This document shows, piece after piece, positions 1 to 64,000 of a stretch of DNA of 64,000 bases (positions within the stretch are counted from its first letter, which is position 1; each line of letters opens with the position of its first letter). Source of the DNA: Sulfuricurvum sp. (lineage in GTDB: Bacteria > Campylobacterota > Campylobacteria > Campylobacterales > Sulfurimonadaceae); NCBI RefSeq assembly GCF_028713855.1, contig NZ_JAQTNN010000002.1, positions 62,001-126,000 of the forward strand. The letters run 5' to 3'. The translations under genes and the position numbers were made by a program. Below the pieces are notes generated by a model, which was not told the origin of the DNA, did no database searches, and worked only from the letters and a program-made list of their open reading frames with translations.

Positions 1-145
1 AGCGTTTTTCTTTTTCTTTTTCCTTTGGACACGTGCCGCATGGCCGGATGTCCGACCTGACCAATTGATGTGGTTGTGTTGGAAAGTTTTAATGCCGATT
101 GCGGTGCTCAACGTGGTTGTCACCGGCATCGTGATGATGTTCTAA
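1..145 (+). CDS. nuoH: NADH-quinone oxidoreductase subunit H, C-terminal fragment
   Basis: This is the 3' end of a gene cut by the left edge of the window. Reading from base 2, it gives 47 codons rich in Phe, Leu and Val, with a WTRAAWPDVRPDQLM segment and a last hydrophobic helix ending in VMMF, then TAA at 143-145. The RxxxPRxRxDQLM-like loop before the final helix is typical of NuoH, the membrane subunit of complex I that helps form the quinone site. The next gene, nuoI, starts 12 bases later behind the Shine-Dalgarno sequence AAGGAGG (144-150), which is the usual nuoH-nuoI order. Only the last fifth or less of the protein is visible. Confidence 0.88.
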   Translation, partial: AFFFFFFLWTRAAWPDVRPDQLMWLCWKVLMPIAVLNVVVTGIVMMF

Positions 146-157
146 GGAGGTTGTGCG

Positions 158-781
158 ATGCATCATGAAGAAGTATTTACAGACCGAAACGTAAGTGAAC
201 ATAGCGCTTATTATTACGTCGATATCGAAACCTATCCGACTACCGGATGGGATAAATTTAAACAGGCGCTCAAACGTGCCGTACGAGGCGAATTGTTTGT
301 GGGCTTGTGGGTTGTTATGCGTGAGATGATCAAATTTGATATCCATACCGTTCAATACCCGAAAGAGAAACTCCCGATCGGTCCTCGCTACCGTGCGGTT
401 CATAAACTGCTTCGTCTGTGGGAGTCGGGATATGAACGTTGTATTGGATGCGGATTGTGTGAAAAAATCTGTATCTCTGATTGTATCCGTATGGATACCC
501 GTATCGATGAGAACAGCCGTAAAGAAGTTACCGAGTATAGTATCAATCTTGGGCGTTGTATCTTCTGCGGATATTGTGCGGAAGTGTGTCCGGAATTGGC
601 TATCGTTCACGGTGGACGTTATGAAAACGGCTCTGAACAGCGTGCCCATTTCGTCATCAAAGATGACATGCTTACTCCGCTTGATCTTCTTAAAGCGGGT
701 GAACAATCAGAGTACCCAGGCTTCGGAGCCATCATCCCAGGAAGCGACGCGTCGGTCAAAAAGACCCCGTTGGCGTATTAA
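158..781 (+). CDS. nuoI: NADH-quinone oxidoreductase subunit I (2x[4Fe-4S])
   Basis: This 207-residue protein is the ferredoxin-like subunit that carries clusters N6a and N6b in the arm joining the peripheral and membrane parts of complex I. Two CxxCxxCxxxC motifs are visible: Cys95, 98, 101, 105 and Cys134, 137, 140, 144. The ATG lies 8 bases behind a strong AAGGAGG. It sits between nuoH and nuoJ in an uninterrupted operon running to nuoN. The N-terminal 60 residues, with a short amphipathic helix, are longer than in E. coli NuoI but normal for Campylobacterota. Identification is secure from motif, length and position. Confidence 0.96.
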
Positions 782-790
782 GGAGTAGGA

Positions 791-1369
791 ATGTTTGAAG
801 CAATTGCTTTTTATCTGTTTGCGGCGCTCACAATCGTGATGTTTACCATCACGGTAATGACGAGTCAAGCGCTTTATGCGATTACCGCAATGGCAGCTGG
901 GATGATTTTCATCTCGGCGTTTTTCTTTATTTTGGGAGCCGACTTTTTGGGTGCTATCCAAATCATCGTCTATACCGGAGCCGTTATGGCGCTTTATGCG
1001 TTTGGTATGATGTTTTTTGATACGACGCGTAACGTGGTAGAAAAACGAACCAACCCTCAAATCGTATTTGTATTGGGCGTATTGGCAGCCGTTATGGTAG
1101 TCGCTATCTTCGTTGCACCGATCGTATCGAATAATATTCAAGCGCTTTATCCGATTGATGCGGCAATCGGCAACACGCAAGCGATCGGTATGGTGCTCTT
1201 TACCAAATACCTTGTCCCTTTTGAGTTGGCAGCGGTTATGCTTCTGGTTGCAATGATCGGCGGAATCGTTTTAGCCGGCAAGAAAATGGATAAATCGTTG
1301 ACATTGATGGCCGAAGAAGATATCGGCTCAATGGATGACAGTATTGAACCACAAGCGGGGGGGCACTAA
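791..1369 (+). CDS. nuoJ: NADH-quinone oxidoreductase subunit J
   Basis: The 192-residue protein has about five hydrophobic helices, including the conserved third-helix segment IQIIVYTGAVMALYAFGMM near residues 56-75. In complex I this helix holds a pi-bulge and belongs to the central proton path. The start is an ATG with AAGGAG upstream (780-785). The stop codon overlaps the ATG of nuoK (TAATG), so the two are probably translationally coupled. The polar C-terminal tail ends in a short Gly-rich stretch. Position between nuoI and nuoK confirms the call. Confidence 0.95.
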   Translation: MFEAIAFYLFAALTIVMFTITVMTSQALYAITAMAAGMIFISAFFFILGADFLGAIQIIVYTGAVMALYAFGMMFFDTTRNVVEKRTNPQIVFVLGVLAAVMVVAIFVAPIVSNNIQALYPIDAAIGNTQAIGMVLFTKYLVPFELAAVMLLVAMIGGIVLAGKKMDKSLTLMAEEDIGSMDDSIEPQAGGH

Positions 1370-1674
1370 TGGAAATCACACTGACCCATTATCTTGTTTT
1401 ATCAAGTGTTTTGTTCGCGATCGGATTGATCGGGGTTATGCGCCGTAAAAATCTTTTAATGCTCTTTTTTGCAACGGAGATTTTACTCAATGCGACGAAT
1501 GTTGCATTTGCGGCGATTTCGCATTATATGGGCGATCTCAGCGGTCAAATGTTCGCGTTTTTTATTATCGCGATTGCGGCGTCTGAAGTGGCGATCGGCT
1601 TGGGTCTTCTCATCGTATGGTACAAACGTACCGGTAAGATCGATCTAGATCAAATGAATTCAATGCGAGGATAG
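1369..1674 (+). CDS. nuoK: NADH-quinone oxidoreductase subunit K
   Basis: At 101 residues with three transmembrane helices this matches NuoK, the small MrpC-like antiporter-related subunit. Conserved acidic residues within the membrane are visible, in LFFATEILLNATN (helix 2) and IAASEVAIGLGLLI (helix 3), as needed for proton translocation. Its ATG overlaps the nuoJ stop by one base. nuoL begins four bases after its own stop. There is nothing unusual in length or motifs. Confidence 0.96.
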   Translation: MEITLTHYLVLSSVLFAIGLIGVMRRKNLLMLFFATEILLNATNVAFAAISHYMGDLSGQMFAFFIIAIAASEVAIGLGLLIVWYKRTGKIDLDQMNSMRG

Positions 1675-1677
1675 TCT

Positions 1678-3564
1678 ATGGAACTTTATTTATATATTGC
1701 ACTCTTCGCTCCGTTGGTTGGGTCATTGTTTTCGGCATTGTTCGGTATGACACCTAAAACGTATCTCACAGGATATATTGCCTCAGGGTTACTGTTTACC
1801 TCGTTTGTGAGCAGTGCGATTTTGCTCACTTACGTTATGGGCGGCCATACGGTTCACGTTGAGATGATGACATGGATGGCGACGGGTGATCTTTACATTC
1901 CGTTTGGGTTTGTTGTCGATCAGGTCAGTGTCGTCATGATGATGGTCGTAACGATCGTTTCAACCGTTGTTCATATCTATTCTGTCGGATATATGGATCA
2001 TGACAAAGGGTTCAACCGTTTCTTCGCATGGCTTTCAGCATTCGTTTTCTCGATGATGGTGCTTGTCATGAGTGATAACTTTGCAGGGCTTTTCATAGGA
2101 TGGGAAGGGGTCGGACTTTGTTCATGGGGACTTATCGGATTCTGGTACCACAAAGAATCGGCAACATGGGCAGCAAATGAAGCGTTCATTATGAACCGTA
2201 TCGCCGACCTTGGGATGTTAATCGGTATTTTCATGCTTTACTGGAATGTTGGGTCTCTCCAATACGATGTTGTGTTTGCAGAAATCGGTAATCTTCCAAT
2301 CGTCATTATCACATGGATCGGTATTTTCCTCTTCATTGGTGCTATGGGTAAATCGGCGCAATTTCCGTTGCATACATGGCTTGCCGATGCGATGGAAGGT
2401 CCTACTCCGGTATCGGCATTGATCCATGCAGCTACCATGGTTACGGCCGGGGTCTATTTGGTCGTTCGTGCTAACCCAATTTACGATTTGATCCCGAATG
2501 TCGGACTCTTTATCGCGAGTCTCGGTGCATTTGTTGCTTTGTTTGCGGCATCAATGGCATTGGTTAACCGTGATATGAAACGTATCATTGCGTATTCAAC
2601 TCTTTCACAACTGGGATACATGTTCGTTGCCGCAGGTTTGGGTGCGTACTGGGTAGCGTTGTTCCACCTAATGGCGCATGCATTTTTCAAAGCTCTTTTA
2701 TTCCTTGGGGCAGGTAACGTCATGCATGCAATGCATGATGAACTCGATCCATTCAAAATGGGTGGACTGCGTAAAGTGATGAAAGGGACATTTATCATGA
2801 TGACCCTTGCATCCGTTGCGTTAGCGGGTATCTACCCATTCGCAGGGTTCTTCTCTAAAGATTTGATCTTGGAAGTCGGATTTGTTGAACATCACTATGT
2901 TATCTATACGGTATTGTTGTTGACTGCCGGTTTGACCGCATTCTATTCCTTCCGTCTTGTCGCTTTGATTTTCCACGGGGAAGAACGCTATAAACTTTTC
3001 GGTATCCATCCGCACGAAGCCTATAAATTTATGTTGGTGGCAATGTCTCCGTTGCTTTTGTTGGCGATGATTGCAGGTTCATTTAAAATGACCTATTACC
3101 AATTGGTCATCAATCTCCTTCCATCGACACAGTATCATGTTCATAATGAAGTGACTTTCTGGATCATGACGATTGGAACACAGCTTTTTGTTATGGCTGC
3201 TATTTTGTTTGCGTATAAAAAATACAGTAATTGGAACAGTGTGCCGGATGGCAGCTCTAAAATGGAAAATAGTTTTGGCTATAAATTGCTGTGGAACCAA
3301 TATTATATTCCGAAATTTTACGAGGAAGTTTTCTCAAAACCGTATTTGGAACTTTCGAAAATTGCCTGGAAACAGATTGATCTTAAAATTGTTGATGCGA
3401 CGGTAGATATGATTGCCAACGCTATTTACAAAACGGGTGAAAATACACGTGATATCCAAAACGGCAATCTCTCGACGATGCTTCGTTGGATGGTATTCGG
3501 TTTAATTGTCTTATTGGCACTTGCCGTCGCCTTTACCGTCGGATACAACGCGGTTAGCGCTTAA
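1678..3564 (+). CDS. nuoL: NADH-quinone oxidoreductase subunit L
   Basis: This 628-residue antiporter-like membrane subunit is the outermost proton pump of complex I. The core motifs are seen: GWEGVGLCSWGLIGFW near residue 140 with the pump glutamate, FPLHTWLADAMEGPTPVSALIHAATMV split across residues 225-255, and the discontinuous-helix region SQLGYMFVAAG near residue 315. The C-terminal extension (about residues 490-628) corresponds to the lateral helix that runs along the membrane arm in NuoL. It is followed after 6 bases by nuoM. Confidence 0.97.
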   Translation: MELYLYIALFAPLVGSLFSALFGMTPKTYLTGYIASGLLFTSFVSSAILLTYVMGGHTVHVEMMTWMATGDLYIPFGFVVDQVSVVMMMVVTIVSTVVHIYSVGYMDHDKGFNRFFAWLSAFVFSMMVLVMSDNFAGLFIGWEGVGLCSWGLIGFWYHKESATWAANEAFIMNRIADLGMLIGIFMLYWNVGSLQYDVVFAEIGNLPIVIITWIGIFLFIGAMGKSAQFPLHTWLADAMEGPTPVSALIHAATMVTAGVYLVVRANPIYDLIPNVGLFIASLGAFVALFAASMALVNRDMKRIIAYSTLSQLGYMFVAAGLGAYWVALFHLMAHAFFKALLFLGAGNVMHAMHDELDPFKMGGLRKVMKGTFIMMTLASVALAGIYPFAGFFSKDLILEVGFVEHHYVIYTVLLLTAGLTAFYSFRLVALIFHGEERYKLFGIHPHEAYKFMLVAMSPLLLLAMIAGSFKMTYYQLVINLLPSTQYHVHNEVTFWIMTIGTQLFVMAAILFAYKKYSNWNSVPDGSSKMENSFGYKLLWNQYYIPKFYEEVFSKPYLELSKIAWKQIDLKIVDATVDMIANAIYKTGENTRDIQNGNLSTMLRWMVFGLIVLLALAVAFTVGYNAVSA

Positions 3565-3570
3565 GGAGTA

Positions 3571-5121
3571 ATGATGATAGATCATATTTTAACACTTTTA
3601 ATTTTCTTCCCGGCGTTGGCTGCAATGCTCGGATTTGTCGTCACAAAAGATAGCATGAGAGCCTACGGTATTGCCGTGGCTTTTATCGAGTTTATTCTCT
3701 CTTTATGGTTGTGGTATGCCTATGACCCGATGGTTTCAGGAATGCAGTTTATGGAATCTATGCCGTTGATTCCGGCGTTTGGTATTAATTACCTGCTTGG
3801 TGTGGACGGTATTTCACTCTTTATCATTATTTTGTCGACGTTTTTTACGTTGCTGGGGATCGGGTCATTAACTGAAACGCGTCATGTAAAAAATCTTATC
3901 ATCACGCTTTTGTTTCTTGAGATGACGATGGTGGGCGTATTTGCGGCATTGGATGCTATTGTGTTCTATGTTTTCTGGGAACTCTCTCTCGTTCCGATGT
4001 TATACATCATCGGTGCATGGGGCGGACCGCTGCGTATTTACGCATCAATCAAATTTTTCCTTTATACCTTTACCGGTTCGTTAGTCATGCTCGTCGGTAT
4101 GCTTTTTATGGCGTATTTTTATTACCAAGCGACAGGTCAATGGAGTTTCTCAATCCTTGAGTGGTACCGTTTGATTTTGCCGGAGAACTTCCAGTTGTGG
4201 CTGTTCGCGGCATTTTTCATCGGATTTGCGATCAAAGTTCCGATGTTTCCGTTTCATACATGGTTGCCATACGCACATGGTCAAGCACCGACTATCGGTT
4301 CGGTGATCTTGGCGGCAATTTTGCTTAAAATGGGAACGTACGCGTTTGTCCGTTTCTCATTGCCGTTGTTCCCGGATGCATCGGTATTTTTTATGTTTCC
4401 GATCGCCATTATTGCTATTATTATGATTATATACACAGCAATGGTTGCTTATGCGCAAGAGGACATTAAACAAGTCGTTGCGTACAGCTCCGTCTCACAC
4501 ATGGGGGTTATTATCCTCGGTACATTTGCATTGAACGTTGAAGGTGTCAGCGGTTCGGTATTTTTAATGTTGGCACATGGGGTCGTATCGGGGGCACTGT
4601 TCTTACTTGTCGGTGTTATTTACGACCGACGTCATACGAAATTGATGTCTGAATTTGGTGGTCTTGCGTCTGTTATGCCGCGTTATGCGACCATTTTTGG
4701 GATCATGATGATGGCATCTGTAGGGTTGCCGCTTACGATTAACTTCGTAGGAGAGTTTTTGAGTCTGCTCGGTTTTTACAAACAGTCTCATATGCTGACG
4801 CTTACAGCCGGAGTTGCGATTATTGTTGGCGCTATCTATATGCTATCTGCGTATAAAAAAGCATTTTTCGGTACCGTAACGAACGAAGAAAACAGAAATC
4901 TAAAAGACGTTAACAAAACTGAGCTATTTGGTCTTATCCCTCTTGTTATCGTTGCTATTTGGTTAGGGGTTTACCCTAAACCGGTGTTGGGTCCGATCAA
5001 CAACAGTGTTGAGTCGATTATACAGTTGATGCACGATAAAGCTCAAAGCCCTGAAGCGAAAGAACGTATCCCTAATCTTTCGGAATCGAAAAAGATTATT
5101 TCTATGAAGGAGGCGAACTAA
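3571..5121 (+). CDS. nuoM: NADH-quinone oxidoreductase subunit M
   Basis: This 516-residue antiporter-like subunit forms the middle proton channel of complex I. Diagnostic segments are [21 protein letters not shown] near residues 131-150 (with the key glutamate), [20 protein letters not shown] near 225-245, and [15 protein letters not shown] near 305. It starts at ATG 3571 after AAGGAG (3564-3569). The stop codon overlaps the ATG of nuoN. The C-terminal 40 residues are hydrophilic and charged, giving a cytoplasmic tail. Confidence 0.97.
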
Positions 5122-6626
5122 TGTTAGAGCCGATTCATGTTTCGCTTGCGTCGCTTAATTTAGCGACTTTAGCTCCGATGCTTATTGCAATAGTCGGTGC
5201 GTTAACTATTTTAGTAATCGATCTGGTAAAAGGAGGGCTGCACAAGTCATTGTACGTTATGGTCAGCCTTTTGTTCTTACTGTTGGATTTAGGATCGTTG
5301 GTTGATTTTGCCGGCGTATTTCTTAAAAATGGAACGGTACTTGGGTTCTTTGATGTTATGTTGATGGATGGAATTGCCATTCTTGCGCAGATCATTATTG
5401 TTGTAGGTTCGATGCTCTTCATCCCGTTGGCATTGACGTCCAAACGTTTCCATGAGTATAACTATCCGGAATACTTTGCCCTTTTCTTGTTTATGATAGC
5501 AGGTTTCCAATTTATGGTTGCGACCGATAATCTTATTTTGATTTTCATCGGACTTGAGACAGCTTCACTGGCCCTTTATACCCTTATAGCGTTGCACAAC
5601 CGTTCTAAATCATTTGAAGCTGCGGTCAAATATTTCACGATGGGTGCTTTGGCAGCAGGGTTCTTTGCATTCGGTTCAATGATATTTTATGCGATCAGCG
5701 GTTCGGTAGAGATCAATCAGATCGCAACGGTATTGGCGGAAGATCATTACAGTAATATCGGGTACGTTTTGATCGGTGTCACGTTTATGATTGCCGCGAT
5801 CGGATTCAAAATATCGATGGTGCCGTTTCATACATGGACACCTGATGTATACGAAGGTTCATCCGCCGCATTAGCGGGTTATATGTCGATCGTTCCGAAA
5901 ATCGCAGGCTTTGTCGTCGCAATGCGATTGTTTGAATTTATGGTACACAGCGGAGTCGTATGGCTTCAAGTGATTCTCTATATCGGCGTTGTTGTTACGA
6001 TGACGGCATCGAATATTTGGGCATTGGTTCAAAGTGATGTCAAACGGATGTTGGCATACAGTTCGATTTCTCATGCCGGTTTTGTTATGGCAGCGATTTT
6101 GATCGGTACGACACAATCCAATACGGGTCTCTTTTTGTATTGGGCGTTGTTTAGCTTTACCAATCTTGGTGCCTTTACCATGTTATGGGTCAATCGACAG
6201 AAAAACCTCCTTCCGGGGCAAAGTTCGGATCATCCGTACGAGAAGTTCTCAGGAATGGTTAAAACCATGCCAATGGGTGCGGTAATGATGGGGCTCTTTA
6301 TGCTTTCTCTTGCCGGTATTCCTCCCTTTGGTCTGTTCTGGGGTAAATTGTACATGATCGGTTCGGCCGTCAGTGCAGGATATACCGGATTGGCTCTTAT
6401 TATGGCGCTTAACTCGGCGATTGCTGGGTATTATTATTTAAAACTTATCGTCTTTATGTTTATGAAAGACCCGATGGTAGGGTATGAAAAGTTTTATTTC
6501 ATGAATGCATCGCTTTCACTGAAAACCATTATCGGAATTGCGGTAGTCGGAACTATCTTTGCCGTATTTGCCGTCAACCCTTTGTTGAAAGTTATCACTC
6601 TATTCGTGTATAATAGCGGCTATTAA
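5121..6626 (+). CDS. nuoN: NADH-quinone oxidoreductase subunit N
   Basis: This 501-residue protein is the third antiporter-like subunit of complex I. Motifs include [19 protein letters not shown] near residue 140 (with the membrane glutamate), [18 protein letters not shown] near 235, and [15 protein letters not shown] near 310. The ATG overlaps the nuoM stop, and an AAGGAGG lies just upstream at 5107-5113. It closes the nuo operon. The next gene on the same strand, pflA, begins 30 bases later with no obvious terminator between them, so co-transcription is likely. Confidence 0.97.
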
Positions 6627-6656
6627 TCCTTATTATGAGGAAATAAAGGGGAAGGT

Positions 6657-9014
6657 TTGAGATACTGGATTGCTCTGTGCCTCTGGTTTCCCCTGTACGC
6701 TATGGAACTATCCATACAAAGCGGAAAAGAGGAGGGGGAGAAATTTAGTATCCTTCACCTTCAAAATGCCACCCCTTTCAGTTGTGAAGCAACGAACAAT
6801 GAGTTTGGTGAAACGCGACGCATCGATTGCCGCTTGCCAAGAGTCCCCTCTAAATCTTTTTCTCCGATCAATAATACGCATCTGAATGTCATTGGTGTAC
6901 CCACAGCACAGGGTTATACGATTACGATTACTCCTAAAGCGAAAATGAAACTTATTCCGCTTGCCTTTGACCTTTCCAAAGAGACAGAAACTTTTCAGGG
7001 AAGTATCCGAAGTACAAAACATTGGAGTGTCGTAGGATATACACAAACCCTCCCATTGCTCGCTATCCAACCCCCTTCTTCATCCGCGATCAACTTTCCC
7101 GTAAAAATCAACAAAGATATCCGCCCTTTTGTCGGCGGGCTTGACCTCAAGGGAAACCCTATAAAAATCGCTCGGGTTCAAGATGTCACCGATTATATGG
7201 AGATGAAAAAAGCATATGAGGCGAAGAAGTACGAGAAAGTTCTTGATCTTAGTACCAATGCACTCAAAAACTATCCTAAAACAGTATTTAAAAATGAATT
7301 ACTGCTGTATCAAATCCGTGCACTGCATCACGAAGAAGAGTCCGAAAAACTAATCGAAGTCGCCAAACAATTTTTACGTGATTATTCTTCGGATCCGAGT
7401 GTCGCCGAGGTATTGGCATACATCGCCAATTCCTATGGAAAACTTGGACAGAGTATAGATGCGGATTACTTTTTTGACCGTCTTTTTGATGAACAATCCG
7501 ACAGTCCGTTTGCATCATTAGGAATGGTTTATAAAGCTGAACAATTGGAAAGTACGGGAGATCTTAAAAAAGCGGTACAGTTTTATCAAAAAGCCCTTGG
7601 AAGCAGCAAGGATGTAGCCATCGCTTCACAAGCTGCCTTTAAACTTGCCCAAATCGAATTGAACAATAATAATGCGAAAAAAGCGGCACTGTATATCGAT
7701 AAAATCGCATCGGCCAATCCGAATTATTTTGCTGAAGTGCGCGATAATGCCATGGCGATGGCAGAAGTCTTTTTTGATAAGAATGATCCAAAAACCGCAG
7801 CGCGTATTTCGGAAGGGCTTATCAATGCAACCGAAAAAAACTCTCCCGATCATGAGATAATACTGAAAAATCTTGGACTTGAGCTGGCTAAAGCCAACAA
7901 ACGGACGGAAGCGCTCAAACGTTTTAATGAATATTTGGATACCTATAAATACGGTGAGTTTATCGAAGAGGTACGTCGAGCCAAAGATGGCCTATTTTTC
8001 GATGAGGGAGATAAAAATACGACCGGAGAGATCAAAAAATACAATGAATTGATTGAACGTTATGGCAATGACAGCGTAGGACGAAAAGCCCTTTATAAAA
8101 AGGCACAGCTCCTCTTTAAAGATCAAAAGTATCAAGATATATTGGACATGGAAAGTGAGTTATACCGTTTGGAATCCTCCGAGTATCCTGAAACCACGGC
8201 CATGATCACAAAAAGTGCAATCGGTTTGGAAAAAGCACGTCTTAAAGAGGGAAAATGTGTCGAAGCGATGACGCTTCAGCGTATGTATAAAATACGGCTC
8301 CTTAGTGAATGGGATGAATATCTTTTTAACTGTGCACTCAAAACGACACAGTACGCCGCAGCCAAAAAAATAGCTCAAAGCCATTTGAAATCCAAATCGA
8401 TAGCGCAACGGCAAATTTGGTTATATCGGATAGTGAAAACACAGTTTGGTCTGGGTGAGTACAAAGAGGCGATAAAAGGGGGTAATGAACTCATTACCCT
8501 GCTGGGGGCAGAAAAAAATCCGCCGTTGAATGATATCTACAGAACAATGTTTGATGCCGCACAGCGTGTAGGTGACGCAGATGGGATGATCCGCTATATC
8601 AAAGCGGTTGAGGGAGCATTCGTAAACGATTTTAAAGACATCGAACGTTATACCCAAATGGTGAGCTTGGGACTTAACCGCAAAGATGAAGGAATAGTGC
8701 AAACGTATGCGTCTAAAGTAGCAGCGCTGCAGGAGCGAACCAAAACTTATACGCAAAGTCCGTACATCGAATTCACTCTGGCTCAATCGTACCAAAATTT
8801 GGGAAAAGACACTGCGGCATTAACGGTTCTTAAAACATTGAACAAACAAAAACTCAACACTGAAAAACGTTCCCGTCAACAATACCTGATCGGTGCGATT
8901 GAACAAAAATTAGGGCATAAACGTGAAGCACGTGATGCCTTTAATGCAAGTATCAAAGCGGATAAAAATTCCGCGTGGGGGAAACTGGCTAAAGATGCAT
9001 CGGGGCTATTGTAG
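6657..9014 (+). CDS. pflA: Flagellar motor scaffold protein PflA (periplasmic TPR protein)
   Basis: This 785-residue protein starts at a TTG with GGGGAAGG immediately upstream (6649-6655). An N-terminal signal peptide (about residues 1-16, ending in PLYA) is followed by a beta-rich region to about residue 170. A long array of degenerate TPR helices covers roughly residues 185-780. In Campylobacter jejuni the gene just after nuoN is pflA (Cj1565c), a protein of nearly the same length. There PflA is a periplasmic spoke of the flagellar motor scaffold that helps recruit stator units. The call rests on synteny, length and architecture; overall sequence identity could not be measured. Its 3' end overlaps the convergent miaA by 9 bases. 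Confidence 0.85.
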   Translation: MRYWIALCLWFPLYAMELSIQSGKEEGEKFSILHLQNATPFSCEATNNEFGETRRIDCRLPRVPSKSFSPINNTHLNVIGVPTAQGYTITITPKAKMKLIPLAFDLSKETETFQGSIRSTKHWSVVGYTQTLPLLAIQPPSSSAINFPVKINKDIRPFVGGLDLKGNPIKIARVQDVTDYMEMKKAYEAKKYEKVLDLSTNALKNYPKTVFKNELLLYQIRALHHEEESEKLIEVAKQFLRDYSSDPSVAEVLAYIANSYGKLGQSIDADYFFDRLFDEQSDSPFASLGMVYKAEQLESTGDLKKAVQFYQKALGSSKDVAIASQAAFKLAQIELNNNNAKKAALYIDKIASANPNYFAEVRDNAMAMAEVFFDKNDPKTAARISEGLINATEKNSPDHEIILKNLGLELAKANKRTEALKRFNEYLDTYKYGEFIEEVRRAKDGLFFDEGDKNTTGEIKKYNELIERYGNDSVGRKALYKKAQLLFKDQKYQDILDMESELYRLESSEYPETTAMITKSAIGLEKARLKEGKCVEAMTLQRMYKIRLLSEWDEYLFNCALKTTQYAAAKKIAQSHLKSKSIAQRQIWLYRIVKTQFGLGEYKEAIKGGNELITLLGAEKNPPLNDIYRTMFDAAQRVGDADGMIRYIKAVEGAFVNDFKDIERYTQMVSLGLNRKDEGIVQTYASKVAALQERTKTYTQSPYIEFTLAQSYQNLGKDTAALTVLKTLNKQKLNTEKRSRQQYLIGAIEQKLGHKREARDAFNASIKADKNSAWGKLAKDASGLL

Positions 9015-9902
9015 GAGTATTGCTTCGGCGTTGGCTCTTATCTTATCTACCTCACCGCTTCCGTTTAGACTAAACTGATTGGCGTTAAACGTTTGCTGAC
9101 GTTTGGCGAGTTGCGCCGTATGGGTTGTAATGGTCTCGATCAGTTCACTTTTGGTTATTTTCCCGTCTAAAAACTCCAGCGTTTCGAGTATACCGATTGA
9201 TTTCATACTGTTGGGAACTCTCCCGTAAAGCCGTTCAAGTTCTGCGACTTCATCGATCAGTCCCATACGAATCATCTTGTTTGTCCGAAGGGCTATGCGT
9301 TCACGTAAAACCGCTCTGTCTATTTTGAGTTCGAAGACGGGACATTTCGTGATAATCGGCTGAGGCAGATGAGTACGAAACCATTCAGATGGGGGGATAT
9401 TCGTTTCAAGATAGAGCAGAAGCATCTTTTCGATCCGATAGGAGTCGCTGGGAGTAATTTTCCCCATATAGAGAGGATCAATAGCCTTGAGCATCGTATG
9501 GCATGCAGAGAGGTCTGTGAGCATACTGTTAGCACGTGCAATCGTGTCAGGAGAATATTCCGGGATTTTTGAGAGACCATCTATCATACTTTTTAGATAA
9601 AAACTGCTTCCGCCGACGATAATGAGGTTTTTTTTATCTTGTACTGCCTTGTCTCGAATACGGTTGTATTCATCGATAAAGGTTATGACACTGGCATTTT
9701 CATCAGGATATAGCCGATTGATTCCGAAATGTTCCACAAGACTTAGTTCTGATGAAGTAGGTTTGGCGGAAGCAATATCGATCTCTTTGTAAATGCTGAG
9801 CGAATCGATCGATAATATAAGAGCATTATAGTTTAGTGCGAGTTCAAGAGCAAGATCACTTTTCCCCGAAGCAGTGGAACCGATAAGCGCTATTTGTTTC
9901 AT
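9006..9902 (-). CDS. miaA: tRNA dimethylallyltransferase
   Basis: MiaA transfers the dimethylallyl group of DMAPP to N6 of A37 in tRNAs reading UNN codons. The modified base is the substrate of MiaB, also encoded in this window. The P-loop GSTASGKS is at residues 8-15, followed by SIDSLSIYKEIDIASAKPT (the DSxQxY-like substrate motif), and KRQQTFNANQF lies near residue 265. Length 298 is normal. A TATAAT on the minus strand (9915-9910) lies only 7 bases before the start codon, and no ribosome binding site fits between them. Confidence 0.95.
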   Translation of the reverse strand: MKQIALIGSTASGKSDLALELALNYNALILSIDSLSIYKEIDIASAKPTSSELSLVEHFGINRLYPDENASVITFIDEYNRIRDKAVQDKKNLIIVGGSSFYLKSMIDGLSKIPEYSPDTIARANSMLTDLSACHTMLKAIDPLYMGKITPSDSYRIEKMLLLYLETNIPPSEWFRTHLPQPIITKCPVFELKIDRAVLRERIALRTNKMIRMGLIDEVAELERLYGRVPNSMKSIGILETLEFLDGKITKSELIETITTHTAQLAKRQQTFNANQFSLNGSGEVDKIRANAEAILLQ

Positions 9903-9909
9903 TGATGAT

Positions 9910-9941
9910 ATTATACCCTCAAAGAGAAATTACGATAAAAT
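9910..9941. promoter_or_regulatory. Divergent -10 elements for miaA and mqnP
   Basis: The short gap between the divergent genes holds a perfect minus-strand TATAAT (9915-9910) facing miaA and a plus-strand TAAAAT (9936-9941) facing mqnP. No strong -35 hexamers are seen, which is common for sigma-70 promoters in Campylobacterota. The miaA element would place transcription start at or within a base or two of the ATG. Confidence 0.55.
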
Positions 9942-9970
9942 AAATAGACTTCATTTATCAAAGGCTAAGA

Positions 9971-10831
9971 GTGCAACGATTAAGAAAAAGACTTCGCGAT
10001 TTTAATGAATTGGTGATGTTTGAACATACTGTGTTTTCACTCCCGTTTATTTTTACTGCGATGATCGTTGCTGCAGGGGGATGGTTTGGTTTCAAACTAC
10101 TTGTTTTAGGGGCATTTGCGGCGATCAGTGCGCGCAATGCGGCAATGGGATTTAATCGTTATGTGGATCGGAAATTCGATCAGCATAATCCTCGAACTGC
10201 AGGACGTCCGAGTGTGGACGGGCGACTGGACGGAACCTCGATTGCCATCTTTACGGCAGTGAATGCCATTGTTTTTATAGCGGTTGCCTATTTCATAAAC
10301 GATTTAGCGTTTTATCTCAGCTTTCCGGTACTGATTGTTTTGCTCAGCTACTCGTATTTCAAGCGATTTAGCTCGATGGCGCATATTGTACTGGGTATCT
10401 CATTGGGTCTCGCCCCAATAGCCGGTGCGATAGCCGTATTGGGAACCGTACCGCTTTGGTCGATTTATCTGAGTATCGGAGTGGTTTTTTGGGTTGCAGG
10501 ATTTGATTTACTTTATTCTTTGCAGGACATGGAGTTTGACCGTACGAATAACCTTCATTCGATCCCTTCGAAATACGGAAGCAGTGCAACATTGAAAATA
10601 TCCGCTTCGTTTCATGTGCTGAGTGTCGTGTGCTGGTCATTGTTTGTGGTTGAAGCCGGATTGGGATATCCTGCTATCATGGCAATTGTTTTTTCTGGAG
10701 CTATGCTCACCTATGAGCACTATTTGGTCCGTAAAGATTTTACGCAGATCGATCGGGCATTTTTTACGGTAAACGGCTATTTGGGATTTGTATTTATCGG
10801 ATTAATTATTTTAGATAAGGTGATAGTATGA
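9971..10831 (+). CDS. mqnP: Menaquinone biosynthesis prenyltransferase MqnP (UbiA family)
   Basis: This 286-residue integral membrane prenyltransferase starts with GTG behind AAGG (9961-9964). The two Asp-rich motifs of the UbiA family are present: NRYVDRKFD at 62-70 and YSLQDMEFD at about 182-190, which bind the polyprenyl diphosphate through Mg2+. About eight transmembrane helices are evident. In Campylobacterota the UbiA homologue next to miaA is assigned as MqnP of the futalosine pathway, which fits the mqnC gene at 41127. The stop overlaps the next gene start by 4 bases (ATGA). Confidence 0.9.
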   Translation: MQRLRKRLRDFNELVMFEHTVFSLPFIFTAMIVAAGGWFGFKLLVLGAFAAISARNAAMGFNRYVDRKFDQHNPRTAGRPSVDGRLDGTSIAIFTAVNAIVFIAVAYFINDLAFYLSFPVLIVLLSYSYFKRFSSMAHIVLGISLGLAPIAGAIAVLGTVPLWSIYLSIGVVFWVAGFDLLYSLQDMEFDRTNNLHSIPSKYGSSATLKISASFHVLSVVCWSLFVVEAGLGYPAIMAIVFSGAMLTYEHYLVRKDFTQIDRAFFTVNGYLGFVFIGLIILDKVIV

Positions 10832-11346
10832 GCGATGTAAGATTGGTAACCGCAACGATTGATTTAGTCTATGATGAAGTATCGGCGAATGCGGATAAAT
10901 TTGAGTTAGAGTTCAATGAGATTAGTGAAACGGATGAAGATTCGATCGGTCAATGGATTAAACACGCCAAAGTCCGTACGGAAACAAATGACAGTGATGC
11001 GCTAATGCTGAATCTATTGGTAGAACTTTATCGCAAGATTGATAAAATCGAGTTAATCCTTACCAAGGGAGCCCCTAAACGTCTGCCTCTTGCGGGTGCA
11101 GCCGTGATTGAGAGTATCGGGTTAGAACACTTTAAATTGAATTTAGATAGCTTTGAGCCGGGAAAACATTATTATGGCCGTGTCGAAATAGCAACGTTTC
11201 CTAAGCGTGAAATTGCTTTCTTTTTTGAAGCGGTGGACGCTTCGTTGGCTAAAATTGTCAAAATGCATGTGCGGGATGAAAAAGAGTGGGGATATTATAT
11301 GACGGCATGTGAACGGGCTATGATCCGTCAGATGAAAGGGCTTTAA
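10828..11346 (+). CDS. Conserved hypothetical protein, possible degenerate PilZ-like domain
   Basis: The 172-residue soluble protein overlaps mqnP by 4 bases and is followed directly by the DUF6115-type gene, suggesting one operon. The first half is acidic and helical. After an LYRKIDKIELILT helix, a beta-rich half contains VIESIGLEHFKLNLDSFEPG and then alternating hydrophobic strands. This layout (a helix with LxxKIDxxE, then a strand pattern like IS-x-x-GL ... G) recalls atypical PilZ domains. The RxxxR and DxSxxG residues that bind cyclic di-GMP are not present, so it could be a non-binding relative or something else. No name is assigned. Confidence 0.55.
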   Translation: MSDVRLVTATIDLVYDEVSANADKFELEFNEISETDEDSIGQWIKHAKVRTETNDSDALMLNLLVELYRKIDKIELILTKGAPKRLPLAGAAVIESIGLEHFKLNLDSFEPGKHYYGRVEIATFPKREIAFFFEAVDASLAKIVKMHVRDEKEWGYYMTACERAMIRQMKGL

Positions 11347-11861
11347 TGAATCATACGATGGAGATTGCCCTGATTGCCTTGGCAGTGATGGTTGTAGGGC
11401 TGATCTATTACGTCATCACCAAAGAGGGGGAAGTGACATCTCAAATACGTTCAATTGCCAAAGCGGTTGAAGATCTGCATCGCGAGCTTTTTATGATGGA
11501 TAAACGGCTTAAGCAAGAACTAGAGATCATCACCTCGCTCCAAGAGAGTGTTCCGCGAGAACAGTATTCACTGCATGCGGAATTGGGACGTGAGGTAAAT
11601 GAGATATCGGTACCGATTTTAGAATCGCTAGGGCACATTGAAGGGAGTCTGAGCGCATACAAAGAAAAAACGGAAAATCGTCTTCGTTATCTCGAAGAGC
11701 GTATCCGTAATCTTTCTCTGCCCACTTCGATCAGCGGATTGGATGATGAGAAAGTGATCAGCCGCTATAACCAGGGGTTGGAAGTGGACGCGATAGCCAA
11801 AGAGCTTCGATTATCAAAAGCGGAAGTGGAATTCGTGTTAAAGATCAATCAGCTTCGCTAA
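11346..11861 (+). CDS. Membrane-anchored coiled-coil protein with DUF6115-like C-terminus
   Basis: This 171-residue protein has one N-terminal transmembrane helix (about residues 5-23), a heptad-rich coiled coil (about 30-125), and a C-terminal helix-turn-helix-like segment, VISRYNQGLEVDAIAKELRL then SKAEVEFVL. That last segment resembles the DUF6115 family, where a similar domain closes small membrane-anchored proteins of Campylobacterota and other flagellated bacteria. The start overlaps the upstream stop. Function is unknown; the layout suggests a cytoplasmic domain tethered to the inner membrane. Confidence 0.65.
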   Translation: MNHTMEIALIALAVMVVGLIYYVITKEGEVTSQIRSIAKAVEDLHRELFMMDKRLKQELEIITSLQESVPREQYSLHAELGREVNEISVPILESLGHIEGSLSAYKEKTENRLRYLEERIRNLSLPTSISGLDDEKVISRYNQGLEVDAIAKELRLSKAEVEFVLKINQLR

Positions 11862-11895
11862 AAAGCCTATTAATGCTTTTTTAAGCTTATTGAGC

Positions 11896-11901
11896 TATAA
11901 T
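11896..11901 (+). promoter_or_regulatory. -10 element of tRNA-Arg
   Basis: A perfect TATAAT lies 20 bases before the first base of the mature tRNA, behind a T-rich run. No clear -35 hexamer is seen. Confidence 0.6.
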
Positions 11902-11920
11902 TTCGTTCTCTTTAAAATGT

Positions 11921-11997
11921 GCGTCCGTAGCTCAGCTGGATAGAGCACCGGTTTGCGGTACCGGCGGTCAGGGATTCGAATTCCTTCGGGCGCACCA
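11921..11997 (+). tRNA. tRNA-Arg, anticodon GCG
   Basis: A complete 77-nt cloverleaf with encoded CCA. The acceptor stem GCGTCCG pairs with CGGGCGC (one T-G pair). The D arm is GCTC/GAGC, the anticodon stem CCGGT/ACCGG, and the T arm AGGGA/TCCTT with loop TTCGAAT. The anticodon loop is TTGCGGT, so positions 34-36 read GCG and base 37 is G, as expected for a TrmD target. It would read CGC and, by wobble, CGT, which is a common codon in the genes around it. Most bacteria use an ACG (inosine) anticodon for this box. Confidence 0.95.
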
Positions 11998-12074
11998 TCT
12001 ATCGCTTCTTAACTAACACCTTAAATCACCCACAGCCTCTTTAGATACGAACTTCCAAAACTGAAATAGTTTTC

Positions 12075-12080
12075 TATAAT
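12075..12080 (+). promoter_or_regulatory. -10 element of the phosphoethanolamine transferase gene
   Basis: TATAAT occurs 22 bases before the GTG start in an A/T-rich stretch. It indicates that this gene has its own promoter rather than being read from the tRNA. Confidence 0.5.
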
Positions 12081-12102
12081 AATTATTTTTTGAAAGTGAA
12101 AA

Positions 12103-13650
12103 GTGAAACAAAAGATACAAACCGAGTTTTATACCAATCAATCCTATTTTTATTTCGGCACATTGATATCGGTATTGACGATATTACCGCAGTTCTTATT
12201 TTCTCCCAATTCCACACATACTCTATTTTTAGCCATTACCCTTATCGTATTAATCACGATTCCGAAGTTCAGCAAAATACTTTTTTCCGTATTTATTATC
12301 TTTATCAACCTTAGCAACATACTGATCGGACATATTGCACTTCATTGGGGGTATGCATTAGCAGATATAAAACCGCGTATCGAGGTCGCTTTTTTATCCC
12401 CGATATATGAGAGTAAAGAGTATATTGCACGGTATATTGATTACAGAGACTATTGGCTAATTCTTTTTTCACTTTTTGTATTGTTTCTTTTGTTCAGGTT
12501 TCTTAGACATTTTACACACTCCTATAAAATTTTCAGGATTATAGGCTCGGGTGTATTCGCTTTGATTCTTGTGAATGTCACTTTTTACATCAACCCTATC
12601 CGAGAGTTTGAACCTTTTAGTGTTCCCTGCGAAATCTGTACCGTGATGGATGATAAAAATAAAATTGATCAAATCATGAAAGCCAGAGAAGAATATATAC
12701 GTCATATCAAGATACTCGAAGCCAATAAAAAAAAGCAGTTGTACGACAAGATTATCATCGTGATGGGGGAAAGTGCCAATAAAAATCATATGGCCTTGTA
12801 TGGCTATAAATATCCTACTACCCCGTTTCTAATGTCTCTTCAACAAACGCATCAGCTGTATGTATTGGATGCCATTGCACCGACCAATCAGACGCGCTAC
12901 TCTCTCCCCATCGATTTGACTGAAGCAAATGTCCACTATTATGAGGATCGATATTTACACTCGTGTTCCATACTGACGAATTTCAAGACGAATCATTATG
13001 AAACGTATTGGATTTCAAACCAAGGGCGTGTAGGGAAAAATGATTCTTCCATCTCATCGATGGCAAGTGAAGCAAATACTACCTTTTTTGCGAATCTAAA
13101 CTACTTAGAGGCTAAAACGGATGAGGTTCTTCTGGATTATCTAAACAAGCTTCAAACAAACTCAGGAAAAGAGATGTTTCTCGTGCACATCATGGGATCG
13201 CATTCCGACTACATCAACCGATATAACAAAGGAACGGCTTTGTTTAAAAATGCCAAAAATATTGTGGAAGAGTACGATAACAGCATCCATTACAGCGACT
13301 ACATTTTAAGCCAAATTTATGAGCGGTTTAAAAATGATAAATTGCTGCTCATATACTTATCGGATCATGGGGAAAACATCAATCTTGACAACAACGGACA
13401 CGGCTTTTTACCGCCGTTCAAAGATGAATATACGGTTCCGTTTGTGATCTACAGCACTGTCAAAAATCCGCGATTGGACGAACTTTACAGAGATAATAAA
13501 AAAGGGTATTTCAATTTGGAAAACTTCAACGATATCGTTCAATATATCAGCGGTATTAGCAACCATAAGAATCTATCGTATTCCCATGACGTCATGGCGG
13601 TTGAACCAACCAATATCTATGATTTTGATACGTTGGAATCGTTTAATTAG
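12103..13650 (+). CDS. Phosphoethanolamine transferase (EptA/CptA-like, sulfatase fold)
   Basis: This 515-residue inner-membrane enzyme likely moves phosphoethanolamine from phosphatidylethanolamine to lipid A, core sugar or another periplasmic target. About five transmembrane helices fill residues 15-165. The periplasmic catalytic domain has MGESANKNHMALYGY at 221-235, where Ser224 takes the place of the usual Thr nucleophile. The metal site includes SDHGE (420-424) and NGHGF (431-435), and HIMGSHSDY (362-370) is also typical. A CxxC (Cys176, Cys179) follows the last helix. The GTG start has only a weak upstream AAAG. The gene is visibly more A/T-rich than its neighbours and stands alone between a tRNA and nadD-rsfS. 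Which substrate it uses cannot be told from sequence. Confidence 0.82.
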   Translation: MKQKIQTEFYTNQSYFYFGTLISVLTILPQFLFSPNSTHTLFLAITLIVLITIPKFSKILFSVFIIFINLSNILIGHIALHWGYALADIKPRIEVAFLSPIYESKEYIARYIDYRDYWLILFSLFVLFLLFRFLRHFTHSYKIFRIIGSGVFALILVNVTFYINPIREFEPFSVPCEICTVMDDKNKIDQIMKAREEYIRHIKILEANKKKQLYDKIIIVMGESANKNHMALYGYKYPTTPFLMSLQQTHQLYVLDAIAPTNQTRYSLPIDLTEANVHYYEDRYLHSCSILTNFKTNHYETYWISNQGRVGKNDSSISSMASEANTTFFANLNYLEAKTDEVLLDYLNKLQTNSGKEMFLVHIMGSHSDYINRYNKGTALFKNAKNIVEEYDNSIHYSDYILSQIYERFKNDKLLLIYLSDHGENINLDNNGHGFLPPFKDEYTVPFVIYSTVKNPRLDELYRDNKKGYFNLENFNDIVQYISGISNHKNLSYSHDVMAVEPTNIYDFDTLESFN

Positions 13651-13688
13651 ATTTCTTGCAGAATGGGTGTGTTGAAGGGTAAGAAGTT

Positions 13689-13717
13689 CATGGTTCGACG
13701 GGCTCACCACGAACGGG
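13689..13717. repeat. REP-like palindromic element
   Basis: The segment contains an imperfect palindrome, GGTTCG ... CGAAC, around GGGCTCACC. It closely resembles a short palindrome (TTCG-ACARGCTCA-NNRCGAAC type) that I recall as a frequent intergenic repeat in many bacteria. One copy is seen here, in the gap between the phosphoethanolamine transferase and rsfS. Recognition is from memory and was not searched. Confidence 0.45.
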
Positions 13718-13731
13718 GATAATTACGTGGA

Positions 13732-14061
13732 TTACGCTTTGTTTTTGCGTGCAGTAATTTCGCCCAAAAAGCTTTCTAAATCGTATTTCACACGATATTG
13801 AGGAGTGAGGATATGGACGAGAATGTCTCCCAAGTCGATAGCAACCCAGTCACCGCTTTCATCAACGTATAAAAATTCCTCTTCAGGTTTGAGACCTTTT
13901 TTGAGATGATCGAGGAGTGCGAGGGTATGACGCTCACCCAACGATGACGCGATAATAACGTAGTCGGCGAAATAATCGCCCCCTTGGAGGTCAAAAACCT
14001 CGATTGCCTCGGCTTTGTTTTGGTCGAGGATGGCGCTTATTTTTTCAATTCTCGGATTCAT
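13732..14061 (-). CDS. rsfS: Ribosomal silencing factor RsfS
   Basis: This 109-residue protein binds uL14 on the 50S subunit and blocks subunit joining in starved cells. The sequence shows the family pattern: an N-terminal helix IEKISAILDQNKAEAIEVFD, YFADYVIIASSLGERH, then WVAIDLGDILVHIL near the C-terminus. The open frame runs 33 codons further upstream, but that part lies inside nadD and does not resemble the family. The ATG at 14061 is the natural start and overlaps the nadD stop by 17 bases. nadD-rsfS is a widely conserved pair. Confidence 0.93.
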   Translation of the reverse strand: MNPRIEKISAILDQNKAEAIEVFDLQGGDYFADYVIIASSLGERHTLALLDHLKKGLKPEEEFLYVDESGDWVAIDLGDILVHILTPQYRVKYDLESFLGEITARKNKA

Positions 14062-14590
14062 TGAGTTCCTTATAGTAAGTGATGATTTCATTTTCGATAG
14101 TCGGTTCAAGCCCCAGCGAACTGAAAGATGTACGAAAATCAGTCGAACTGATCTTCTCATTAATGGTGAGAGAGATCATATTTTTCGGGATAGATATCTC
14201 TCCCCTCGAGGCTACGACCCAGTGTACCATGCGGTTCAATTCGTCGAAGCGGTGCCATTGTTGAAGCTTTTCGAGATTGTCTGCCCCTATGATGAGGTAG
14301 ATTTCTTCGTAAAAATTCGCATAGTATTCCACCGTTTCAATGGTTGGTGTACTACGATTTTGCCGAATTTCAAAATCACTGATTTCGACGTTTTGATAAT
14401 CGGCAAAAATGGTTTTTAGCCATTGATAACGTACCTTGCTATTCGCACGTACGGTTGTTTTGAACGGGTTGAGTGACGCAGGGACGATTATCAGCCGATC
14501 AACCGGCAGAACCTTCAATGCTTCAGTAACGATACGGACGTGTCCGGCATGCGGCGGATCGAAACTACCGCCGTAGAGTGCAAGCTTCAT
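14045..14590 (-). CDS. nadD: Nicotinate-nucleotide adenylyltransferase
   Basis: NadD adenylates nicotinate mononucleotide to form deamido-NAD in NAD synthesis. The 181-residue protein has the nucleotidyltransferase signature GGSFDPPHAGH at residues 7-17 (HxGH = His14-Ala-Gly-His17) and the C-terminal ISSTDFR motif. It is divergent from gap, with the two promoters in the 77-base gap. nadB, another NAD synthesis gene, is in this window at 60173. Confidence 0.94.
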   Translation of the reverse strand: MKLALYGGSFDPPHAGHVRIVTEALKVLPVDRLIIVPASLNPFKTTVRANSKVRYQWLKTIFADYQNVEISDFEIRQNRSTPTIETVEYYANFYEEIYLIIGADNLEKLQQWHRFDELNRMVHWVVASRGEISIPKNMISLTINEKISSTDFRTSFSSLGLEPTIENEIITYYKELNESEN

Positions 14591-14632
14591 GAGCCTTAAC
14601 TTCTTTTAATCGTAATTATAACCGATTTTTGG

Positions 14633-14638
14633 TAAAAT
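14633..14638 (+). promoter_or_regulatory. -10 element of the gap operon
   Basis: TAAAAT, 29 bases before the gap start and followed by AGGAAAAAGG. It decides the gap start: the open frame extends upstream to 14629, but that region is the promoter itself, so the ATG at 14668 is the real start. Confidence 0.6.
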
Positions 14639-14667
14639 CCCCCCTATTTAGTCTTAGGAAAAAGGTG

Positions 14668-15672
14668 ATGGCATTGAAGATTGCTATTAACGGTTTCGGC
14701 CGTATCGGTCGCTGTGTTACCCGTATCATCGCATCACGCGATGATATTGAGCTCGTAGCGATCAATGATATGGCTTCGATCGATATGATACTTTATCTCC
14801 TCCAAAACGATTCGGTTCATGGATCCTTTGGAACGGATGTGGCAGTGGTAGAGGGAGAGTATCTGCAAATCGGACGTAATAAAGTCCGAATCTTGTGTGA
14901 GAAAAATCCCGAGAATCTCGATTTCGGTGCTTTGGGTGCCGATGTTGTTTTGGAATGCAGCGGTCTGTTTTTGACGGAAGCTTTGACGCGTCACCATTTG
15001 GATAAAGGGGTCAAAAAAGTTATTCTATCCGCTCCGACACAGGACGATACAATCCCAACCTTTGTGTTGGGGGTCAATGAACATCTTTATGCCGGTGAAA
15101 ATATTATCTCAAACGCTTCGTGTACAACGAATTGTTTGGGACCGATTGCCAAAATTATCGATGAAGCGTTCGAGATTGAAAAAGGGCTTATGACCACGAT
15201 TCATGCGTATACTAACGGGCAGGCGATTATTGATGCGGCACACGGAAGCGATAAACGCCGTTCCCGCGCGGCAGCACTCAATATGATTCCGACGACGACA
15301 GGTGCCGCTAAAGCACTGAGTCTCGTTTTGCCTAATCTGGAAGGGAAACTTCACGGACAAAGTGTCCGTGTTCCTACTCCGGATGTTTCTATGGTTGATT
15401 TGAACGTTGTCGTGAAAAAACGGACAACCAAAGAAGACGTGAGTACTCTTTTTAAATCGTATGCTCATAATCAGATGCGTGGGATTTTAGAGGTAGATGA
15501 ACGTTATCGTGTCTCTCAGGATTTTGTAGGTTCAAGTTTCAGTGCTACAGTAGCAGATGACCTTATACAGGTAATCGACGGGAATTTGATTAAAATCATG
15601 GCGTGGTATGATAATGAATGGGGTTATTCAAACCGTCTTATCGAAATGGCATTGTTTATTAATAAACAATAA
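14668..15672 (+). CDS. gap: Glyceraldehyde-3-phosphate dehydrogenase
   Basis: This 334-residue enzyme interconverts glyceraldehyde 3-phosphate and 1,3-bisphosphoglycerate. The N-terminus IAINGFGRIGR holds the dinucleotide-binding loop, and the catalytic cysteine is Cys152 in SNASCTTNCLGP. ATG 14668 has AGGAAAAAGG upstream and follows the -10 element. The order gap, pgk, tpiA, fabI, divergent from nadD-rsfS, is the one found in C. jejuni (Cj1403c-Cj1400c next to Cj1404-Cj1405). In an autotroph or chemolithotroph these enzymes would run mainly in the gluconeogenic direction. Confidence 0.96.
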   Translation: MALKIAINGFGRIGRCVTRIIASRDDIELVAINDMASIDMILYLLQNDSVHGSFGTDVAVVEGEYLQIGRNKVRILCEKNPENLDFGALGADVVLECSGLFLTEALTRHHLDKGVKKVILSAPTQDDTIPTFVLGVNEHLYAGENIISNASCTTNCLGPIAKIIDEAFEIEKGLMTTIHAYTNGQAIIDAAHGSDKRRSRAAALNMIPTTTGAAKALSLVLPNLEGKLHGQSVRVPTPDVSMVDLNVVVKKRTTKEDVSTLFKSYAHNQMRGILEVDERYRVSQDFVGSSFSATVADDLIQVIDGNLIKIMAWYDNEWGYSNRLIEMALFINKQ

Positions 15673-15718
15673 AATATAATAAATTTAATTTTTAAATCTT
15701 ACAGTAAGAAGGAAAAAA

Positions 15719-16909
15719 ATGCAGTTACTCGGTATCAAAGAGTGTGATATCCACGGCAAAAAAGTTTTTATACGATGCGATTTTAATGTTCCTACGGATG
15801 ATTACGGCAATATTACTGATGATCGCCGTATCCGTTCTGCTTTGTCAACGATCAGCTATTGTTTGGATCAGGGGTGTGCGATTATTCTGGCATCCCATTT
15901 TGGACGTCCAAAAGGAGAAATAGATGAGAAATATTCTCTCTCTCCTGTTGCTAGACGTTTGCATCAACTTCTAAAGATCGACGTAAAAATGGCCACTGAC
16001 GTGGTCGGAGAAAATGCATTGAAACTCTCTTCCGAGCTCAGAGGCGGAGAAGTGATGTTATTGGAAAATCTCCGCTTTGAAAAAGGTGAGACGAAAAACG
16101 ATCCTGAACTGAGCCGTGCATTAGCATCAATGGCAGAGATATATATCAATGACGCCTTCGGAGTAAGCCACCGAGCGCATGCTTCGGTTGAGGGGATAAC
16201 AGAATATTTTGATGCAAAACATAAAGCAGCGGGCTTTTTACTCCAAAAAGAGATTCAGTTTTTCGGTATTCTTTTGGATCGTCCGGTACGACCGTTTGCC
16301 GCAATCGTGGGTGGGTCTAAAGTATCGGGCAAGCTTGAAGCATTAATTAATCTGTTGCCGAAAGTTGATAAAGTGTTAATCGGTGGGGGAATGGCATTTA
16401 CATTCCTCAAAGCGCTTGGGTATGATGTGGGAAACTCATTGGTCGAAGATGATTTATTGGATGAAGCGGTTAACATTATGGCTGAAGCCAAACGTCTCGG
16501 TGTCAAATTTTATCTCCCTGTGGATGTGGTTGCTGCAGAAAAATTTGCCCCTGATGCAATGAGCCGTTTATGCAGTGTCCAAGAGATTCCTCACGGATGG
16601 ATGGGACTTGATATCGGGCCTGCAACGGTACGCTTGTACCGTCAAGTGCTTAATGATGTCCAAACGATTTTGTGGAATGGGCCGATGGGGGTTTATGAGA
16701 TGGAACGTTTTGCCCGCGGATCCAATAAAATTGCCCATTTTGTTGCCGATTCGTATGCAACTACCGTTGTCGGTGGCGGCGATACGGCTGATTTGGTTCA
16801 ACGTATCGGACTGGATGAGGAGATGACTTTTATCTCAACGGGAGGCGGTGCGTCATTGGAACTGTTGGAAGGTAAAATTCTTCCGGGCGTAAAACCGCTA
16901 ATGAAATAA
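15719..16909 (+). CDS. pgk: Phosphoglycerate kinase
   Basis: The 396-residue enzyme interconverts 1,3-bisphosphoglycerate and 3-phosphoglycerate with ADP/ATP. Family motifs are visible: [11 protein letters not shown] near residue 15, [10 protein letters not shown] near 60, [10 protein letters not shown] near 115, [10 protein letters not shown] near 220, and the C-terminal [11 protein letters not shown] then [16 protein letters not shown] 15719 follows AAGAAGGA. There are 46 A/T-rich bases after gap and 123 bases before tpiA, the latter largely filled by a family 1 repeat. Confidence 0.96.
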
Positions 16910-16920
16910 AAAATGAGTGT

Positions 16921-17006
16921 TAAAAGCACGGCTTGCAGTGCGCGGGCTTTCTGCCGAAGAAAACTCAGCGTTAGCGTAGCCGAGCGGAGCTTAGCTTCGC
17001 CGGTGT
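16921..17006 (+). repeat. Structured intergenic repeat, family 1, copy 1
   Basis: This copy starts with TTAAAAG and then has three hairpins in order. H1 is GCACGGC/GCAGTGC with a TT loop (16927-16942, one mismatch). H2 is TTTCT/AGAAA with loop GCCGA (16949-16963). After the conserved core CAGCGTTAGCGTAGCC, H3 is GCGGAGC/GCTTCGC (16984-17000). The other copies are at 18594, 23781 (minus) and 42193 (minus). Their stems differ in sequence but keep pairing. This copy fills the pgk-tpiA gap and reads in the same direction as both genes. Confidence 0.75.
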
Positions 17007-17032
17007 TATTCCGAACAAAGAGAGGAAATTAA

Positions 17033-17752
17033 ATGATATTGTGTGCTAACTTTAAAGCGAACAAAACACGTCAAGATACACGAGCTTATATGGCAGTGGT
17101 AGAGTCCTTTGTAAGTGCAAACAATATCGAGGATACGATTATCGTATTTCCTCCGTTTACGGCATTGGAACATATTCCTCGAAATGTATTGATCGGTGTT
17201 CAGAACGCTTATCCTGTCCAAAGCGGTGCTTTCACAGGTGAAATCGCATTGGAGCAGCTCGAAGAATTTGGGATTAAAACGATCCTTATCGGTCATTCTG
17301 AACGTCGTCACATTATCGGTGAAACTCAGGAACAAATCGCCGCAAAATTCCGTTTCTTTGCAGAAGAGGGTTTTGCGATCGTTTATTGTGTCGGAGAACC
17401 GCTCTCAGTACGCGAAGAGGGGATTAGTGCCCTTATGACATATATTGAACGACAGTTCGAAGGGATTGATCTAACGTATCCGGATCTGATTGTAGCGTAT
17501 GAGCCGGTATGGGCGATCGGTACCGGATTGACCCCTTCTTCCAATGATATTGAGCAGGTTCACGGCGCGCTTCGTGCTAAAACTACTGCACCGCTTTTAT
17601 ACGGCGGAAGTGTCAAAGTGGAAAATGCGGGTGAAATCATGGCACTCGATAATGTTGATGGCGTTCTCGTCGGATCAGCGGCACTCAGCGCACATGATTT
17701 TTGTGAAATGGTAGCTCAGGCTTCAGAATTAAACATAGAAAAAGGAGAATAA
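17033..17752 (+). CDS. tpiA: Triosephosphate isomerase
   Basis: TpiA interconverts dihydroxyacetone phosphate and glyceraldehyde 3-phosphate. Catalytic residues are Lys8 in ANFKANK, His88 in LIGHSERRH and Glu157 in AYEPVWAIGTG. The phosphate-binding GGSVK and GVLVGSAAL segments are also present. At 239 residues it is slightly short, as in other Campylobacterota. ATG 17033 lies behind GAGAGGAAA, directly after the family 1 repeat. fabI follows after 3 bases. Confidence 0.96.
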   Translation: MILCANFKANKTRQDTRAYMAVVESFVSANNIEDTIIVFPPFTALEHIPRNVLIGVQNAYPVQSGAFTGEIALEQLEEFGIKTILIGHSERRHIIGETQEQIAAKFRFFAEEGFAIVYCVGEPLSVREEGISALMTYIERQFEGIDLTYPDLIVAYEPVWAIGTGLTPSSNDIEQVHGALRAKTTAPLLYGGSVKVENAGEIMALDNVDGVLVGSAALSAHDFCEMVAQASELNIEKGE

Positions 17753-17755
17753 TAA

Positions 17756-18580
<825 letters not shown>

Positions 18581-18593
18581 GCTCAATAGTGTA

Positions 18594-18682
18594 TTAAAAG
18601 ATCGCAAGCGATTTTGAGCTCTCTGCTGAAGAGAACTTAGCGTTAGCGTAGCCAATCGGGATTTTATTCCGATGGCGTGTTA
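18594..18682 (+). repeat. Structured intergenic repeat, family 1, copy 2
   Basis: The copy starts TTAAAAG. H1 is ATCGC-AA-GCGAT (18601-18612), H2 is TCTCT/AGAGA with loop GCTGA (18620-18634), the core is TAGCGTTAGCGTAGCC, and H3 is ATCGG/CCGAT (18655-18673). It lies between the 3' ends of fabI and the minus-strand lipoprotein gene and could also end transcription. The H2 region is identical to copy 3 over 21 bases. Confidence 0.75.
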
Positions 18683-18689
18683 CTAATAG

Positions 18690-19160
18690 TTACTTCCCGA
18701 TTACGGGTAAACTGTTCACTTTATCGATTTCCGAAGGCTCTTTCGGCTGTCCCTCTTTCATCTTCGCTTTGCGCTCATTGTACTCTTTCCACTTATCTGC
18801 ATATTTTTGCAACGTAAACGGGGTATTGTCCTCCGGTTCCTGCACAACAGGCGCAGTTGTGGTAACTACGGTGCCATTCGGAGCCGTTTTAGTTGTTATC
18901 ACTTGAGAAGCCTCAGTTTTAGTCGTGATTACCGTTCCATCCGCTGCTGTGGTGGTTTTTACACTCGTCATTGGTGTCCACTCTTCTTTAAGCCAGCTAT
19001 CGAGGGATTTCTGCATCATACCTCCTTTAGAGGTTGCGGTAGCACTAGGGGTAACGGCACCTAATGAAGGGTTTTGTGATGGGGAAACACCCGCATGATT
19101 TGAACAGGCATTCAGTAACAATGCGGATAGAGAGATGACGATCAGATGAGATACTTTCAT
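18690..19160 (-). CDS. Putative lipoprotein, Thr-rich repeats
   Basis: The start is chosen at ATG 19160, which has AAAGGA upstream; the open frame continues 11 codons further without support. The 156-residue product has a lipoprotein signal with LLLNAC ending at Cys19. A Ser/Thr/Pro-rich linker follows, then a Thr/Val segment with near-repeats (TTAADGTVITTKTEAS, TTKTAPNGTVVTTTAP) and a charged, Lys/Glu-rich C-terminus. It is probably anchored in the outer membrane or periplasm. I do not recognise the family. Confidence 0.7.
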   Translation of the reverse strand: MKVSHLIVISLSALLLNACSNHAGVSPSQNPSLGAVTPSATATSKGGMMQKSLDSWLKEEWTPMTSVKTTTAADGTVITTKTEASQVITTKTAPNGTVVTTTAPVVQEPEDNTPFTLQKYADKWKEYNERKAKMKEGQPKEPSEIDKVNSLPVIGK

Positions 19161-19354
19161 TATCGATTCCTTTAGACTATTTGATAAATTCATACTAAGT
19201 ACATACTATACCATAATCACCGCAAAAGGTATTCGCCCGCATAAAAACCCATCTATTACAAAATTGTCACATTCCGTAATATAGGCATTTGCATAAAGTA
19301 AACCAATAGAAAACAAAATTATTTTTTTACAGCTATGTTTAAGAATAGCGGCGT

Positions 19355-19360
19355 TACAAT
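19355..19360 (+). promoter_or_regulatory. -10 element of the porin gene
   Basis: TACAAT, 50 bases before the porin ATG, in a 250-base A/T-rich gap between the divergent lipoprotein and porin genes. The strong ribosome site TTAAGGAGAA (19397-19406) and the leader fit a highly expressed gene. The rest of the gap shows no other clear signal. Confidence 0.45.
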
Positions 19361-19410
19361 AAACCCGACGAAACAAAAACATAAGGTCAAGCTTAACTTA
19401 AGGAGAATCA

Positions 19411-20619
19411 ATGAAGTTAGTTAAAATGAGTCTTGCAGCAGCAGTATTGCTCGGAGCAAGCGCATTCGCGTTAGACAATGTAAAAGTAAGCGGTGACGCT
19501 AAACTTTTCTACGGCACAGATGATCAAAACCCAGCAAGTCTTTTTGACAAAGGTAGTAGTTATGCAGATACTGCATTACGTGTTGGAGCAACTGGTGATT
19601 TATTAAAAGGTGTTTCTTTTGGTGTAGCTGGAACTGCTGTTAGTACTCTTGGTCTTGAAAATAACCTTGTTTCAAATACTTGGACAGGTGCACACAAAGC
19701 AGCTGTAGAAGACAATGGATGGATTAGTGAACTTTGGTTGGCTACAACACTAGGCAAAACAACGGCTAAAGTGGGTCGTATGTCACTTGATACTCCTCTT
19801 GCATTTTCTGAAACATGGTCAATTGCAGCAAATACATTTGATGCAGCGGTTCTTATTAACCAAGATCTTCCAGATACAACTTTGGTCGGTGCATGGGTTG
19901 GAAAAAGCAATGGTGTAGATGCTGCAAATACTTCTGCAAGTGGAGCAGATAGAGATGGTATCTTCCGTGATGGTGCTGTATTTGGTACATTCGCATTGAA
20001 AGGTGCATATGCAGCGGCAATCGTTAACAACACTTTCAAACCTCTTGTTGCTCAAGCATGGTACTACAATGTTATGGATGTTGCAGATGCTTACTGGTTA
20101 CAAGCGGATTGGGATTGCCAATTGATCAAAGGTGCAAAAGTCGGTGTACAATACGCTGATATGTCACCAAAAGGTGTTGGTGTTGCAGTAGCAGGTAGCA
20201 CTGATGATAGTAAAGCAGTTGCAGTAAAACTTGCGTATGCAGTAGACGCTCTTAATGTTTCAGCAGCATATTCTGACAGAAATAACAATGGTGGTTTAAA
20301 AGTTCAAAACGTAGCAGCTTCAGGACAATCTAAATTGTATACTGAATCATACTGGTCTTATGGATATGTTGGCGCAGCAGACGCAACAGCATGGAATCTT
20401 ACAGCTGAATACACTGCGAAAGATATTGCTAAATTGGGTGCATACTATACCAATGTAAACACTGATCGGGCAAATAAAGCTGGTGATTTGAGTGAAGTGG
20501 CTGTAACAGCTTCTAAATCATTCGGACCATTGGATACAACTTTGGCATACATTAATACTAAAGCAAACAATGCAGATAGTTATAACACTATCCAAGCTTA
20601 CCTAACTCTTAACTTCTAA
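19411..20619 (+). CDS. Major outer-membrane porin (Campylobacterota type)
   Basis: The 402-residue product has a signal peptide cleaved after GASAFA (about residue 20), then VKVSGDAKLFYGT, alternating beta strands with aromatic girdles, and a C-terminal strand ending AYLTLNF with terminal Phe, the outer-membrane insertion signal. It resembles the abundant porins of Sulfurimonas and relatives rather than C. jejuni MOMP in detail. Codon use is strongly biased (GCA, GGT, AAA) and more A/T-rich than its neighbours, as expected for a very highly expressed gene. It is monocistronic, with its own promoter and terminator. Substrate range cannot be inferred. Confidence 0.85.
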   Translation: MKLVKMSLAAAVLLGASAFALDNVKVSGDAKLFYGTDDQNPASLFDKGSSYADTALRVGATGDLLKGVSFGVAGTAVSTLGLENNLVSNTWTGAHKAAVEDNGWISELWLATTLGKTTAKVGRMSLDTPLAFSETWSIAANTFDAAVLINQDLPDTTLVGAWVGKSNGVDAANTSASGADRDGIFRDGAVFGTFALKGAYAAAIVNNTFKPLVAQAWYYNVMDVADAYWLQADWDCQLIKGAKVGVQYADMSPKGVGVAVAGSTDDSKAVAVKLAYAVDALNVSAAYSDRNNNGGLKVQNVAASGQSKLYTESYWSYGYVGAADATAWNLTAEYTAKDIAKLGAYYTNVNTDRANKAGDLSEVAVTASKSFGPLDTTLAYINTKANNADSYNTIQAYLTLNF

Positions 20620-20636
20620 GAGATCCGTTTCGCTTC

Positions 20637-20675
20637 TCACCCCTCACGGGGTGAACCCTTTCCCCCAATTTTTTT
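20637..20675 (+). terminator. Rho-independent terminator of the porin gene
   Basis: Perfect 7-bp stem TCACCCC/GGGGTGA with a 4-base loop (20637-20654), followed by a T run at 20669-20675, 18 bases after the porin stop. The spacing of the T run from the stem is longer than ideal. Confidence 0.65.
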
Positions 20676-20680
20676 CCTCC

Positions 20681-20709
20681 TTGACTCCCACAACCCCTTC
20701 GGTTATAAT
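20681..20709 (+). promoter_or_regulatory. Consensus sigma-70 promoter with almost no leader
   Basis: TTGACT (20681-20686) and TATAAT (20704-20709) are 17 bp apart, an almost perfect promoter. Only 6 bases separate the -10 from the ATG at 20716, so the transcript would begin at or next to the start codon. Confidence 0.75.
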
Positions 20710-20715
20710 AGCTTT

Positions 20716-20949
20716 ATGAGTAAATTAGATGAACTAAAAGAAGAAGTAAATTGGCTCGGACGTTGGCTGACTGCTTTTATTGTTACCATGTTTGCATTAG
20801 TAGGTTGGCTTGCTCTTAATTATAAAACAGCAGAAGAGTTTCCATTTTATGCTGCTACAATAGGAGTTGCCTTTTTTGCGATTGCTATTTATCTGATCAA
20901 TCGCAGTGCAATTAAGAAAATTAGACAGATGAAGGAGTTAAAAAAATGA
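20716..20949 (+). CDS. Small two-helix membrane protein
   Basis: The 77-residue protein starts with a charged amphipathic segment (SKLDELKEEVNWLGRWL). Two transmembrane helices follow (about residues 17-37 and 45-63), then a basic tail. There is no ribosome binding site; the promoter at 20681-20709 suggests a leaderless message. The stop overlaps the ATG of the next small gene (ATGA), so three tiny membrane-protein genes form a unit. Family not recognised. It resembles small accessory or holin-like membrane proteins only in general layout. Confidence 0.7.
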   Translation: MSKLDELKEEVNWLGRWLTAFIVTMFALVGWLALNYKTAEEFPFYAATIGVAFFAIAIYLINRSAIKKIRQMKELKK

Positions 20950-21035
20950 ATGAATGGATTTTAATCGGTATTTTTACCTTTGCGGTCGGAATGATGTTAT
21001 TAAGTGCATGGGAAGCGACTCATATTAGTGAGTAG
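20946..21035 (+). CDS. Single-helix micropeptide (29 aa)
   Basis: The reading frame MNEWILIGIF-TFAVGMMLLS-AWEATHISE encodes a 29-residue peptide with one hydrophobic helix (residues 4-21). Its ATG overlaps the stop of the 77-residue gene by 4 bases, and GAAGGAGTT lies upstream at about 20930-20938. The tight coupling and clean membrane helix support a real gene. Such short peptides often act as accessory subunits of membrane complexes, but nothing here shows which one. Confidence 0.5.
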   Translation: MNEWILIGIFTFAVGMMLLSAWEATHISE

Positions 21036-21041
21036 AAAATA

Positions 21042-21131
21042 ATGAGCATTTCGTTAATCTTTTTTTTAGTAGCCTGTAGCGCATTTTTAGCAGCTGTTTT
21101 TTATGGAATTTATAAAACAGCTCAAGAATAA
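21042..21131 (+). CDS. Single-helix micropeptide (29 aa)
   Basis: A second 29-residue frame, MSISLIFFLV-ACSAFLAAVF-YGIYKTAQE, with one hydrophobic helix (residues 3-22) and a short polar tail. It follows the previous micropeptide after 6 bases. The ribosome site is weak (GAGTAGAAA). Equal length, similar layout and same direction suggest a related pair. It ends 14 bases before the ABC permease gene. Confidence 0.45.
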   Translation: MSISLIFFLVACSAFLAAVFYGIYKTAQE

Positions 21132-21145
21132 TTAATGGTTTTTCT

Positions 21146-22099
21146 TTGAAATACTTTCTCCGATCCCTCTCCTACACTATCCTTATGCTTTTTTTAATCT
21201 CTCTCCTTTCCTTTGGTGCGATTCATATGGCGCCGAACAGTTTTATGGGGGGTGAACTCAATCCCAATATGACACCGGAATCGATCGCTCAGCTGCGTGC
21301 TATTTATGGTCTCGATAAATCGCTTCTACAGCAATATACGGATTGGATTTGTAATCTGCTCACTCTCAATTTCGGTATATCATTTGTAAGCGGCGCTCAA
21401 GTGCGTGATGTGGTTGCCGATCGGCTGCCCGTGACGCTGTGGATGAACATCGTCGCTATGGCGGTGACGTTTGCGATCTCACTATGGATGGGGATCAAAG
21501 GGGCACTGTCATACGAGCAAAAAACCGATAAAATCTTGAACCAAGTATCTTTGCTAAGTTTTGCAATGCCTTCGTACTATCTGGCATTGGTAGCCATGAT
21601 GCTATTGAGTGTCACGTTAGGGTGGTTTCCGATCGCAGGGATGCATTCACTCGAACCGCCTGAGGGGATAGGTTATTATCTCGATATGGCGTGGCATCTG
21701 AGTCTTCCGATAGCCGTTATGGTGTTCGTCGGAATCGGAAGTCTGGCTCTGTATATCCGCTCCCTCGTTATCGAGATTCTTAAAAGCGACTATATCTATT
21801 TTGCCCGCTCACGAGGGATAGAAGAGGGGAAAATCATCCGATATTATATTTTGCCGAATCTCTTGCCGCCGATCGTGACGATGTTGGGGCTTTCACTGCC
21901 GGGGCTTATCGGGGGTTCGGTGATATTGGAGTCTATTTTTGGGATAGAGGGAATGGGACAGCTGTTTTATCTTTCTGCAATGAGTCGGGATTATCCGGTG
22001 ATTATGGGGATTTTGATGATGAGTGCGTTTTTGACGTTAATAGGGAATCAGATTGCGGATGCGGTGTTATTGAAGTTAAATCCGTTTGTAAGACGTTAA
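21146..22099 (+). CDS. ABC transporter permease, DppB/OppB type
   Basis: This 317-residue inner-membrane protein has about six helices and the family hallmarks. These are a first helix followed by GAIHMAPNSFM, the large periplasmic loop with LRAIYGLDKSLLQQY, and the cytoplasmic EAA-like loop IYFARSRGIEEGKIIRYYILPNLLPP (about residues 211-236, given in part). It starts at TTG 21146; no in-frame ATG is near. DppB-type permeases normally pair with DppC, one or two ATPases and a binding protein. None of these is adjacent: nusA follows on the opposite strand. It may work with subunits encoded elsewhere. Confidence 0.85.
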   Translation: MKYFLRSLSYTILMLFLISLLSFGAIHMAPNSFMGGELNPNMTPESIAQLRAIYGLDKSLLQQYTDWICNLLTLNFGISFVSGAQVRDVVADRLPVTLWMNIVAMAVTFAISLWMGIKGALSYEQKTDKILNQVSLLSFAMPSYYLALVAMMLLSVTLGWFPIAGMHSLEPPEGIGYYLDMAWHLSLPIAVMVFVGIGSLALYIRSLVIEILKSDYIYFARSRGIEEGKIIRYYILPNLLPPIVTMLGLSLPGLIGGSVILESIFGIEGMGQLFYLSAMSRDYPVIMGILMMSAFLTLIGNQIADAVLLKLNPFVRR

Positions 22100-22113
22100 T
22101 TCCAAATAAATTC

Positions 22114-22183
22114 CCGTGATCCAATACCTAGAGCCGTTACGAAGGCAGTAGTGCCGAGAGGAACGAGCGTTCTTGGATCGCGG
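22114..22183 (+). repeat. Structured intergenic repeat, family 2, copy 1
   Basis: Outer arms CCGTGATCCAA (22114-22124) and TTGGATCGCGG (22173-22183) pair over 11 bp with one T-G pair. Inside are ACCTAGAGC, an inner hairpin GGCA-GTAG-TGCC (22144-22155), and AGCGTTC just before the right arm. The second copy at 45333-45407 has the same parts with different stem sequences. It lies between the convergent ends of the permease gene and nusA. Confidence 0.65.
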
Positions 22184-22195
22184 TATGCTCTTTTG

Positions 22196-22223
22196 CTACT
22201 TTTCTTGCTAAAAAGAAAAGTAG
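22196..22223. terminator. 11-bp hairpin, probable bidirectional terminator
   Basis: CTACTTTTCTT (22196-22206) pairs perfectly with AAGAAAAGTAG (22213-22223) around a 6-base loop. It lies 12 bases after the family 2 repeat, at the end of two convergent genes. The same arrangement occurs at 45420-45447. It lacks the classic GC-rich stem plus T run, so the terminator role is inferred from position. Confidence 0.55.
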
Positions 22224-22232
22224 GTATAATTA

Positions 22233-23366
22233 TTAATTCCCAAAAAGCGCTTCGAGCGAACTCAATCCCTCTTTCTTCTCTTCTTGAGCTTTTTCACCCA
22301 TCTGAGCTGTTCCGCCCACTTCATTGAGTTCGATGGTGTAGCCTGTCAGCATCGATGCAAGACGGATATTAATACCGCTTTTACCGATCGCTTTGGATTT
22401 TTGATCGCTCGGAAGGGTGACGATCGCTTTTTTCTCACCGCTCTCAGACTCTTCTACGACAACGGCACTGATTATGGCTGGGCTCATCGCGCGAGAGATG
22501 AATAGCTCTGGAGAAGAGCTATATTCGACACAGTCGATATTCTCGCCGCATAGCTCTTCACTTACCGCATTGATACGGACACCGCGTACACCGACAGTTG
22601 CACCGATAGGATCGATTTGCGGACGGTTGGTGTAGAGGGCGATTTTTGCACGCTCACCCGGGATACGGGCACATTTCTCAATAACGACGATGCCGTCTTT
22701 GATCTCAGGAACTTCGAGGGCTAAAAGCTCTTCGAGGAATTTGGGAGCGGTACGGGAAAGTTCCATTGAGATGCCGTTGGCTTTATCGACATGGACACGG
22801 CGGACGAGTGCGCTTACGACATCACCGACTTTGAATTTTTCCCCTTTGATACGGCTTTTCATCGGCAACACAGCACGGATTTCATCAATCTCGATCGTGG
22901 TGTTTTGGTCTCCGTCTACACGGGTAACACGGCCGGATACGATTTGATTGATTTTGCTTTTGTATTTGTCGTAGAGTTCGTTTTCAACGAGACGCTGAAT
23001 ATGGAATTCGATTTCACGGTGCAAGGTAGCAAATGCGCTTCGTCCGTAGCTCTCGATATCGTGTTCCATTTGGAGCTGATCGCCGATTTCGGCTTCGTCA
23101 TCAATCTCTAGGGCTGCGGTGATACCCATATACGCACCGACATTTTCACCTTCTACTTCAGGTGCATCATCGGCGACAACGGTGATGATTTGACGCAGTT
23201 TTACCTGCTTGGTGCGGTCATCAATATCGGCTTCAAAAGCGAATGTCGGATTGATAATCCGCTTAGCGGTTTGGATAAATGAGGTTTTGATTGCCTCTTG
23301 GACGTTTTCGCGGCTAAGCCCTTTTTCATTGGCAATTGAATCAATAATATCTAAAATATTTTCCAT
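22233..23366 (-). CDS. nusA: Transcription termination/antitermination protein NusA
   Basis: NusA binds RNA polymerase and nascent RNA and affects pausing, termination and antitermination. This 377-residue form has the N-terminal polymerase-binding domain (residues 1-125), an S1 domain (VSGRVTRVDGDQNTTIEI, about 130-200), and two KH domains. RNA-binding loops VGVRGVRI and IGKSGINIRLAS are seen. It lacks the C-terminal acidic repeats of E. coli NusA. ATG 23366 is chosen because AGAGGA lies 7 bases upstream; an ATG 10 codons earlier is less well supported. Confidence 0.95.
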   Translation of the reverse strand: MENILDIIDSIANEKGLSRENVQEAIKTSFIQTAKRIINPTFAFEADIDDRTKQVKLRQIITVVADDAPEVEGENVGAYMGITAALEIDDEAEIGDQLQMEHDIESYGRSAFATLHREIEFHIQRLVENELYDKYKSKINQIVSGRVTRVDGDQNTTIEIDEIRAVLPMKSRIKGEKFKVGDVVSALVRRVHVDKANGISMELSRTAPKFLEELLALEVPEIKDGIVVIEKCARIPGERAKIALYTNRPQIDPIGATVGVRGVRINAVSEELCGENIDCVEYSSSPELFISRAMSPAIISAVVVEESESGEKKAIVTLPSDQKSKAIGKSGINIRLASMLTGYTIELNEVGGTAQMGEKAQEEKKEGLSSLEALFGN

Positions 23367-23440
23367 AGGACTATCCTCTTTTGGGTGGTAACTCATAAAA
23401 AATTGGTTGGTTGGGAAAGCTTTTTTTATGAAGGATATGT

Positions 23441-23491
23441 ATTATACATAAATTTCTCTTAATAGGATATTTATCATATCACCGCTATAAT
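23441..23491. promoter_or_regulatory. Divergent -10 elements for nusA and the HP0268-like gene
   Basis: A minus-strand TATAAT (23446-23441) faces nusA and a plus-strand TATAAT (23486-23491) faces the HP0268-like gene. Both are exact matches in an A/T-rich gap of 162 bases. -35 elements are not clear. Confidence 0.55.
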
Positions 23492-23528
23492 CCCCCTAAT
23501 ATCAAGAACTCTATAAAAGGGATACAGA

Positions 23529-23771
23529 ATGGAACTCAAACTCGCCCGCAGCGAACACGACAGCAAGCCGAAGAAAATCGACCTTAAAAAAATCACCGAA
23601 ATGGTTGAAAAAAGCAACTCATCGATCCTCTATTTTGATCGTGAAAATTCACACAAAGACCTTCTTGCACTCCAAGACCATTTCGAAGGCGAAGGTAAAA
23701 GTTTTTACATGCGTGAAGTTAAATACGGACTTTCTGCAAATGAATATATGTATGAGGTTCACATATTATGA
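23529..23771 (+). CDS. HP0268-family small nuclease
   Basis: This 80-residue protein matches Helicobacter pylori HP0268 in length, pattern and place. Both begin with a short beta strand, have a central (S)-I-x-YF then HKDxL segment, and end with FLYE/YMYE then a VHI/LHI-like strand. HP0268 sits just before miaB (HP0269), as here. HP0268 has been reported to have nicking endonuclease and ribonuclease activity with a Smr-like fold. ATG 23529 follows AAAAGGGA. The family identification is from remembered sequence and synteny; the activity is inferred. Confidence 0.75.
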   Translation: MELKLARSEHDSKPKKIDLKKITEMVEKSNSSILYFDRENSHKDLLALQDHFEGEGKSFYMREVKYGLSANEYMYEVHIL

Positions 23772-23780
23772 GTTTTGAAC

Positions 23781-23862
23781 GCAAAAGGAATAAAATCCCT
23801 TTTGCTACGTTAACACTGTGTTCTCTTCAGCAGAGAGCTCACGCACGCTTGCGTGCTTTTAA
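23781..23862 (-). repeat. Structured intergenic repeat, family 1, copy 3
   Basis: Read on the minus strand it starts TTAAAAG. H1 is GCACGC-AA-GCGTGC (23856-23843), H2 is TCTCT/AGAGA with loop GCTGA (23836-23822), the core is CAGTGTTAACGTAGC (two changes from the other copies), and H3 is GCAAAAGG/CCTTTTGC (23805-23781). It lies between the HP0268-like gene and miaB and is antisense to both. H1 and H3 here are perfect 6-bp and 8-bp stems with sequences unlike the other copies. Confidence 0.75.
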
Positions 23863-23885
23863 GTCACTGTGATGAAAGTAGTTGA

Positions 23886-25187
23886 ATGAGTAAGAAACTT
23901 TTTATCGAGACGCTTGGATGCGCTATGAATGTGCGCGATTCCGAGCACATGATCGCGGAACTGAACGCAATAGAGGGGTATGAACTCACCGACGATGCCG
24001 CGTCCGCCGATCTTATCCTCATTAACACCTGCTCCGTACGTGAAAAACCGGTACATAAACTCTTCTCTGAACTTGGGGTTTTTAATAAACTCAAAAAAGC
24101 AGATGCTAAAATCGGTGTGTGCGGATGTACCGCATCGCATTTGGGCAAAGAGATAATCAAACGAGCACCCTATGTCAATTTCGTCCTCGGTGCCCGAAAT
24201 GTTTCGAAAATCGGCTCTGTCCTGCATCGCGATAAAGCGGTTGAAATCGAGATCGATTACGATGAATCGCAGTTTGCCTTTAAAGATTTCCGTAGCAGCC
24301 CTTTCAAAGCCTATATCAATATTTCCATTGGATGTGATAAGCAATGTACGTTTTGCATCGTCCCGAAAACCCGAGGGGATGAGATATCGATTCCTGCCGA
24401 TTTAATTGTCGCAGAAACCCGCAAAGCGGTCGAAAACGGGGCTAAAGAAGTGTTCCTCCTTGGTCAAAATGTCAACAATTACGGCCGCCGTTTTTCGGGT
24501 GAGAACGATAAAATGAACTTCACCGAGTTACTTCGCCGTGTGAGTGCGGTAGAGGGGTTGGAGCGTATCCGATTTACCTCTCCTCATCCGCTGCATATGG
24601 ATGATGAGTTTATCGAAGAGTTTGCTCGAAATCCGAAAATCTGTAAATCGATGCACATGCCGCTTCAAAGCGGATCGAATGAGATTCTCAAAGCGATGAA
24701 GCGCGGTTATACCAAAGAGTGGTTTTTAAACCGTGCGGCAAAATTACGGGAATTGGTTCCTGATGTGAATATCAGCACCGATATTATCGTCGCATTTCCG
24801 GGTGAAAGCGATGAAGATTTCGAAGACACTCTCGATGTGATGCGTCAAGTACGGTTCGAGCAGGTGTTTAGTTTTAAATACTCTCCTCGCCCTCTTACCG
24901 AAGCGGAAGGGTTTACCAACGTGGTTGATTCTGAACTGGGCTCAGACCGTCTTAGCCGGCTTCAAGCGTATCAAGACACGATTCTCGATTCGATCACCAC
25001 TGAGTTGGAAGGCAAAGAGATCGAGGTCTATTTTGAAGAACTGCGTAATGACGGTTACGTTGCCGGACGCAGCAGCAACAATGTAATGGTAAAAGTCAAA
25101 GGCTCTGAAGAGTGGTTGGGCAAAATAGCCCGTGTAAAAATCACAGGAACTTCGCGATCGGTTCAATACGGAGAGATCATTGCGTAA
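23886..25187 (+). CDS. miaB: tRNA-2-methylthio-N6-dimethylallyladenosine synthase
   Basis: MiaB is a radical-SAM enzyme that adds a methylthio group to i6A37 made by MiaA. The N-terminal auxiliary cluster ligands are Cys12, Cys49 and Cys81. The radical-SAM motif is Cys150, Cys154 and Cys157 in [13 protein letters not shown] domain occupies the last 65 residues. Length 433 is usual. It is in the same family as RimO at 34088, but the spacing and the IVPKTRG segment after the CxxxCxxC fit MiaB. ATG 23886 lacks a strong ribosome site and lies 24 bases after the family 1 repeat. The stop overlaps the next gene by 8 bases. Confidence 0.95.
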
Positions 25188-25803
25188 ACGATTGCTGCGT
25201 ACGCTGGCATTATGGTTTATCCCACCGATCGGGACGCTTCTTATTCGTTTCATTTACTTTACGAATCGAAAACGGTTTCATCTCCCCCACGTCATCCCCT
25301 CTGAGCCGGTCATCTTTGCCTTTTGGCATGGAGACTTGCTGATGCAGCCGTACCTCTACTATCAATTTCGACAATCTCCTAAAGCCAATGTCCTTATCAG
25401 TGATCATTTCGACGGACAAATCATTGCGCGTATTATGCGTTATTTCAAGCTTGGAACGATTCACGGCTCAACGACGCGCGGCGGGGCAAAAGTACTGATT
25501 CAAGGGCTTAAATCGCTTTCGCAAGGGTATGATATCGGAATCACCCCCGATGGTCCCAAAGGACCGCGTCATGAAGTGAGTGACGGAGTGGTTGTTATGG
25601 CGCAAAAACGCAAAGCCAAAGTAATCGTCTACAGTTGTGTCCCATCGCAGTATTGGCAATTACCGAGCTGGGATCGCTTCAGTGTTCCCAAACCGTTTGG
25701 AACGCTCGATTTTTATGCTTCAGAGCCGATAGATCTCGAAAATCTTGAGATGGATGCGGCAAAGAGTCTGATTAAAGAGCGATTGATGGAACATGCACTC
25801 TGA
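25180..25803 (+). CDS. DUF374 lysophospholipid acyltransferase-family protein
   Basis: The 207-residue protein starts with TTG inside the miaB end, with GGAGAG upstream. It has an N-terminal membrane helix, then [37 protein letters not shown] and [11 protein letters not shown], the conserved blocks of the DUF374 family. This family is related to LpxL/PlsC acyltransferases. H. pylori HP0270 holds the same place after miaB. Its substrate is not known; an envelope-lipid acyltransferase is the likely role. It overlaps the next gene by 11 bases. Confidence 0.82.
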
Positions 25804-26641
25804 AAACAGCCTGCATCTTGCGAAAGAAGCGTTTTTAAAATATCTTGAGCGCATACGGGGGTATTCTTCGTATACGATACGAAGCTACCATGATGCCATA
25901 GATGAGATGCTTCAGTATGCTGAGATACAGGATGAGGGTGCTCTTATCATCAATCTGATGCCGCTTCGTCTACATATCGCTTCGTTAAAATCCAAAACCA
26001 TCGCTGCAAAACTCAGTGCCATCCGTAGTTTTGTCAAATATCTCCGTTCTCAGGATAAAACGGTGGAACTCCGTGGTGACGAGAGCGTCAAAGTCCCCAA
26101 AACTCTCCCTAAACCGATAAGTCATGAACACATTATCCATGCATTGCAATTTGCCGATCCGATGGCAAAGCTCGCTATTACGTTACTCTATACGATGGGA
26201 CTTCGAATCTCTGAACTCTCTCATCTTCGAGTATCGGACATCACCCAGCAATGGTGTCGCATTAAGGGAAAAGGGGAGAAAGAGCGGGATGTTCCGATGC
26301 TGGAGAATATTGTGTCAATGGTACAGGCCTATCAGCGTTTATGCCCATCCAAAATGTACGTTTTTGAGTCTGAGGGTGAAAAATTAAGCGAAAATAGTCT
26401 AAGATATATGATTACCAAGGCATTCGCAAAGGTTGGACTGAAAGTGACCCCTCATCAATTGCGTCATACGTATGCTACCGAGCTGTTAAACAATGGAGCG
26501 CGTATTGCCGATGTTAGCGAATTATTAGGCCATGCAAGTATGGCTACGACACAGATTTATACCAAATTAGGAAATGCCCTAAAAATGGATCATTATCTCA
26601 AATCGCATCCATTATGTCATATGTCTGAGGACTCTCAGTGA
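25793..26641 (+). CDS. Tyrosine recombinase, Xer type
   Basis: This 282-residue site-specific recombinase has all catalytic residues: Arg138 (GLRISEL), Lys160 (KGKGEKER), His221 and Arg224 (HQLRH), His247 (LLGHAS) and the Tyr256 nucleophile. The N-terminal SAM-like core-binding domain covers residues 10-90. Size and motifs fit XerC/XerD; Campylobacterota usually have one Xer protein (XerH), which in Helicobacter and Campylobacter is about 70 residues longer. It is part of a tight gene string, not next to integron or phage genes, so chromosome dimer resolution is the best guess. No dif site was identified nearby. Confidence 0.85.
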   Translation: MHSENSLHLAKEAFLKYLERIRGYSSYTIRSYHDAIDEMLQYAEIQDEGALIINLMPLRLHIASLKSKTIAAKLSAIRSFVKYLRSQDKTVELRGDESVKVPKTLPKPISHEHIIHALQFADPMAKLAITLLYTMGLRISELSHLRVSDITQQWCRIKGKGEKERDVPMLENIVSMVQAYQRLCPSKMYVFESEGEKLSENSLRYMITKAFAKVGLKVTPHQLRHTYATELLNNGARIADVSELLGHASMATTQIYTKLGNALKMDHYLKSHPLCHMSEDSQ

Positions 26642-27657
26642 TCGGGTGGTTGTATCAAAAAATTTTCATCGCCGTTGTAAACGATGGCGGCGCATATGAT
26701 GTACGTGTTAGTACTCTAAAACAAAAAAAACCGATTAACAAAAAGAGCAAACATTTCGAAGGTGAGACTGCCTTTGAGGAGATGCTCACATTTGTACGAA
26801 AACAGACAGAAGAATCCCCTTTGCATTATGTATCACTGTTAAATCCTGATCTTAACCAAGGGGCATTAGCAGGATGTTCTGAGAACAACGATTCGCTTCA
26901 TGGCGCGCAAACACTTTTCCGTAAACAGGAATGGACTCTCTATGCTTCTTCTCGAGAGTTGGATGCATTGCAAAAAAGATATGCTGCTGTTGGACTTGAT
27001 TTTATTTTTTCGCCGTTTTCGCTGATGGAACATTTTTTCGCAGATAAGCTTTCAGGGGGATTGGCTCTGTACGCATTCGCGCAAAAAGATACGTTCAGTG
27101 TTGCTTTTTTTGAAGAGGGTAAGCTTGAATATGCGCACCATTATCCGATGCATCAAAACAGTGTTTCGGTACTAACAGAAGAGGCAAGCCCGGTGGGATT
27201 TTCCCTCGGGGTTGATGAGGATCAAGAAAAAGGGATTAATCTCGATGAGATTGAAAGCTTGGATGATTTGGATATTATCGATGAATTGGATGATCTGAGC
27301 GATATTGAGGATTTGGATACCCTCGAAGAGATTGTCGAATTTAGCGAAGATGCTCCTACTTCGGTTGAAAAACATGCTTCTTCCCCTCATGCAGATGAAG
27401 TAAAAGGAGAACTGGACCGTTTTAATGACGATTATGCCCGCTTTGAATTGATCGAGAAAACATTGGCTGAATTTTATGCGGGCGAACATTGCAAAAATCG
27501 GTTTATTGAGACCGTTTACATTGCCGATGCTTATGGGAGCGGCAATGAGCTTAAACGATACCTTGAAGAAGAACTTTTTTTAAATGTTTTGATTCGCCAT
27601 ATCGATGTAGGCAATGAGGTGATGGCCCTCAGCATAGCAGAAGAGGAGGGGCTGTGA
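26638..27657 (+). CDS. PilM/GspL-like protein with acidic insert
   Basis: The 339-residue protein starts with GTG overlapping the recombinase stop. No transmembrane segment is seen. Parts look like a degenerate actin-like fold of the PilM/GspL type: an N-terminal strand-turn (IFIAVVNDGGAYDVRVS), FSPFSLMEHF, then a strand pair with FEEGKLEYAHHYP, and a C-terminal IADAYGSGNELKRYLEE segment. A very acidic, Leu/Ile/Asp-rich stretch (about residues 197-245) is inserted. It overlaps by 4 bases a PilN-like and then a PilO-like gene, which supports the assignment. C. jejuni has comparable proteins in its DNA-uptake (Cts) system, but I cannot assign a specific one. PilM-like is inference. Confidence 0.6.
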   Translation: MIGWLYQKIFIAVVNDGGAYDVRVSTLKQKKPINKKSKHFEGETAFEEMLTFVRKQTEESPLHYVSLLNPDLNQGALAGCSENNDSLHGAQTLFRKQEWTLYASSRELDALQKRYAAVGLDFIFSPFSLMEHFFADKLSGGLALYAFAQKDTFSVAFFEEGKLEYAHHYPMHQNSVSVLTEEASPVGFSLGVDEDQEKGINLDEIESLDDLDIIDELDDLSDIEDLDTLEEIVEFSEDAPTSVEKHASSPHADEVKGELDRFNDDYARFELIEKTLAEFYAGEHCKNRFIETVYIADAYGSGNELKRYLEEELFLNVLIRHIDVGNEVMALSIAEEEGL

Positions 27658-28178
27658 ACCACAGTTTTATACCCCCACGTTCTAAACGCTTTATCAGCAG
27701 TGAATTACGCCTTGTCCTTTTCTTTTTTATTGTTACGATTATGATGTTGGTGGGAACCTATATCTTTTTAGAATACAAAACGTATAACTTTGTCTACGAG
27801 CGTAAGAGTGTTGCCCAAAAACATTCAGCTTTGAATAAATCCATCAAAGAGATGGAAGAAGAGATCAAGACACTTGAAGCTGAAGTGAAAATTGCCGATC
27901 AGGTGACGACTGACAATACGGTTATGAAAGAGAGTATCCGTAATCTTTTTGACCTGGTTCCGGATGATATCACGCTTGATCGAGCAGAACTCGATGCCAA
28001 GTCGCTTATTTTGTATGGGATGACTCCAAATAAAGATACGTATGAATACATGCTTCATGCACCGCTAAGATCTATTTTTAATCGTACCTATACGAGTTTT
28101 TATCCCGTGGAAAACGGATGGTATCGGTTCGTATCCTCAAACTATCTGGATAACGACACTGCTGAGGAGATCCAATGA
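27654..28178 (+). CDS. PilN-like bitopic membrane protein
   Basis: This 174-residue protein has a short basic N-terminus, one transmembrane helix (about residues 20-42), a periplasmic coiled coil (about 55-90) and a small alpha/beta domain (about 95-165). That is the PilN/GspL-C layout. The GTG start overlaps the upstream stop (GTGA), and the downstream ATG overlaps its own stop (ATGA). The module probably anchors a type IV pilus or type II secretion-like machine in the inner membrane. Assignment is by architecture and neighbourhood. Confidence 0.62.
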   Translation: MNHSFIPPRSKRFISSELRLVLFFFIVTIMMLVGTYIFLEYKTYNFVYERKSVAQKHSALNKSIKEMEEEIKTLEAEVKIADQVTTDNTVMKESIRNLFDLVPDDITLDRAELDAKSLILYGMTPNKDTYEYMLHAPLRSIFNRTYTSFYPVENGWYRFVSSNYLDNDTAEEIQ

Positions 28179-28693
28179 ATCGCCAAACACTTTATATGGT
28201 GATCCTTTCGTTTATTCTTTTAGTCGTAGTAGTTGTTTTCTCATTTTTACTTTTAATCCCAAAAGGGAAAGAGTACCGATCCCTTCGTTTGGAGAGTAAA
28301 AAAGAGTTTCAGCAACTCGAATTGACCCAAAATAAATTCGACATTACGCATAACCGACTTAAAGAAATTCAGACTCAAAACAGCCATACAATCACTGCTT
28401 TTAATACACATTTTAATTCGGATCAGTTTGAGCGTATCTATAAAAAAGAGTTTACCGATCTTTACTTGACCGAGGTGACCACATTTGACACCAATGGTAC
28501 GTTTAAAGTGTATGAAGTAAACGCCACGTCCAAAATCACGTCACCGCAAAGTTTTTATACGTTTTTGGAAAATATCAATAAGAGCAAATGGATTATCGGA
28601 GTTAATTTCCCGATCCATTTCGAGCGGGACGGTGACAAAATACGTTCAAGTTTTACGATGAGGGTACATAATAGCAAAGAGAGTAAAGAATAA
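28175..28693 (+). CDS. PilO-like bitopic membrane protein
   Basis: The 172-residue protein has one N-terminal transmembrane helix (about 7-28), a coiled coil (about 35-75) and a C-terminal ferredoxin-like domain, the PilO/GspM arrangement. The segment SPQSFYTFLENINKSKWII matches the spacing in PilO where the helix after the coiled coil is followed by a strand. It ends the PilMNO-like module; its stop codon directly abuts the stop of the convergent proC. Confidence 0.62.
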   Translation: MNRQTLYMVILSFILLVVVVVFSFLLLIPKGKEYRSLRLESKKEFQQLELTQNKFDITHNRLKEIQTQNSHTITAFNTHFNSDQFERIYKKEFTDLYLTEVTTFDTNGTFKVYEVNATSKITSPQSFYTFLENINKSKWIIGVNFPIHFERDGDKIRSSFTMRVHNSKESKE

Positions 28694-29455
28694 TTACTTC
28701 ATCCCTTTAGCTCGATCATGGGCTGCACGGATTGCTTCCATACACCCTTCTCGAACTTTCCCTTTTTCCATTGCACCGTAGCCTGCGGCCGTCGTTCCTC
28801 CTGGGCTCATAACATTATCTTTTAAAAGTGCGGGATGAACGGTTTGGATCAATTTAGCGAACCCGTCAAAAAGCCCTCGCATAAGCACCATCGCATCATC
28901 ACGTTTGAGCCCTTCGCGCACCGCTCCGTCACACAGCGCTTCAGCGATCAGAGCCAGATAAGCTGGCCCGCTTCCCGCAAGTGCTGTAGCGATATCGAGT
29001 TCTTTTTCGCTTCCAAGCCATAAAGTAGAGCCGATACTGCTAAACAAAGTGATTGCATTCGCCGAAATAGTACTGTCTCCGACCAATGAGGTCATCGACG
29101 CGCCTACTTCCGCGGCCAGATTGGGCATTGCACGGCAGTAATTGTTGGCATGGATTGTACGAAGAGAGGCGAGAGGAGTTCCGGCTAAAACCGAATAAAG
29201 TGTTTGTGCCGTCCCTTTGAGAAGTGGAGCAACTTCGGCTAAATTAGATGGTTTGACACATAAGATGACCGTTTTATTGGTAATATCTGCATCGGCATAG
29301 AGTGTTTTTTTGACTGGAGTCTTTAATGCTCTTTCAAAATTCTCCATAGTGCTCATACTTCGGCCGATTACCTCTATCGTATGGGTTTCACAGAGCCCTT
29401 TGGCAAGGGCAAGCGCCATTTTACCGTTACCGACAAAGGTGATCGATTTAGGCAT
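28694..29455 (-). CDS. proC: Pyrroline-5-carboxylate reductase
   Basis: ProC reduces pyrroline-5-carboxylate to proline. The 253-residue protein has a Rossmann N-terminus (TFVGNGKMALALAKGL), CVKPSNLAEV, and the C-terminal signature MSPGGTTAAGYGAME with GSGPAYLALIAEAL. It overlaps fliW by 8 bases. proC-fliW next to bamD-lon matches C. jejuni Cj1076-Cj1073c. Confidence 0.95.
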   Translation of the reverse strand: MPKSITFVGNGKMALALAKGLCETHTIEVIGRSMSTMENFERALKTPVKKTLYADADITNKTVILCVKPSNLAEVAPLLKGTAQTLYSVLAGTPLASLRTIHANNYCRAMPNLAAEVGASMTSLVGDSTISANAITLFSSIGSTLWLGSEKELDIATALAGSGPAYLALIAEALCDGAVREGLKRDDAMVLMRGLFDGFAKLIQTVHPALLKDNVMSPGGTTAAGYGAMEKGKVREGCMEAIRAAHDRAKGMK

Positions 29456-29837
29456 TGTCTGTCCCCTTCAGGTAGTTTTTAATCGGATCGGCAATCCCGA
29501 AATCGGCACGGTTGTCGATAATGATCTGTGCCATCATCTGATTATCGGTATTAAAAATGAGCGGAGCGACAAAATTAATGGTTGATTTTTCAATCGGCGT
29601 CTGCAAAATCATAATGTTGTAAATCAAAAGATTACTTTCGGGTGTGATACCCATCAAGGCTTGAAGGGAGGTGGGAATATCGAAAGAGTATTCACGGAGG
29701 GCAAAAGGGTTGATCAGGGTAAAAGAGGGACCCTCTCCGATACTCTCAAGACGCAAAAAAATTTCGTCTATTTTTTGGAGTTCCATTTTGGAGACCGATT
29801 CGAAACCGAGCAACGGGAGCTTTAAATCAAACTGCAT
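29448..29837 (-). CDS. fliW: Flagellar assembly factor FliW
   Basis: FliW binds flagellin and the translational repressor CsrA, so that CsrA activity follows flagellin export. The 129-residue protein shows the family pattern: LLGFESVSKMELQKIDEIF, then FTLINPFALREYSFDIP and FVAPLIFNTDN with the final YLKGT. It is transcribed away from bamD; AGAAGG lies upstream of the ATG and a minus-strand TAAAAT is at 29871-29866. csrA itself is not in the window. Confidence 0.93.
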   Translation of the reverse strand: MQFDLKLPLLGFESVSKMELQKIDEIFLRLESIGEGPSFTLINPFALREYSFDIPTSLQALMGITPESNLLIYNIMILQTPIEKSTINFVAPLIFNTDNQMMAQIIIDNRADFGIADPIKNYLKGTDNA

Positions 29838-29865
29838 AACTACCTTCTTGTATCATAATGGTCTG

Positions 29866-29932
29866 ATTTTAACACATCAAACTAAAAAGTTTCAAATTAT
29901 GGCAGGGGTGTTTAATCTCTTTACGGTAAAAT
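29866..29932. promoter_or_regulatory. Divergent -10 elements for fliW-proC and bamD-lon
   Basis: A minus-strand TAAAAT (29871-29866) faces fliW and a plus-strand TAAAAT (29927-29932) faces bamD. Both lie in an A/T-rich gap of 126 bases. No operator-like repeats were noticed. Confidence 0.45.
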
Positions 29933-29963
29933 AGCTCGATATTTAAAAAATGTAGGTTTAACA

Positions 29964-30683
29964 ATGATGAAAACGTGGTTGGTCGCGATGGCGGCACTTA
30001 TACTTTTTGCCGGATGCGGCAGTAAAGAGCCCGAAGAGTTTAATAAGCCGGCAGAATACTGGTATGAGAAAATGGTTACGTCGGTTTCCAATGGTAATTT
30101 GGAAAAAGCGGACAGCTATTTTAGTTCTTTACAAAGTGAACACATAAGTTCACCTTTTTTGTCTGAAGCGACGATGATTATGGCACAGGCACATATGGCG
30201 CATGACGAGTATTTGTTAGCGGAACACTTTTTGGATGAGTATATCCGTCGTTACGCTACCCCTGAAGGGCGTGAATTTGCAGAATTTTTGAAAGTCAAAG
30301 CAAAGTTTTTAGCTCTTCCTAATCCGGGACGGGATCAGGGACTGATCGATGAAACCCTTAAAGGGGTTGAGACGTTTAAGAAAAATTACCCTTATTCGAC
30401 CTATATCTCTCAAGTGAATACGATGGAAACACAATTGCAACTCGCTCGTGGGGTGCTTAATGAACAGATCGCTCAGTTGTACGAGCGTTTGGGCAAACCA
30501 AAAGGTTCAGAATACTATCGTTCAATGGCACCGGTCACATGGATTAAGTCGGATGAAGTGATTCAAGCCAATATTCCATGGTACCGTGAAATGTTTGAAG
30601 GTGACGGCAGTAGCAGTTGGTACGATTTTATGATTCCAAAAACACGTAATGTCGTTTCAATGGATGACAACGAGAGCAAATAA
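29964..30683 (+). CDS. bamD: Outer membrane assembly lipoprotein BamD
   Basis: The 239-residue lipoprotein has a signal ending in LFAGC (Cys19 by the first ATG) and TPR-like helices over the rest, as in BamD (ComL) of the BAM complex that inserts outer-membrane proteins. Typical pieces are YYEKMVTSVS-like helix 1 and YPYSTYISQVNTMETQLQLARG near residue 140. Two adjacent ATGs (29964, 29967) are both possible. It is followed by lon after 18 bases, as in C. jejuni. Confidence 0.9.
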   Translation: MMKTWLVAMAALILFAGCGSKEPEEFNKPAEYWYEKMVTSVSNGNLEKADSYFSSLQSEHISSPFLSEATMIMAQAHMAHDEYLLAEHFLDEYIRRYATPEGREFAEFLKVKAKFLALPNPGRDQGLIDETLKGVETFKKNYPYSTYISQVNTMETQLQLARGVLNEQIAQLYERLGKPKGSEYYRSMAPVTWIKSDEVIQANIPWYREMFEGDGSSSWYDFMIPKTRNVVSMDDNESK

Positions 30684-30701
30684 CTAAATAGGATTTTTTC
30701 A

Positions 30702-33125
30702 ATGCAACTTAGTAATTACAACTCTTTTCCGACAAATTTACCGGTAATTGCGGAAGATGAGCTTTTTTTATATCCCTTTATGATTTCGCCGCTTTTTTTG
30801 AACGATGAAAAAAATATTGCGGCAGCAGCCGAAGCAATCGAGAACAATTCACTGATCATTGTCTGCCCTGTAAAACCGGAACATGAAGGGGAACGGGAAG
30901 GCGATGCTATTTACGATGCCGGTGTTATCGGTTCTATCATGCGTAAAGTCGTTCTCCCAGATGGGCGTATTAAAGTGTTATTCCAAGGGCTCGCACGTGG
31001 TCATGTCATAGAAATGGTACACGACAATCCGTTACGTGCCCATGTCGATTTAATTCAGTCACATAGTGTCAATGAACTCAAAATGGATGCGATTTTGGAA
31101 GTATTACGTGAAAAAGTGCGCGCTCTTTCACAGGTTAGCAACTATTTTCCACCGGATTTGCTCCGTACGATTGAGGAAAATCACGAATATAACCGCATTG
31201 TTGACCTTATCTGCAGTTCGATCAAAATCAAAAAAGAGAACGCCTACAAACTCTTTATTGAACGGGATCCTGAAAAACGGTTTTTGATGCTGATAGATGA
31301 GTTAATCGAAGAGACCGAAGCCAACAAGCTTCAAAAAGAGATCCGCTCGAAAGTTCATACCCGTATCGAAAAAGTGAACAAAGAATATTTCCTCAAAGAG
31401 CAGCTCAAACAGATTCAAAAAGAGCTGGGGACCGATACCCACCGTGATGAAGAGATCGAAGAGTTTCGTAAAAAGCTCGATGCCAAAAAAGATAAAATGC
31501 ATCCCGATGCGTACAAAGAGATCAACAAACAGCTCGAACGTTTTGCCCGTATGCATCCTGACAGCGCGGATGCGGGGATGATCCAAACCTATTTGGAATG
31601 GGTACTTGAAATTCCCTACGGTGATGAGGCGAAAAAAGCGCTCAATATCCACGACGTCGAAAATCAGCTCAACAAAGATCACTTCTCTCTCAAAAAACCT
31701 AAAGAGCGTATTTTGGAGTATTTCTCGGTCAAAGAATTGCTTGAACTGCGCGGTATTGCCGATAAAGAGGGGCGTGGTGCAATCCTATGTTTCGCGGGCC
31801 CTCCGGGTGTAGGTAAAACTTCTCTTGCTAACTCGATAGCGACTGCCCTCAAACGTCCTCTCGTTCGGATCGCATTGGGCGGGTTGGAAGATGTGAACGA
31901 ATTGCGCGGACACCGTCGTACCTATATCGGTGCAATGCCGGGACGTATCGTTCAAGGGGTGATCGAAGCGAAAAAGATGAACCCTGTTATCGTTCTCGAT
32001 GAGATCGATAAGGTAGCAAAATCGCATCGAGGTGATCCGACGGCGGTATTGTTAGAGATTCTCGATCCGGAGCAAAATACCCATTTTAGAGATTATTATT
32101 TAAACTTTAACCTCGATCTCTCTAAAGCGATTTTTATCGCGACGGCAAACGACGTAGGACAGATCCCTGGGCCGTTGCGTGACCGTATGGAATTTATCTC
32201 AGTGAGTTCGTACACACCGCAAGAGAAATTTCAGATCGCTAAACAGTATTTGATCCCTCAAGAACTGAAAAAACATGGTTTGAAAACTTCGGAACTCTCG
32301 ATTTCGAAAACAGCATTGGCAGAAGTGATCGAGAAACACACCCGTGAAGCAGGGGTACGTAACCTCCGTCGACGTGTGGCCGATATCGTTCGTAAAGCGG
32401 CGAAAAAGATTCTTGAAGAACCGAGTACTCAAAAAGTGACCGTGAGTCTAAAAAACCTGAAAGACTTTTTGGAAAAAACCATTTTTGAGATTGATCGAAC
32501 CGACCATATCGATCGCATCGGTGTCGTCAACGGTCTTGCATGGACAGCCGTCGGCGGTGATGTTCTCAAAATAGAAGCGATCCGTATCAACGGTAAAGGG
32601 GTATTACAGCTGACCGGTAGTTTAGGGGATGTAATGAAAGAGTCGGCTCGTATTGCCCTTTCTGTTGTTAAAACCTTGATTGACGAAGGAAAAATTACGG
32701 TAGATCATTCGATCATTCCTCTCAGCCCTGCTGAGCGTGAAAGTGATGTCCCTGTGGATGCGAGTGAAGTGTATAAACGTTTCGATTTACATATTCACGT
32801 TCCTGACGGTGCAACGCCTAAAGACGGACCGAGTGCGGGGATTGCGATGTCCACTGTTATCGCTTCGATCTTGACCAATAAAAAAGTACGTGCCGATATC
32901 GCAATGACGGGGGAAGTATCATTGACGGGGAATGTTCTCCCGATCGGCGGACTCAAAGAGAAGCTGATTGCCGCACATCGTGCAGGGATGAAGCTTGCCC
33001 TCATCCCTCAGAAAAATTTTGATCGTGATTTGAGTGATATACCGGATGAAGTGAAATCAGCCATCGAAATCATCGGTGTCAGTCGAATCGAAGAGGTTCT
33101 TAGTCGCCTTTTAATTGACGGATAA
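30702..33125 (+). CDS. lon: ATP-dependent protease La (Lon)
   Basis: Lon is the cytoplasmic AAA+ serine protease for misfolded and regulatory proteins. The 807-residue protein has the N-terminal substrate domain (1-205), a coiled-coil linker, the AAA+ module with Walker A GPPGVGKT near residue 367 and Walker B VIVLDEIDK, and the protease domain. The catalytic Ser is in PKDGPSAG (about 710) and the Lys in GGLKEKLIAAHRAG (about 752). The 3' end overlaps the convergent tilS by 26 bases. Confidence 0.97.
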   Translation: MQLSNYNSFPTNLPVIAEDELFLYPFMISPLFLNDEKNIAAAAEAIENNSLIIVCPVKPEHEGEREGDAIYDAGVIGSIMRKVVLPDGRIKVLFQGLARGHVIEMVHDNPLRAHVDLIQSHSVNELKMDAILEVLREKVRALSQVSNYFPPDLLRTIEENHEYNRIVDLICSSIKIKKENAYKLFIERDPEKRFLMLIDELIEETEANKLQKEIRSKVHTRIEKVNKEYFLKEQLKQIQKELGTDTHRDEEIEEFRKKLDAKKDKMHPDAYKEINKQLERFARMHPDSADAGMIQTYLEWVLEIPYGDEAKKALNIHDVENQLNKDHFSLKKPKERILEYFSVKELLELRGIADKEGRGAILCFAGPPGVGKTSLANSIATALKRPLVRIALGGLEDVNELRGHRRTYIGAMPGRIVQGVIEAKKMNPVIVLDEIDKVAKSHRGDPTAVLLEILDPEQNTHFRDYYLNFNLDLSKAIFIATANDVGQIPGPLRDRMEFISVSSYTPQEKFQIAKQYLIPQELKKHGLKTSELSISKTALAEVIEKHTREAGVRNLRRRVADIVRKAAKKILEEPSTQKVTVSLKNLKDFLEKTIFEIDRTDHIDRIGVVNGLAWTAVGGDVLKIEAIRINGKGVLQLTGSLGDVMKESARIALSVVKTLIDEGKITVDHSIIPLSPAERESDVPVDASEVYKRFDLHIHVPDGATPKDGPSAGIAMSTVIASILTNKKVRADIAMTGEVSLTGNVLPIGGLKEKLIAAHRAGMKLALIPQKNFDRDLSDIPDEVKSAIEIIGVSRIEEVLSRLLIDG

Positions 33126-34095
33126 GACGCATTGTTTCGGGGGAACCGTAAAGATACCCCCGAAGTTTGCTCCCTACTTTTAGTTTTCTGCACTCTTCTT
33201 TAAACCCTTTATCCATGATAACGTTACTCTCATATGGAGCGATAAAGGTATAGTTACCCTCGATCGATACTACGGTGTGCCGGGCGATAAGATGTTCTCC
33301 GCCACGCTTTAGTGCTTCTTTGTCATGTTGACTGAGTAAATATCCGATATTTTTGAAAAAGGTGTCGATTCCATACACTAACGAGCGGATATTTTTAGGG
33401 TTTTGAGCATAGGCAAACCCATTCAGTAATGTAAAATTTATAGGTTCAATCAATGTTTCATTATCCTCTTCCAGGTAACGAAAGCTTCGGCGGATGGCAT
33501 CGCGATATTCACGCATCATTGGTGCGCTGTAGCGATGTCTAAAAGCATTACGGGTATACCGTTCATCAGCGTTGCTTTCATCAATGTGGTGAGGGATATT
33601 TTGAATATGAAGATACGCTTCGATTGATTCACGATCCCATTCGAGTAGAGGGCGGAGTATTTCGATCCCCTCACGTGTATCGTGTGAACGAATTCCGAGT
33701 ATTTCTGGTAGACCCGATCCGCGACACATTTGCATCATGAGCCACTCCAAACGATCGTTCAGCTGGTGGGCGGTAAGGAGATAGGTATAGCCGTATTTTT
33801 TCATCAGATATCCAAAAAATCGGTATCGTTCTTCGCGGGCACGATGTTCGAAATTTGCTCCCCCTAAACGGCACGAATGGATATGACATTGGATATTGTG
33901 TTTTTGGGCGAGATCAATAGCGCTTTGCTCTTCGGTGTTACTGGAGGAGCGTGTATGATAGTTGACATGGGCAATATCAAACGAAATAGTGTGTTCAAGG
34001 AGAAGATGAAAGAGGGCAGTGGAATCAACCCCTCCCGAGAAGGCAAGGAGAACTTTCCCCTCTTTTAGTAGGTCAAGATGGAGAAGTTCAGACAT
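33100..34095 (-). CDS. tilS: tRNA(Ile)-lysidine synthase
   Basis: TilS converts C34 of tRNA-Ile(CAU) to lysidine so that it reads AUA. The PP-loop SGGVDS is at residues 20-25, HVNYHTR and the LTAHQLNDRLEWLMM segment follow, and RGSGLPEILGI is conserved. At 331 residues it lacks most of the C-terminal domain of E. coli TilS, which is usual in Campylobacterota. It overlaps rimO by 8 bases at its start and lon by 26 bases at its end. Confidence 0.93.
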   Translation of the reverse strand: MSELLHLDLLKEGKVLLAFSGGVDSTALFHLLLEHTISFDIAHVNYHTRSSSNTEEQSAIDLAQKHNIQCHIHSCRLGGANFEHRAREERYRFFGYLMKKYGYTYLLTAHQLNDRLEWLMMQMCRGSGLPEILGIRSHDTREGIEILRPLLEWDRESIEAYLHIQNIPHHIDESNADERYTRNAFRHRYSAPMMREYRDAIRRSFRYLEEDNETLIEPINFTLLNGFAYAQNPKNIRSLVYGIDTFFKNIGYLLSQHDKEALKRGGEHLIARHTVVSIEGNYTFIAPYESNVIMDKGFKEECRKLKVGSKLRGYLYGSPETMRLIRQLKGD

Positions 34096-35404
34096 TTCCC
34101 GTTACGGTTGCCAGCGGACGTTTTTCGGCGAGTTCTGTGATACGGGCTTGGTAGATTGTACCGAAGCTAAGTTCTCCTTCAATCTCTCGGTCGTTGACGT
34201 AGATTTCACCATCCACATCGGGTGCCCAGTTGAGTGCGCGGGCACTGAGGAGGAATTCGTGTTCATCACTCTCTCCATCGATGACAATGGCAATTTCTGT
34301 TCCTACGAGTTTTTGCAGACTTGTTACTTCGACATCCGAAGCGATTTTTCCCAGTTTTTTAGCGCGTGCATTGATCACTTTGGACGGAATTTTTTCGTCC
34401 ATTGTATAGGCACTTGTTCCCTCTTCGTCAGAGTAGCTAAAGACATTCATGCGATCAAAACCAAAACTCCCTGCAAACTCTGCCATTTCATCAAACATTG
34501 CTTCAGACTCGTGCGGATGACCAACGATAAAACTGGTGCGGATAAAGGCATTTGGGAGTGCTTTCATGGCATTAAGAAGCTCGAGGGTTTTTGCTTTTCC
34601 GAATCCCCGTTTCATGATACGAAGCATATCGTCGTTGATGTGCTGTATCGGCATATCGAAATAGTTGTGGAACAGTTTCGAATCCCCGATCGTTTTGATC
34701 AATTTTAACGTGGTTGTGGATGGATAGAGATACAGGATACGGGCACTTTTTACCCCGTCGATCAGTTCGATCCGTTTGATGAGGTGGATAAGACCATCAG
34801 AGATGTTTTGATCTCGTAAATAGGAACTGGAGTCTTGGGAAACGAAGCTGAAATCGTAATATCCTTTGGCAACCAATCCTTCGACTTCACGAGCGATACT
34901 CTCTAAATCACGCGAATGGAGTTTCCCTTTGAACGAGGGGATGGCACAGAAACTGCACACCTGATTACACCCTTCGGAGAGTTTAATGTAGGCATGATAC
35001 GTCGAACCGGTTACAACTCGCTCTGCGCCGTCAATGAGATAGACTTCAGGGGTAAAACGGCTTTGTTTAGCGGCAAGAAGTTCGTCGATTTTGTCATAAT
35101 CACCGACACCGGTGAAGATATCGACTTCGCTCAGTTCTTTGGACAGTTCCTCTTTGTACCGCTCAGAGAGACATCCTGCCATAACGAGAACCGAATCTTT
35201 TTTACGTCCTGCATCGAGATTAAAAATAGTATTTAGTGACTCTTGTTTTGCTGCATCGATGAATCCGCAGGTATTAACGATAATGACATCTGCCTCACCG
35301 CTCGCATCGGTCATTTCAAAATCTTTGAGACGCCCAAGCATTACCTCGGTATCGACGAGATTTTTAGTACAACCTAATGAAACAATATGGAGTTTTTTGG
35401 ACAT
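34088..35404 (-). CDS. rimO: Ribosomal protein uS12 methylthiotransferase RimO
   Basis: RimO is a radical-SAM enzyme that methylthiolates Asp88 of ribosomal protein uS12. The 438-residue protein has Cys12, Cys46 and Cys78 for the auxiliary cluster and Cys146, Cys150 and Cys153 (CNQVCSFC) for the SAM cluster, followed by IPSFKGKLHSR, the RimO rather than MiaB version. The TRAM domain is at the C-terminus. A minus-strand TATAAT lies at 35437-35432. It heads a rimO-tilS unit. Confidence 0.95.
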   Translation of the reverse strand: MSKKLHIVSLGCTKNLVDTEVMLGRLKDFEMTDASGEADVIIVNTCGFIDAAKQESLNTIFNLDAGRKKDSVLVMAGCLSERYKEELSKELSEVDIFTGVGDYDKIDELLAAKQSRFTPEVYLIDGAERVVTGSTYHAYIKLSEGCNQVCSFCAIPSFKGKLHSRDLESIAREVEGLVAKGYYDFSFVSQDSSSYLRDQNISDGLIHLIKRIELIDGVKSARILYLYPSTTTLKLIKTIGDSKLFHNYFDMPIQHINDDMLRIMKRGFGKAKTLELLNAMKALPNAFIRTSFIVGHPHESEAMFDEMAEFAGSFGFDRMNVFSYSDEEGTSAYTMDEKIPSKVINARAKKLGKIASDVEVTSLQKLVGTEIAIVIDGESDEHEFLLSARALNWAPDVDGEIYVNDREIEGELSFGTIYQARITELAEKRPLATVTGNV

Positions 35405-35455
35405 TTACCAACCCTTGGATAATATAGTGCAATTATAGCCAACTGGAGGTTGAAG

Positions 35456-36379
35456 ATGCTTAGACGACACAATTACGATTTGATCCCCTCATCCGAGATA
35501 ACATCTGAGTCAATCTATCATGAGCGCCGAGCATTGATGAAACTGGGTGCATCGGCTGCTGTTTTGGCAATGGCTTCCCCGCTTTCAGCTGCCTTGGCTT
35601 TTCAAAAACAAAAAAGTTCATTGGACTTGACCCCCTTTGATCTGGTGACCTCCTACAACAATTTTTATGAATTTTCCGTTGATAAAGAGGGACCTGCCAA
35701 GCTTTCGAAACATTTTAAATCCCGTCCGTGGACGGTCGCTATCGGCGGAGAGGTGCAAAAGCCGCAGACGCTTGATATTGATGCAATCATAAAAAAAATC
35801 CCTTTGGAAGAGCGCATCTATCGTCTTAGATGCGTCGAGGGATGGGCGATGGTCATACCGTGGGTCGGATTTCCTCTTTCTTCATTGCTTAAAGCCGCCG
35901 GACTGACCTCAAAATCCAAATACGTTGAATTTGAGACGCTGTTTGATCCTGCCCAATTTCCCGGACAAAAACAAAGTTTTGGTACTATTGCATTTCCTTA
36001 CCATGAAGGGCTTCGGATTGATGAGGCGATGCATCCGCTCACCATCTTGGCAGTCGGTTTGTACGGGAAAGAGCTGATGCCGCAAAACGGAGCGCCGATT
36101 CGGCTTGTCGTGCCGTGGAAATACGGGTTTAAAAGTATTAAGTCGATCGTAAAGATTACGTTGAAAGAACACCAAACGCGCTCGACGTGGAACGAAGTAG
36201 CCCCGAATGAATACGGCTTTTACGCCAACGTCAACCCCGCTGTCGATCATCCGAGATGGTCGCAGGCGCGTGAGAGGGTGATAGGAAAGTTTTTTAAACA
36301 AGATACCCTTGCCTTCAACGGATACGCTACGGAAGTCGCACATCTGTACAAAGGGATGAATTTACGCAAGTTTTACTAA
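35456..36379 (+). CDS. msrP: Protein-methionine-sulfoxide reductase, catalytic subunit MsrP
   Basis: MsrP is a periplasmic molybdopterin enzyme that repairs oxidised methionines in envelope proteins. The start at ATG 35456 is decided by CTGGAGG (35443-35449), which is 6 bases upstream; the in-frame TTG at 35450 is too close. The 307-residue protein has a twin-arginine signal (Arg24-Arg25 in [10 protein letters not shown]), the cofactor ligand Cys126 in YRLRCVEGW, and [11 protein letters not shown] near residue 220. It is followed by msrQ after 11 bases. Confidence 0.93.
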
Positions 36380-36390
36380 AAAGGTTATTA

Positions 36391-36993
36391 ATGAGATTTG
36401 TTATTTGGTTTGGTGCATTACTGCCGGCATGGTATGCCTTGATCCGTCTGAGTGTAGAGATTCAGCCGGAGTGGATGCGTGAATCTTTTATTTTTTTAGA
36501 GCAGTTTATCCCTTTTACATTGACCAAATTTCCAACCGATCCGTTGAAATTTTTAACCGATTTATCGGGTGACAGCGCTTTTTGGCTTTTGGCGCTTACT
36601 CTTACTTTTACCCCTGTACGTGTATTTTTAAAACTCAATCTTATTCGATATCGCCGTTTGGCCGGTTTGTTTTCTTTTTTTTATGCACTGATTCATGCGA
36701 TGCTTTTTATCGGAATCGATCAGGAATTTCATGTCGGAGGCGTCATCCATGAAGTGCTTACGAAACCTTTTATTGCATTTGGGATGGGTGCATTTGTCAT
36801 TATGCTCACCATGGCACTTACCTCAACCAAAAAACTGTTTGGATTGTTTCGAACATGGCATAGAATGGTCTATATTGCCGCTGTATTGATTGTCGTTCAC
36901 TATTTGATGAGTCATAAAACGATTACGTGGGACCATATTTCAATGGCGGGAGTTCTTATTTCCCTGCTGGTATTGCGGTTGATTAAGCGATGA
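36391..36993 (+). CDS. msrQ: Haem-binding membrane subunit MsrQ
   Basis: MsrQ passes electrons from the quinone pool (or a flavin donor) to MsrP. The 200-residue protein has about six transmembrane helices and the ferric-reductase-like features: an RRLAGLFSFFYALIHAMLF segment with His and a later RMVYIAAVLIVVHYLMSH with His pairs for haem b. It overlaps the next gene by 4 bases. Confidence 0.92.
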   Translation: MRFVIWFGALLPAWYALIRLSVEIQPEWMRESFIFLEQFIPFTLTKFPTDPLKFLTDLSGDSAFWLLALTLTFTPVRVFLKLNLIRYRRLAGLFSFFYALIHAMLFIGIDQEFHVGGVIHEVLTKPFIAFGMGAFVIMLTMALTSTKKLFGLFRTWHRMVYIAAVLIVVHYLMSHKTITWDHISMAGVLISLLVLRLIKR

Positions 36994-38138
36994 GACACTA
37001 CGACGTTATTATTCTGGGAGCAGGAGCGAGCGGGCTGATGTGCGCGGCGCAGTTGCGAGAACGCACCTCCTTAAAAATTGCGATTATCGAGGGAAATAAC
37101 CGACCCGCACTAAAGCTTAAAGCATCGGGCGGAGGCAAATGTAATCTTACCAATGTTGAGGTGGACGAGACCCATTTTTTAGGGGATGAGAATCTCGTTA
37201 AACAGGCATTATCAGTATTTGGGCAAAAAGCACTTTTGGAGTATTTTAAAGCGGGCGGTTTGCGTCCGGTGATCCGTAAAGAGCGTTATTACTTTTGTCC
37301 GAAAAGCTCTGATGAGGTAATCTCGATTTTGATGGGAAAAATAAATGGGTGCGATCTTCTGTTGGGAGATAAAATCCTCTCCTTAGAGGGGGAAAATCCT
37401 TTTACCGTTACAACCGACAAAGGGAAAATTCAAGCCCGTCGAGTTGTAGTCGCAACGGGTGGTGCAAGTTACAAAGAGCTCGGGGCAAGTGATATCGGAG
37501 TAAAGATTGCTCAAAACTACGGGATTCAAACCGTGCCGTTTTCTCCTGCCTTAGTAGGCCTTACGCTCCAACCAAAAGAGTTCTGGATGAAAGAGCTTAG
37601 CGGAATCAGTTGCCCCGCACGAATCCATGTGGCAGGAAAAACACTGGATGAAGATTTGCTCTTTGCTCACAAAGGAATCAGCGGCCTCGTCGTCCTTTCC
37701 GCATCGCTGTATTGGCACCGAGGGGAGATCGTTATCGATTTCCTCCCTAATTTTGAGTTAAACGCTATCCGTCGTGAGAAAAAACTGCTTAGTACCGCAT
37801 TGCCGTTGCCGAAGCGGTTTATCAAAGCGTTTTTAGAGGCTGTCGGGGTTGAAGATAAACCGTGTAATCGCTTGAATGTGGATGAGTGGGAGAGCGTTTT
37901 GCGTATTCGCAACTATGCGATGGCACCCTCAGGAACATTCGGCTTTTCCAAGGCCGAAGCGTGTCGAGGCGGAGTGGCATGCGGCGAGATTGACCCCCTC
38001 ACTATGGAAAGTATCAAAACCAAAGGGCTCTATTTCATCGGCGAAACCATGGATGTGACAGGGGAACTCGGGGGATATAACTTCCAGTGGGCGTTTAGCT
38101 CCGCTGTTGTTTGTTCCACTGCAATAATGAAACAGTGA
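36990..38138 (+). CDS. HI0933/YhiN-family flavoprotein
   Basis: This 382-residue FAD-dependent oxidoreductase has the dinucleotide-binding motif GAGASGLMCAAQL at residues 10-22, the family hallmark KASGGGKCNLTN near 48, VVATGGASYKELG near 155, and the C-terminal GELGGYNFQWAFSSA. The HI0933 family includes proteins annotated as aminoacetone oxidase, but its physiological substrate is generally not established. The ATG overlaps msrQ by 4 bases, which suggests co-expression, though a functional link to methionine repair is only a guess. Confidence 0.88.
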   Translation: MRHYDVIILGAGASGLMCAAQLRERTSLKIAIIEGNNRPALKLKASGGGKCNLTNVEVDETHFLGDENLVKQALSVFGQKALLEYFKAGGLRPVIRKERYYFCPKSSDEVISILMGKINGCDLLLGDKILSLEGENPFTVTTDKGKIQARRVVVATGGASYKELGASDIGVKIAQNYGIQTVPFSPALVGLTLQPKEFWMKELSGISCPARIHVAGKTLDEDLLFAHKGISGLVVLSASLYWHRGEIVIDFLPNFELNAIRREKKLLSTALPLPKRFIKAFLEAVGVEDKPCNRLNVDEWESVLRIRNYAMAPSGTFGFSKAEACRGGVACGEIDPLTMESIKTKGLYFIGETMDVTGELGGYNFQWAFSSAVVCSTAIMKQ

Positions 38139-38144
38139 TATAAT
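38139..38144 (+). promoter_or_regulatory. -10 element of the NDH-2-like gene
   Basis: TATAAT lies at the stop of the upstream gene. With a start site near 38151, GAGGGA at 38165-38170 serves as the ribosome site for ATG 38175 rather than for the ATG at 38163. Confidence 0.5.
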
Positions 38145-38174
38145 CGTCTCCTGAGCTTTAGAATGAGGGACATT

Positions 38175-39404
38175 ATGAAACGCCATCGTGTTGTTATTGT
38201 TGGTGGAGGATATGCAGGAGTTAAAGCACTCAATGTTTTGGCAATGTCAGGAATATGCGATATCGTATTAATCGATCAGCACCCTTATCACTATCTGCAG
38301 ACCGATGCGTATGAATTGATTGCTAATGAATGCTCCTTGACGATGGTTTCGATCGATCTTGTGGCACTCTGTCTGAGTTACGGAGAACAGGTGCTCTACG
38401 TCAAAGACACTGTCCGTGAGATTGATTTTGACAACAAACATGTTCTCGGAGAAAGTTCAGGTCATCCGTATGACTATTTAGTATTAAGCGCCGGGAGCCG
38501 TACTGCGTATCCGAGCTCTATCCTTGGACTAAGAGAACATTCTCATGGCGTTAAAACCCTTTCGGGTTCCTTGGCATTTAAACAGCAGTTTGAACAGCGT
38601 TTGTATGAAAAAATGGAGAGTGAGGGGGGATGGCACACCGAGCCTTTTAATATCGTGATCGGCGGCGGCGGATTGAGCGGTGTCGAAATTGCTGCGGAGA
38701 TGGCCTATTATGTACGGATATTTCACAGAGACAACACCCTTACCTGCGAAAATATCCATATTTTTTTAATTATTCCTCATGAAAATGTTTTGGACGGGAT
38801 GGAAGCATATTTGGTCCGACACGCAACGCAGCGACTTTTGCAGCTCGGGGTGAAAATCATCAATCATTCCCGTATTACATCGGTTGATGAACATTCTCTT
38901 ATTCTCAATGAAAAAGAGTCCGTTTGTTTTGATTTTATGATTTTTGCGGGTGGGATTGTTGCCTCGACGTTAACAGCAGGATTGGATGTCCCGAAAAATA
39001 AAAAAGGGCAATTAATCGTCGATGAGTATTTACGTCTCCCATCCTGCGAAAAGGCATTTGCAGTTGGAGATATAGCCGAATTACAGGATAGAAAAGGGAA
39101 TTTGATACCACCTACAGCTCAAAGTGCAGTGCAAAGCGCTGAACATGCGGCAAAAAATATCATTGCACTGATGAAAAATGAAATGATGATCCCCTCTGAT
39201 TTACGGATGCGAGGGACGCTTATAGCTCTGGGCGGAAAGTATGCCAGTATTTCATTGCTGGGATGGATCCGTTTTAGCGGCTTATTAGGCTATTGGATAA
39301 AGATGATAGTGATGCGAAGTTATCGTTTTCGTATCCATTTGCAGTGTGCTAAAGGGTCTGAACTGTTGCGAAAAAATAAACGTCCTTGTCGAAAGGGATT
39401 TTAA
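38175..39404 (+). CDS. NDH-2-like NAD(P)H dehydrogenase (FAD)
   Basis: The 409-residue protein starts at ATG 38175, placed by the GAGGGA four bases upstream. Two Rossmann folds are visible: VIVGGGYAGVKAL at the N-terminus (FAD) and IVIGGGGLSGVEIAAEMA near 165 (NADH), with AFAVGDIAELQD near 300. The C-terminus has a hydrophobic, amphipathic stretch (SLLGWIRFSGLLGYWIKMIV) typical of type II NADH:quinone oxidoreductases that sit on the membrane surface. It could be an alternative to complex I. Sulfide:quinone reductase is a relative, but the catalytic Cys pattern of that family is not seen. Confidence 0.78.
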   Translation: MKRHRVVIVGGGYAGVKALNVLAMSGICDIVLIDQHPYHYLQTDAYELIANECSLTMVSIDLVALCLSYGEQVLYVKDTVREIDFDNKHVLGESSGHPYDYLVLSAGSRTAYPSSILGLREHSHGVKTLSGSLAFKQQFEQRLYEKMESEGGWHTEPFNIVIGGGGLSGVEIAAEMAYYVRIFHRDNTLTCENIHIFLIIPHENVLDGMEAYLVRHATQRLLQLGVKIINHSRITSVDEHSLILNEKESVCFDFMIFAGGIVASTLTAGLDVPKNKKGQLIVDEYLRLPSCEKAFAVGDIAELQDRKGNLIPPTAQSAVQSAEHAAKNIIALMKNEMMIPSDLRMRGTLIALGGKYASISLLGWIRFSGLLGYWIKMIVMRSYRFRIHLQCAKGSELLRKNKRPCRKGF

Positions 39405-39447
39405 TTTTTTCACAGTACAATATCACTATTAACTCATAGGAGCATGG

Positions 39448-40248
39448 ATGATACTTTTAGCCGGACCGTGTGTCATCGAGAGCGAAGAGTCGATTTTTAA
39501 AATTGCCAAGTCGCTCGAACGCTATCAGAATGATCCTCGATTTGATTTTTATTTTAAATCGAGTTTTGACAAAGCCAACCGTACTTCGCTGGAGAGCTAT
39601 CGCGGACCTGGGATCGAAGAGGGATTGCGAATACTCCAAAAGGTCAAAGACGATTTCGGTTATAAAATTGTCACGGATGTGCATGAGAGCTATCAGGTTC
39701 CTATTGCGGCTGAAGTCGTTGATATGTTACAGATTCCCGCTTTTTTATGCCGCCAAACGGATCTCCTCGTAGCGGCGGCGAAAACTGATAAAATCGTTAA
39801 TATCAAAAAGGGTCAGTTTATGACCCCGGCTGATATGCGCTTTTCGGTTGCTAAAGTACTCAAAACACGCGGATGTGATGAAGTGAGTTATGAAGCATCT
39901 CAAAAATACGGTGTTTTGTTATGTGAACGGGGTTCAAGTTTCGGATACGGTAACCTCGTCGTCGATATGCGTTCATTAGTTATTATGCGACAGTTTGCAC
40001 CTGTCGTTTTTGATGCGACCCACTCGGTGCAGATGCCGGGAACGGGAACGGGTAAAACAGGGGGAGACAGCTCAATGGTTCCCCACCTTGCCCGTGCAGC
40101 GGCGGCAGTCGGCGTAGACGGTTTTTTCTTCGAGACCCATTTTGATCCGATCTGCGCTTTGAGTGACGGGCCGAATATGTTAAAATTAGAGCAACTTGAA
40201 GAACTCAGTGAAACGCTTATAAAAATAGACTCAGTAAAAGGAAATTAA
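39448..40248 (+). CDS. kdsA: 3-deoxy-8-phosphooctulonate synthase (KDO-8-P synthase)
   Basis: KdsA joins arabinose 5-phosphate and phosphoenolpyruvate in KDO synthesis for lipopolysaccharide. The 266-residue protein has [50 protein letters not shown] and [10 protein letters not shown], all family blocks. A -10 TACAAT (39416-39421) and TAGGAG (39438-39443) precede ATG 39448. kdsA-ribH-nusB is the order known from C. jejuni (Cj0384c-Cj0382c). Confidence 0.96.
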
Positions 40249-40251
40249 AAA

Positions 40252-40722
40252 ATGAAGATTATCGAAGGTAAATTGCACGTTATTCCGGGCAAGAAAGTTG
40301 CTATTGTCAGCACGCGTTGGAACCATTTTATTGTGGATAGATTGGTTGAAGGGGCAAAAGACGCTTACGCACGCCATGGCGGATCAGAAGAAGATGTTAC
40401 GCATGTTTTAGCACCGGGTGCATTCGAGTTGCCAATGGTGATCGACCAACTTTTAAGTACCGGCAAATACGATGCTATTTGTGCATTGGGTGCGGTAATC
40501 CGCGGTTCAACTCCCCATTTTGACTATGTATCAGCGGAAGCGACCAAAGGGATTGCGACGGTGAGTTTGAAACATAAAAAACCGGTCTCTTTTGGATTAT
40601 TGACCACTGATACCATTGAACAAGCGATTGAGCGCGCAGGAACCAAAGCAGGAAATAAAGGCTTTGAAGCGATGACCGTTGTGATCGAAATGCTTGACCT
40701 TTACGAAGCGATTGGCGCATAA
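40252..40722 (+). CDS. ribH: 6,7-dimethyl-8-ribityllumazine synthase
   Basis: RibH performs the penultimate step of riboflavin synthesis. The 156-residue protein has [43 protein letters not shown] with the catalytic His, and [18 protein letters not shown]. It fits the 60-mer-forming type in length. The stop overlaps the ATG of nusB by one base. Confidence 0.96.
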
Positions 40723-41120
40723 TGGCGACACGTCATCAAGCCCGCATGGCGGTAGTAAGTTTATTGTACGCATACGATTTGGGTAACCAGAGTATTGCCG
40801 ACTTCAGTGATGAGATTCTCGAAGAGAAAAAAATCCGTAACAAACAACGCGATTTTGCCCTTGATCTTTTCAAAGGGGTGATTGAACATTTGTCACAAGT
40901 GGATGAAGCGATTAACAAGCATCTTAAAGATTGGGATTTTGACCGTTTGGGTTCTATCGAACGTGCGACACTCCGTCTTGGAGCATACGAAATTATGTTT
41001 GGTGAACTCGATTCAGCAGTGATTATCAATGAAGCGATTGAAGTGATGAAAGCATTCGGGAGCGAACAATCTCCGAAATTTATTAACGGCGTTTTGGACG
41101 CAATCTCCAAAGACAAATAG
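40722..41120 (+). CDS. nusB: Transcription antitermination factor NusB
   Basis: NusB binds boxA RNA with S10 (NusE) to support rRNA transcription. This 132-residue all-helical protein starts ATRHQARMAVVSLLYAYD and ends with AFGSEQSPKFINGVLDAI, both diagnostic. It overlaps ribH and is followed after 6 bases by mqnC. Confidence 0.95.
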   Translation: MATRHQARMAVVSLLYAYDLGNQSIADFSDEILEEKKIRNKQRDFALDLFKGVIEHLSQVDEAINKHLKDWDFDRLGSIERATLRLGAYEIMFGELDSAVIINEAIEVMKAFGSEQSPKFINGVLDAISKDK

Positions 41121-41126
41121 ATTACC

Positions 41127-42173
41127 ATGCGTCTTACTAAAGAACAAGCCCTAGACCTTATTCGTCACGGCGATTTGAAAGAACTCGGAAAGATGGCGTC
41201 AGCGCGTAAGCGTGAGCTTCATCCTGAGGGAATTACGACGTTTGTCGTGGACCGTAATATCAACTATACCAATGTCTGCTGGGTTGATTGCAAATTTTGC
41301 GCCTTTTACCGTCATGGTAAAGATGAAGATGCGTATGTCCTTACGTTCGAAGAGATCGACCAAAAAATCGACGAGTTGCTTGAGATCGGCGGAACTCAGA
41401 TTTTGTTCCAAGGGGGCGTCCATCCCAAACTAAAAATTGAGTGGTATGAAGATTTGGTCGAACATATCCATACTAAATACCCTACAATTACTATCCATGG
41501 GTTTTCCTCGATTGAACTCGATTTTATTGCCAAAGTTTCCCACATCTCGATTCAAGAGTGTCTTTCACGGCTTCATGCCAAAGGGTTGGCTTCGATTCCG
41601 GGTGCCGGAGCTGAGATTCTCAGCGACCGTGTCCGCGATATCATCGCACCGAAAAAAATGGATTCGCTAGATTGGGTAAATGTTCATCGCCAAGCGCATA
41701 AACTAGGGATAAAATCGACCGCTACGATGATGTACGGCACAGTAGAAACAGATGAAGAAATTATTGAACATTGGAACTTGATACGTGATCTCCAAGATGA
41801 GACGGGGGGATTCCGTGCCTTTATCATGTGGTCGTTTCAAGGGCAAAATACTCAGCTTATGGAAGAACATCCTGAGATTGAAAAACAATCTTCCAATCGT
41901 TACCTCCGCCTTTTGGCGGTATCACGTCTCTTTTTGGATAACTTCCAAAATATCCAAAGCTCATGGGTAACCCAGGGACCCTATATCGGTCAGATGGCAT
42001 TGCTCTATGGTGCAAATGATTTGGGCTCAACGATGATGGAGGAGAATGTGGTTCGCAGTGCCGGTGCGGGATTTCGCATGGCAAAAGACGAAATGGTTCG
42101 TCTGATCCGTGATATTGGTGAAACTCCGGCGATTCGTAACACAGCGTATGACGTATTAGAGAAATTTGCGTGA
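41127..42173 (+). CDS. mqnC: Dehypoxanthine futalosine cyclase
   Basis: MqnC is the radical-SAM enzyme that cyclises dehypoxanthine futalosine in the futalosine route to menaquinone. The CxxxCxxC motif is Cys51, Cys55 and Cys58 (NVCWVDCKFCAFYR). ILFQGGVHPKL, IPGAGAEIL and SWVTQGPYIGQMALLYGANDLG are conserved blocks. Length is 348. In H. pylori mqnC (HP0656) is also followed by an M16-family gene (HP0657). Together with mqnP it shows that this organism makes menaquinone by this route. Confidence 0.95.
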   Translation: MRLTKEQALDLIRHGDLKELGKMASARKRELHPEGITTFVVDRNINYTNVCWVDCKFCAFYRHGKDEDAYVLTFEEIDQKIDELLEIGGTQILFQGGVHPKLKIEWYEDLVEHIHTKYPTITIHGFSSIELDFIAKVSHISIQECLSRLHAKGLASIPGAGAEILSDRVRDIIAPKKMDSLDWVNVHRQAHKLGIKSTATMMYGTVETDEEIIEHWNLIRDLQDETGGFRAFIMWSFQGQNTQLMEEHPEIEKQSSNRYLRLLAVSRLFLDNFQNIQSSWVTQGPYIGQMALLYGANDLGSTMMEENVVRSAGAGFRMAKDEMVRLIRDIGETPAIRNTAYDVLEKFA

Positions 42174-43561
42174 GCTATATTAATTTGAAACACCCAAGGA
42201 GCAAAGCTCCTTTGGGCTACGCTAACGCTGAGTTCTCCTCGACGGAGAGTCCACGCGCAGTGAACCGCGCTTTTAGCAAACTTCTTTTTTTCACGATTTT
42301 ATTATTAGGGCAAGCACTTATGGCAAGCACATTGGATTTTATTGAGGTCAAAGGGGTAAAAATACCCGTTATTTTCGAAGAGGAAAAACGCCTCCCCATC
42401 GTTTCGATGCAATTGGTTTTTACCGGCAGCGGCAGTATTGATGAGGGTAAACAGATCGGTTTGGCTCGCGTAACCGCCAAAATGTTGAATGAAGGGAGCC
42501 TCAAACGTGGTTCCGTCGGTTTTGCCGATGCTCTCGATGAACGGGCAATACAGCTCAGTGCCAGTGCCGGCAATGAGACGTTTGTTATCGAACTCGGAAG
42601 CCTTAAAGAGGAGTTTGATAGAGGACTTTCATTGCTGCGTGAGCAGCTGAGCGAACCTAATTTTACCCCAAAAACATTAGAGAAAATCAAAACAATGACC
42701 CTCAGTGATATTTCTCGCAAAGAGGCTGATTTTGATACGGTTGCCTCTGATGAACTCAAAGCAGTGTTGTTTGAAGGGACGCCGATGGCGACCCCAAACA
42801 TCGGAACCAAAGCAAGCATCGGCGCTATAAAACTCGATGACGTGACCCGTTTTGCAACGTCTCATTTTGTCCTTTCAAATGTCCTGATCGTTATGGGCGG
42901 TGATATAAATGTCAGTGACGCAAAACAAAAAATCGAATCAGTATTGAGTATTTTGAAAGTCGGGAAAAAGGGTGAAGAGCGTTATTATGAACCTCGTAAA
43001 GATCCTAAAGAATCGATCCTGAAACGCCCGCATACCGAACAGGCTTATCTCTATTTCGGTTCTCCGTTCGCGATGCGTGAAGGTGACAGTGAATTTTATA
43101 AAGCCCGCGTCGCAATGTTTATCCTCGGTTCCAGCGGTTTTGGAAGTCGCTTGATGGAAGAGATCCGGGTCAAACGTGGTCTTGCTTATTCCGCCTATTC
43201 ACGTCTATCCGTTGCCAAAACCAACACCTATTTCAGCGGATATCTCCAAACCAAATTGGAATCCGGTGATGAAGCGAAAAAAACGGTTGTCGAGGTAATC
43301 GATACTTTTGTTCGTAATGGGGTAACCCAAGGTGAACTGGATCAGGCAAAAAAGTTTCTTTTAGGATCAGAACCGCTTCGTGTGGAAACTCTCTCTCAAC
43401 GTTTGGGTCGAACATTTAGCGAATATTATTCCGGTAAACCGCTCGGTTCGAGTGTGCAGGAGTTAGAATCTATCCGTAATCTTAGCCTTGATGAAGTGAA
43501 CGATTTTATTAAACGTCATAACGAAATTACAAACCTTAGCTATGCTATCGTTACCAAGTGA
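42170..43561 (+). CDS. M16-family protein without the zinc motif
   Basis: The frame is open from GTG 42170 (overlapping the mqnC stop), giving 463 residues, but the first 30 or so are encoded by a family 1 repeat. A GTG at 42260 would give 433 residues with a normal signal peptide (KLLFFTILLLGQALMA), so the true start is uncertain. The two-domain M16B fold is clear, but the HxxEH zinc motif is replaced by RVTAK in GLARVTAKMLNEGS. The Arg/Tyr pair in RVKRGLAYSAYSR is kept. This is the pattern of the non-metal subunit of heterodimeric M16B peptidases; the zinc-bearing partner is not in the window. It is probably periplasmic. Confidence 0.85.
   Translation: MSYINLKHPRSKAPLGYANAEFSSTESPRAVNRAFSKLLFFTILLLGQALMASTLDFIEVKGVKIPVIFEEEKRLPIVSMQLVFTGSGSIDEGKQIGLARVTAKMLNEGSLKRGSVGFADALDERAIQLSASAGNETFVIELGSLKEEFDRGLSLLREQLSEPNFTPKTLEKIKTMTLSDISRKEADFDTVASDELKAVLFEGTPMATPNIGTKASIGAIKLDDVTRFATSHFVLSNVLIVMGGDINVSDAKQKIESVLSILKVGKKGEERYYEPRKDPKESILKRPHTEQAYLYFGSPFAMREGDSEFYKARVAMFILGSSGFGSRLMEEIRVKRGLAYSAYSRLSVAKTNTYFSGYLQTKLESGDEAKKTVVEVIDTFVRNGVTQGELDQAKKFLLGSEPLRVETLSQRLGRTFSEYYSGKPLGSSVQELESIRNLSLDEVNDFIKRHNEITNLSYAIVTK
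42193..42276 (-). repeat. Structured intergenic repeat, family 1, copy 4
   Basis: On the minus strand: TAAAAG, H1 GCGCGG/CTGCGC with a G-T pair (42270-42255), H2 TCTCC/GGAGA with loop GTCGA (42248-42234), core CAGCGTTAGCGTAGCC, and H3 CCC-AAGGAGC/GCTCCTT-GGG (42216-42193, with the TTT loop and one bulge). It lies at the start of the M16-like reading frame and has no stop codon in that frame on the plus strand. Confidence 0.75.
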
Positions 43562-45371
43562 GGACGGTGACAAGTTTCACCGTCTAGGGGTCGGGAGTGT
43601 CACCGCTCTATCGCTTATCGCCCCAATTTCTTTCGAAGATCGCCGTTTAAGCCGTGAACTTCTCCATAATGCTTATTGTGTTATTGATGCGACAGTAGAG
43701 CACGTCGTACGTACCCCCAAAACTCTCAAAATCACTTTTTTTGCCCATAACCTTGATAGCGTAATCGATGGAATAATTTTTAATCCAAAGCCCTATATGA
43801 TTCATCAGTTTCCTAAAAATGAGAGAGGTTATTTTTACGGAAAAGCTCAATGGGAGTTAGGAAAGTGGACGATTGTTCATCCGGTTAAAATCAATGCGGT
43901 CGGATCTCTTGTTCCCATCTATAAAACTCCCTTACGCATCGATGTGATGCGCCGCTTGATTGAGAAAACGATCACAGTAAATAATCTAATTCAGGACGGG
44001 CTTCCTGAAAAAATAGCACATGAACTCTATACTATCCATTTCCCTGATATCCCCAAACCCTTGAGTGAACAACAGCTTCATGCTCTAAAATTTGGAGAGT
44101 TATTTGAATATATGCGCCGTCTTCGAAATAAGCGCCGTTATCATAAAACCGCTTATCGTGCTTCGGGAGACGAACGCGCTTGGATGAAAACACTTCCGTT
44201 TGAACTGACAGAGGACCAAAAGAAAGCGATTTCCGAAATAAAAAATGATCTCTCAGGTAACAATGCAGCAAGAAGAATGATTGTCGGAGATGTCGGATCG
44301 GGAAAAACGATGGTGATATTGGCTTCGGTTGTTTTGATGCAACCACACCGCTGTATTTTGATGGCACCGACAACGATTCTCGTCGCACAGCTTTATGAGG
44401 AGGCGCAAAAGTTTCTCCCTGATTTGCGAATAGCATTGGTGACCAATGCAACGAAAAAAGGCTCGCTTGAGGATTATGATTTTATCATCGGTACCCACGC
44501 ACTTCTTCATCGGCCTCTCCCGGAAGCGGGATTGGTAATGGTAGACGAACAGCACCGTTTCGGTACTGCTCAGCGCCATGCCCTAACCAAGCTCACTGAA
44601 AATGATACCTCGCCACACTATCTCCAATTTTCCGCCACCCCGATCCCCCGTACACAGGCGATGATTGATTCGGCACATATTGATGTGAGTCTGATTGTCC
44701 AAACTCCGTTTACGAAAAATATTGCTACTCGCATCATTGGTAAAAGTGATTTCACAAAATTATTAGAGCATATTCGCTCCGAAATAGCCCAAAACCATCA
44801 AGTCCTTATCGTCTATCCACTGGTAGAACAGAGCGAAACTATCAACTACCAAAGTATCGATGAAGCACGGGGATATTGGGAAAAGAATTTTGATAATGTT
44901 TATGTTACCCACGGAAAAGACAAAGAGAAAGAGGCGGTATTGATGGCGTTTCGTGAAAAGGGGAATATCCTCCTTGCCACTACGGTTGTGGAAGTAGGTA
45001 TTTCTTTGCCTGCATTGTCGACGGTTGTGATTGTCGGAGCAGAGCGTTTAGGTCTCTCGACGCTCCATCAACTTCGCGGTCGGGTAAGTCGGACGGGATT
45101 GCAGGGGTATTGTTATCTTTATACGAATAAAAGCGGCAAGAATGAACGTTTAGAATCATTTAGTAGCTGTAATAGCGGTTTTGAGATTGCGGCACTCGAT
45201 TTGAAATTTCGTTCAAGCGGCGATTTACTGGAGGGGAGTATCCAAAGCGGTAAAGCGTTTCGATGGGCGGATATTGCTGACGATGAGGAAATTGTAAAAG
45301 AAGTTAAAAAGTGGTTAGATAATAATCATTCTGCCCTCACACCAAACCAAGAGCAAGGTCGCTTGCCGTAG
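43542..45371 (+). CDS. recG: ATP-dependent DNA helicase RecG
   Basis: RecG remodels stalled replication forks and Holliday junctions. The 609-residue protein has the short Campylobacterota form: a wedge OB-fold region (about 40-130), Walker A GDVGSGKT (249-256), DEQH box (335-338, in DEQHRFGTAQR), FSATPIPRTQ, and the TRG-type HQLRGRVSRTGLQGYCYL. The start overlaps the M16-like stop by 20 bases. The last 13 codons and the TAG stop lie inside a family 2 repeat, so the C-terminus SALTPNQEQGRLP is probably repeat-derived. Confidence 0.94.
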   Translation: MLSLPSEDGDKFHRLGVGSVTALSLIAPISFEDRRLSRELLHNAYCVIDATVEHVVRTPKTLKITFFAHNLDSVIDGIIFNPKPYMIHQFPKNERGYFYGKAQWELGKWTIVHPVKINAVGSLVPIYKTPLRIDVMRRLIEKTITVNNLIQDGLPEKIAHELYTIHFPDIPKPLSEQQLHALKFGELFEYMRRLRNKRRYHKTAYRASGDERAWMKTLPFELTEDQKKAISEIKNDLSGNNAARRMIVGDVGSGKTMVILASVVLMQPHRCILMAPTTILVAQLYEEAQKFLPDLRIALVTNATKKGSLEDYDFIIGTHALLHRPLPEAGLVMVDEQHRFGTAQRHALTKLTENDTSPHYLQFSATPIPRTQAMIDSAHIDVSLIVQTPFTKNIATRIIGKSDFTKLLEHIRSEIAQNHQVLIVYPLVEQSETINYQSIDEARGYWEKNFDNVYVTHGKDKEKEAVLMAFREKGNILLATTVVEVGISLPALSTVVIVGAERLGLSTLHQLRGRVSRTGLQGYCYLYTNKSGKNERLESFSSCNSGFEIAALDLKFRSSGDLLEGSIQSGKAFRWADIADDEEIVKEVKKWLDNNHSALTPNQEQGRLP

Positions 45372-45407
45372 GGCAAAAGCGTACCGCCAGCGTTCTGGTG
45401 TGAGGGC
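45333..45407 (+). repeat. Structured intergenic repeat, family 2, copy 2
   Basis: Outer arms GCCCTCACACCA (45333-45344) and TGGTGTGAGGGC (45396-45407) are perfectly paired over 12 bp. Inside are ACCAAGAGC, an inner hairpin TTGCC-GTAG-GGCAA (45363-45376), and AGCGTTC before the right arm. The recG stop codon TAG lies in the GTAG loop. Compare the copy at 22114-22183: same order of parts, same loop, different but paired stems. Confidence 0.7.
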
Positions 45408-45419
45408 GATTTTCTTTTG

Positions 45420-45447
45420 TTTCTTTTCTTATGAAAAAGAAAAGAAA
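45420..45447. terminator. 11-bp hairpin, probable bidirectional terminator
   Basis: TTTCTTTTCTT (45420-45430) pairs perfectly with AAGAAAAGAAA (45437-45447) around ATGAAA. It lies 12 bases after the family 2 repeat, between the convergent ends of recG and hpf, exactly as at 22196-22223. Confidence 0.55.
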
Positions 45448-45453
45448 GAGTCT

Positions 45454-45990
45454 TTAATACAGTCCAAACCGTCCGTCGCCACGTTTGTACATGACACGCA
45501 TTTTCCCGTCATTGTCGTAAAATACTTCGAAAACTTTGGTACTCTCTTTGAGTTTTTCTACTATTTCCGCAACCTCTTGGGGTTTATACAGCACCAACTC
45601 GGTCGGAACGATTTCGTCTTCCATCGTTTCACCGACCGCATGTAAATCAACAGACACAGCGGCAGCATTTTTAGCTTCATTAAGCCCTTCGTTTTTATGA
45701 TCGGAAATCCGGTCATGCAAACGGCGGAGCGCTTTTTGGGCACGATCGATCGCAATGTCGATTGCTGCGTAGAGATCATCGTCACGCTGGGTAATGACGA
45801 TGGTGTTTTTTCCGGCTACGTTGATTGTAAATTCGATCGTAACCCCTTTTTTCCGTTCATTGGCCGAGGCAACGGCATTGACACTGATAAGATCGAGATG
45901 AAATTTGCTGAGAGTATCGATAGAGTGCATCAGATGATCTTTGATTGCATCGCTGAGCTCGATGTGGCGTCCGACGAGAGAGATATTCAT
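45454..45990 (-). CDS. hpf: Ribosome hibernation promoting factor, long form
   Basis: Long HPF dimerises 70S ribosomes in resting cells. ATG 45990 is chosen because AAGGTGG lies upstream and the sequence from there, MNISLVGRHIELSDAIKDHL, is the family N-terminus; the frame's extra 20 codons run into the promoter. The 178-residue protein has the S30AE domain (1-100) and the C-terminal dimerisation domain (about 120-175, VPTELVLYKPQEVAEIV). A minus-strand TATAAT is at 46035-46030. Confidence 0.93.
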   Translation of the reverse strand: MNISLVGRHIELSDAIKDHLMHSIDTLSKFHLDLISVNAVASANERKKGVTIEFTINVAGKNTIVITQRDDDLYAAIDIAIDRAQKALRRLHDRISDHKNEGLNEAKNAAAVSVDLHAVGETMEDEIVPTELVLYKPQEVAEIVEKLKESTKVFEVFYDNDGKMRVMYKRGDGRFGLY

Positions 45991-46029
45991 AATTTGACCC
46001 ACCTTGTAATGATATGTGAAGGAAGTTTG

Positions 46030-46284
46030 ATTATAACACACAAAAAACAAACGTCAAGACTTTTAAGTCAAAAGCAAACCGATAAGTGCAAAATAATTAT
46101 TAACGTATTTTAATGATTCTTTAATCTACATAGCACTACAATCGAAATATGGCGTCTCCTCTATATATGTTTTAGAAAAGAGGGACAATGGTCGATAGTA
46201 TCGGATATTAAGAAGTATTGGGCATATAGTTAGTTTCTACCGAGCCCTGAATGTGTGTGTACTAAAAATCCCGAGGAGGATTAC
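46030..46284. promoter_or_regulatory. Divergent promoter region and structured leader of the tip operon
   Basis: The minus-strand TATAAT (46035-46030) serves hpf. On the plus strand TACAAT (46137-46142) is a likely -10, giving a leader of about 135 bases before ATG 46285. The leader has three possible small hairpins: CCTCT/AGAGG (46158-46183), CGAT/ATCG (46193-46203), and GGGC/GCCC around 46220-46247. GAGGAGGA (46273-46280) is the ribosome site. A regulatory role for the leader is only a suggestion. Confidence 0.45.
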
Positions 46285-49200
46285 ATGAGAAATTTTAAAC
46301 TTATTGCACGACTAACCGCCGTTTTTACTGCGGCGATGATAGTTGCTGTCTCAGGATGGGGTGCAGCTTCTTATGTAAGCGGTGCTACTGCGGCTCAACT
46401 GGCAGCTCAAATTCAAGGGCCGGGTATCACAATTACCAATCCCCAACTTAAGAGAGGAAAAGCTTCTCAGGCGGGGACATTTTCGAACGGGATTGCGGGG
46501 GCAAAGTTAGAAGTTGATGAGGGGATTATTTTAACGGGTATGAGTGTTAATGAATCTTTTACCACAAATAGTTCATGGCGTACATCACTTGATAATTCCG
46601 GCAGTTCAACAGATGCAGATCTATTGGCGATTGATGCAAAGGCAAGATACGATACGGTGGTGTTTGAATTCGATGTTACCCTGGGAGCAAATACACGGCT
46701 TCTGATGGTCGATTATCAGTTTGCATCGGAAGAGTATAACGAATATGTCGGATCGCAATTTAATGATGCATTTGGCTTTTTTGTTTCAGGGGGAGATTTA
46801 ACCAAAACGTATAACATCGCACGAGTTGTGGATGATTCGACGATTGTAACAACGGCTAATATTGAAAACTACGTTCCGGTAACGGTTAATAATGTTAATA
46901 ATGGAAGCGTCGGCATTTATGATGATACTACACCTCAAATTTTAACCAATTCTCAATATTTTATTAACAACTGTGTAAAGGGGACTGGTGTTCCCAATTG
47001 TACTCAATCACAAGCTCCGGTAGATGTCGAATATGACGGGTTGACGCATAGACTGCACGCGACATTGGATAATCTCACTCCGGGGGTTACCTATCATTTT
47101 AAAATGGCATTGGCGGACACCGGTGATAGTCAATGGGACACAGGGGTGTTTGTCAATAAAATCATGGGGATTCGCGGACCGCAGCTTTGTTATGACTATG
47201 CTTACAAACAAAACAACCAGTTTATAACCAATAAAACATATATTGGGCAAACGCCACAAATAGATAGTACCGTGTTCCCAAATACCGTTGTACCGGTTTC
47301 AATCTACATTAAAAATGTGGAAACGTCTGAATTGACAGCCCAAAATTTAAAAATGAGCATTAATGATATCAATATAAGCCAAGCGGTTTATTCACCAAAC
47401 AGTGTCAGTCTGATCGCACCGAATCAAATGACGGCAACATCGATTCCGGATAGCACAAATGGTATGAGTGTAGCTGACAACTATATACATGATATTCCGA
47501 TCGGGCAATTAAAATCCAATGAATATTTTTACCTTGGATACAGTTTGATGCCATCTGTTAATACGTTAAAAATGCCGCTTAATGCTTCTTTGAGTTTTGA
47601 TTTGAGTGTTCAGGGGGTAACGATCCCGTACAGTTATACTTTGGGAAGCAACAAAGTTCCAATGTGTGCTTCTACGGTTTCATATCAGCCCACACCGGGT
47701 ATCTTTAATATGGTAGATAAACAGCTGAATACGGGGACGTTGACCGCAGGATCGACAAATGTCAAATACAATCTTCCGACACAAATAGCGAATCGTCCGA
47801 CGGAGATGAAGCTGGTCTCATTTGATCCAATCAGTACTAATATTGTAAAAGCGACCAATACGGTTGTCGCGGTCGAGATGATTGATGCCGGCGGATATTT
47901 TGAGACCAATGCGTCCTGCTCGGATCCAAGGAGTGCCATTACCCCAAGAGCATGGGTAAAAATTGGAAATTTCGATGCAAATACGACCAATGTAAATTTT
48001 GATAAATCACTTTTGGGAACAGGGATGAATATCGGTGTGACCGAAAGTCAATTCTATAATCAAGTGCGTGAAAATGTTGCATACCGAATGAGCTATAACT
48101 TGGATGATAACAACGGCTCGGTTCAGGTAGAGACGTTGGCAAATGGAAAATCAAAGTTGAAATATTTTACAACGTATGCCGGTGAGAAGTGTATGGTAGA
48201 CATTGATGGAAATCCAAACAGCAATGACACCGTACCTCAGTGGTGCGGAAGTAATGGCGGCGGTCAAGGTACCGGGATGTCACCTGCTGAATTACAAGTC
48301 TGTATGGAGTGTATTTACGGAATGAAAACGCGGGTAGTATGCTCACGGGATAACTTTGCCGTTCGTCCCGAGGCGTTCAATGTACAGATGAAAGATCCAA
48401 CAGGATTGGGTGCTATTCCCTCGGACGCAAATATTTCGGCTGGGTATATGTATAGTTTTGATGCCAATGCTACCAATCATATTGATTCGACTCCGACACC
48501 GGGATATGTTGCTTCCTTCAGCAGTACACAAAGTTCAGCTGATAGAAATGTAACCTTGGCTTGGGAACCTAACGGACATGTGGTGACCGGTTGTAATGAT
48601 ATTACCAGCCCGTTTCTTGAATTTTATTTTGTTGACGGAAAAATTACCAATCAAACGCGCAATCACAATAATGTCGGAAGATATGTCTTACAAGCAAGGG
48701 ATAAAAAATGGGCCGCAGTGGATCAGGCACCGATGAATCATCATGTCGGAAACACGAATTGGATTTCCGGAAACGATTGTGCCGTAGGGGGTGAAGTTCC
48801 TCTTTATGATGCTGTCAATAATACGTACAATCTGAATATGGTTGGATGTGAAATTTCTTCGAACCATTTGAATCATAATACCGGAGTGAAGTACAATGAT
48901 TCGAATTTAACATTTCATCCTTATCAATTTGGAATGAGCGGAAGTTTTAGAATAGGGGAGGGAAATAGTAGTTCCGTTCCACCTAATATTGCCCTCAATA
49001 CCGGAGATATAAAATTTGTTTATATGGCAGATATTAATAACTCTAATGAAATGAATATGTCGGTACGAGGCGATTATCAAATTACTGCACAAGGTGCAAC
49101 CAATGGTGCCTTAAGTAATTTCGTACGCAACTGTTATGCAAAAGATATGAATATTACCCTGAACCGTGTCCACAGCATAAACCAAAATCTGTCAAATTAT

Positions 49201-50151
49201 CAAGCGCGCTTTAGCGATAAAAATGTCTCGACCGGGGTTGTTTTACAAGAGCACAATACAACGGTCGTTCCGTTTGGGAATAAATGGTTACGCACTGCCG
49301 ATGACAGTAATTTTACCAAAGACGGTGCCGGAACTCTAAAAACTGAGGTTCGGCTTAATTATGATCGTAATAGTTTTGTCGTAGTCAACCCTATTACTGT
49401 CACCTTTGGCGATTTTGGTGTCAGCTGCGCAAATCCAGCGGAGTGTCAGCATCGAGCCGATGGTCTCACTTCGCATGAGCCGACAGGTAATACGGTGACA
49501 AATTTTAGTGTAGCCCACTATTATGGTCGTGCACAAGGGCAGTATACACGTATCCGTTCTCCGAGGGCTCAGGTAAATGCCTTCGGGAATGTTCGTGTAA
49601 ATTTTGAAGTATTCTGTGGGGATGACGGCGTAAGTAATTGCAATCTCTTAGGTATTGTCAATGCAAATCCTCTTTTGCTCCCAAGCGGAAGAGTCGCATT
49701 ACGGGGAGATGACAGAGATTGGTATCTAAATCTCGATCATAATGACGTAGATCCGACCAATGCCGCTAATCATGCTGATCACTATTTGAATCCTTACGGG
49801 AGAGCAGACCTTGATCTAACGGCGGTTGGGTCAACTAAGGTGACGAATGCCGTAACGATTTCACGGGCATCACAAAATGGGATTAATGGTATTGTCGTAA
49901 CACAAACAAAAACAGGTTTCGAACGCTACGGCGTCAACTATAGCGGTCAGAATGATTATCCCTATACCGTACTGATCCAAAATACTCCGTCTCCATGGCT
50001 GGTGTATAATCGTCCAGGAGATTTAAATCCAAATAGCAATGAGTATATGTTAGAATTTAACAAAGAGAGCGGATGGATTGGTGAAAGTAAATCGAATCAA
50101 GCAACCGATAACGATGCCGCCATTAACTCCAGCAGGAGGATCATGTGGTAA
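46285..50151 (+). CDS. Secreted protein with choice-of-anchor L domain and MshQ/DUF6701-like C-terminal region
   Basis: ATG 46285 has GAGGAGGA upstream; the open frame starts 10 codons earlier without support. The 1288-residue protein has a signal peptide (about residues 1-35). A choice-of-anchor L domain follows (about 35-300), recognised from GIILTGMSV, DTVVFEFDVTLGAN, MVDYQFASEEYNEYVGSQFND, FGFFVSGG and GVTYHFKMALADTGDSQWD (all as separate pieces). The middle (300-680) is Asn/Thr-rich. From about 690, CSRDNFAVRPEAFNV begins a Cys-containing region that resembles the C-terminal part of MshQ (DUF6701). The gene overlaps a pseudopilin gene by 7 bases. The best guess is a pilus-tip adhesin or a protein displayed by the pseudopilus. 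The domain names are from memory. Confidence 0.75.
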   Translation: MRNFKLIARLTAVFTAAMIVAVSGWGAASYVSGATAAQLAAQIQGPGITITNPQLKRGKASQAGTFSNGIAGAKLEVDEGIILTGMSVNESFTTNSSWRTSLDNSGSSTDADLLAIDAKARYDTVVFEFDVTLGANTRLLMVDYQFASEEYNEYVGSQFNDAFGFFVSGGDLTKTYNIARVVDDSTIVTTANIENYVPVTVNNVNNGSVGIYDDTTPQILTNSQYFINNCVKGTGVPNCTQSQAPVDVEYDGLTHRLHATLDNLTPGVTYHFKMALADTGDSQWDTGVFVNKIMGIRGPQLCYDYAYKQNNQFITNKTYIGQTPQIDSTVFPNTVVPVSIYIKNVETSELTAQNLKMSINDINISQAVYSPNSVSLIAPNQMTATSIPDSTNGMSVADNYIHDIPIGQLKSNEYFYLGYSLMPSVNTLKMPLNASLSFDLSVQGVTIPYSYTLGSNKVPMCASTVSYQPTPGIFNMVDKQLNTGTLTAGSTNVKYNLPTQIANRPTEMKLVSFDPISTNIVKATNTVVAVEMIDAGGYFETNASCSDPRSAITPRAWVKIGNFDANTTNVNFDKSLLGTGMNIGVTESQFYNQVRENVAYRMSYNLDDNNGSVQVETLANGKSKLKYFTTYAGEKCMVDIDGNPNSNDTVPQWCGSNGGGQGTGMSPAELQVCMECIYGMKTRVVCSRDNFAVRPEAFNVQMKDPTGLGAIPSDANISAGYMYSFDANATNHIDSTPTPGYVASFSSTQSSADRNVTLAWEPNGHVVTGCNDITSPFLEFYFVDGKITNQTRNHNNVGRYVLQARDKKWAAVDQAPMNHHVGNTNWISGNDCAVGGEVPLYDAVNNTYNLNMVGCEISSNHLNHNTGVKYNDSNLTFHPYQFGMSGSFRIGEGNSSSVPPNIALNTGDIKFVYMADINNSNEMNMSVRGDYQITAQGATNGALSNFVRNCYAKDMNITLNRVHSINQNLSNYQARFSDKNVSTGVVLQEHNTTVVPFGNKWLRTADDSNFTKDGAGTLKTEVRLNYDRNSFVVVNPITVTFGDFGVSCANPAECQHRADGLTSHEPTGNTVTNFSVAHYYGRAQGQYTRIRSPRAQVNAFGNVRVNFEVFCGDDGVSNCNLLGIVNANPLLLPSGRVALRGDDRDWYLNLDHNDVDPTNAANHADHYLNPYGRADLDLTAVGSTKVTNAVTISRASQNGINGIVVTQTKTGFERYGVNYSGQNDYPYTVLIQNTPSPWLVYNRPGDLNPNSNEYMLEFNKESGWIGESKSNQATDNDAAINSSRRIMW

Positions 50152-50912
50152 GACGCAGCGCTTTTACTTTGATTGAAGTCATATTAGCATTGGTGATTAT
50201 AGGTATTACGGTGTTGACCGTACCGATGATTATCCAAGTTAATACGGCCAGTACACAAGGAAGTTTGAACCAGGAAGGGATATTTGCGGCATCAGCCAAG
50301 CTTTTGCAAACATTGAGTTTCCCATGGGATGAAAATGCAAACAATGCAGAGTTGGCGGCAGAGGGGGCTGATGTATTGGCAGGTGTGGTTAAGGTTACAG
50401 CGAATGCGAATACCTCTCCCACGTTTGATGTAACCAATGCTAACAATAGACCCGGATTGATCAGTCGCCAGACACGCAGAGATGGATTTGGAATAGCAGT
50501 TGATGTTTCAAATATTGGAAATGATAACCCCAGTCTATTGGTGCGGGGGATTGACGATTTTAACGGACAGGCATCCAATGTCGCAAATGACAAAGGACTT
50601 GCCGGAGCAGTGGTTGTTGATGCAGCGGCGGGATATAAGGCAAACTATACTATGACGACAGCGGTGAACTATATTGATGATCAAATAAACTCCGCAGGCG
50701 GAACGATCAATTATAATACTCCGAACCCGCTTGTTGCGAACACTTTTGTCCTTTCCAATACACCGGTTGCGGGGCCGACCAATTTACGGATGGTCAGTAT
50801 TTCAATATTCGGTCGAGATGACGATAATGACGGTAATCCGGATCTGATTAGTGTACTAAATGCCTACGCTGCCAATATCGGTGAAACCAAACCCTACAAA
50901 AGAAGATACTGA
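50145..50912 (+). CDS. Minor pseudopilin (PilV/GspI-like)
   Basis: The GTG start overlaps the upstream gene by 7 bases, with CAGGAGGA (50132-50139) as ribosome site. The 255-residue protein has a class III-type prepilin signal: short basic leader MVRRSA, then FTLIEVILALVIIGITVLTV with Glu5. The residue before the cleavage site is Ala, not Gly. The rest is a beta-rich, Asn-rich globular domain ending with a DDDNDGNPD acidic loop, which may bind calcium. It is part of a set of three pseudopilins. Confidence 0.82.
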   Translation: MVRRSAFTLIEVILALVIIGITVLTVPMIIQVNTASTQGSLNQEGIFAASAKLLQTLSFPWDENANNAELAAEGADVLAGVVKVTANANTSPTFDVTNANNRPGLISRQTRRDGFGIAVDVSNIGNDNPSLLVRGIDDFNGQASNVANDKGLAGAVVVDAAAGYKANYTMTTAVNYIDDQINSAGGTINYNTPNPLVANTFVLSNTPVAGPTNLRMVSISIFGRDDDNDGNPDLISVLNAYAANIGETKPYKRRY

Positions 50913-51817
50913 TGAAAAAAGTAAAACATGCTTTTACGATGATTGAGCTTTTGATCGTTATCGTGATAATGGGGATACTGGCAAAATTTGGAACCGAACT
51001 ACTGCTAAGAACGTATGAAGATTTTGTAGTCGGAACCATGAACAACCGTCTATTATCCCAAAGCGAAACAGCGGTAACTCAGATTGCCAACCGTTTACAA
51101 TATCGGATTCGTGAATCGATGGTGGTTCGTCAAAATGGCGGGGCACCGACAGCACTTTCAACGACCAATGATGTAGCGGGTAATGTTGTTTTTGAGTGGA
51201 TCGGGTATGATGTTGACGGGATGCGCGGAGATGGAGCAGGTACCGCATCGACGTGGAGCGGTTTTATCGATGTGGATAACGGGCTTGGATCGACCAATAA
51301 TCTAGTCTCTCCGGGAAGTGACTGGAATCGTATCGCAGGTGTTATTACTTCCCTTGCTCCATCAGGAGTAGCATCACCTGCCCTTTTCTTTATAGGGGAT
51401 GAGACAATCAATGTTTTAACCGGTTTTGGATGGCAAGGGGTTTTGGGAAATCAAAACGTTAATATGCATCGGATAAACATAGGAGGAGGAATTGATCAAT
51501 TTTCCCCTGTTGTCGGTACCGGTACTTTCGGAGGGGTTAATATTTATGAGTATTATCGGTTGGCATGGACTGCGTATGCTTTGGAGCTCTTTACAGATGT
51601 GGATGGCCGTCAAAAACTTCAATTATGGTACGATTATCAGCCATGGGATGGAGAAACATATCAGCAAGGCACCTCTCAAATATTAATGGAAGATGTTAGT
51701 TCAATAGCGTTTGCAAGTATCGGAGATACGTTAAAAGTGCAAGTGTGTGTAAGCGATAATAATCTCTCCGGAGGAACAGGAGCGTTTTCAGTATGCAAAG
51801 AAAAAACTATTTATTAA
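50912..51817 (+). CDS. Minor pseudopilin (PilW/GspJ-like)
   Basis: The 301-residue protein starts with ATG overlapping the previous stop by one base. The prepilin signal is MKKVKHA then FTMIELLIVIVIMGILAKFG, with Glu5 and Ala at -1. The remaining 270 residues form a large beta-rich domain; size suggests PilW or GspJ class. The end overlaps the next gene by 25 bases, which implies coupled translation. Confidence 0.8.
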   Translation: MKKVKHAFTMIELLIVIVIMGILAKFGTELLLRTYEDFVVGTMNNRLLSQSETAVTQIANRLQYRIRESMVVRQNGGAPTALSTTNDVAGNVVFEWIGYDVDGMRGDGAGTASTWSGFIDVDNGLGSTNNLVSPGSDWNRIAGVITSLAPSGVASPALFFIGDETINVLTGFGWQGVLGNQNVNMHRINIGGGIDQFSPVVGTGTFGGVNIYEYYRLAWTAYALELFTDVDGRQKLQLWYDYQPWDGETYQQGTSQILMEDVSSIAFASIGDTLKVQVCVSDNNLSGGTGAFSVCKEKTIY

Positions 51818-52293
51818 ACAAACGTCCGGGATTTGCCATGATTATGGCAATATTTTTGATGGTTTTAATCGGCGGGATGATGGCGGCATCGATATCAATG
51901 GCAGGAATTTCGACCAATCGTACGCAAGATGATTATCTGCATGAACAAGCACAGCTGTTGGCTCGCAGTGCAACAGAATATGCAATCTTGGCTGTCTCAG
52001 GGCATGAAGTAAATACGACGAACGGGTGTATCAATAGGATTAACATGGTCTATCCTACTGCAGCCAACCCGATGTTTAACATTGGAATTGATTTGCAATA
52101 CATAATGTTTCATGATGTGGGGGGAGTTCTAACCGTATATGGAGGGTGTACTCCTATTGCCGGCACCGGGGGAATTGCTCAAACACCTGAGTCTAATGGA
52201 ACTGTGCTGATGGATGTTACAGTTACAAGCAGTAATCAATTAAATCTTACCGAACCAATCCGCTATGAACGAAGAACATTACAAAAACTATAA
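51793..52293 (+). CDS. Minor pseudopilin without Glu5 (PilX/GspK-like)
   Basis: The 166-residue protein has a basic leader ending KRPG and then FAMIMAIFLMVLIGGMMAAS, a prepilin helix in which residue 5 is Met rather than Glu. Lack of Glu5 is a known mark of GspK and PilX, which sit at the filament tip. QAQLLARSATEYAILAVSGHE follows as the usual helix extension. Two Cys pairs are plausible in the globular part (GCINR and GGCTP). It ends the operon, followed by a terminator. Confidence 0.78.
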   Translation: MQRKNYLLNKRPGFAMIMAIFLMVLIGGMMAASISMAGISTNRTQDDYLHEQAQLLARSATEYAILAVSGHEVNTTNGCINRINMVYPTAANPMFNIGIDLQYIMFHDVGGVLTVYGGCTPIAGTGGIAQTPESNGTVLMDVTVTSSNQLNLTEPIRYERRTLQKL

Positions 52294-52312
52294 GAAAATA
52301 TGGGTTAAAGAG

Positions 52313-52345
52313 TTACCCCAATAAGGGGTAATGGAAGCGTTTTTT
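52313..52345 (+). terminator. Rho-independent terminator of the pseudopilin operon
   Basis: Stem TTACCCC (52313-52319) / GGGGTAA (52325-52331) with loop AATAA, and a TTTTTT run at 52340-52345. It lies 20 bases after the last pseudopilin stop and touches the 3' end of the convergent response-regulator gene. Confidence 0.75.
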
Positions 52346-52721
52346 AAAGGGCTAGTTGTGCGATTTTAGCGAGGACATCTTTTTCACGTACTGGCTTCAT
52401 CAAGAATCCATTTGCTCCGCACTCTAACGCTTCCCCTTTTTTGGTCTCATCGGTGGTGAGGACGATGACAGGAAGCTGACGGAGAGATTCATCCGCACGG
52501 ATTACTTTTAGCATTTCAATACCACCCATCACAGGCATAATGATATCGAGCAAGATAATATCGATGTCATTTTGCGATTTGAGTACACCGATTGCATCCG
52601 CACCGTTTTTGGCTTCAACAACCTGTGAAACGTTCGGGGTTTTCATTAACATGGTTTTGAGTAACTTGAGATTGATCATATCATCATCAACCGCAAGCAC
52701 TTTTAATTTTTTCTCGCCCAT
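52344..52721 (-). CDS. CheY-like single-domain response regulator
   Basis: The 125-residue protein is a stand-alone receiver. It has the acidic pair in AVDDDMINLKLL, the phospho-accepting Asp in IILLDIIMPVMGG, the Thr in VIVLTTDETKKGEA, and the Lys in GFLMKPVREKDVL. No output domain is present. It is the last gene of the four-gene signalling operon and may be the target or phosphate sink of the kinase upstream. It is not in a chemotaxis gene cluster, so a role as CheY for the motor is unproven. Confidence 0.9.
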   Translation of the reverse strand: MGEKKLKVLAVDDDMINLKLLKTMLMKTPNVSQVVEAKNGADAIGVLKSQNDIDIILLDIIMPVMGGIEMLKVIRADESLRQLPVIVLTTDETKKGEALECGANGFLMKPVREKDVLAKIAQLAL

Positions 52722-52738
52722 TTAGAATTTCCCCAATC

Positions 52739-55700
52739 TTAAATAAATTTTTCAAAAACAAGACGGAGTAAGTCTTTGTTAACGATGTTTTTGATGATTT
52801 CATGCACATACATCGTATCTTCAACATCTTCCGTAGCACTTGGATCGATGAGCATGACAAGCGATGTTTCACTATCATTGGTACGGATTATATCATACAG
52901 ATCCTTGAGATTTAGTTCGCGAAGTGTTTTGTCAAATAATGCAAGCTTGTAACGGTGATCTTTTAGTTCAGACATCAACTGATCTGACGTATTGACACTT
53001 TTATAGGTGTATCCCAAATCATCCAAAATACGTGAGAAGAGCTTCATTTCCAATGTATTTTGTTTGGCAATCAAAATATCGGCATCAAAGGCTGAACGAC
53101 GAACTTCAGGGAGGCTCTCATCTGCAACCGGAGCAATCTCATTTTCGATTACATCATTTAGGGTCTCTTCTTCTGGAAGTATTGTATCTTCAACAGCCGG
53201 TTCGGAAATTTCCTCACTCACTACCGGAGTTGCTTCGAAAGAATCTTTAAAGATATTCTCACTTTCAATAATCTCAGCAACTTCTTCTACTTGAGGTACT
53301 GCGATATCTACTAAAGGTTCATTTTTCGTGTCAGTATCCTCATCTATGGATTCTGCATCAGAAGATTGTGTAATATCATGGATTGATTTAGGTACGGCTT
53401 TAATATCGATAATTTTATGCGACAAGAAATTATTGAGTAATCCAATAATCTCGGCACGTACCAACGGTTTGGTGGTATATTCATCCATACCGGCGCTCAA
53501 GAAGCGTTCACGGTCTCCTTTAAGTGCATTGGCTGTCAATGCAATGATTGGAATATGGTGTTGTGAATAATCTTCTTCAAAGTCTAAAATTTCTTGTGTT
53601 GCTTCAATCCCATCCAATACCGGCATTTGGATATCCATGAAAATAATATCAAAAGTACCGTTTTTACGTTTTTCGAATGCTTCGAGACCATTGGAAGCGA
53701 TGGTGATCTCAAGGCCTAAATCTTCAAGGGTACGTCGGATTAGTTTTTGGTTAATGACATTGTCTTCGGCAACCAATGCGCTCGCTGCAAATTTGGAGTT
53801 TTTCTCATCGAATTTTTTACGGCGGGTTGCTTTTTGTTTGCGATTACTGAATGCTTCGGCATCATAAGCATCCAACGTCGTACGAATTTTAGAACTATTC
53901 AGCGGCTCATAAAGAACTTTGAAAATATCGATTCCCATAGAATCGATTTTTTTCATATAGTATGATTTGGTGATAAGAACCAACTGCTCTTGAGTCGAAG
54001 CATAGGCCATAATGTCACTGTCATTCGTATAATCATTATCAATGAATAACAGGTCATAATTGACCTGACGTTCTAACATTTTGAGTTCATCAAGTTCATG
54101 GAAGGTCGTATAACTGACACCGAAATAATCCAGATACTCTTTCAGATAGGTGTTTTGGAGTTTTTTCTTCGTATTGCTTTCCAATATGACGGCATTGATA
54201 TTGGAGAATGATCCTTTAAGCGGTTCATTGAGTGTTTCGATTTCTTCAAATTCAAGGGTAAAGAAGAACGTTGTTCCACTGCCCGGTTCACTTTCTAGAT
54301 CGAGTTTAGATCCCATTAGCTCTACGAAGCGGCTTGATATGGTAAGACCCAATCCGGTACCGCCGTATTTACGGGTAATAGAAGTATCGGCTTGAGAGAA
54401 TGCCTCAAAGATACGCGAACGTTGTTCACTGGTTACCCCGATACCGTTATCTTTTACCTCAAAACGAACTCGTGCACGATTTGGGGTATCACATTCGATA
54501 CGTCGGATATCGACACTGATCGCTCCACCGCTGTTGGTAAATTTGACGGCGTTACTGAGAAGATTGATGACAACTTCTTTGATTTTTGTCGGATCCCCTT
54601 TGAGCGGACGCTCAAGGCTTGGATCAACATAACAGGCAAGGTCAATATGTTTTTCAGACGCGCGAACACCATATACTTCGACAGCGCTTTCAAATTCATC
54701 CATCGGATTAAAGACGATCTCTTCAATTTCGAGTTTATTACTTTCAATTTTAGAGAGGTCAAGAATATTATTGATAATTTCAAGAAGATTCTCAGAGCTT
54801 TTTTCGATGATATCGATAAATTCACGTTGTTCATCGTGTAACTCGGTATCTTTGAGCAATTCGGTAAATCCGACGATACCATTGAGCGGGGTACGGATTT
54901 CATGAGACATATTTGCCAAGAACATCGATTTGGCTTCGGATGCTTCCATCGCATATTGTTTATCATTAAGGGTTTGTTCAATGATACGTTCTAGCAATGA
55001 ATATGCTTGTGCTGTACCTTCGGCCGTATCAAGATTGATGGTATGACTGAGAGCTTCTGCTTCGGTGTCGTGGGTATCTTCGGCAACCCGTTTGAGAACC
55101 GATTCGAGATTTTGGATATTTTTGGTAATCTCAGCTGAAAGGAAGTAACCCAATACGGCAACCAAAACGGCAATGATCCAAACGATAATCGCTATAATTA
55201 GAAGTTGAACGGCATGCTGTTGGATTGCCAAGGCACGTTTGTCCATTGCTTCGATCAGAATTTTTTGAGCACCGTCAATGGCACCGATTTTCTCTGAGAT
55301 CATTGCGAACCAAATACCCGACTGTGTTGAGTATTTTCCGGTAGCACTGAGCTGCAAAATTCCGCTTCGTTCAGTTGTAATATCTTGGAAAAGTTCAGTA
55401 TTGTCTTCACTGAATAGAGTAGCTTTGATTTTAGATTGGATATCTTTGTCTTTCATCCCCTCAATCGTAAGCATATCAGCTTTACTCATAAGGCTAATCC
55501 ATTTATCAAGCTCACCGGCGCTTAGTGGGGCAGCACGAGAGAGGAGATAGGTGATGTAATCGCGTTCGATACTACTGTATTCACTTGCGCGAACGAGAGA
55601 AAGATAGGTCGTGGAGAGGGCGTTAATCTCATCATCGAAATGAAGACCTGCCAGTTCGGCAAGTTCATTAATCAGTTGTTCTTGAGATTTTCCATAAACA

Positions 55701-56137
55701 TCTGAAAATACCTGATCGAAATCAGCTTTTTGCGTATCTACGAACGGACGTGATTGATTAAGCTGATTTTGAAGTTTCACAATAAGGGCATTTAATGCTG
55801 TTGCTTTGGCACTTTCAGCGTTATTGGCATGTCCAACAGTTGTTAAATATTTTTCATAGGCTGCAACTTTCTCATCAACAATAAGGCGTTGAGCATGGAG
55901 TGATTTTAGGGTTGCCGGAGAAGCATTTCCCATATACATCACCGTCATACCGCGTTCACGTGAGAGGTTGTTGATTAATTCGGTAAGCTGTTTATTCCCT
56001 TCAAGTCTCACTTGAAGCTGCCCAGCCCCTTTATAACTGACGTACGCATCGAAAACGTAGTAACTGGCAAGGGTAAAAAGTATCAGAATCGGTACGAGAC
56101 TGATGAGGCGGAGTCGATTTCTAAGTCCTAATTGCAT
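52739..56137 (-). CDS. Hybrid sensor histidine kinase with NIT-type sensor and three receiver-like domains
   Basis: The 1132-residue protein has a transmembrane helix (about 10-30), then a helical periplasmic region (about 40-305) of the nitrate/nitrite-sensing (NIT) type, with LINNLSRERGMTVMYMG near its start. A second helix (310-333) leads to the kinase: His412 in MSHEIRTPLNG, N box NLLSNAVKFT (525-534), and G boxes DNGIGV and GGTGLGLTI. A first receiver-like domain (about 645-760) is degenerate, with Glu in place of the conserved Lys (LYEPLNSSK). The second (about 785-915) is complete, with Asp835. A long acidic linker precedes a third (about 1020-1132) that has lost the N-terminal acidic pair. 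Ligand unknown. Confidence 0.88.
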   Translation of the reverse strand: MQLGLRNRLRLISLVPILILFTLASYYVFDAYVSYKGAGQLQVRLEGNKQLTELINNLSRERGMTVMYMGNASPATLKSLHAQRLIVDEKVAAYEKYLTTVGHANNAESAKATALNALIVKLQNQLNQSRPFVDTQKADFDQVFSDVYGKSQEQLINELAELAGLHFDDEINALSTTYLSLVRASEYSSIERDYITYLLSRAAPLSAGELDKWISLMSKADMLTIEGMKDKDIQSKIKATLFSEDNTELFQDITTERSGILQLSATGKYSTQSGIWFAMISEKIGAIDGAQKILIEAMDKRALAIQQHAVQLLIIAIIVWIIAVLVAVLGYFLSAEITKNIQNLESVLKRVAEDTHDTEAEALSHTINLDTAEGTAQAYSLLERIIEQTLNDKQYAMEASEAKSMFLANMSHEIRTPLNGIVGFTELLKDTELHDEQREFIDIIEKSSENLLEIINNILDLSKIESNKLEIEEIVFNPMDEFESAVEVYGVRASEKHIDLACYVDPSLERPLKGDPTKIKEVVINLLSNAVKFTNSGGAISVDIRRIECDTPNRARVRFEVKDNGIGVTSEQRSRIFEAFSQADTSITRKYGGTGLGLTISSRFVELMGSKLDLESEPGSGTTFFFTLEFEEIETLNEPLKGSFSNINAVILESNTKKKLQNTYLKEYLDYFGVSYTTFHELDELKMLERQVNYDLLFIDNDYTNDSDIMAYASTQEQLVLITKSYYMKKIDSMGIDIFKVLYEPLNSSKIRTTLDAYDAEAFSNRKQKATRRKKFDEKNSKFAASALVAEDNVINQKLIRRTLEDLGLEITIASNGLEAFEKRKNGTFDIIFMDIQMPVLDGIEATQEILDFEEDYSQHHIPIIALTANALKGDRERFLSAGMDEYTTKPLVRAEIIGLLNNFLSHKIIDIKAVPKSIHDITQSSDAESIDEDTDTKNEPLVDIAVPQVEEVAEIIESENIFKDSFEATPVVSEEISEPAVEDTILPEEETLNDVIENEIAPVADESLPEVRRSAFDADILIAKQNTLEMKLFSRILDDLGYTYKSVNTSDQLMSELKDHRYKLALFDKTLRELNLKDLYDIIRTNDSETSLVMLIDPSATEDVEDTMYVHEIIKNIVNKDLLRLVFEKFI

Positions 56138-56148
56138 GGGATATCCTC

Positions 56149-57714
56149 TTATAATTGTTCAAGAAAACCATTGAGGCGTTTGGAAGCTTTATTAGCTTCC
56201 TGTGCGTCATTGGTTTGTGACAAAATTGCTAATTCGTCCGAAATTTCACTCAATCGGAGATTATCGCTAATCCCTTTAAGCTGAGAAGCAGTTCGTTTCC
56301 ATGAATGGGTATCAAACGCACTGATAGCAGCTGAAATTTCTTGACCGGCTTTAAGCGAATCATGTTTATATTCATCGATCAATTCATCGAAGAAATCGTG
56401 TTCAATACCAAGCTGATTGGCAATGAAATCTTTATCGTAATGAAGACTTTGAATTGGTGTTTCAACTAAAATGTTCTCTTGCGTTGAAACTTCCGGCGTT
56501 AAATCAATTTCTTCTGAAACATCTTCTTCAACTGATTTGGGAATAAATAATTCTTCACGAACTATTAATGGTTCATCTTTTTTTAGTGACAATTCGTAGA
56601 TATCATCAGATGATGAATCATACGTTACCGTTACAGGAGCAGTAAGGTCCGGTGCTTTAACGGGTACTTCAACCGGAGCCTCTTCCGGAGCCATAACAGG
56701 CTCTTTCCCCTCTAATTTGCTGATAATAGTATAGAAATATTTCAGATTCGCTTCGATTTCTATCGGATCAGCTGAAGTGTTGATGACACTGAGTGTTTCA
56801 AAGGCATCTTCGATACGGAGATTTGCGGCTACCCCTTTGAGTTTATGGGAAAGAATTTTAATATTATTACTGTCTCCTTTGAGAACCGCTTCAAAAAGTT
56901 CGTTTTTGAATTCGTAAGACTGTTGAATGAAGTCGCCGATAAATTCCAAAATAAGATCAACAGGGAGACCCAGTTCATGGGCGGCAACATTGGGATCAAA
57001 ACGATAGGTTTTGTCAACTTTTAGATTATTAATAAACTCTTTTTCGGCTCGGCTGTAATGAATGTCTCCAAGCATTGGAAGCTCTACCCGTGATTCGACA
57101 GCAGGGGCAGGGATCTCCTCTCTGTGAAGCTCTGCATCGCTGAGGGGGAGTGTTAGCTTTGCATATATATCTTCTGATGAGGGATGGAAAGATGTTTCAA
57201 AATCACTTTCGTTATAGGAAGGAACATCCAAGGTTCCAGGCTCACTTAAAGGAGTGGGAATAAGATCAGTATAATCAGGAAGGCTGTCAGTGGCAAATAG
57301 TACGGGTTGAGGTGTAACAGGAACCGGTTCATGAATCTCTTTGATATATTGAGGCGGTTTTGGAATTACTGGTTTAATTTCATCACCGCTGATCGACTGT
57401 ATATGTACCATATCGATGATATAGCCGCTTTGTTTAGGCTCTGCGGACAAGAAGAGATTGCTTACTTGAAGGGTACAAGAGAATGTGCGGCCATTACCAT
57501 GAACGATAGCAGATCTGGCATCCGAATCGGCGTGGAGTAAAAAATCGATCCAGCCGAAACTTTTGAAATTATGGATGTATCCCGGCTCTTTTGCAAATAA
57601 GTCGGCCACATCGGAGCATACCCCTAATAAATCTTCCAAAGTAGCGTAATTTAGAAGTTTTAATCCCTCTTCATCGATACCTATAAATTCGTGTTTATGA
57701 TTGTAAAATAACAC
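56149..57714 (-). CDS. PAS-like protein with two HPt domains, the second lacking His
   Basis: This 521-residue protein starts at GTG 57714 behind AAGGGG. The first 110 residues look like a degenerate PAS domain. A long Pro/Glu-rich linker leads to an HPt domain (about 225-335) with the phospho-accepting His290 in LSHKLKGVAANLRI. After a second linker, a repeat of the same unit (about 420-521) has TASQLKGISDNLRL, so Ser477 replaces the His. Both units begin with a matching DxxxAxxLGL segment, so they are a duplication. The first HPt probably passes phosphate between the hybrid kinase and the response regulator encoded next to it. Confidence 0.78.
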   Translation of the reverse strand: MLFYNHKHEFIGIDEEGLKLLNYATLEDLLGVCSDVADLFAKEPGYIHNFKSFGWIDFLLHADSDARSAIVHGNGRTFSCTLQVSNLFLSAEPKQSGYIIDMVHIQSISGDEIKPVIPKPPQYIKEIHEPVPVTPQPVLFATDSLPDYTDLIPTPLSEPGTLDVPSYNESDFETSFHPSSEDIYAKLTLPLSDAELHREEIPAPAVESRVELPMLGDIHYSRAEKEFINNLKVDKTYRFDPNVAAHELGLPVDLILEFIGDFIQQSYEFKNELFEAVLKGDSNNIKILSHKLKGVAANLRIEDAFETLSVINTSADPIEIEANLKYFYTIISKLEGKEPVMAPEEAPVEVPVKAPDLTAPVTVTYDSSSDDIYELSLKKDEPLIVREELFIPKSVEEDVSEEIDLTPEVSTQENILVETPIQSLHYDKDFIANQLGIEHDFFDELIDEYKHDSLKAGQEISAAISAFDTHSWKRTASQLKGISDNLRLSEISDELAILSQTNDAQEANKASKRLNGFLEQL

Positions 57715-57724
57715 TCATTTCCCC

Positions 57725-58138
57725 TTATTGTTCTTGTTCAAGCATTTTTTTGTACAACGCTGCAGTCTCTTCAACATTTTTTCGTGATGCCGGCTTTCGA
57801 GCGGCCATATACCCTTTTACCTGTCCATTGCTGTCATACGTCGGAGTAACTTCCGTATCTACCCAGTAATAGCGTCCGTCTTTTCGGAGATTTTTAACCA
57901 ATCCGTGCCAAATTCCGCCGCCTTGGATTGTTTTCCACATTTGTGCGAATCCGGCTTTTGGCATGTCGGGATGACGAATAATATTATGCGGTTCGCCAAT
58001 CAGTTCTTCGACGGTGTAGCCGGAGATTTCGCAAAATTTTCGGTTGGCAAACGTTATGATCCCTTTGAGATCCGTTTCGCTGACAATGGCACGCCCTTCA
58101 AACAAATATTCCTCGTCGATTGGAATAGGTTTTTCCAT
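57725..58138 (-). CDS. Aer-type PAS domain protein
   Basis: The 137-residue protein is a single PAS domain with the hallmarks of the FAD-binding Aer/CetB group: FANRKFCEISGYTVEELIG, HNIIRHPDMPKAGFAQMW, GGGIWHGLVKNLRKDGRYYW and YMAARKPASR. Such domains sense cellular redox or energy state, and in C. jejuni CetB acts in energy taxis. It has no output domain and begins a signalling operon, so it may feed the hybrid kinase. AAGGGGTCAAATA precedes the ATG. FAD binding is inferred from the motif. Confidence 0.88.
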   Translation of the reverse strand: MEKPIPIDEEYLFEGRAIVSETDLKGIITFANRKFCEISGYTVEELIGEPHNIIRHPDMPKAGFAQMWKTIQGGGIWHGLVKNLRKDGRYYWVDTEVTPTYDSNGQVKGYMAARKPASRKNVEETAALYKKMLEQEQ

Positions 58139-58208
58139 TATTTGACCCCTTAGCTAAAAAACTGCTGAAAACACAATCCGTGGAATATGGCATAAACTCC
58201 ATAAAAGA

Positions 58209-60017
58209 TTACTTAGATATCTCATCAGGGTAACAATTTTGGATATTTTTCGCATCTTTTGCCCCGATTAGTTCACGAAGTGTCTCAAAATCGCTTTTTG
58301 CAATGGCTTCAAACGTTCCAAAATATTCAATCAGTTTATGAATTTTTGCTTGAGAAATTCCATGAATCGAGAGAAGTTTTGAGTGTTGATCAAGTTTTAG
58401 TTTGCTTTTTTTATGAAAGCTAATGGCGCTTCTGTGTGCCTCATCACGGAGCATTTGGACAAATTGGAGCCGTTTATCCGAACTTTCCAATCGTAATGTG
58501 TCTGCTGTGCTATGGAGGATATCACGTGCGGAACCTTTCGCACGGTGTGCTTTAGCATCGATTTTTTCTTTACTGATCGCAATAACATCGAGATGGATGC
58601 CGTGAGAGTTGAGTAAATCAACCGCTAAGGTACGCAATGTCTCGCCTCCGTCAAGCACCCAAAGATCCGGAGGTGGATTATTGGCAAATCCATCGATTCG
58701 TCGTCGTAACATTTCGTCCATTTGTCCATATTCGTCGTGGGTATGCAGATGAAATGTGCGATATCCTTTCTTATCAAAACGGCCATCGTCATATACGATC
58801 ATAGCTCCGACGGGTGCAGTACCGCCGAAATGGGAATTATCAAATACTTCGATTCTAGCGGGAAGCGTATCGAGAAGAAACAATTCTTGGAGAGAATGAA
58901 GAAGCGGATCATTGGAGGGTTGAGGGGTACGAAGAAGCTCATAGGCGTTGGCGAGAGCTAAATCGATTAGCTCTTTTTTTGCCCCTCGTTGCGGTACTTC
59001 TAACTTGGCTTTTTTTCCGAAGAGCTCGCTAAGGTGTTCGCAGACCCAATCGCTCGATTCAAAAGAATGCGCGCTCAAGATCGGGGCGATAATAGGAGGC
59101 TTTTCATTGCCGTAGAATCCCATCAATGTCCGCTCATATGCCTCATCAAGTGAAAAGGAGAGGCTAAGGGGGAGAAAATCGTGGGAGGTTGAAGCAACTT
59201 TTCCCTCACGGATAAAAAGGCGGAGGATACAAGCGCGTGTTTCGTTGGTGGCGATGGCAAAGACGTCATAGTTCTCGGCGGATGCCAGATCGATCTGAGA
59301 GGTTAGTTCGCTTTTTCTGATCCGCTCGATTCGATCTCTCAGCGTCAGCGCTTCTTCGAATCGGAGCGATTCGGAATAAAACTCCATCTTTGCTTCAAGT
59401 TGCTTAATAAGACGTCGTTTGTTTTGTATCCACTCTATCCCCTGCATCACCATCGGCAGGTAGGTTTCGCGGGATATCGGAAATTCGCATGGTGCGAGGC
59501 ATTGTTCCATCTGATAAAAAAGGCAGGCTTTTTTCCCTTTTAGGCACCCTTTCTTTTGCACCAGTTTGAGCAGTTCGTAGAGGGAGTCGAGTATATCGCG
59601 CGCACCGACTGAAAAAGGGCCGAAATAGCGAATTCCTTTGCCTCGGACAATTTTTCGGGTGAGTTCGAACCGAGGATAGGGTTCCTCCATATCAACATAG
59701 AGGTAAGGATAGGTTTTATCATCACGCAGAAGAATATTGTATTTGGGTTTAAGCTGTTTGATGAGGGAGTTTTCTAAAATCAGAGCATCGTGTTCGTTTT
59801 CGACAATGATGTAGTGCAATCTTACCGTTTCGGAAAGCATTTTTTTGATTCGTAATGACAATGCCGATTTTGGAATGAGTATAGGGGTAAGATTGAAATA
59901 GCTTTTGACCCGTTTGGAAAGATTCTTTGCTTTTCCGATGTAGAGGATTCTCCCTTTTTCATCCAGGTACTGATAAATTCCCGCTTGATGAGGGAGGGAG
60001 CGAATTTGCTCAATCAT
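58209..60017 (-). CDS. uvrC: Excinuclease ABC subunit C
   Basis: UvrC makes the two incisions in nucleotide excision repair. The start is ATG 60017, where the GIY-YIG domain begins (SLPHQAGIYQYLDEKGRILYIGKAKNL); the frame's further 36 codons overlap the divergent promoter area. The 602-residue protein continues with the UVR motif (FYSESLRFEEALTLRDRIERI), the RNase H-like nuclease (EVFDNSHFGGTAPVGAMIV), and a C-terminal helix-hairpin-helix region. Length is normal. Confidence 0.96.
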   Translation of the reverse strand: MIEQIRSLPHQAGIYQYLDEKGRILYIGKAKNLSKRVKSYFNLTPILIPKSALSLRIKKMLSETVRLHYIIVENEHDALILENSLIKQLKPKYNILLRDDKTYPYLYVDMEEPYPRFELTRKIVRGKGIRYFGPFSVGARDILDSLYELLKLVQKKGCLKGKKACLFYQMEQCLAPCEFPISRETYLPMVMQGIEWIQNKRRLIKQLEAKMEFYSESLRFEEALTLRDRIERIRKSELTSQIDLASAENYDVFAIATNETRACILRLFIREGKVASTSHDFLPLSLSFSLDEAYERTLMGFYGNEKPPIIAPILSAHSFESSDWVCEHLSELFGKKAKLEVPQRGAKKELIDLALANAYELLRTPQPSNDPLLHSLQELFLLDTLPARIEVFDNSHFGGTAPVGAMIVYDDGRFDKKGYRTFHLHTHDEYGQMDEMLRRRIDGFANNPPPDLWVLDGGETLRTLAVDLLNSHGIHLDVIAISKEKIDAKAHRAKGSARDILHSTADTLRLESSDKRLQFVQMLRDEAHRSAISFHKKSKLKLDQHSKLLSIHGISQAKIHKLIEYFGTFEAIAKSDFETLRELIGAKDAKNIQNCYPDEISK

Positions 60018-60087
60018 AGTGAATCTCTTAATGAATAATTTATGGTAGCTATTATAACATCCCCCTAGAAGAAGATGAGGGGATAAA

Positions 60088-60216
60088 ATGGCAAAAAAAT
60101 TAATAATTGCCTTATGTGCCGCCACAATGATGGCACTTTTGGGCGGATGCGGCTATAAGGCTCCTCCGTATTATGAAAAACCCTCACCGAAAGAGAACTC
60201 TTCCGTTGCGCTATGA
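60088..60216 (+). CDS. Small LptM-like lipoprotein (42 aa)
   Basis: The frame starts MAKKLIIALCAATMMALLGG and has lipobox LLGGC with Cys21, followed by GYKAPPYYEKPSP. LptM (YifL) proteins share a lipobox followed by GCGxKGPLYxP; the match here is GCGYKAPPYYEKP. In E. coli LptM helps LptD mature. TGAGGGG lies upstream of ATG 60088. It overlaps nadB by 44 bases in another frame, which is odd; the clean lipoprotein signal argues that it is real. Confidence 0.68.
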   Translation: MAKKLIIALCAATMMALLGGCGYKAPPYYEKPSPKENSSVAL

Positions 60217-61657
60217 TGTTGTGATTATCGGATCTGGGGTAGCGGGGCTTTATACGGCGATTGCCCTTCCGAAGACACTGAAAGTGTTAGTGATCAATAA
60301 ATCGTACCCGTGGGAATGTAATACCTATTATGCGCAAGGTGGAGTGACAACCGCTTATGATGATGCCGATATTGAGCTGCATGTGCAAGATACGCTCGAT
60401 GCAGGGGCTGGTATGTGTAACGTTCAAGCAGTTAGAACGATGAGTGAAGATTCTCAAGGGGTAATTCATGATTTGATCGATCGCGGGTTTGGTTTTGATA
60501 AAGACGAAGAGGGGAATCTCCTCTATACGAAAGAGGCTGCCCACTCACGCAGTCGTATTCTCCATGCCGGAGGAGATGCGACGGGGAGACATCTGCACTT
60601 TTTTCTCCTAAACCAAAATCCTCATCCGATGCTCAGCGATGCGACAGTCGTTGATCTGCTTATTGAAAACGACCAATGCTGCGGTGTTGAAATTATCAAT
60701 GAGGGAAAACGACGTCTTATCTACGCAGATAACGTTGTTATCGCCAGCGGAGGGGTAGGGTCCTTGTATGAATATCATACGAATGCTTCTACGATCAGCG
60801 GTGACTTGCACGGTATCTGTATCGAAAAAGGAATTGAACTTGAATCGATGGAGATGATGCAGTTTCATCCGACCGTTTTTGTTGCGAATAACTGGGTGCG
60901 TAAACAGCTTCTCTCCGAAGCACTTAGGGGTGAGGGGGCGCATGTGGTCGATGAAAACGGTTACCGTTTTTTATTTGAATATGACCCTCGCGGTGAACTG
61001 GCTCCGCGTGATATCGTCAGCCGAGCGATTTATGATTACAAGCAGCGAAGCGGAAAACAGGTCTATCTCTCCTGTGAAGATTTTGAGAGCGAGTATTTTA
61101 AAGAGCGCTTTCCGAATATCTACAAATCGTTGAACGATATGGGATTTCATCTTCCGAAAGAACGTGTTCCAATCTCCCCTGCCTTTCATTATGCGGTAGG
61201 GGGCATTAAAACCAATATTGACGGAAGCATACCGGGAATAAAAGGGCTTTACGCTGCCGGAGAGGCGGCTTCGACGGGAGTGCATGGAGCCAACCGGCTG
61301 GCAAGTAACTCATTGCTCGAAGGGCTTGTATTTGCTAAAAAAGCGGCAGAATCGATCTTGACCCAGCCGATTAAAAGTTGTGACGGTCATTTTGAACTAT
61401 CAGAAGAAGTACTTGAGCTTCCCGAAGATAAAGAGAAAAAAGATGCGCTTCGGCATATCATGTGGGACAACGTATCGATCGTTCGTACTCCAGAGGGGTT
61501 AAATCGGGCTAAAGAAGCTGTTGAATCGATGCTCGGTGAAAAGATCGGAAGATTGTTGCGTCTTCGTCTTTTGAGTGCACTAGCGATTATTGAAGGGGCA
61601 TTAAACCGTACCGAATCGATCGGTGTCCATTTTATGGACAAAGGGGATAAAAAATGA
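60173..61657 (+). CDS. nadB: L-aspartate oxidase
   Basis: NadB oxidises L-aspartate to iminoaspartate in NAD synthesis, with quinolinate synthase NadA. The 494-residue flavoprotein has FAD motif IIGSGVAGLYTAIAL (about 18-32), NTYYAQGGVTTAY, HSRSRILHAGGDATGRH, MEMMQFHPTVF, and HGANRLASNSLLEGLVF. ATG 60173 lies within the LptM-like gene; a TTG at 60206 is an alternative start that would shorten it by 11 residues. The end overlaps nhaD by 4 bases. Confidence 0.94.
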   Translation: MKNPHRKRTLPLRYDVVIIGSGVAGLYTAIALPKTLKVLVINKSYPWECNTYYAQGGVTTAYDDADIELHVQDTLDAGAGMCNVQAVRTMSEDSQGVIHDLIDRGFGFDKDEEGNLLYTKEAAHSRSRILHAGGDATGRHLHFFLLNQNPHPMLSDATVVDLLIENDQCCGVEIINEGKRRLIYADNVVIASGGVGSLYEYHTNASTISGDLHGICIEKGIELESMEMMQFHPTVFVANNWVRKQLLSEALRGEGAHVVDENGYRFLFEYDPRGELAPRDIVSRAIYDYKQRSGKQVYLSCEDFESEYFKERFPNIYKSLNDMGFHLPKERVPISPAFHYAVGGIKTNIDGSIPGIKGLYAAGEAASTGVHGANRLASNSLLEGLVFAKKAAESILTQPIKSCDGHFELSEEVLELPEDKEKKDALRHIMWDNVSIVRTPEGLNRAKEAVESMLGEKIGRLLRLRLLSALAIIEGALNRTESIGVHFMDKGDKK

Positions 61658-62982
61658 CAGCTCAAGTGTCCGAACATACGGCGTTGAATCTTGCCGCACA
61701 TCCGTTTGGATGGTTGTTATTGATTATTTTTGTCGTGGGGTACTATTTTATTGCCGTAGAAGAAAAATATCATCTCGATAAAGCGAAACCGGCCCTTTTT
61801 ATCGGTACGTTTATGTATGTGTTGATCGGAGGATACTATTTTATAAACGGAGTAGATTTTACCCCTTTTGAAGCAGCTATCGACCACCTTATTTTAGAAA
61901 TCGCCGAAATTTTCTTCTTTTTATTTGTTGCGATGACATTTATCGAAGCCTTGATTGAACGAGGAGTGTTTGGTGCTTTACGATCGAAGTTAATTGCCAA
62001 AGGGTATAGTTATCGTGAACTTTTTTGGATTACAGGATTGCTTGCATTTTTTATCTCACCTATAGCGGATAATTTGACAACGGCACTCATCCTCTCTACC
62101 GTTTTACTGACGATTGAGGGGAAAGATAAAGCATTTTTAGTCCCCAGTGCAATCAATGTTGTTGTTGCCGCCAATGCCGGTGGGGCTTGGAGCCCGTTTG
62201 GAGACATTACGACGTTGATGGTATGGGCAGCGGGAAAAGGGGCATTTGTTGAATTTCTTTATCTTTTTCCGGCAGCATTTTTTGGATGGCTCATCACGGC
62301 ATTTTTACTAAGCAGATATGTTCCCGATCTTGATCCGAATAAAGAGGGTGATCCTGATGCAGCTTCAAAAATTGAAATCCTCAAGGGGGGAGAAGTTATT
62401 ATTGGAATTGGTGCTTTAACCATTGCATTAGCGGTTATTGGTAAGCAGGTAATGCATTTGCCTCCGATGTGGGGGATGCTTTTCGGACTCTCAATTTTGC
62501 AGCTTTATATGTATCATCTCCAAAAAAAGTACAAGCAGGATGTTAGTATCTTTCAGGCGATGAGCAGAATAGAAAACAATACACTACTTTTCTTTTTCGG
62601 TATTTTGGCTGCAGTCGGGGCTCTTCATTTCGTAGGTTTTTTAGCTTATGCCGCAAAGTTATATGAACTTTTCGATCCGACTGTCGTTAATATCGGCGTA
62701 GGCTTCCTTTCGGCAATCGTAGATAACGTTCCCGTAATGTCGGCTGTTCTTAAAGCGAATCCGGCAATTGATCAGGCTCAATGGATGCTGGTGACGATGA
62801 CCGCGGGTATAGGAGGATCATTGATCAGTTTCGGAAGTGCCGCAGGTGTCGGAGTGATGGGAAAAATGCCTGGGATTTATACGTTTGCATCCCATATAAA
62901 ACTGGGATGGACCGTATTAGTAGGCTATGTTGTATCGATTGCAATATGGTATTTTCAATTCATGATATTAGGTCTTTATTAA
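61654..62982 (+). CDS. nhaD: Sodium:proton antiporter NhaD
   Basis: This 442-residue membrane protein has about 12-13 helices. The pieces FISPIADNLTTALILSTVL and SAINVVVAANAGGAWSPFGD (the ion-binding region) and VGFLSAIVDNVPVMSAV are those of NhaD in the ion transporter superfamily. It probably exports Na+ in exchange for H+. ATGA overlap with nadB suggests co-transcription. It is a common gene in marine and freshwater Campylobacterota. Confidence 0.93.
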   Translation: MTAQVSEHTALNLAAHPFGWLLLIIFVVGYYFIAVEEKYHLDKAKPALFIGTFMYVLIGGYYFINGVDFTPFEAAIDHLILEIAEIFFFLFVAMTFIEALIERGVFGALRSKLIAKGYSYRELFWITGLLAFFISPIADNLTTALILSTVLLTIEGKDKAFLVPSAINVVVAANAGGAWSPFGDITTLMVWAAGKGAFVEFLYLFPAAFFGWLITAFLLSRYVPDLDPNKEGDPDAASKIEILKGGEVIIGIGALTIALAVIGKQVMHLPPMWGMLFGLSILQLYMYHLQKKYKQDVSIFQAMSRIENNTLLFFFGILAAVGALHFVGFLAYAAKLYELFDPTVVNIGVGFLSAIVDNVPVMSAVLKANPAIDQAQWMLVTMTAGIGGSLISFGSAAGVGVMGKMPGIYTFASHIKLGWTVLVGYVVSIAIWYFQFMILGLY

Positions 62983-62998
62983 CTCCTAAATATCTTTA

Positions 62999-63027
62999 GA
63001 GTATCCTTTCATCACTAAAGGGTACTC
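62999..63027 (+). terminator. Hairpin after nhaD
   Basis: GAGTATCCTTT (62999-63009) pairs with AAAGGGTACTC (63017-63027) over 11 bp with one T-G pair and a 7-base loop. A clear T run does not follow, so it may be a weak or Rho-assisted terminator before guaA. Confidence 0.45.
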
Positions 63028-63064
63028 ATCCCCTCCTAATCATCTTACCCTTAAAGGCTTACCC

Positions 63065-64000
63065 GTGAAAGATGTCAGTATTATCGTCCTCGATTTCGGC
63101 TCTCAGTACACTCAGTTGATCGCTCGCCGTTTGCGCGAAGATAAAGTCTATTGCGAAGTTCTCCCTTATCACACAAAAATCGATGCGATCAAAGCAAAAA
63201 ATCCGCAAGGGATTATTCTCAGTGGCGGTCCTTCATCGGTTTACAATAAAGATGCGTATGAAGTGGATCAAGGGGTTTATGCCCTTGGTATTCCGGTTCT
63301 CGGTATTTGTTACGGTATGCAGCGTATTGCGGTCGATTTCGGCGGTTCGGTTATTCGAAGTGACCATCACGAATACGGTAAAGCGGAACTTACGATCGAT
63401 ATGACGCAACACTCTGTCCTTTTTGAGGGGTGTGAAGATGAGCGTGCCGTATGGATGAGCCACTCTGATAAAGTTGATGTGTTGCCGGAAGGTTTTGTCC
63501 CGATCGCCTATTCACCGAATTCTCCGTATGCGGCGATTGCGGATGAAGCGCGACAAGTGTATGCTATGCAGTATCACCCTGAGGTAAATCACTCCGAAGA
63601 GGGATATTTGATGCTTCGCAACTTTGCACGCAAAATTTGCGGTATTACGTCAAAATGGGATATGGGACATTTTCTCAAAGAACAAATCGTCAAAATCCGT
63701 GCCCAAGTGGGAGATGGGAAAGTTCTTTGTGCCCTCAGCGGAGGAGTCGATTCTTCGGTTGTTGCGGCATTGTTGTACGAAGCGATCGGCGATCAGTTGA
63801 TTCCGGTATTCGTTGACAATGGCTTACTCCGTAAGGGTGAACGTGAATCGGTTGAAAACATTTTCAAAGTTCACCTCAAAGTGCCTCTCGTTGTTGCGGA
63901 TGCTTCAGAAAATTTCCTCGGGAAACTTGCCGGTGTTACCGATCCGGAAACCAAGCGTAAAATTATTGGACACACGTTTATTGAAGTGTTTGAAGCCGAA
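63065..64000 (+). CDS. guaA: GMP synthase (glutamine-hydrolysing), N-terminal part
   Basis: The gene starts at GTG 63065 and is open to the right edge (312 codons). The glutamine amidotransferase domain comes first: [25 protein letters not shown], and the nucleophile Cys in LGICYGMQR, with the His-x-Glu in [12 protein letters not shown]. The ATP-pyrophosphatase domain follows with the PP-loop [14 protein letters not shown]. GuaA converts XMP to GMP. No strong ribosome site is visible (AAAGGCTTACCC lies upstream). Confidence 0.95.

Follow-up and report, generated by a model that had tools for sequence, protein, structure and literature searches.

The four overlapping genes at 46285–52293, here termed Q, V, W and X, probably code for the tip of a type IV pilus resembling MSHA, in which Q is proposed to dock onto V, W and X and the filament to be built by a machine encoded on another contig (C10). 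Support comes from a paralogous Q-V-W-X set (mQ, mV, mW and mX) elsewhere in the genome, which makes up the 5′ portion of a full MSHA-like operon. We infer docking, the tip position, adhesion and a ligand for the head of Q. The window, i.e. the whole stretch of 64,000 nucleotides that was analysed, corresponds to positions 62001–126000 of contig C2 in a 2.81 Mb Sulfuricurvum genome. The features of the locus are as follows.

46285–50151, + strand: Q, 1288 aa, Sec-secreted putative tip adhesin (ORF with a ribosome-binding site; family found across Campylobacterales)
46396–47157, + strand: choice-of-anchor L domain that forms the variable head, Q residues 38–291 (NCBIfam NF038133, E = 4.4e-52)
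47167–49554, + strand: conserved stalk of beta-rich Ig-like domains, Q residues 295–1090 (AlphaFold2 model, Ig-like matches)
49567–50148, + strand: Q tail, alpha type, residues ~1095–1288, presumed dock for the minor pilins (two tail types on trees; low model confidence)
50145–50912, + strand: V, PilV/GspI-like minor prepilin with Glu5 (N_methyl, TIGR02532; best homologue mV)
50912–51817, + strand: W, PilW/GspJ-like minor prepilin with Glu5 (N_methyl; best homologue mW)
51793–52293, + strand: X, PilX/GspK-like minor prepilin without Glu5, K-type cap (NF037980 GspK, E = 4e-4; best homologue mX, 1e-20)
52313–52331, + strand: hairpin between X and a convergent response regulator gene, a possible but weak terminator (from the sequence)
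45454–46050, − strand: hpf, coding for a ribosome hibernation factor and conserved next to the cassette (same neighbour in relatives)

Gene order and conservation of the cassette

Inspection of the sequence placed the start of Q at an ATG at 46285, preceded by GAGGAGG, and the start codon of V within the final codons of Q, with AGGAGG ahead of it. The four ORFs form an overlapping tandem, in agreement with the original prediction of a 1288-residue secreted protein followed by overlapping genes for PilV-, PilW- and PilX-like pseudopilins. The pseudopilin assignments also held: class III prepilin motifs with Glu5 were found in both V and W (Pfam N_methyl above the cut-off), and X resembled GspK at the E value listed above. 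V, W and X therefore represent the three prepilins of an I-J-K set, with the K-type member lacking Glu5. The Glu5 motif was missing from X in 111/111 relatives, and cap pilins without Glu5 have been described (PMC10191384). The predicted terminator stood only in that a hairpin is present downstream of X; its T-run lies 8 bases beyond the stem-loop and the terminator scan did not include it among its listed terminators. Convergent to the cassette, the window carries a response regulator and a NIT-domain hybrid histidine kinase (52344–56137). This pair, a candidate regulator, adjoins the cassette in the Sulfuricurvum-group loci examined.

The Q-V-W-X order was kept in 94 of the 102 loci of relatives with room downstream (60/65 named loci and 34/37 family loci, two sets that partly overlap), and several of the exceptions were fusions or frame breaks. 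As the order recurs to this extent, the four-gene linkage is not due to chance; a search of relatives for this order had been suggested as a check, and no case of unlinked genes was seen. A family search of 200 genomes detected Q in 148, W in 180 and, in 179, the I protein of the C10 type, where the other machine may account for a few of the matches. An alignment of stalk and tail matched 122/298 genomes of the phylum, all within one order and in several families. The closest relative by Q was G070 (77% identity). No paper describing a Q-V-W-X cassette was found in a literature search.

The cassette adjoined hpf and recG, often together with a lon-like gene, in most of the Campylobacterales families examined, and its orientation relative to hpf was inverted in the Sulfuricurvum group. 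The name hpf is our assumption, taken from knowledge of the sequence family rather than from a model match. The hpf/recG/lon neighbourhood appears to extend to Campylobacter-like genomes, an identity presumed from their size and number. Three Campylobacter-like genomes (L266, L267 and L268; 1.8–2.0 Mb) have all four of Q, V, W and X next to hpf and a gene the size of lon. Several loci, mostly titled Sulfurovum (L171, L175, L184, L204, L207 and L211), have an extra prepilin-like gene of ~220 aa 3′ of X, possibly for the H-type pilin, whose gene is not linked in the family of the window. Sulfurovum-like Q genes also occurred in a MAG titled Thermoproteota archaeon, on a contig (L193) that is probably mis-binned.

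Pilus and secretion machines and the probable partner of the cassette

The earlier observation that the window holds no major pilin, ATPase or secretin agrees with genome-wide searches, in which the strong matches lay on other contigs. These searches located three secretin loci, with extension ATPases to match.

C1, 366–384 kb: complete T2SS, with G-H-I-J genes of its own plus a GspK-like gene
C3, 218–235 kb (machine 226–235 kb): MSHA-like operon, mQ-V-W-X-H-I-J-K-L-M-N-E-G
C10, 14.6–24.1 kb: MSHA-like machine without a pilin, I-J-K-L-M-N-O-E-G
C3, 178.7–179.8 kb: two MshA/GspG-like major-type pilins
C5, 174.3–175.0 kb: H-type pilin, 226 aa
C4 and C10: PilT-type ATPases

The gene letters of the machines are those we presume from gene order, pairwise homology between both machines and what is known of the MSHA operon. 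A giant of 1842 aa that has DUF11 and LamG domains is encoded by mQ, and mQ lies with mV, mW and mX directly upstream of the complete MSHA-like machine; V, W and X of the window were reciprocal best matches of mV, mW and mX. For the two non-T2SS secretins the best model was MshL (TIGR02519), at 246 and 229 bits, which is 4 and 21 bits below the curated cut-off of 250, and the T2SS secretin passed as GspD, its best model. One E protein carried the MshE c-di-GMP motif above the cut-off. Homologues of E, G, L and M were present in both machines, and mshE, mshG, mshL and mshM are the mandatory genes of the MSH system (PMC6668835).

To identify the machine that serves the cassette, secretins were searched for in 25 genomes, of which five complete ones (G001, G016, G089, G095 and G099) held a single secretin. 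In all five, this secretin sat in the pilin-less machine and the cassette was present. The pilin-less MSHA-like machine is therefore the only evident partner for the cassette in these genomes, which speaks for a pilus tip and against classical type II secretion. Each of the five had one full-length extension ATPase, and PilT-type ATPases numbered two in four of them and one in the fifth. Besides V and W, they encoded two or three major-type pilins, which, where the match was clear, were orthologues of the C3 178.7–179.8 kb pair, and at least two genomes had an orthologue of the 226-aa C5 H-like pilin. None of the MshA/GspG-like pilins at C3 178–183 kb, which have orthologues in the single-secretin genomes, matched an MshA model. 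The mshA major pilin may be encoded apart from the machine. A C10-type machine without adjacent pilins was found in 7/7 genomes examined. The other MSHA-like machine, where present, had its own Q-V-W-X-H and often two further C3-cluster pilins alongside; a partition into two pili is consistent with this gene content, given that the other machine brings its own Q-V-W-X-H. In the genome of the window itself the cassette would pair with the C10 machine, although the T2SS and the second MSHA-like pilus encoded there are possible partners too.

A short-filament secretion system was considered, in which a V-W-X pseudopilus pushes Q through an MshL-type secretin and Q is released or surface-bound rather than fixed at a tip. 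I-J-K pilins and substrate recognition are shared with T2SSs (PMC10191384), and a K-type cap with no linked major pilin fits a pseudopilus. However, PilT-type ATPases and two or more MshA/GspG-like pilins occur in the single-secretin genomes, the machine is accompanied by MSHA-type M and N homologues, and one V-W-X set is common to tandem Q genes of differing lengths, all of which makes this arrangement unlikely. The original prediction had left open a secretion operon beside a pilus tip, and the classical T2SS version of it is disfavoured by complete genomes that carry the cassette and an MSHA-like secretin only. These cassettes without a T2SS secretin likewise argue against the C1 system (366–384 kb) as the recipient of Q as a substrate. 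Although that T2SS is complete, it has G, H, I, J and K genes of its own, and V, W and X are nearest to the MSHA-type set, which makes its use of the cassette very improbable.

The cassette could also provide an alternative tip for the other MSHA-like machine (C3 226–235 kb) rather than for that of C10. Its nearest same-genome homologues lie within the C3 operon, and in Myxococcus there are several tip clusters per machine (PMC7541494). We rate this as improbable, as the C3 operon has its own Q-V-W-X-H, many relatives possess the cassette but not a C3-type machine, and the C10-type machine had no adjacent pilins in the seven genomes examined. The pilus-tip reading with the C10 machine is supported by the MSHA-like paralogous operon and by the MSHA-like sole machine of the single-secretin genomes, and it would proceed in the following manner. 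V, W and X, as I-, J- and K-type minor pilins, would prime the filament and form its tip complex, with the Glu5-less X as cap. Sec would export Q, whose C-terminal tail would dock onto the V-W-X complex, and the Ig-like stalk would carry the anchor-L head outward to a surface or ligand. This agrees with the polarity proposed for PilY1, with the variable N-terminus outermost and the C-terminus proximal to the pilus (PMC7541494). Assembly would most likely be carried out by the pilin-less C10 machine (14.6–24.1 kb), with the two C3 178.7–179.8 kb pilins and the C5 174.3–175.0 kb H-type pilin as candidate subunits, and the PilT-type ATPases of C4 and C10 would drive retraction.

Domain architecture of Q and probable exchange of its modules

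The N-terminal choice-of-anchor L domain is certain, as had been predicted (residues 38–291; 176.7 bits against an NF038133 cut-off of 27). A Pfam search of Q gave no convincing match, the anchor-L model existing solely in NCBIfam; a PDB sequence search with Q gave no match, and no relative of its C-terminus was found among plasmid records. The predicted MshQ-like C-terminus held with respect to position and role and to homology with the MSHA-operon giant, residues 681–1233 being homologous to the C-terminus of mQ (186 bits). Membership of DUF6701 (PF20419) did not hold: no match was found in the genome (E ≤ 10) or in 26 relatives (E ≤ 0.01), and control genomes were likewise without a match. 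No Pfam match to the PilC/PilY1 beta-propeller was found in Q or 26 relatives either. The system would work in the manner of MshQ and PilY1 tips, yet Q fails the family models of both.

AlphaFold2 modelling was informative for part of the large protein. The model including the stalk (mean pLDDT 81, pTM 0.73) was beta-rich and Ig-like, whereas confidence was very low for the head (pLDDT 43) and low for the tail. Fold matches of the stalk were generic Ig-like or MSCRAMM-like (best Z 10.3 over 134 residues), and they were therefore not used to assign a function; propeller-type folds did not appear among the matches listed, but this is no evidence that a propeller is lacking. A docking motif was initially seen in the conserved RRxMW end of Q and then rejected. 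This end is partly forced by the Shine-Dalgarno sequence and start codon of V, and the wider tail and tandem copies not abutting V were therefore used instead.

Q was modular across its relatives. Residues 1–294 were replaced in most of them by Ig-like, cadherin-like, DUF11, choice-of-anchor D or unassigned domains, and anchor-L heads required six changes on the stalk tree. The last ~190 residues occurred as an alpha type, found in the window, or a beta type with an HPC motif. Tail type changed once on the W tree (96 tips) versus five times on the stalk tree (98 tips), which points to a head and stalk that can be exchanged and to a dock that fits the minor pilins. As the tail is adjacent to V-W-X, this co-inheritance may reflect linkage alone. 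Over residues 296–1090, identity to the window Q was similar for beta-tailed (33–37%) and alpha-tailed (31–38%) Sulfuricurvum proteins; beyond residue 1090 it was 21% and 15% versus 24% and 32%, respectively. Two loci from different genera (L080 and L194) had a common head and stalk up to approximately residue 830, mostly at 60–90% identity per 40-column block and less thereafter, and their V and W proteins were 41% and 28% identical in partial alignments. The machine I protein was 85–86% identical between the alpha-tailed genome of the window and two beta-tailed Sulfuricurvum genomes (G014 and G122), so the tail switch does not track the machine.

In HPF and RecG trees all Sulfuricurvum loci were grouped together (support 1.0). 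The W proteins of the window, G070, G086 and G102 instead grouped with those of other genera (0.99) and lay outside the common Sulfuricurvum type. This discordance indicates that the locus holds alternative alleles. One genome (G078) had both cassette types, with beta at the hpf locus and alpha on a small contig (L222 and L223). Tandem pairs of giant Q genes of differing lengths were located upstream of one V-W-X set in L087, L089 and L162 (and in L149 and L161). Tandem Q genes had the same tail type, even though only a single copy abuts V, and they are possibly alternative tip adhesins.

Recombination would exchange heads and stalks between lineages, with the tail and V-W-X inherited jointly. 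For Campylobacterales as a whole, the case is evenly balanced in our judgement that an MSHA-like pilus with a lock-and-key tip cassette was ancestral, that the Q tail and V-W-X make up a docking unit inherited together, and that heads and stalks were swapped onto this unit across genera, retargeting the pilus without a change of machine.

Comparison with known systems

MSHA pili are attributed to a few Proteobacteria only and are considered too poorly characterised to tabulate (PMC10191384), whereas the hosts here are Campylobacterota. A full set of candidate MSHA-like components, the tip among them, can now be followed across an order whose members include sulfur oxidisers and host-associated bacteria. 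Chimeras that occur naturally, with a common stalk and differing tail and pilins, point to the interface between a non-pilin tip protein and minor pilins. In the Campylobacter-like members, the cassette suggests a candidate attachment organelle; flagellum-independent, pilus-based motility has been reported for C. ureolyticus, whose genome is annotated with MshL and MshM (PMC3758288).

The resemblance to the Vibrio cholerae MSHA pilus, of which MshQ is a putative adhesin (PMC7096442), comprises the I-J-K-L-M-N-E-G machine set, a secretin matching MshL best, a giant secreted protein adjoining the minor pilins and a LamG domain in the giant of the paralogous operon. Unlike MshQ, Q has no DUF6701 match and its head is a choice-of-anchor L domain, and unlike the V. 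cholerae genes the cassette is split from its machine and located at hpf/recG/lon. PilY1 of Myxococcus xanthus is likewise large and exported, is encoded alongside minor pilins of the I, J and K types (PMC7541494), has a variable N-terminus and a conserved C-terminal part, and its cassette may sit away from the machine. However, Q differs in lacking a PilC/PilY1 beta-propeller match, in its Ig-like stalk and in an MSHA-like instead of a T4aP machine. Finally, the three-pilin order and Glu5-less K-type subunit are those of the GspI-GspJ-GspK tip of T2SSs, whereas the cassette encodes a fixed partner, Q, and is present in genomes without a T2SS secretin.

Follow-up and report, generated by a model that had tools for sequence, protein, structure and literature searches.

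In a Sulfuricurvum genome, the gene for a large protein with a choice-of-anchor L domain and the three genes that follow it are probably a cassette for the tip of a retractile type IV pilus, in which the large protein would be PilY1-like and seated by its C-terminus on minor pilins. The genes lie in what we call the window, the whole stretch of 64,000 nucleotides of DNA that was analysed. From genome comparison and the precedent of PilY1, the best-supported reading is that the pilus filament would serve as the anchor of this protein. The tip protein would be exported, judging from its N-terminus, and, by analogy with PilY1 and PilX, the last part of its C-terminal module and a free tail may dock on the X pilin, or on the V, W and X pilins together. 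The complex of these pilins with the tip protein would prime the filament and ride on its end, with the head of the protein (here choice-of-anchor L) outermost, where it may bind something outside and be pulled back by retraction. If correct, this would provide a likely tip protein and minor-pilin set for a pilin-less pilus machine in Sulfuricurvum, Sulfurimonas, Sulfurospirillum and relatives, and would add the pilus tip to the possible display modes of choice-of-anchor L domains.

The choice-of-anchor L protein and its gene cassette

The features of the cassette are listed in Table 1, where V, W and X are labels assigned in this analysis. The start of the tip-protein gene was taken as the ATG at 46285, which is preceded by a ribosome-binding site, rather than the GTG at 46255 of the open reading frame list. 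By inspection of its hydrophobic stretch, the N-terminus appears to be a signal peptide; a lipobox was looked for there and none was found. The tip-protein gene and the V gene overlap by 7 bases, in a stretch (AGG AGG ATC ATG TGG TAA) that is used both by the end of the former and by the latter, and the W and X genes then overlap or abut. X has no match to N_methyl or to any other family in the Pfam scan, and its match to the GspK model in the NCBIfam scan is weak (20 bits against a cut-off of 130), although its relatives occupy the same position in other cassettes.

Table 1. Positions in the window of the tip cassette and its parts
Feature	Position	Strand	Basis
Ribosome-binding site AGGAGG	46274..46279	+	Precedes ATG 46285; read from sequence
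Tip-protein gene, 1288 aa	46285..50151	+	Open reading frame; hydrophobic N-terminus by hydropathy
Head: choice-of-anchor L domain, residues 38-291	46396..47157	+	NF038133
Conserved C-terminal module (stalk and anchor), residues 296-1288	47170..50148	+	Alignment of relatives, profile, structure model
26-residue tail ending RRIMW	50071..50148	+	pLDDT <50; ending common to relatives
PilV-like pilin gene, GTG start, 255 aa	50145..50912	+	N_methyl, 21.6 bits (cut-off 21.2)
PilW-like pilin gene, 301 aa	50912..51817	+	N_methyl, 26.8 bits (cut-off 21.2)
PilX-like pilin gene, 166 aa	51793..52293	+	GspK-like below cut-off; matches X of second pilus cluster

The first-pass annotation of this DNA had placed a choice-of-anchor L domain at 46390-47185, and the match to the NCBIfam model NF038133 (choice_anch_L) falls inside that range, with an E-value of 4.4e-52 and 176.7 bits against a cut-off of 27. 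It is the single instance of the domain found in the host genome, and across the order, in 298 genomes, its eight above-cut-off matches all fall on tip proteins of this kind; a ninth match, in genome G112, is weak and below the cut-off. A structure model of the head made from eight sequences is poor (pLDDT 46), and a sequence search of the head against solved structures returned two chance-level matches. The same annotation had seen no C-terminal anchor, which agrees with the Pfam and NCBIfam scans, where no sorting-signal family matches the C-terminus at E<=1 (very short models may escape such scans), and with inspection of the sequence, where the C-terminus has no LPxTG, no PEP and, in its last 150 residues, no membrane-like segment. 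The window protein has its head domain in common with other choice-of-anchor L proteins, but where these carry a PEP-CTERM, LPXTG or Por-type signal it has a C-terminal module linked to pilin genes. A literature search on choice-of-anchor returned no title pointing to this protein.

Linkage to pilin-like genes, which the first-pass annotation had noticed in the window, extends to the homologues. A named set of relatives was collected by scanning a single genome of each species for one peptide pattern; of 154 hits 147 were relatives, 80 of these, at 78 loci, were kept, and the set overlaps that of our first survey. In 69 of its 71 complete cases a V-like and a W-like gene are among the three genes that follow, and in 57 of the 71 the next four include V, W and X. 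The two exceptions to V-W linkage are L126, where V was not called, and L149, on a Nautiliaceae contig. In the first survey a V-W pair was found at 36 of 39 loci with a complete tip-protein gene, the calls being made by gene order and reading frame size and, for most, by the pilin motif as well. The three exceptions (L063-L065) are of one family, in which the tip-protein gene lies away from V-W-X.

Beyond the X gene, on the other strand (52344-56137), the window carries a response-regulator gene and a large sensor-kinase gene, and a 125-aa regulator similar to that of the window stands beside the cassette in several relatives, for example at L041, L043, L049, L078 and L079; control of the cassette by these neighbours is possible. 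Before the cassette, also on the other strand (45454-46050), is a gene that we presume from its resemblance to encode a ribosome hibernation factor, and in many relatives this putative gene is found after the X gene instead. A small gene that we take to be FliW-like is directly 5' of the cassette at L046 (3320-3703), L047 (210-590) and L177 (18285-18668), and another, likewise presumed, is beside the pilin-less machine in the host genome.

The machine probably served by the cassette

Three candidate machines are encoded in the host genome: a type II secretion system at G000:C1, the second pilus at G000:C3, whose cluster is complete and includes a tip-V-W-X set, and a machine without pilin genes at G000:C10. 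The two pilus secretins score 248.1 and 231.3 bits with the MshL model, below its cut-off of 250.2. Where we use the names MshI, MshJ, MshK, MshM and MshN, they are presumed from order, length and layout, unless a family match is given.

In each of four other cassette-bearing genomes (G016, G065, G102 and G149) there is a single MshL-type secretin, which lies in a pilin-less cluster: a tip gene and V, W and X were looked for over 20 kb there and none was found. The only extension ATPase found in each of these genomes is that of the pilin-less cluster, and their full-length W- and X-like genes occur solely in the cassette, the W match of G102 being in two pieces. With no other machine found in these four genomes, the cassette there appears to serve the pilin-less type IV pilus machine. 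Each of them also has two PilT-family ATPases over the cut-off outside that cluster (further matches to the PilT model are one of about 20 bits in G065 and one in G149), and two over the cut-off were found in each of the five cassette-bearing genomes examined, making retraction possible, if these ATPases serve a cassette pilus; the PilT-family model also matches extension ATPases, as with three in the host. In five genomes (G000, G077, G033, G048 and G157) MshL-type secretins, W genes and X genes number two each, and the numbers of secretin, W and X thus agree in nine of nine hand-picked genomes, counting all W and X candidates scored with profiles whose sequences come partly from several of the nine. 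The agreement extends to G033, G048 and G157 of family f16, in which V-W-X are found elsewhere than the tip-protein gene. As the second pilus of the host has a cassette of its own, the window cassette is left, by elimination, to the pilin-less machine.

Across the order, 243 genomes have a clear MshL-type secretin, and the conserved module of the tip protein was found in 190 of these, against 8 of the 55 that lack one. "Clear" here means an E-value cut of 1e-45, set after inspection of the list; the counts were made by hand, and the Fisher test applied to them ignores relatedness. With the MshL model at E<=0.001, 282 of 298 genomes have a match, partly to other secretins, so that co-occurrence alone is weak at that threshold.

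As a serious rival for function, the pilus to which the cassette belongs might take up DNA, like the Cts system of Campylobacter, and the large protein would then work in DNA uptake rather than in adhesion. What makes this rival serious is the order of genes in the pilin-less machine (small protein, secretin, ATP-binding protein, membrane protein, ATPase), and in addition a host pilin gene adjoins a gene that we take to be priA (L081). This order resembles ctsR-ctsD-ctsP-ctsX-ctsE (cj1475c to cj1471c), as given in an excerpt of PMC8308473, and in C. jejuni a pilin-like protein encoded before priA is described, in part of PMC10046745, as needed for DNA uptake. However, the likeness comes from gene order and size only, and the varied heads of the tip proteins, Ig-like, cadherin-like and other, suit adhesion at least equally, so we think DNA uptake an unlikely, though not negligible, function. 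A type IV pilus gene set is reported in half of Campylobacterota species in a 2025 preprint (PMC11870540), and the machines described here may be that set. In gene order our machines are similar to the preprint set and to the Cts genes, and the excerpts of PMC11870540 and PMC8308473 used for this comparison describe no tip protein or V-W-X set.

That the cassette instead belongs to the pseudopilus of type II secretion is very unlikely, even though the host carries a type II cluster (L080) and X is weakly GspK-like. The second pilus cluster has a cassette collinear with that of the window, and among 13 host pilins each of the three window pilins finds its best match in the corresponding member of that cluster: V at 1.6e-11, a match that is lost without the first 45 residues; W at 3.8e-15, or 5.4e-11 without them; and X at 4.3e-21, or 2.2e-13 without them. 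The type II pilins do not match window V, W or X at all once the first 45 residues, with the shared helix, are removed, and in the four genomes above the only extension ATPase found is that of the pilus machine. The tip proteins of the two host cassettes are distant relatives (23% identity over 527 residues, with an E-value calculated without composition correction, and no match by phmmer at E<=10), that of the second pilus having Laminin_G_3 and DUF11 domains. In genomes with PilT-family ATPases, then, the partners of the tip protein are probably those of a type IV pilus machine rather than of a type II pseudopilus. The idea of the first-pass annotation that a pseudopilus might be a new anchor for the domain is partly supported: a pilin filament is the best-supported anchor, given the linkage in 69 of 71 complete cases, the matching counts of machines and cassettes, and the four genomes with no other machine found, but the type II pseudopilus is very unlikely to be that anchor and, given PilY1, the way of display would not be wholly new.

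The conserved module and its C-terminal tail

A search with the whole protein found matches in 90 of the 298 genomes of the order. The best eight relatives align over the full length or nearly so; most others start past residue ~240, and many run to residue 1288. A profile of the module found it in 198 of the 298 genomes, and also recovers tip proteins of the second-pilus type, mostly through its last third; at most two candidates per genome were scored in the tip profile search, and tip numbers are therefore lower bounds. In an alignment of the window protein with 41 relatives, the border of head and module lies just before a CYDY motif (residues 302-305) and is recognisable in 39 of the 41, the exceptions being L078 and L079. 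By title, the named set comes from Campylobacterota groups, with the exception of L147, filed under a Thermoproteota archaeon, whose contig is probably a contamination or binning error. Among the relatives kept, the nearest is from Sulfuricurvum sp. STB_144, with 77% identity over the module and a partial choice-of-anchor L head. Plasmids were searched as well, with no match.

In a Pfam scan of 38 modules we found only scattered weak matches, with at most two members per family, and a sequence search of the module against solved structures gave no match. In an AlphaFold model of the module (pLDDT 80.4, pTM 0.72) the first 160 residues resemble Ig-type adhesin domains; the fold matches listed fall mainly in that part, and PilY1 is absent among them, a result that bears mainly on those residues.

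The C-terminal RRIMW of the window protein represents a motif common to most relatives. Of the 40 complete tip proteins of the first survey, 36 have a C-terminal tryptophan, mostly within [KR]R[IL]xW or a sequence near it; the four that do not are all from the host genus and share another motif, and the end of a contig truncates one more protein. Tryptophan is also the last residue of 61 of the 71 complete proteins in the named set, 58 of them by the script pattern, and seven more are cut; the ending of the other ten is [DE]Y[TSA]P[AS][TI]R, nine being titled Sulfuricurvum and one Epsilonproteobacteria. As a control, tryptophan is the last residue in 6 of 431 other open reading frames of 150-600 residues at those loci. 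The tip proteins of the second pilus type have another ending (L082 3258-8786; L162, L163 and L173), which is GVKIFR in three and GIRLFR in one.

Outer-membrane barrels often end in an aromatic residue, and the tryptophan might be read as such a signal, placing the protein in the outer membrane. We consider this highly unlikely, since the last 26 residues are below pLDDT 50 with no strand in the single-chain AlphaFold model, the first 160 module residues resemble Ig-type adhesin domains, and linkage to pilin genes would go unexplained. A disordered tail of this kind fits instead with one that may fold on a partner, as docking on minor pilins would have it. It is also extremely unlikely that the conserved ending is just a by-product of the signals that start translation of the following gene, its ribosome-binding site and start codon, with which the end of the tip-protein gene does overlap in the window, since the tail codons vary (CGA CGT, AAA AAA, CGC AGG) and the motif persists at loci without the overlap (L060-L065 and L075), contradicting that explanation for the tryptophan.

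We suggest, tentatively and with more doubt than confidence, that in the pili of Campylobacterota a short C-terminal code seats exchangeable heads on the tip made by the minor pilins. The code of this cassette would be [KR]R[IL]xW, that of other Sulfuricurvum [DE]Y[TSA]P[AS][TI]R and that of the second pilus GVKIFR or GIRLFR, each pairing a tip protein with its own pilin set. If true, the pilus tip would be a general display platform with a C-terminal sorting signal of its own. The five-residue motif is open to direct testing.

Relation to known tip proteins and exchange of heads

PilY1, or PilC, of Myxococcus, Pseudomonas and Neisseria is, in the partial accounts used here, likewise a large exported protein encoded with the minor pilins PilV, PilW and PilX. 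Excerpts of PMC11046646 and PMC13190605 describe a variable N-terminal part and a conserved C-terminal part plugged into minor pilins, and propose that a C-terminal segment docks on PilX. A variable head on a C-terminus held by minor pilins is therefore already known, and the arrangement proposed here would be new for this domain and this protein family rather than a wholly new form of display. There are also differences: going by the same partial accounts, PilY1 clusters have four minor pilins, while the window cassette has three, and the C-terminal residues of PilY1 are not those of the window protein. The PilY1 propeller (PF05567) has no Pfam match in the window protein, or in the 38 modules at E<=1. 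Literature searches on Epsilonproteobacteria with type IV pilus and PilY1 gave no title pointing to this protein, and searches on Sulfurimonas with type IV pili and MSHA, and on minor pilins and type IV pili of Campylobacterota, found no paper.

In its place the tip protein resembles MshQ of the MSHA pilus, and the host genome encodes a distant relative of the tip protein in a cluster that also has an MshL-like secretin and an MshEN ATPase. The function of MshQ is described as unknown in the part of PMC9815625 that deals with it. The comparison with MshQ was by profile only: DUF6701 (PF20419) has no match in the 38 modules or in the tip protein of the second pilus cluster, and none in one relative genome, in a search that gave no signal anywhere.

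Head types have changed several times while the C-terminal module has stayed. When the window protein and 41 relatives were scanned singly, choice_anch_L was found on 8 of the 42 heads, and further matches are to Big_9 (8), cadherin-like (8), He_PIG (4), Calx-beta (2), PPC (2) and DUF11 (1), with some overlap between these families. Head lengths in the relatives range from 205 to 1014 residues, the shortest being on a short contig, and choice-of-anchor L heads occur at 12 of the 78 loci of the named set. On a tree of 39 modules the choice-of-anchor L label requires four changes, also when only well-supported branches are used. Exchange of heads on pilus tips thereby becomes testable outside PilY1.

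Between families f1 and f20 the heads are 57-71% identical, the modules 33-39% and a neighbouring protein, which we take to be the hibernation factor HPF, 49-59%. The higher identity of the heads at first suggested a recent transfer between families, but a tree of 15 heads groups the four f20 heads together (support 95/96), so that an old, slowly evolving head that was replaced or lost in other lineages would fit as well, and we did not adopt the transfer. The head evolves more slowly than the remainder of the protein, a hint of a ligand that may not change.

A single pilin set is preceded at L057 (G034:C3) by tandem genes for tip proteins of 1700 and 1770 aa, whose modules are nearly alike, and two consecutive tip-protein genes are likewise found at L095 and L108.
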